Origin: Firmicutes bacterium UBA3871 | GTDB lineage: Bacteria; Bacillota; Clostridia; Peptostreptococcales; Anaerovoracaceae | NCBI GenBank assembly: GCA_002392265.1 | Contig: DGGP01000036.1 | Span: 1 to 14,441 of the forward strand | Length of the DNA: 14,441 nucleotides | Direction: 5' to 3' | Shown: positions 1-14,441 of the stretch, piece by piece | How positions within the stretch are numbered: position 1 is the stretch's first letter | Layout of the letters: every line of letters begins with the position of its first letter | Position numbers and translations under genes: made by a program | The notes under the pieces: generated by a model | What the model was told of the DNA's origin: nothing | The model's input: the letters and a program-made list of their open reading frames with translations, nothing else | Database searches by the model: none

Positions 1-2
1 TG

Positions 3-48
3 GGGACAGGCACCAAATTCGCCTTTTTTCTAATTTGGTGCCTGTCCC
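3..48. repeat. REP-like inverted repeat next to the RAYT transposase
   Basis: Positions 3-19 (GGGACAGGCACCAAATT) and 32-48 form a perfect 17-bp inverted repeat around a 12-nt T-rich loop. The core GGGGACAGG recurs in the same orientation at 91-99, directly beyond the transposase stop codon. The right arm recurs exactly at 1904-1920. Repeats with this core commonly accompany Y1-type REP-associated transposases in Firmicutes, and one lies beside it here. The element may continue left of the window. Confidence 0.8.
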
Positions 49-80
49 TAAATTCGACTTTTGTCCCTAAATTCGACTTT
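43..80. repeat. two tandem 19-bp repeats in the REP region
   Basis: The 19-mer TGTCCCTAAATTCGACTTT occurs at 43-61 and again, identically, at 62-80. The first copy includes the end of the REP right arm, so it probably arose by local slippage or duplication at the repeat edge. A further TTTGGG block and another GGGGACAGG core follow. Confidence 0.85.
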
Positions 81-101
81 TGGGAAGTTTGGGGACAGGT
101 C

Positions 102-860
102 TCAAATATTAACTTTATATATTATGGTGCGGCTCACTCCGGTGAGCCTTTCTATTTGCGAAACGGTAATTCCCAGGTCTCTCATCTCTCTGATGTAATC
201 ATTTCTTTTTTTTATGCTCATTTCCCTGATAATTGTCGGCGAAGACAGATTGAACTTATTGCACAGAAACTGTGCTACACGTTCATCACTCCCCCGAAGG
301 CATGTGTCAACATCCATTCCTATAATATCGTCTTCACAGCTCAGAAACTCATAAAAGGCATTGAATCCGCCCAGAATTTCCAATGCATACCCGGTTTCGA
401 CAAAACTTTTCTTTCCCTGCGCGCTTTCCCTGTAATCATCAAAGCTGCTCCAGGCATAAGCGTCAAAACGCGTAATATGGGCATTGTCGGGGTTTCTATG
501 GATGTACCTGAGCACGCTCAAGTAATAGCTTTGATCGTAAATTGCCTCACTTTTGAATCTTCCCTGAAAGAGCGACCCACTGCGCTCATATTTAAAATTA
601 AAGTAGGCCGCATAGCCCGCCGTAAGCTTGTGCATAAACTCGCTAAGGCAGTTTCCTTCATCTTTCACCAGCAGATGAACGTGGTTTGTCATCAAACAGT
701 AAGCATGCAGCTGCACGTCAAACTTCTCAACACACTCCGCAAGCATATCAATAAACTTCAACTTATCTCTGATATCCTCGAATACAATCTGACCGCCATT
801 CCCTTTAATCATTACGTGACTAAACTCTGCTTTGCTGTATTTTCTCGGTAACCTTGGCAT
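102..860 (-). CDS. REP-associated tyrosine transposase (RAYT, Y1/HUH family)
   Basis: This is a complete 252-aa Y1_Tnp-family protein, probably a single-strand DNA nuclease/transposase acting on REP-type hairpins. The N-terminus MPRLPRKYSK leads to the HUH metal motif H60-V61-H62 in MTNHVHLLV. The conserved SGSLFQGRFKS block is at about 94-104. YIHRNP at 119-124 probably supplies the catalytic Tyr119, by comparison with the family. Residues 226-250 resemble the DnaA-like helix-turn-helix found at the C-terminus of many such proteins (ITVSQIERLTGVSR). GGAGG lies 7 nt before the ATG, and a promoter is visible upstream. The stop codon is followed at once by GACCTGTCCCC, the repeat core. No frameshift or lost motif is seen, so the enzyme could be active. 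Family assignment is firm; mobility is not shown. Confidence 0.93.
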   Translation of the reverse strand: MPRLPRKYSKAEFSHVMIKGNGGQIVFEDIRDKLKFIDMLAECVEKFDVQLHAYCLMTNHVHLLVKDEGNCLSEFMHKLTAGYAAYFNFKYERSGSLFQGRFKSEAIYDQSYYLSVLRYIHRNPDNAHITRFDAYAWSSFDDYRESAQGKKSFVETGYALEILGGFNAFYEFLSCEDDIIGMDVDTCLRGSDERVAQFLCNKFNLSSPTIIREMSIKKRNDYIREMRDLGITVSQIERLTGVSRTIIYKVNI

Positions 861-912
861 AATATCCTCCTTTTGAAACTATTTTTTACCTTAATTTACC
901 AGTTGCATTCTT

Positions 913-941
913 ATTTTACATTTATTTCCAGATTCCGTCAA
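913..941 (-). promoter_or_regulatory. promoter of the RAYT transposase
   Basis: Read on the minus strand, TTGACG (936-941) is followed after 17 nt by TAAAAT (913-918). This is a good sigma-A-type match and gives a leader of roughly 45 nt before the transposase ATG. The transposase therefore probably does not depend on read-through from minD, whose terminator lies upstream. Confidence 0.7.
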
Positions 942-986
942 CTCTTTTTTTACATTTTTTTCCATAATCAGACCCATAACCACGCT

Positions 987-1010
987 CGCAACCGAACCCG
1001 CAACCAAACC
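987..1010. repeat. short 12-bp tandem repeat, G-rich on the minus strand
   Basis: CGCAACCGAACC (987-998) is followed directly by CGCAACCAAACC (999-1010), with one mismatch. On the minus strand this gives closely spaced GG and GGG runs. It lies between the minD terminator and the transposase promoter. No function can be assigned. Confidence 0.6.
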
Positions 1011-1013
1011 CAT

Positions 1014-1043
1014 AAAAAAACCGGCGCAAACTCCTGCGTCGGC
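1014..1043 (-). terminator. Rho-independent terminator after minD
   Basis: On the minus strand a stem (1036-1042 with 1021-1027, seven positions with one mismatch) and an 8-nt loop are followed by seven T residues (1020 down to 1014). It lies about 40 nt beyond the minD stop codon. It closes the minD transcript before the transposase promoter. Confidence 0.75.
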
Positions 1044-1054
1044 TAAAAACATCT

Positions 1055-1097
1055 CTATTTTATAATTCTATTTTATAATTCTATTTTATAATTCTAT
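1055..1097. repeat. three 13-bp tandem repeats across the minD stop codon
   Basis: CTATTTTATAATT occurs three times without interruption (1055-1067, 1068-1080, 1081-1093), followed by CTAT. The minD stop codon (1081-1083) lies at the edge of the third copy, so the last codons (ARIIK-like end, read RIIK) are encoded by the repeat. Because 13 is not a multiple of 3, units beyond the stop are read in other frames; all three frames stop within a few codons. Confidence 0.95.
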
Positions 1098-1800
1098 CCG
1101 CTATATTGTTGAAATTCTCGGTAATATAGCTGTCGCTCTTGCAAACGATCGGCACACCGTTGTTTGCGGCGATCATAATATTCTCGTCGTACTGGATAAA
1201 TCCGTAAAGCTCGGACTTTATCATCTCGTTTATTTCGCTCACCGTCGGTGCCAAACCGGCGCTCATTACTTCGCCAATCACCTTGTTCACTACGTAGCCA
1301 CGCTCCGTAATGCCCAGCTGGGCAAGGGCTGAGTCAGCCATATCAGCATCGCGTAAGGCTGCGTACTCCGGCACTGTCACAAGCACCGCACTGTCTGCGC
1401 CCGCTGCAGCAAGCACAAAGCCGTCGTCTATGCCGGACGGTGAGTCTATCAGCACATAGTCGAAGCTTGCCTTCAGCTTGTCGCAGAGGACTTGCATGTG
1501 GAGCGGCGTGATGTTGCCGTCGTCGCGGTGTGGCGGTGAAGGCATCAGATAGAGGTTGTCGAAGCGCTTGTCTCTGATCAGAGACTGCTTGATCCGACAC
1601 ACTCCGCTTACTGCGTCGGAAACGTCGTAGACCACGTTGTTTTCTAGGCCGAGATACAGATCGAGGTTTCGAACGCCCATATCCATGTCTATTAAAGCTA
1701 CGCTGTAGCCCCGAAGTGCCAGAACGGCGCCGAGATTGGTCACGAAGACGCTTTTCCCCGTGCCACCCTTTCCTGAAGCTATCACGATTACTTTACCCAT
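1081..1800 (-). CDS. minD: MinD-like septum-site ATPase lacking the C-terminal membrane helix
   Basis: This 239-aa ParA/MinD-family ATPase has the deviant Walker A motif SGKGGTGKS (9-17) with signature Lys11 and Lys16. The MinD hallmark DMDMGVRNLDLYLGLE is at 38-53, and Walker B with its continuation is DSPSGIDDG (119-127). PEYAALRDADM at 144-154 also matches MinD. In the family, ATP-bound MinD dimers sit on the membrane, recruit MinC and restrict FtsZ assembly. The usual length is about 265-270 aa, and the protein normally ends in an amphipathic membrane-targeting helix. This one stops after YITENFNNIADRIIK, about 25-30 residues early. AGGAG lies 7 nt before the ATG. The gene follows mrdA, as in the common mre-min cluster, but minC and minE are not visible. 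A divergent MinD-type orphan is the main alternative. Confidence 0.85.
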   Translation of the reverse strand: MGKVIVIASGKGGTGKSVFVTNLGAVLALRGYSVALIDMDMGVRNLDLYLGLENNVVYDVSDAVSGVCRIKQSLIRDKRFDNLYLMPSPPHRDDGNITPLHMQVLCDKLKASFDYVLIDSPSGIDDGFVLAAAGADSAVLVTVPEYAALRDADMADSALAQLGITERGYVVNKVIGEVMSAGLAPTVSEINEMIKSELYGFIQYDENIMIAANNGVPIVCKSDSYITENFNNIADRIIK

Positions 1801-1834
1801 AAGATTTCTCCTGAACTATTTTTTCAATGCTAAC

Positions 1835-1843
1835 ATTATACCA
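1835..1843 (-). promoter_or_regulatory. extended -10 promoter of minD
   Basis: On the minus strand TGGTATAAT (1843 down to 1835) is a perfect TGnTATAAT extended -10 element. No good -35 is present, which this promoter class tolerates. The predicted start leaves a leader of about 27 nt before the minD ATG. It suggests that minD is transcribed apart from mrdA. Confidence 0.65.
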
Positions 1844-1875
1844 TAGCACGCGCAAATTTAGCCTGTTTTTTTTCG

Positions 1876-1921
1876 GACCTGTCCCAAAATTAGAAAAAAT
1901 TCCAATTTGGTGCCTGTCCCC
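1876..1921. repeat. second REP-like repeat between mrdA and minD
   Basis: AATTTGGTGCCTGTCCCC (1904-1921) repeats the right arm of the left-end element exactly over 17 bp (32-48), in the same orientation. A second, partial core GGACCTGTCCC lies at 1876-1886. Unlike the left copy, this one is not a perfect inverted repeat. It directly abuts the mrdA stop codon. Confidence 0.8.
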
Positions 1922-1926
1922 AAATT
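1894..1926 (-). terminator. possible mrdA terminator formed by the REP sequence
   Basis: Right at the mrdA stop codon, minus-strand AATTTGG (1926 down to 1920) can pair with CCAAATT (1910 down to 1904) around a 9-nt loop. Six T residues (1899 down to 1894) follow after four further bases. The stem is AT-rich and the T run is slightly displaced, so this would be a weak terminator. If it works, the REP element supplies the end of the rod-shape operon. Confidence 0.45.
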
Positions 1927-4670
1927 CACCTGAGCTGGGTGGTTAGTGCGAAGTCGGTATAACTTTTATTGAGCTGAAGGTATTTGCCGATTACTTCGCG
2001 CACTGCCGGTGCTGCGTAGCCTCCAGTACCGCCCTGGAACACTAGGCAGGCAACGGCGATTTTCGGATTCTCGGCAGGTGCGAGGGCGATTACCCACGCA
2101 AAGTTGTCGTATTCCGATTTCCACTGGTTGATTCTGGCCTGGTTCACACTGCCGCCGGAAAGGTTGATAACAGCCTGATCGACCGCAGCGTTACGGTTTG
2201 AATATCTGTCCGCTTCCTCGGTCATCAGACGCTTCATTTCGTCCTCGACCATATCCCAGGTAAGCGAGCTGTTTAGCTGCTTCAGGTGCTCCTGAATATA
2301 TACTGTCTCGTCAGCCGGCTGGATTACGCCCGACTTTTCGGCCGTTCCCGTCTTTGCCGCAACGCTGACAGGGAAGCCGCCGAACACGCCGCGAAGCGAA
2401 CCCTTGCTGCCTGTTGCAACGAGCTTCATTCCATCGATTATGTCATTTAAATGCTCCTCGGAAATGTCAACCTGAACAGGCTCGCCTTTCTGAGTGTGAC
2501 CCTTGCCTTCTATGCTTTTAACCACAGAAACCTGATTTCGCAGACCGCCGTTACCGATTGTAGCGGCATAGTTTGCCATCTGAAGTGGCGTATAGGAATT
2601 TTCGCCCTGTCCGATAGCGATATTCAGCTCATCACCGAGAGTCCACTGCGCCTGGTTGAAATAACTGAACTTGCAAAGATCCGCAACCTTTTCGACTTCG
2701 CTGTCCATGATACCGCACGCCGGAAGTCTTTCGATGATTTCCGTACGCGAAGGATTCTCCTCCGCCCAGTTCACGATTTCCGTCGCATAGTCGTTCAAAA
2801 GAGTCTTGTCTTTGCAGACCTCAGGCTTGAAATAGTCCGCGGCATTCCAGACCAGAACATTCTTGAGAGCTGCCTTTGTGCGCTCCATCTTCTTTTCAGC
2901 CGACGGAACGCTGGTAATTGTCTCTGTAATCTCAATTCCGGTATTAAGACCCAGACCGTACTGCTGCGCATATTCCATGATCTTGTCAATGTTCATTTCA
3001 TATCCGAGCGATTTGCCTGTATAGTGGTCCTTTCCGGTCGCAACATCGTAGAAATAGTAATTGCACGAAACCTCGAGAGCATGCGCAAGATCGAGGTAGC
3101 CGTGACTGCCGCGGCTGCGGTTCCAAATCAGACAGCCGTAGGTCCTGTTTCCGACCTGAATGTAGCCGCCGTCATAGAGCTTTTTCGAAGGATCGAGCCC
3201 TGCCGCAAGCGCAGCTGTTGCCGTAACCGGCTTGAACGTCGAACCCGGCTGTACCGCAGTACGACAAGCAATATTGTAAAGAGGCGCAGGCGAAAGAGCA
3301 TCGCGCAGATTTTTGCGCTGCAGCGTTGCCCAGTCGGCACTGCTGATACCGGTCGCGAACAGATTCGGGTCGTAGTCGGGATAGCTGGCCATAGCAAGCA
3401 CATCGCCCGTCTCAACCTCCACCGCCACGATAGCGCCCACATTTGCATTTTTGTAAGCCGTGCCATACTTGTAGCTGCCGTACTCACTTGTGAACGTGCC
3501 CGCAGTCTGTATTGCGTTAAGCTGGCGCTCAAGCGCATCTTCGGCAGTCTGCTGCAAGTCGAGGTCGATGGTGAGATATACGTTGTCGCCCTTTTTCGGC
3601 TCGGAATAGCTGACTTCACGAACAAATTCGCCATAGGCGTTGACCTGTACCACGCGCACGCCGTCGCTGCCCTTCAGCGTCGATTCGAACACGCTCTCAA
3701 TACCGTCCTGACCGACAAGGTCGTTACTGTTGTAGCCCAGCTCGTCGACATAGTGAGCCTTGTCGCGCTCACTGATTTTGCCGAGGTACCCTACTATATG
3801 GGACGCTGCATTGCCGTTTGGATAGTACCTGATGGTATCCGATACGGCTTCTACCCCCGGCAGCGAATCGCTCATTTCCTCGAGCATTATGATGGTTCTG
3901 TCGGAAACATCGGTCGCAATTGTCGCAGGCAGGTACTTACTGTATCCGAGCGAGGCAATTCCATTGCGAACTACGAGAATTTTACGTTTTTCATCAATGG
4001 AATAATCATCTGAAACCTCGTATTTTTCGCAAAGTGCATTGAAAGCCTCCTCGGCAGACATCTCATAGTCGAGGTGGAACTTTCCCAGAAAGCTTTCTTT
4101 ATCGAGATCGTAGGTGTATTTCATGTTTTTGACGGAAATCGGAGGATAAAAACCGTAAACCGTCTGCATTTCCGCCTGGGCATCGTACTTTGAAAGACCT
4201 TCGTCGATTTCGTATTTTTTACGCAGGAAATTGAACGCCTGCTCGGCGGTATAATAGGTCGGAATACCCTGCTGAGAAAGCCATTCGTTTATCTGTCTCT
4301 GATAGGTGTATTCGTACCTGTTTCCCGTGATAATAATCGGGAATTCATCATAATATGTATCTCCGTTTGCCTCCATAATTTTTATGGTCTCGTGAGCAAT
4401 ACGGTTGATTTCATCGTTTTTAAGATTTGATGCGTCAAATGTAACGGCAAAGGTCTGCATATTTCCCGCAATTACCCTGCCGTATCTGTCGAGGATTTCG
4501 CCTCTCGGAGCGGATGTGTATATGCTCTTTTCGGAAATCTGAGTGGCATATGTCTCCCATTCCTCGTTTTCTACCACAGAAAGTACAAATAACCTGATAG
4601 CAAGCACTGCCATCAGGATAATCATGATTGTTACCATTTGATAATATCTTGAGTTTAGGATATTCTTCAT
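1926..4670 (-). CDS. mrdA: penicillin-binding protein 2 (elongation-specific transpeptidase)
   Basis: This is a class B PBP of the PBP2/MrdA group, 914 aa. It cross-links peptidoglycan during side-wall elongation, working with RodA and the MreBCD complex. A single membrane anchor spans about 11-33. The dimerisation/pedestal region starts at RGEILDRYGRVIAGN (56-70). The transpeptidase domain has the nucleophile motif S477-T-F-K480, the S535-C-N537 motif and K773-T-G-T776. It is longer than typical rod PBP2 proteins (roughly 600-750 aa). Extra length lies in the pedestal, where a segment is duplicated (141-158 and 205-222), and in a helical insertion of about 75 residues after the KTG motif (about 782-855). 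The start codon overlaps the mreD stop by 4 nt (ATGA), so translational coupling is likely. All catalytic motifs are intact. Confidence 0.93.
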   Translation of the reverse strand: MKNILNSRYYQMVTIMIILMAVLAIRLFVLSVVENEEWETYATQISEKSIYTSAPRGEILDRYGRVIAGNMQTFAVTFDASNLKNDEINRIAHETIKIMEANGDTYYDEFPIIITGNRYEYTYQRQINEWLSQQGIPTYYTAEQAFNFLRKKYEIDEGLSKYDAQAEMQTVYGFYPPISVKNMKYTYDLDKESFLGKFHLDYEMSAEEAFNALCEKYEVSDDYSIDEKRKILVVRNGIASLGYSKYLPATIATDVSDRTIIMLEEMSDSLPGVEAVSDTIRYYPNGNAASHIVGYLGKISERDKAHYVDELGYNSNDLVGQDGIESVFESTLKGSDGVRVVQVNAYGEFVREVSYSEPKKGDNVYLTIDLDLQQTAEDALERQLNAIQTAGTFTSEYGSYKYGTAYKNANVGAIVAVEVETGDVLAMASYPDYDPNLFATGISSADWATLQRKNLRDALSPAPLYNIACRTAVQPGSTFKPVTATAALAAGLDPSKKLYDGGYIQVGNRTYGCLIWNRSRGSHGYLDLAHALEVSCNYYFYDVATGKDHYTGKSLGYEMNIDKIMEYAQQYGLGLNTGIEITETITSVPSAEKKMERTKAALKNVLVWNAADYFKPEVCKDKTLLNDYATEIVNWAEENPSRTEIIERLPACGIMDSEVEKVADLCKFSYFNQAQWTLGDELNIAIGQGENSYTPLQMANYAATIGNGGLRNQVSVVKSIEGKGHTQKGEPVQVDISEEHLNDIIDGMKLVATGSKGSLRGVFGGFPVSVAAKTGTAEKSGVIQPADETVYIQEHLKQLNSSLTWDMVEDEMKRLMTEEADRYSNRNAAVDQAVINLSGGSVNQARINQWKSEYDNFAWVIALAPAENPKIAVACLVFQGGTGGYAAPAVREVIGKYLQLNKSYTDFALTTQLR

Positions 4671-5167
4671 TGATAAAATCTGTCCCTTCTGTGTTTAATA
4701 ACCCTGCGGATTACTACAGCATAGAGAATGCTGACGAAAACGGCGTTCCATGCAATTTCAAGCGGCTGGCATTTAAGCATGGTCATAATGGACGTTTTAT
4801 CGCCGAGCAGCCAGTATGAGCACCATGTCAGGAAATTAAATCCAAAGGTGCCGAATACCGTCATCATGAGCACTGTTCCGATGTTTTCTTTATTGAGGAT
4901 TTCGCGTGAAAACATAACGCAGAGCGCGAGCACAAAATACCACATCGCCGATATGCCGACATAAGGCATATAACAAATATCGTACAACAGTCCAAAAACT
5001 ACTCCCAGAACTATGCCGAAATTGTCCTGATCGTAGAGAAATGCAAAGACAATAACGAGGCAAAGTATCATGTTAGGAGTAGTTCCTAATATTGCTACCA
5101 GGTTCAGCAGACTGGCCTGGCAAAGAAAAGCCAGGAAAAATATCAGTGTTGCAAGTCTGTAGTTCAT
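4667..5167 (-). CDS. mreD: rod shape-determining protein MreD
   Basis: This 166-aa protein is strongly hydrophobic, with five or six predicted membrane segments and a basic C-terminus (VIRRVIKHRRDR). Length, topology and position between mreC and mrdA identify it as MreD, the integral membrane member of the MreBCD elongation complex. The sequence alone is weakly conserved, as is usual for this family. It overlaps mreC by 4 nt at its start and mrdA by 4 nt at its end, both as ATGA. No strong Shine-Dalgarno sequence precedes the ATG, which fits translational coupling to mreC. Confidence 0.88.
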   Translation of the reverse strand: MNYRLATLIFFLAFLCQASLLNLVAILGTTPNMILCLVIVFAFLYDQDNFGIVLGVVFGLLYDICYMPYVGISAMWYFVLALCVMFSREILNKENIGTVLMMTVFGTFGFNFLTWCSYWLLGDKTSIMTMLKCQPLEIAWNAVFVSILYAVVIRRVIKHRRDRFYQ

Positions 5168-5982
5168 AGCAGCACCATTACTTTCTTCAGGCTGTTGAAT
5201 ACCACAAGCGGCTCAACTTCAATGGTTTTCAGCTGTGTGTCCTTGTTAAAGTTGATGCTTCTGACAGTTCCGATTTCTATGCCTACCGGGTAAAGACCGA
5301 TTCCCGATGCAATCAGCGTATCGCCCTCGTTAATTTCGGCATCGCCCTCAAAGGTGTAGCCTGACATCATTCCGTTTCCGTTACCGGATACTATGCCCAT
5401 TACATTCATATCCCTGAGGACCATGAAGGCCACGTTACTGTCGGTATCAATTATGGATACAACCTTTGAAAAGCCATTTCCCGAATCGATTACCTTTCCG
5501 ACCAGTCCCTCGCCGCTTAGTACTATCGCATCCTTTTCAATGCCGCTTTCGGTTCCCCTGTCAATCGTAAAGATATTGAAATAGTGGGAGCCGTCAATAG
5601 CTATAATGTTTGCGACAACGCCGGTATATTCAGAGCCGCTCGGAACGTAATTGAGCGCAGCATAGAGATTTCTCAGCTCCTCCAGCTCCTCCTGCTGCAG
5701 CTTTAATCTGATGTTTTCATTTTTAAGCCTTGCTATTTCATCGCGCAGCTCTTCGTTTTCCTTCACTACGGACCTGAATCCGATCAGACCCTCGGCGTCC
5801 TTTTGGAATCTGCCGACAACCTGCGTTAAAGGTTTTTGGACAACAGAATTAGCAGTCTGAACACCGCTGCTCACGATGCCCAGATTGCCCCTCGTGTACG
5901 ATATTAAAGTTATTATACAAAACACTAAAATCACTGATGCAACTACCATCAGGAGTTTGTGATTTCTAAACCAATTTAACAT
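5164..5982 (-). CDS. mreC: rod shape-determining protein MreC
   Basis: This 272-aa protein has a short cytoplasmic N-terminus and one membrane segment at about 9-29. A coiled coil rich in E, L, K and R follows at about 70-110 (ENEELRDEIARLKNEN). A beta-rich extracytoplasmic domain then runs to the C-terminus, with the MreC-typical stretches IDRGTESGI (140-148), GEGLVGKV (157-164) and ASGIGLYPVGIEIG (225-238). MreC dimers link the cytoplasmic MreB filament to the PBP2/RodA synthase. The ATG lies only 5 nt after the mreB stop, with a weak purine-rich site (AGAAAAG) inside the mreB end, so coupling to mreB translation is likely. The gene overlaps mreD by 4 nt. Confidence 0.93.
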   Translation of the reverse strand: MLNWFRNHKLLMVVASVILVFCIITLISYTRGNLGIVSSGVQTANSVVQKPLTQVVGRFQKDAEGLIGFRSVVKENEELRDEIARLKNENIRLKLQQEELEELRNLYAALNYVPSGSEYTGVVANIIAIDGSHYFNIFTIDRGTESGIEKDAIVLSGEGLVGKVIDSGNGFSKVVSIIDTDSNVAFMVLRDMNVMGIVSGNGNGMMSGYTFEGDAEINEGDTLIASGIGLYPVGIEIGTVRSINFNKDTQLKTIEVEPLVVFNSLKKVMVLL

Positions 5983-5987
5983 CTTTT

Positions 5988-7037
5988 CTATCTGTACTTT
6001 TGCTGAAGCTTGTTGCTGGCATATCTCTTCAGCTTTTCAACATCCTTCAGGCTGATGCCTGTTCCGAGTGCCACTGCTTCGAATGCATTTTCAGCAAGCT
6101 CAACATGCATGCCGGTCTGCTCTTCAATCAGAGCGTCAAGGCCTTTGATCATACCGCCGCCACCCGAAAGCACCAGACCGTTTAATGTGATGTCCGCTGC
6201 GATCTCAGGAGGTGCCTTTTCAAGTGTGGACTTGATACCGTCAACTACGATATCGACAGATTCCTGAAGAGCGTAGAAGAGGTCGCGGCTGGAAACCTGA
6301 ATGACCTTCGGAAGGCCTGTCGCCAGATCTCTGCCTCTGGCTTCCATAGTTTCGAGCATCTCGCCACCCTCGGAGTCGTGTGGCACCATAGCACAGCCGA
6401 TGTTGATCTTCAGCTCCTCCGCAGTTCTTTCGCCGATCAAAAGACCGTAAGCCTTTCTCATGTAAGCCACAATCGCCTCATTGAATTTGTCGCCGGCGTG
6501 ACGGATTGAAGTCGAAGCAACGATGCCGCCAAGCGCTATAATAGCGATGTCGGTGGTACCGCCGCCAATGTCCACAACCATGCAGCCCATAGGCTCATCA
6601 ATAGGCAGTCCGCAGCCGATTGCCGCTGCCATAGGCTCTTCGAGTATATATACCTCTCTGGCTCCCATAGCTCTGACTACTTCTTCTACCGCGCGCTTTT
6701 CTACTTCTGTAACGCCGCTCGGTACGCCTACCACTACTCTGAGTTTTGTGCTTCTATTTTTCGAGAGAGCTCTTGCGATAAACTCCTTGAGCATCTCTGC
6801 GGTCATATCGAAATCGGAAATAACTCCGTCCTGAAGCGGTCTGACAACAGTGATGCTGTCAGGCGCCTTTCCGAGCATCTGCTTTGCAGGTACTCCGACT
6901 GCTATGATTTTGCCGGAGTAATTGTCTCTCGCAATTACAGACGGCTCATTTACTACAATTCCCTTGTCTACAATATAGATGAGCGTATTAGCTGTACCCA
7001 AATCTATACCCATGTCCTTTGTAAATCCAAAAAACAT
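5988..7037 (-). CDS. mreB: cell shape actin homologue MreB
   Basis: This is a bacterial actin of 349 aa. It polymerises with ATP on the inner membrane face and guides side-wall synthesis by MreC, MreD and PBP2. It has the phosphate-1 loop GIDLGTANTLIY (10-21), the phosphate-2 loop VVDIGGGTTDIAII (154-167) and the adenosine motif LSGGGGMIKG (290-299). LEEPMAAAIG (132-141) is also typical. The open frame extends five codons upstream to a TTG at 7050-7052, but that stretch contains the GGAGG site. GGAGG lies 8 nt before the ATG at 7035-7037, so the ATG is chosen. The N-terminus MFFGFTKDMGIDLG is normal for the family. It is the first gene of the rod-shape operon, with a strong promoter directly upstream. 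Confidence 0.96.
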   Translation of the reverse strand: MFFGFTKDMGIDLGTANTLIYIVDKGIVVNEPSVIARDNYSGKIIAVGVPAKQMLGKAPDSITVVRPLQDGVISDFDMTAEMLKEFIARALSKNRSTKLRVVVGVPSGVTEVEKRAVEEVVRAMGAREVYILEEPMAAAIGCGLPIDEPMGCMVVDIGGGTTDIAIIALGGIVASTSIRHAGDKFNEAIVAYMRKAYGLLIGERTAEELKINIGCAMVPHDSEGGEMLETMEARGRDLATGLPKVIQVSSRDLFYALQESVDIVVDGIKSTLEKAPPEIAADITLNGLVLSGGGGMIKGLDALIEEQTGMHVELAENAFEAVALGTGISLKDVEKLKRYASNKLQQKYR

Positions 7038-7095
7038 ATAGTTTGCCTCCAATTTTTCATAATTATAATAAGTTATGTACCCAACCCGAACTATT

Positions 7096-7124
7096 ATTAT
7101 AGCATTATATTATCCCTTTTGCAA
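7096..7124 (-). promoter_or_regulatory. promoter of the mreBCD-mrdA operon
   Basis: On the minus strand TTGCAA (7119-7124) is followed after 17 nt by TATAAT (7096-7101), a near-consensus sigma-A promoter. It begins only 5 nt after the prfC stop codon. No terminator hairpin separates prfC from mreB, so some prfC read-through into mreB is also possible. The leader is about 50 nt. Confidence 0.78.
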
Positions 7125-7128
7125 TTGC

Positions 7129-8709
7129 TTATAGGCTGTTTGTTACATCAAGTGCCTCGGTCAGCTTTATTTCTTTATGTCTTTCCATAAAATAATTCAG
7201 CGTGAAATCATTTGCAAACAGAATGATAGGTCGCTCAAAATGGTCGTAAGCCAGCATGCACCGGCTGTCAATTGCATCCTTTACGAGCCCCTCCTGCTCC
7301 GAATCTACCCATCTGGCCAGTCTGAAATCAAGCGGATTAATGCGTATTTCCGCATTGTATTCGTTTTTCAGCCTGTATTCGAAAACCTCAAACTGAAGCT
7401 GTCCCACCGCACCGATTATTATCTCGTTGTACGCATTGTGGTAAACCTGGACCGCACCCTCCTGGGCCAGCTGCTCCACACCCTTTTGGAACTGCTTTAC
7501 CTTCATCGTATCCTTTGGCGAAACCATCGCGAAAAGCTCCGGCGGGAATGTCGGAAGCGGCTCAAAGAACAGCAGCTCGCGCGTAGTGGTCAGTGTGTCG
7601 CCCACCTGATAGTTTCCCGTATCGTATATTCCGATGATGTCGCCCGCAAAAGCGGTGTCGACATTCTCTCTTTCATTTGCCATCAGCATGATGGACTGGG
7701 CGATCTTCACTTCCTTGCCGGTGCGTGACAGAGTAGCGCTCATGCCGCGTGTGAATGTGCCGGAGCAGATTCTGAAAAAGGCGAGCCTGTCTCTGTGCGC
7801 CGGATTCATGTTTGCCTGAATCTTGAAGATGAAGCCGCTAAAGAAATCTTCCGTCGGCAGAACTTCGCCCATCGTGGTCTTGCGCGCGCCCGGTGCCGGC
7901 GACATTTCGAGGAAGTGCGTCAGGAAAGGCGTTACGCCAAAGTCAGCAAGCGCTGAGCCAAAGAAGACCGGCGACAGCTTGCCTGCCGCAACCTTTTCCA
8001 TGTCAAGCTCGTTTCCCGCGCCGTCCACCAGCTCGATTTCATCGCGCAGCTCTGCAAGCGTTGCGGGGCTGAGATATTCCTCGAGCTCACTGCCAAATAC
8101 GCCATCCTTTCCAAGCTGCAGCGTCACGTTCTGCTTGTAGAGATATACCGTGTTTTTGAGTCTGTCATAGATGCCGTGAAAATTGAGTCCGCTGCCTATC
8201 GGCCAGGTTACCGCAGCGCTCGGAAGTCCGAGGACATCCTCGAGCTCCTGCATGAGGTCGAGCGGATTTTGTGCCTCTCTGTCAAACTTGTTCATAAAGG
8301 TGAAGATTGGAATTCCCCTCATGCTGCAGACCTTGAAGAGTTTTTTGGTCTGAGCCTCGATACCCTTCGCACCGTCGATAACCATTACCGCGCTGTCAAC
8401 GGATGTGAGTATCCGGTATGTATCCTCACCGAAATCGTTATGGCCCGGCGTGTCCATGATGGATATAACCTTGCCTTCGTATTCGAAATGCATTACCGAT
8501 GATGTTACGGAAATGCCTCTCTGCTTTTCTATTTCCATCCAGTCGGATGTGGCGAACTTTGCGTTGCGGCGTGCCTTTACGGTACCCGCTTCTCTGATGG
8601 CGCCTCCGTGAAGAAGCAGCTTTTCAGTCAATGTCGTCTTTCCTGCGTCAGGATGTGAGATGATGCCGAATATTCTTCGGCGGTTTATTTCTTCTTGTCG
8701 TGAAGCCAT
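7129..8709 (-). CDS. prfC: peptide chain release factor 3 (RF3)
   Basis: This is a translational GTPase of 526 aa that removes RF1/RF2 from the ribosome after peptide release. GTPase motifs are HPDAGKTT (19-26, P-loop), DTPGHNDFGEDTYR (86-99, G3) and NKFD (140-143, G4). The switch I region ARRNAKFATSDWMEIEKQRG (47-66) is the RF3 form and separates it from EF-G and tetracycline-protection proteins. Length matches the family (about 520-530 aa). The MASRQEEINRRRIFGIISHPDAG start is colinear with known RF3 proteins. The ribosome binding site is weak (AGGAAAGG, over 12 nt from the ATG). It follows the DUF1015 gene after 55 nt and probably belongs to the nrdR-cmk transcript. Confidence 0.95.
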   Translation of the reverse strand: MASRQEEINRRRIFGIISHPDAGKTTLTEKLLLHGGAIREAGTVKARRNAKFATSDWMEIEKQRGISVTSSVMHFEYEGKVISIMDTPGHNDFGEDTYRILTSVDSAVMVIDGAKGIEAQTKKLFKVCSMRGIPIFTFMNKFDREAQNPLDLMQELEDVLGLPSAAVTWPIGSGLNFHGIYDRLKNTVYLYKQNVTLQLGKDGVFGSELEEYLSPATLAELRDEIELVDGAGNELDMEKVAAGKLSPVFFGSALADFGVTPFLTHFLEMSPAPGARKTTMGEVLPTEDFFSGFIFKIQANMNPAHRDRLAFFRICSGTFTRGMSATLSRTGKEVKIAQSIMLMANERENVDTAFAGDIIGIYDTGNYQVGDTLTTTRELLFFEPLPTFPPELFAMVSPKDTMKVKQFQKGVEQLAQEGAVQVYHNAYNEIIIGAVGQLQFEVFEYRLKNEYNAEIRINPLDFRLARWVDSEQEGLVKDAIDSRCMLAYDHFERPIILFANDFTLNYFMERHKEIKLTEALDVTNSL

Positions 8710-8764
8710 TTAATAATAAGTAACCTTTCCTAGTATTAACTCTGTCGTTTTGCAAGCCCCCGAT

Positions 8765-10006
8765 TTAGAGCTCGTGCATAAAGAGTCCCGAACCAAGTTT
8801 AGGCTCAAACCATGTTGACTTTGGCGGCATAACCATGCCGTTGTCCGCAACGCTGAGAAGATCCGAAATGTCCACAGGATAAACCGCGAATGCGAGCTGC
8901 ATGTCGCTTTCCGCTCTGCGCTTTAACTCGCCGAGGCCTCTGATGCCGCCGACAAAGTCAATTCTCTTGTCCGTGCGCGGATCTGCGATTCCGAGCACCG
9001 GTGCGAGCAGATTTTCCTGCAGAATGGATACATCGAGACTGCCGATTGCATCATCGGGGATGATTGAAGGCGCAGCTTCGAGTTTGTACCAGTGGCCATC
9101 CAAATACATTGAAAAAATATGCTTTGCCTCAGGCCTGTAGGTCTCAGTGCCCATGTCAGTTACGGTAAAGCCTGCCTTTTCGGTTGCCTTCAGGAATTCT
9201 TCCTTTCCGAGTCCGTTTAAATCCTTTAATACTCTGTTGTAGTCAAAAATCTTAAGGTCATTATCCGGGAAGATTACAGCCATGAAATAGTTGAATTCTT
9301 CATCGCCGCTGTAATTCGGATTTTCCTCTCTTCTCTTCATGCCTACCTTGCACGCCGATGCCGATCTGTGGTGGCCGTCTGCGATGTAGAGTGCGGGCAC
9401 CTCGGCAAAGAGGTCACTCAGGTTCTTTACGAGCGCGTCGTCCTCGATAACCCAGAGGGTGTGGGAAATTCCGTCGCTTGTCTTTGCGTCGTACTCCGGA
9501 GAGTTGGCATTCATGTAGCCCTCAACGAGAGTGCGGATACGCTTGTCGTCCCTGTAAGTCAGGAATACCGGCTCCGTGTCGGCATTGCAGATGTCGAAAT
9601 GGTTGATTCTGTCAATTTCCTTTTCAACTCTGGTCTTTTCATGCTTTTTGATTATGTTGTTCTGATATTCATCAACGGATACGCAGCCGACGATTCCCGT
9701 CTGAACGCGTCCGTCCATAACCTGCTTGTATATGTAAAGCTTTGGCCTGTCTTCTCTGATGAAAACGCCGTCTTCGAGATTCTTTGCAATATTGCTCTTT
9801 GCCTTTTCATAAACGCTTTTATCGTAAGCATCCACATCGTCAGGCAGGTCGATTTCTGCCCTGCAGATGTGCAGAAAGCTGTAAGGATTGCCCTTTGCCA
9901 TCTCTTTTGCTTCTTCTCTGTTCATTACATCGTACGGCAGAGAAATAACCTTGTCTGCGTACTTTGCTGCCGGTCTGACAGCTCTGAATGGTCTGACTAT
10001 CGACAT
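8765..10006 (-). CDS. DUF1015 family protein (COG4198)
   Basis: This 413-aa protein belongs to the DUF1015/PF06245 family, whose function I do not know. Family motifs are LPYDVMNREEA (23-33), KHEKTR (121-126), a DGHHR signature (210-214) in the stretch LYIADGHHRSASA, and a C-terminal MPPKSTWFEPKLGSGL (393-408). The conserved charged and histidine residues suggest an enzyme, but no reaction can be claimed. From memory, clostridial members often lie beside serine biosynthesis genes (serA/serC); none is visible here. The start is well placed: GGAGG lies 8 nt upstream and overlaps the end of cmk, whose stop is only 1 nt from this ATG. Translation is therefore probably coupled to cmk. There is no signal peptide or membrane segment, so it is likely cytoplasmic. 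Confidence 0.9.
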   Translation of the reverse strand: MSIVRPFRAVRPAAKYADKVISLPYDVMNREEAKEMAKGNPYSFLHICRAEIDLPDDVDAYDKSVYEKAKSNIAKNLEDGVFIREDRPKLYIYKQVMDGRVQTGIVGCVSVDEYQNNIIKKHEKTRVEKEIDRINHFDICNADTEPVFLTYRDDKRIRTLVEGYMNANSPEYDAKTSDGISHTLWVIEDDALVKNLSDLFAEVPALYIADGHHRSASACKVGMKRREENPNYSGDEEFNYFMAVIFPDNDLKIFDYNRVLKDLNGLGKEEFLKATEKAGFTVTDMGTETYRPEAKHIFSMYLDGHWYKLEAAPSIIPDDAIGSLDVSILQENLLAPVLGIADPRTDKRIDFVGGIRGLGELKRRAESDMQLAFAVYPVDISDLLSVADNGMVMPPKSTWFEPKLGSGLFMHEL

Positions 10007-10007
10007 C

Positions 10008-10667
10008 TCAATTTTCCTCCGTAATTTTGCTGATAATAAACTCCGTAACCTCTTCGATACTCATTTTCGTCGTATCAACCTCGAGGGCGTCGTCAGCCCT
10101 GCGAAGAGGTGTTACTTTTCTGGTTGTATCGTTATGATCCCTCTGGTTCATCTCCTCGAGAACCTGCTCGAAGGTCGTCTTTTCTCCCTTTGCGGTAAGC
10201 TCGGCGAATCTTCTTTTCGCCCTCTCCTCGCTGCTCGCCGTAAGGAAGAATTTATACTTCGCCTTTGGGAACACTACCGTACCTATGTCTCTGCCGTCCA
10301 TCACGACAGATTTGCTCTCGCCCATGGCTTGCTGCAGTGCGACAAGCTTTTTCCTGACCTCCGCTATTGCCGAGCAGTCGCTGGCAAGCATGCTGATTTC
10401 GGGCGTGCGAATGACAGAGCTGACATCACTACCGTCGAGCAAGGTCTTTCCTCTGTCAAAATCTATTTCCGTGCTGCAAAGAAGCGCATCAAGCTGCGCA
10501 GGATCGTGCATGTCGATGCCCTTTTCGCGAATCTTGTAGCCAAAGGCTCTGTACATTGCGCCTGTATCAATGTAGTCGATGCCAAGCTCCTTTGCCAGGG
10601 CCTTTGCTATTGTTGATTTACCGCTTCCTGCAGGTCCGTCTATTGCTATCTGATATATTTTTTCCAT
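10008..10667 (-). CDS. cmk: cytidylate (CMP) kinase
   Basis: This 219-aa kinase phosphorylates CMP and dCMP with ATP in pyrimidine nucleotide supply and recycling. The P-loop is GPAGSGKS (11-18). YIDTGAMYRA (32-41) and MDGRDIGTVVFPKA (123-136) are the CMP-binding signatures. RRFAELTAKG (152-161) and the NQRDHNDTTR stretch (174-183) form the lid. Length fits bacterial Cmk (about 220-230 aa). The ATG lies 11 nt after the nrdR stop, with a modest site (ACAGGAAAA) in between. It sits in a compact cluster with nrdR and the DUF1015 gene. Pairing with nrdR places two deoxynucleotide-related functions under one promoter. Confidence 0.96.
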   Translation of the reverse strand: MEKIYQIAIDGPAGSGKSTIAKALAKELGIDYIDTGAMYRAFGYKIREKGIDMHDPAQLDALLCSTEIDFDRGKTLLDGSDVSSVIRTPEISMLASDCSAIAEVRKKLVALQQAMGESKSVVMDGRDIGTVVFPKAKYKFFLTASSEERAKRRFAELTAKGEKTTFEQVLEEMNQRDHNDTTRKVTPLRRADDALEVDTTKMSIEEVTEFIISKITEEN

Positions 10668-10678
10668 TTTTCCTGTCC

Positions 10679-11161
10679 CTACTTATTATCGGTTTTGCCG
10701 GTCTTTTTCTTGTTTCCGAGCAGCTTTTCGATTTCAGCCACAAATGTGCTGACATCGGTAAACTGCCTGTAAACCGACGCAAAGCGAACATACGCAACCT
10801 CATCGACGCGCTGGAGCTGTTCCATAATAAGCTCTCCTATGAATGTTGACGGAACTTCCTTTTCCATCATATTGTTCAGACCACGTTCTATTTCCGATAC
10901 AATGTGGTCTATTTCATCAGCGGTAACAGGTCGCTTTTCGCAGGCCTTTATGATACCGTTCATAACCTTGTTTCTGTCAAAGGCTTCGCGACTGCCGTCC
11001 TTTTTAACCACCATGAGTACCATCTCTTCGATTTTCTCGTAGGTGGTGAATCTTTTCCCGCATACATCACATTCTCTGCGGCGCCTGATTGCATGGCCTT
11101 CTTCGGTATGTCTCGAATCGATTACCTTTGTATCCTCATTTTCACAAAACGGGCACTTCAT
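10679..11161 (-). CDS. nrdR: transcriptional repressor NrdR
   Basis: This 160-aa repressor controls ribonucleotide reductase genes in response to nucleotide levels. The N-terminal zinc ribbon carries C3-x2-C6 and C31-x2-C34. An ATP-cone domain follows at about 48-138 (VKKDGSREAFDRNKV at its start), which in the family senses ATP/dATP. Length is typical (about 150-160 aa), with a lysine-rich tail. The start follows AGGAGG with 7 nt spacing; an ATG 4 nt upstream is out of frame. The promoter directly upstream holds two sequences resembling NrdR boxes, so autoregulation is likely, together with cmk and the genes behind it. No ribonucleotide reductase gene is present in the window. Confidence 0.96.
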   Translation of the reverse strand: MKCPFCENEDTKVIDSRHTEEGHAIRRRRECDVCGKRFTTYEKIEEMVLMVVKKDGSREAFDRNKVMNGIIKACEKRPVTADEIDHIVSEIERGLNNMMEKEVPSTFIGELIMEQLQRVDEVAYVRFASVYRQFTDVSTFVAEIEKLLGNKKKTGKTDNK

Positions 11162-11201
11162 TCATATTCCTCCTTTGTTAACAGTAATACTTGGCAGAGA
11201 T

Positions 11202-11230
11202 ATTATACTACATATTGTGTATTCCGTCAA
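11202..11230 (-). promoter_or_regulatory. promoter of nrdR-cmk-DUF1015-prfC
   Basis: On the minus strand TTGACG (11225-11230) is followed after 17 nt by TATAAT (11202-11207), close to the sigma-A consensus. The predicted start leaves a leader of about 35 nt with GGAGG before the nrdR ATG. One NrdR-box-like site fills the spacer and part of the -10. Confidence 0.8.
11205..11220 (-). promoter_or_regulatory. NrdR box 1 over the nrdR promoter
   Basis: Minus-strand ACACAATATGTAGTAT matches the published NrdR-box consensus acaCwAtATaTwGtgt at 14 of 16 positions, counted by eye. It overlaps the promoter spacer and -10, a position suited to repression. Confidence 0.65.
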
Positions 11231-11234
11231 AATA

Positions 11235-11250
11235 AAAGATTTTATTGTGT
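11235..11250 (-). promoter_or_regulatory. NrdR box 2 upstream of the -35
   Basis: Minus-strand ACACAATAAAATCTTT matches the NrdR-box consensus at 12 of 16 positions. It begins exactly 30 bp upstream of box 1, close to the three-helical-turn spacing known for paired NrdR boxes (31-32 bp). It lies just upstream of the -35. Alone it would be weak; its position relative to box 1 supports it. Confidence 0.5.
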
Positions 11251-11278
11251 TTTGGCAAAAATGTTGAAATTTCAAAGG

Positions 11279-11304
11279 AAAAAGACCCGAGTGGACTCGG
11301 ATCT
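11279..11304 (-). terminator. Rho-independent terminator of the hpt transcript
   Basis: On the minus strand a 9-bp stem (11304-11296 with 11291-11283, including one G-T pair) with the 4-nt loop TCCA is followed by five T residues (11283 down to 11279). It separates the response regulator/HPt unit from the nrdR promoter. The hairpin has a weaker T run on the plus strand too. Confidence 0.85.
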
Positions 11305-11343
11305 TTCTTAGAAGGTAATATAAAGTGTAAACATCGGGAATCC

Positions 11344-11374
11344 GGTACGCCTGCGGACGGCCCACAGGCGTACC
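11344..11374 (-). other. 10-bp perfect hairpin in the hpt-nrdR spacer
   Basis: GGTACGCCTG (11344-11353) and CAGGCGTACC (11365-11374) form a perfect GC-rich 10-bp stem with an 11-nt loop. No T run follows directly, so it is not itself a terminator. It lies about 40 nt before the terminator on the minus-strand transcript, in a noncoding stretch of some 300 nt. It may be part of a structured 3' UTR or a small RNA. I do not recognise it as a known riboswitch or RNA family. Confidence 0.6.
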
Positions 11375-11445
11375 TGCTCATCGCAACGCTTTCAATACAT
11401 TACAATTTGCTGTTTCCCCACTAACACTATTTTACAGTTTTATAT

Positions 11446-11476
11446 ACTTTATATGCTTTATTTGCTTTATATGCTT
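11446..11476. repeat. 9-bp tandem repeats across the hpt stop codon
   Basis: ACTTTATAT, GCTTTATTT and GCTTTATAT follow one another at 11446-11472, then GCTTT begins a fourth copy. The hpt stop codon (11467-11469) lies in the third unit. The period is three codons, so copy number changes would add or remove residues without a frameshift only on the coding side. Confidence 0.75.
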
Positions 11477-11841
11477 TCCTTGAAAAGGGTTATTGCGTCA
11501 ACAACCTTTCCATAATCGGTGCCTACCTTTTTTGTCAGAGCCTCTATTTCATGCTGCGGAGTCGGCTCCTTGCCCGGACGAAGCGCATCAGTCAAAAGAC
11601 TGGTCGATTCATAAAGCCGGGTAAAGCTGAAATTCTGCGCAATGCCCTTTAGAGTATGTGCCGCTCTGAAAGCGGTGTCATGGTCACCTGTGTTTAAGGA
11701 TTCACATATTTTCTTATAGCTGTCATCGTCCAGAAACCTCAGTATGAACTTGATTATTCTGTCTTCGGTGAGCAGCCTGGAATAGACGTCGTCGTAGTCG
11801 CCTCCCAGCTTGTCATAACATTCTCTGACGGACACAGTCAT
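11467..11841 (-). CDS. HPt-domain phosphotransfer protein
   Basis: This is a small histidine phosphotransfer protein of 124 aa, all one HPt four-helix bundle. The phosphoacceptor is probably His62 in AFRAAHTLKGIAQN (57-70), with the flanking Lys-Gly typical of the family. It would pass phosphate between a sensor kinase and a response regulator. The open frame extends to an ATG at 11863-11865, but GGAGG lies 7 nt before the ATG at 11839-11841, so that start is used. The gene follows the response regulator after 75 nt and has a candidate promoter of its own with direct repeats. No histidine kinase is encoded in the window. Proteins of this size with the CYDKLGGDYDDVYSRLL-type start are common in Clostridia; their partners are mostly unknown to me. 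Confidence 0.9.
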   Translation of the reverse strand: MTVSVRECYDKLGGDYDDVYSRLLTEDRIIKFILRFLDDDSYKKICESLNTGDHDTAFRAAHTLKGIAQNFSFTRLYESTSLLTDALRPGKEPTPQHEIEALTKKVGTDYGKVVDAITLFKESI

Positions 11842-11863
11842 AACGCTTCCTCCTACAATATGC

Positions 11864-11869
11864 ATTATA
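11864..11869 (-). promoter_or_regulatory. -10 element of a candidate hpt promoter
   Basis: Minus-strand TATAAT (11869 down to 11864) lies just upstream of the hpt ribosome binding site and would give a leader of about 16 nt. No good -35 is present at the right distance; that position is taken by the 11-bp repeats. This is what an activator-dependent promoter looks like. Confidence 0.55.
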
Positions 11870-11876
11870 CAAAAGC

Positions 11877-11920
11877 AACCGCATTAGAACCGCATTAAAA
11901 GTGCACCGAAAGTGCATTAA
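11877..11920 (-). promoter_or_regulatory. four 11-bp direct repeats, putative SARP-type operator
   Basis: On the minus strand four units run head to tail: TTAATGCACTT / TCGGTGCACTT / TTAATGCGGTT / CTAATGCGGTT. All four share TGC at positions 5-7 and TT at positions 10-11. The last unit ends 7 bp before the TATAAT box. SARP activators are known to bind direct repeats of 11-bp period placed about 8 bp from the -10. The regulator encoded immediately upstream has a SARP-type domain. The first unit overlaps its stop codon. The repeats are seen directly; binding is inferred. Confidence 0.65.
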
Positions 11921-12723
11921 ATGTTATTTTTTTTCATATCAAAACGCCCTGCCATATAATCCGCCCAAACATACTGCGCCATGTATTCGCCCATATAGGT
12001 CCTGGCTGCTTCCTCGCTGCCTGCCATATAGTCAAAATAGTCACAGGATAACTTGTCCGGAACAACTGCAATGGTCCCGCGGGCTTTGGAAAGGACATCT
12101 CCGCACCCTACTTCATTAAGGGTGTGCGAAAGATCCGAAACCAGAGTCCTGAGCTGGCTTTGAAGAGACTCGCTGTCTTTGCGGTCCTCATAAAGCACTG
12201 CAACCAGCTCTCTGACCGTAACCGCCACACCGCGTCTGTGAATCAGGTAGGCGAGCAGTTCCTTTGATTTTGAGTATTTAAACTTCAAAGGAACATCCTT
12301 GTAGAATATGTCAAAATTGCCAAAGCACTGCGCTCTGAGCGGCTTTAAGCCGTGTTTTGCTTTTGAGCTCAGCTTTTCTATGTATGCAATTTCTTTCCTG
12401 ACAGACTCCACCGATGCAGGCTTTAGAATATAACCTGCAGCATGGACTTTGAACGCATCCAGTGCAAACTCGGTCGAACCTGTTACGAAAACCACATGGC
12501 AGTCCTCCTGCAAATTCGATATTTCCTCTGCCAGCTTTAATCCGTCCATGTAACTCATCAGGATATCCAAAAATGCAATATCCGCGTGATTGTCCTTTAA
12601 CCAGGAAAGCGCTTCTTTTGAACTTTTGAAGGGTACAACTTCATCAATTTCCGGCGTGTCGCTCAGGATTAAGGTTAAATAATCTAACGAAATGGGCTCG
12701 TCGTCAACTGCGATGACTCTCAT
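11917..12723 (-). CDS. response regulator with SARP-type DNA-binding domain
   Basis: This 268-aa regulator has an N-terminal receiver domain (about 1-118) with acidic pair D7/D8, phosphoacceptor D53 (AFLDILM), T81 and K101 in the KPAS motif, so it is complete. A short linker leads to an OmpR-like winged helix of the SARP type (about 128-225). Typical features are CFGNFDIFYKDVPLKFKYSK (133-152), an ELLAYLIHRRG helix (155-165) and a LQSQLRTLVSDLSHTL recognition region (187-202). A truncated transcriptional-activation segment follows, ending in EYMAQYVWADY (246-256). GGAGG lies 5 nt before the ATG. It precedes an HPt gene, its likely phosphodonor, and four 11-bp repeats that could be its own binding sites. 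No cognate kinase is visible. Target genes beyond hpt are unknown. Confidence 0.9.
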   Translation of the reverse strand: MRVIAVDDEPISLDYLTLILSDTPEIDEVVPFKSSKEALSWLKDNHADIAFLDILMSYMDGLKLAEEISNLQEDCHVVFVTGSTEFALDAFKVHAAGYILKPASVESVRKEIAYIEKLSSKAKHGLKPLRAQCFGNFDIFYKDVPLKFKYSKSKELLAYLIHRRGVAVTVRELVAVLYEDRKDSESLQSQLRTLVSDLSHTLNEVGCGDVLSKARGTIAVVPDKLSCDYFDYMAGSEEAARTYMGEYMAQYVWADYMAGRFDMKKNNI

Positions 12724-12770
12724 AATATCCTCCGCACATCAAAATATACGTATCAAATGATTACACGAAT

Positions 12771-12799
12771 ATAGTATCACGGATTTTCCGCGATTTCAA
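12771..12799 (-). promoter_or_regulatory. promoter of the response regulator, with an inverted repeat in the spacer
   Basis: On the minus strand TTGAAA (12794-12799) is followed after 17 nt by TACTAT (12771-12776). The spacer contains CGCGGA-AAA-TCCGTG (12792-12778), an inverted repeat with one mismatch, which could be an operator. The same stem might act as a poor terminator for the lipoprotein gene upstream, but no T run follows it. No other terminator is seen in this gap. Confidence 0.6.
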
Positions 12800-12814
12800 C
12801 AAAATATTCAGAAA

Positions 12815-13918
12815 TTACTGTATCTTTCCATTCTCAATTATATAATCCATTACCTTTTCGAGGTAAATATCTGTAATTATATATTTGCGGGAATATAATT
12901 CCTCAACTGTCATCTTGTATTGATCCTCAAACTCCTGCTCGGATTCAAAGCCCTGCTCTTTGATAATATCATCGATTGCCTTGCTGTATTCCTCATCGGA
13001 AACGGTCATGCCCTGCTCACGAGCTATGTAAAAGAGCAGCATCTCGTTTTTAACGACTTCCTTTGCATAGTTTTCGATTTCTTCGTTCAGCTTTGCCTCA
13101 TCCATCCCCATAATGCTCATATAATCATTTAATGTGTAGCCGAACTGAGATGCAGTGCTTGAAATGTACTGGCGATAACGATCCATTTCTTCCTTTAATT
13201 CCTTTGACGGATAATCAAGAGCATCGCTCTTTTCCACAAGCTGCTGCCAGATTGCATTGTTTCTGTCGTGCTCTGCCTTTTCCGTCGCTTCTTTAAGAAG
13301 CTCGTCATAAACTGTAGCCTCATAGTCGTTTAAGCTTTCGCAGCTGCTGACGGACTTCACCCAATCGAGATCGTAATCAGGGATGTGCTTTAATTCCTTT
13401 GTGTGAATTGTAACCGTGAATTGACAGTCCTTGCCTGCAAGGTCTGTGCTGCCGTAATTGTCAGGGAAGCGTAAATCAAGCACAACGGTGCTGCCCACCT
13501 GTGCGCCCACGAGGCCTGCTTCAAAGCCGTCAATGTAGCCTGCGCTGCCGACTATGATGTCTACGCCTTGGTTCTGGCTGTTGCCGCCTGCGAACTCTTC
13601 GCCGTCAATTGTGCCGACATAGTCGATATTGATGGCATCTCCGCTTGCAACGGTGCCTGTAGTGACAGTCTCAGTCTCTGCATCAGCTTCGCGGCGGGAG
13701 TCAATCTCTGCCTTGATGTCGTCAGCTGTGACGCTTACATCAATTGGGCTTATCTGAATGCCTGTGTAGTTTGCGGGGACGATGTAGTTTGAAAGGTCGT
13801 AATCGTAAATCCCGTCGCTGCCGGATTTGCCGCAGCCTGTCAGGCAAAATACCATCAGCGTGCAAAGTGCGAGTAGGCTGACTAATATCTTCTTTCTCAT
13901 AAACTTATTTTCCTCCAT
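12815..13918 (-). CDS. lipoprotein with trigger-factor-like FKBP peptidyl-prolyl isomerase
   Basis: This 367-aa protein starts with a lipoprotein signal peptide: basic MRKK (7-10), a hydrophobic core, and the lipobox LTGC with acylated Cys29. After a linker, residues about 92-177 match the FKBP domain of trigger factor (GDAINIDYVGTIDGEEFAGG, then GSAGYIDGFEAGLVGAQVGS). Residues about 180-360 resemble the helical substrate-binding C-domain of trigger factor. The N-terminal ribosome-binding domain is missing, and the signal peptide replaces it. It is probably a folding helper on the outer membrane face, in a role like that of PrsA. Two starts are possible: 13918 with AGGAGGT at 9 nt, itself in a hairpin, or 13900 with GGAGG at 11 nt, giving a cleaner signal peptide of 361 aa total. 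It follows rplT and may be read through from the ribosomal operon. Confidence 0.87.
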   Translation of the reverse strand: MEENKFMRKKILVSLLALCTLMVFCLTGCGKSGSDGIYDYDLSNYIVPANYTGIQISPIDVSVTADDIKAEIDSRREADAETETVTTGTVASGDAINIDYVGTIDGEEFAGGNSQNQGVDIIVGSAGYIDGFEAGLVGAQVGSTVVLDLRFPDNYGSTDLAGKDCQFTVTIHTKELKHIPDYDLDWVKSVSSCESLNDYEATVYDELLKEATEKAEHDRNNAIWQQLVEKSDALDYPSKELKEEMDRYRQYISSTASQFGYTLNDYMSIMGMDEAKLNEEIENYAKEVVKNEMLLFYIAREQGMTVSDEEYSKAIDDIIKEQGFESEQEFEDQYKMTVEELYSRKYIITDIYLEKVMDYIIENGKIQ

Positions 13919-13927
13919 ATTGTCAAA

Positions 13928-13956
13928 ACCTCCTCGGGCTTGCCACCTGAGGAGGT
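13928..13956 (-). terminator. hairpin after rplT that contains the downstream Shine-Dalgarno
   Basis: ACCTCCTC and GAGGAGGT form a perfect 8-bp stem (13928-13935 with 13949-13956) with a 13-nt loop. On the minus strand the hairpin is followed by only four T residues. It may be a weak terminator for rpmI-rplT. Its 3' arm is also the AGGAGGT ribosome binding site for the lipoprotein start at 13918, so the hairpin would block that start when folded. Confidence 0.6.
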
Positions 13957-13969
13957 CAAAATAATCTAT

Positions 13970-14326
13970 TTACTTTAATGCTGCCTTTGCCTTTTCGCAG
14001 AGTGCTGTGAAGCCTGCTGCATCATAGATAGCCATTTCGGAAAGCATCTTTCTGTTGATTTCGATGCCTGCCTTGTTGAGGCCGTCGATGAGTCTGCTGT
14101 AGGAAAGGTCGTTCATTCTTGCTGCTGCGTTAATACGAGCAATCCACATCTGTCTGAACTGTCTCTTCTTTAATTTGCGGCCAATGTATGCGGATCTTAA
14201 GGATCTCATTACTGCAGGGTTAGCTGCTTTGAATATAGTGTGCTTTGAGCCGTAAAAGCCCTTTGCCATCTTTAATATTTTCTTATGTCTCTTGTGAGCG
14301 TTCAAGCCCTTCTTTACTCTTGCCAT
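13970..14326 (-). CDS. rplT: 50S ribosomal protein L20
   Basis: This complete 118-aa protein is a clear L20: [19 protein letters not shown] at the N-terminus, [21 protein letters not shown] (23-43) and the [13 protein letters not shown] segment (58-70). It binds 23S rRNA and is needed for early assembly of the large subunit. AGGAGGT lies 8 nt before the ATG and overlaps the rpmI stop. Order rpmI-rplT matches the usual infC-rpmI-rplT operon, whose start is outside the window. In other bacteria L20 represses its own operon through the infC leader; that region is not visible here. Confidence 0.98.
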
Positions 14327-14339
14327 TATTCATTACCTC

Positions 14340-14441
14340 CTATTTACCCATTGATCTTAACATTCTCTTTAAGTCTGCGCTGGTGAGAGTAGTAGCCTTT
14401 CTGAGGCCTCTCTTTCTCTTTGCGGTCTTCTTTGTAAGAAT
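14340..14441 (-). CDS. rpmI: 50S ribosomal protein L35, C-terminal part
   Basis: The last 33 residues of L35 and the stop codon TAG are present, ending in RGLRKATTLTSADLKRMLRS followed by MGK. The reading frame runs off the window edge at 14441; the complete protein would be about 65 aa. The stop codon overlaps the first bases of the rplT ribosome binding site. Basic composition and position before rplT make the identification safe. Confidence 0.95.
   Translation of the reverse strand: MLTKKTAKRKRGLRKATTLTSADLKRMLRSMGK

Follow-up and report, generated by a model that had tools for sequence, protein, structure and literature searches.

Four 11-bp repeats lie between the gene of an orphan response regulator (RR) and an HPt gene in the window (the whole stretch of DNA analysed here, 14,441 nucleotides), and the locus raises the question of whether these repeats form an operator, which gene it would serve, and which protein would read it. 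In our assessment, the array is quite probably a SARP-style operator of hpt, through whose units 3 and 4 an RR, most likely the one encoded just upstream, would activate transcription, in a layout that recurs in a clostridial group of RRs.

The array and the promoter region of hpt

The four units follow one another without gaps at 11920-11877 of the minus strand, which also carries all the genes flanking the array. Specifically, unit 1 (TTAATGCACTT, 11910..11920) overlaps the stop codon of the RR gene (11919-11917), unit 2 (TCGGTGCACTT, 11899..11909) adjoins it, and units 3 (TTAATGCGGTT, 11888..11898) and 4 (CTAATGCGGTT, 11877..11887) form the promoter-proximal pair. The -10 box TATAAT (11864..11869, minus strand) stands 7 bp past unit 4 and 14 nt past the start of the TGC of that unit, and the Shine-Dalgarno sequence of hpt, read from the sequence as AGGAGG, follows at 11849..11854 of the same strand. 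The earlier note had described four gapless 11-bp units that end 7 bp before TATAAT with no normal -35 element, and both the coordinates and a minus-strand promoter scan, in which no sigma-70 -35/-10 pair ends at the TATAAT of 11869-11864, agree with this description. The downstream gene (11467..11841, minus strand, start ATG at 11841) codes for a protein of 124 aa that contains an Hpt domain (PF01627, E 1.6e-8, 35.1 bits against a cut-off of 24.6) and the phospho-accepting histidine in an AHTLKG motif; an alternative ORF of 132 aa begins within the -10 box and is unlikely to mark the start of HPt. On the other side, the RR gene likely has its own promoter at 12771..12799 of the minus strand (TTGAAA, 17 nt, TG-TACTAT), which is a consensus match only, and inspection by eye of the sequence upstream of the gene revealed no repeat array at this promoter.

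At lag 11, the array matches itself at 24 of 33 positions, while dinucleotide-shuffled copies of the window (n = 200) reach at most 21 of 33, and at least three units of the pattern proposed in the earlier note occur in none of 200 such shuffles. Lags 9 and 13, however, score 27/33 and 31/33 elsewhere in the window, so that the period of 11 alone is not unique there. Since this within-window test is not decisive by itself, relatives of the locus were compared, and the decisive evidence for the array is comparative.

HPt relatives are encoded in 94 of 296 family genomes and, among 30 HPt loci of these 94 genomes, this RR precedes HPt only in the window genome (G000) and in G002; several other HPt genes seem, from their neighbours' sequences, to follow EAL- or GGDEF-type genes. 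The RR of G002 is 62% identical to that of the window. The earlier note had expected the repeats to be kept where the gene pair is kept and, in this one other genome with the pair, the expectation holds for the two proximal units and for the spacing of 14 nt between TGC and the -10 box, here TAGTAT, and not for the outer two units. These outer units form a 6-pair hairpin, TGCAC-TTTCG-GTGCA, followed by CTTTT, and may double as a weak terminator-like element, so that four functional units, as the note had it, are not supported. The same hairpin could be taken to mean that the repeats are mainly the intrinsic terminator of the RR transcript and that the promoter is incidental; we consider this very unlikely, because the array folds no better than its shuffles (z 0.08, or z -1.31 when the sequence is extended as far as the hpt start), the units kept in G002 lie outside the hairpin, and the period of 11 with a -10-like box recurs elsewhere with many other repeat letters.

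The layout behind relatives of the response regulator

The comparison covers 70 distinct relatives, i.e. 72 loci minus the duplicate proteins of L196 and L200; L009, whose RR runs off the contig end, and 12 matches without a locus were left out, and L089 was kept despite having only 46 nt behind its RR. The test asks whether the 200 nt that follow the RR gene contain the same 6-bp sequence twice, in direct orientation and without mismatch, at a lag of 6-25. Lag 11 is found in 30/70 relatives and every other lag in 0-6 of them, with only 53 of the 70 having a gap of at least 50 nt behind the RR. The lag-11 repeat is present in 2/70 upstream of the RR and in 1/70 within the final 200 coding nt. 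When a TANNNT box is also required, 13-18 nt downstream of the point where the second copy begins, 28/70 relatives have it at lag 11 and 0-2 at the other lags from 6 to 30. After clustering at 60% protein identity, the repeat is found in 18 of 42 clusters.

Since the layout was first found by looking, the test was repeated on a class-wide sample of genomes. In this held-out set of 29 new loci, lag 11 appears behind 11 RRs (other lags 0-4), together with a -10-like box behind 10 of them (other lags 0-1), and also upstream of the RR in 3/29. The exact 6-mer repeat is absent in 40/70 of the initial loci and in 18/29 of the held-out ones. Moreover, the repeat occupies 26/53 gaps behind the RR as against 1/29 other gaps in the same loci, or 23/53 as against 0/29 when the -10 is included. 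The claim of an activator-type array at SARP geometry, tied to the RR gene just upstream, is supported in that the layout recurs behind diverged relatives and is rare in control gaps.

The letters of the repeats vary by lineage (TTGC, GTTACG, GTCGC, TGCAACGGT, TGTTGGACA, TTGACA, GTAAC, GATGTGCTTT, GTTTAGAAT and more), and the geometry and the position stay. Regulators of the WalR and PhoP type bind 11-bp direct repeats, a habit general for OmpR-type proteins, and the array could accordingly be the site of such a regulator, unrelated to the adjacent RR. Each of the three members of the genus does encode three proteins that match PF00486 at E <= 1e-8. A housekeeping regulator would nevertheless be expected to keep one motif, while here the letters shift and the place behind the SARP-like RR is constant; furthermore, among 30 plain OmpR-type (PF00486) genes, which often have no gap behind them, a repeat at lag 11 is found behind just one, where a -10-like box is present too, and behind none of the other 29. 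We therefore regard a site of an unrelated OmpR-type regulator as improbable.

In G048, G089, and G010, a GTTAC pattern drawn from the sites behind their RRs has one genome-wide match each, which is that very site. The pattern also matches one site each in G163 and in four g125 genomes, and the four of these five sites that were inspected lie near genes that read as coding for surface-layer or cell-wall-binding proteins; none of the four is behind an RR. The link between the repeat letters and the recognition helix is weak, not tight: when the similarity of motifs was compared with that of recognition helices in representatives of 20 clusters, 83 of 2000 permutations scored as high, and the rest of the protein performs about equally (114 of 2000).

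Some loci display the layout in other forms. In G000 and G001, the C146-type RR (L163 and L164) has behind it 3-4 units with different letters (GTTACGGAA/GTAACGCAA) at the same period of 11, and the gene that comes next reads as one for a PilZ-domain protein. This array escapes the exact 6-mer test, and 30/70 is thus an undercount. L261, a relative in another family, has three AAGTCCTAAT units of period 11 located 25 nt behind the RR stop, with TAAAAT soon after. Only L261 and L192 pass a strict exact-match test for three units, which the window array fails because its letters vary between units. Lastly, behind two RRs of G148 (L097 and L166) lie short genes whose leader-like sequence terminates in a motif of the double-glycine type, and these genes perhaps code for precursors of peptide natural products, judging by their translations.

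Sites across the genus and their candidate binders

The genome-wide search for TGC-type units upstream of a -10 box that the earlier note had proposed turned out positive in this genus. The pattern TGCNNTTNNNNTGC-N10-12-TANNNT has 17, 12, and 9 matches in the three members and 1, 0, and 0 when reversed, the gap being exactly 11 in 30 of the 38 matches and 10 or 12 in the other 8. With the gap fixed at 11, there are 13, 11, and 6 sites as against 0, 0, and 0 for the reversed pattern, and the resulting densities of 8.8, 6.5, and 5.0 per megabase are the three highest among 197 family genomes, the next being 3.1. No ORF of 90 aa or more covers 24 of the 30 sites, and the six that do lie within one are probably due to chance. 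Five of the 30 are directly behind a SARP-like RR (C160 and C27 in G000, C168 in G001, C42 and C117 in G002), while other sites precede genes that read, from their translations, as methyl-accepting chemotaxis receptors, a fliK-like gene adjoining fliJ, an exported protein, a 28-aa peptide, and a candidate sRNA.

A sigma-54 promoter carries GG at -24 and GC at -12, and the common genus variant TTGCAC-N5-TTGC is one letter off this consensus, with the sigma-54 DNA-binding domain PF04552 encoded in all three members. The window array could then be a promoter of this type, but in all four of its units a T occupies the position of the first -24 G, TATAAT stands at the usual -10 place instead, TANNNT is found at a fixed distance (the gap of 11 in 30/38 matches), and other lineages keep the same geometry with unrelated letters. 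These features make a sigma-54 promoter extremely unlikely. The search pattern itself demands T at the first G of -24, and the T of the other genus sites is consequently no evidence on sigma-54.

A more serious competitor of the adjacent RR is its paralogue, the SARP-like RR of the C27 type, which all three genus members encode with an array of its own (TTGCACTTTTRTTGC) behind the gene. This paralogue might be the real binder, and the window array one site of its genus-wide regulon. Arrays of the same type follow the C27-type RRs in 3/3 genomes, and genus sites are present in G001, which keeps 11 of them and in whose incomplete assembly the window RR is not found, so that a paralogue may be the protein bound at some of the genus sites or at all of them. 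On the other hand, each of the two RR types has a separate array behind it, and the TAATGCGGTT variant occurs only in the two genomes with the window RR, G000 and G002, and is absent in G001 (n = 3, incomplete assemblies). Specifically, TAATGCGGTT-N-TAATGCGGT at up to 3 mismatches has 3 matches in G000, 0 in G001, and 2 in G002, compared with 0, 0, and 1 for the control, in assemblies that are incomplete; one of the three matches in G000, at 3 mismatches, looks poor. Binding by the C27-type paralogue is in our view the less favoured possibility, with a minor yet appreciable share of the probability, and the adjacent RR remains the preferred reader of the window array.

A candidate sRNA is present in all three genus members (L155:1583-1800, L156:1460-1680 on the minus strand, and L158:1515-1740 on the minus strand); it opens with a hairpin, continues with 51 nt that are the same in all three members and include ACTCC and GGGGT, and closes with a terminator-like hairpin. 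These 51 nt begin 47-92 nt past the -10 box of a promoter of the TGC type, and the candidate has no Rfam match at the gathering threshold. The 28-residue peptide, which is MTKKYFKANIAIAFMAIVFYAAEIFIFY in G000 and has a similar counterpart in G001, is encoded behind a TGC-type promoter in L145 near 1129 (minus strand) and in L157 near 1571, and is probably membrane-bound. In L153 of G000 (468-769), a double repeat of the TAATGCGGTT type stands just before a match to the cobalamin riboswitch, whose score is just at the gathering cut-off, and is followed by an ORF whose product reads as exported. Behind the site of L159 (G002), a raiA RNA begins about 130 nt after the -10 and may have a promoter of its own.

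The regulator, its proposed action and known systems

The candidate binder of the array is encoded at 11917..12723 of the minus strand, in 268 aa that comprise a receiver, an OmpR-type winged helix, and three short C-terminal helices. The phospho-acceptor set D7, D8, D53, and K101 is invariant in 53 sequences. The AlphaFold2 model (pLDDT 94.4) displays the OmpR-type winged helix with only three helices after it, and within this model helix 185-204 is likely the recognition helix. Compared with PDB, the profile of the effector domain finds EmbR best (2fez, E 5e-4) and then AfsR (8hvr, E 0.064). PF00486 is matched by 43/53 RR members at E <= 1, and by the window RR at 0.036, under the curated cut-off. 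SARPs are defined, in excerpts of PMC10663231, as proteins with an OmpR-type DNA-binding domain plus a BTAD. The first of these domains is present in the RR according to both the model and the profile matches. The BTAD (PF03704) is absent from the three Pfam families that match the window RR at E <= 1, and is not among the best 25 of the 38 Pfam families listed for the 53 RR members. None of the best 50 matches of either whole-model fold search is a SARP entry, although these matches are mainly receiver domains or two-domain RRs and are uninformative on the effector domain. The RR is thus SARP-like and not a SARP, with a winged helix nearest to EmbR and AfsR and no BTAD match; strict membership among the SARPs is not supported, and it looks SARP-like in its action at DNA.

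In SARP promoters, according to excerpts of PMC10936776 and PMC10972967, two or more repeats, typically of 11 bp, end with a 3' copy about 8 bp before the -10 in the company of a poor -35; the excerpts of PMC10936776 add that SARPs cover the place of the -35 and dock sigma region 4. The window array, whose period is 11 bp and whose last unit stands 7 bp from the -10, departs from the rule published there by no more than 1 bp. SARP repeats are spaced at 11 or 22 bp. By analogy, the phosphorylated SARP-like RR would bind units 3 and 4 side by side, where a -35 element would be, and recruit RNA polymerase to TATAAT, with the outer units 1-2 perhaps serving as extra sites and as a weak terminator for the RR transcript. 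The sequences show the array, its recurrence, its geometry, and its position, and from these we infer direct binding by the RR, activation, control by phosphorylation, phosphotransfer, and a feedback of HPt on the RR. HPt may phosphorylate the RR, drain it, or serve another system. In this RR group of Clostridia, the recurring order would be an RR gene, a private operator of at least two units with a -10, and then a target gene that varies by lineage.

The recurrence suggests that, for each RR, the sequence immediately following the gene would reveal the binding site. We give about even chances to a broader reading, in which a clostridial class of receiver/winged-helix proteins keeps a private operator and promoter behind the gene, with drifting letters and a frozen geometry, and in which one group has turned global in this genus, reaching chemotaxis receptors, surface proteins, and a new sRNA. 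If this class reading is true, genomes hold ready-made pairs of regulators and binding sites for a recognition code; the binding site and the first target of many uncharacterised regulators could be read behind their genes; the rules of winged-helix recognition would become testable in bulk, with regulator/promoter pairs for anaerobes as a further yield; and the SARP mode of activation would not be confined to the antibiotic clusters of actinomycetes, being used by two-component regulators across Clostridia.

Among the open-licence papers listed, none has a title or a start of abstract that describes a SARP-type operator or such an RR in Clostridia, which is weak evidence of absence, and the matches to SARP or BTAD in gut anaerobes in PMC11747023 are confined to its reference list. 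A homologue (P0088) with 41% identity belongs to the same protein group under the name "two-component SAPR family response regulator" given by its source, and the literature searches brought up no described operators for such proteins and, under that name, no paper. Two other homologues, P0002 and P0003, are 77-80% identical.

Among known systems, the RRs of the PhoB/OmpR type share with the window RR the combination of a receiver with a winged helix, and they too use 11-bp direct repeats; the window RR differs from them in its PF00486 score below the cut-off, and plain PF00486 genes differ in that 29/30 have no lag-11 repeat behind them. The Streptomyces SARPs (AfsR, DnrI, ActII-ORF4) and EmbR resemble the clostridial system in the OmpR-type winged helix, in the 11-bp repeats near the -10, and in the poor -35. 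Unlike SARPs, the clostridial RR is fused to a phospho-receiver, is unmatched by BTAD in Pfam, and has only three C-terminal helices, and its operator lies directly behind the gene of the regulator.
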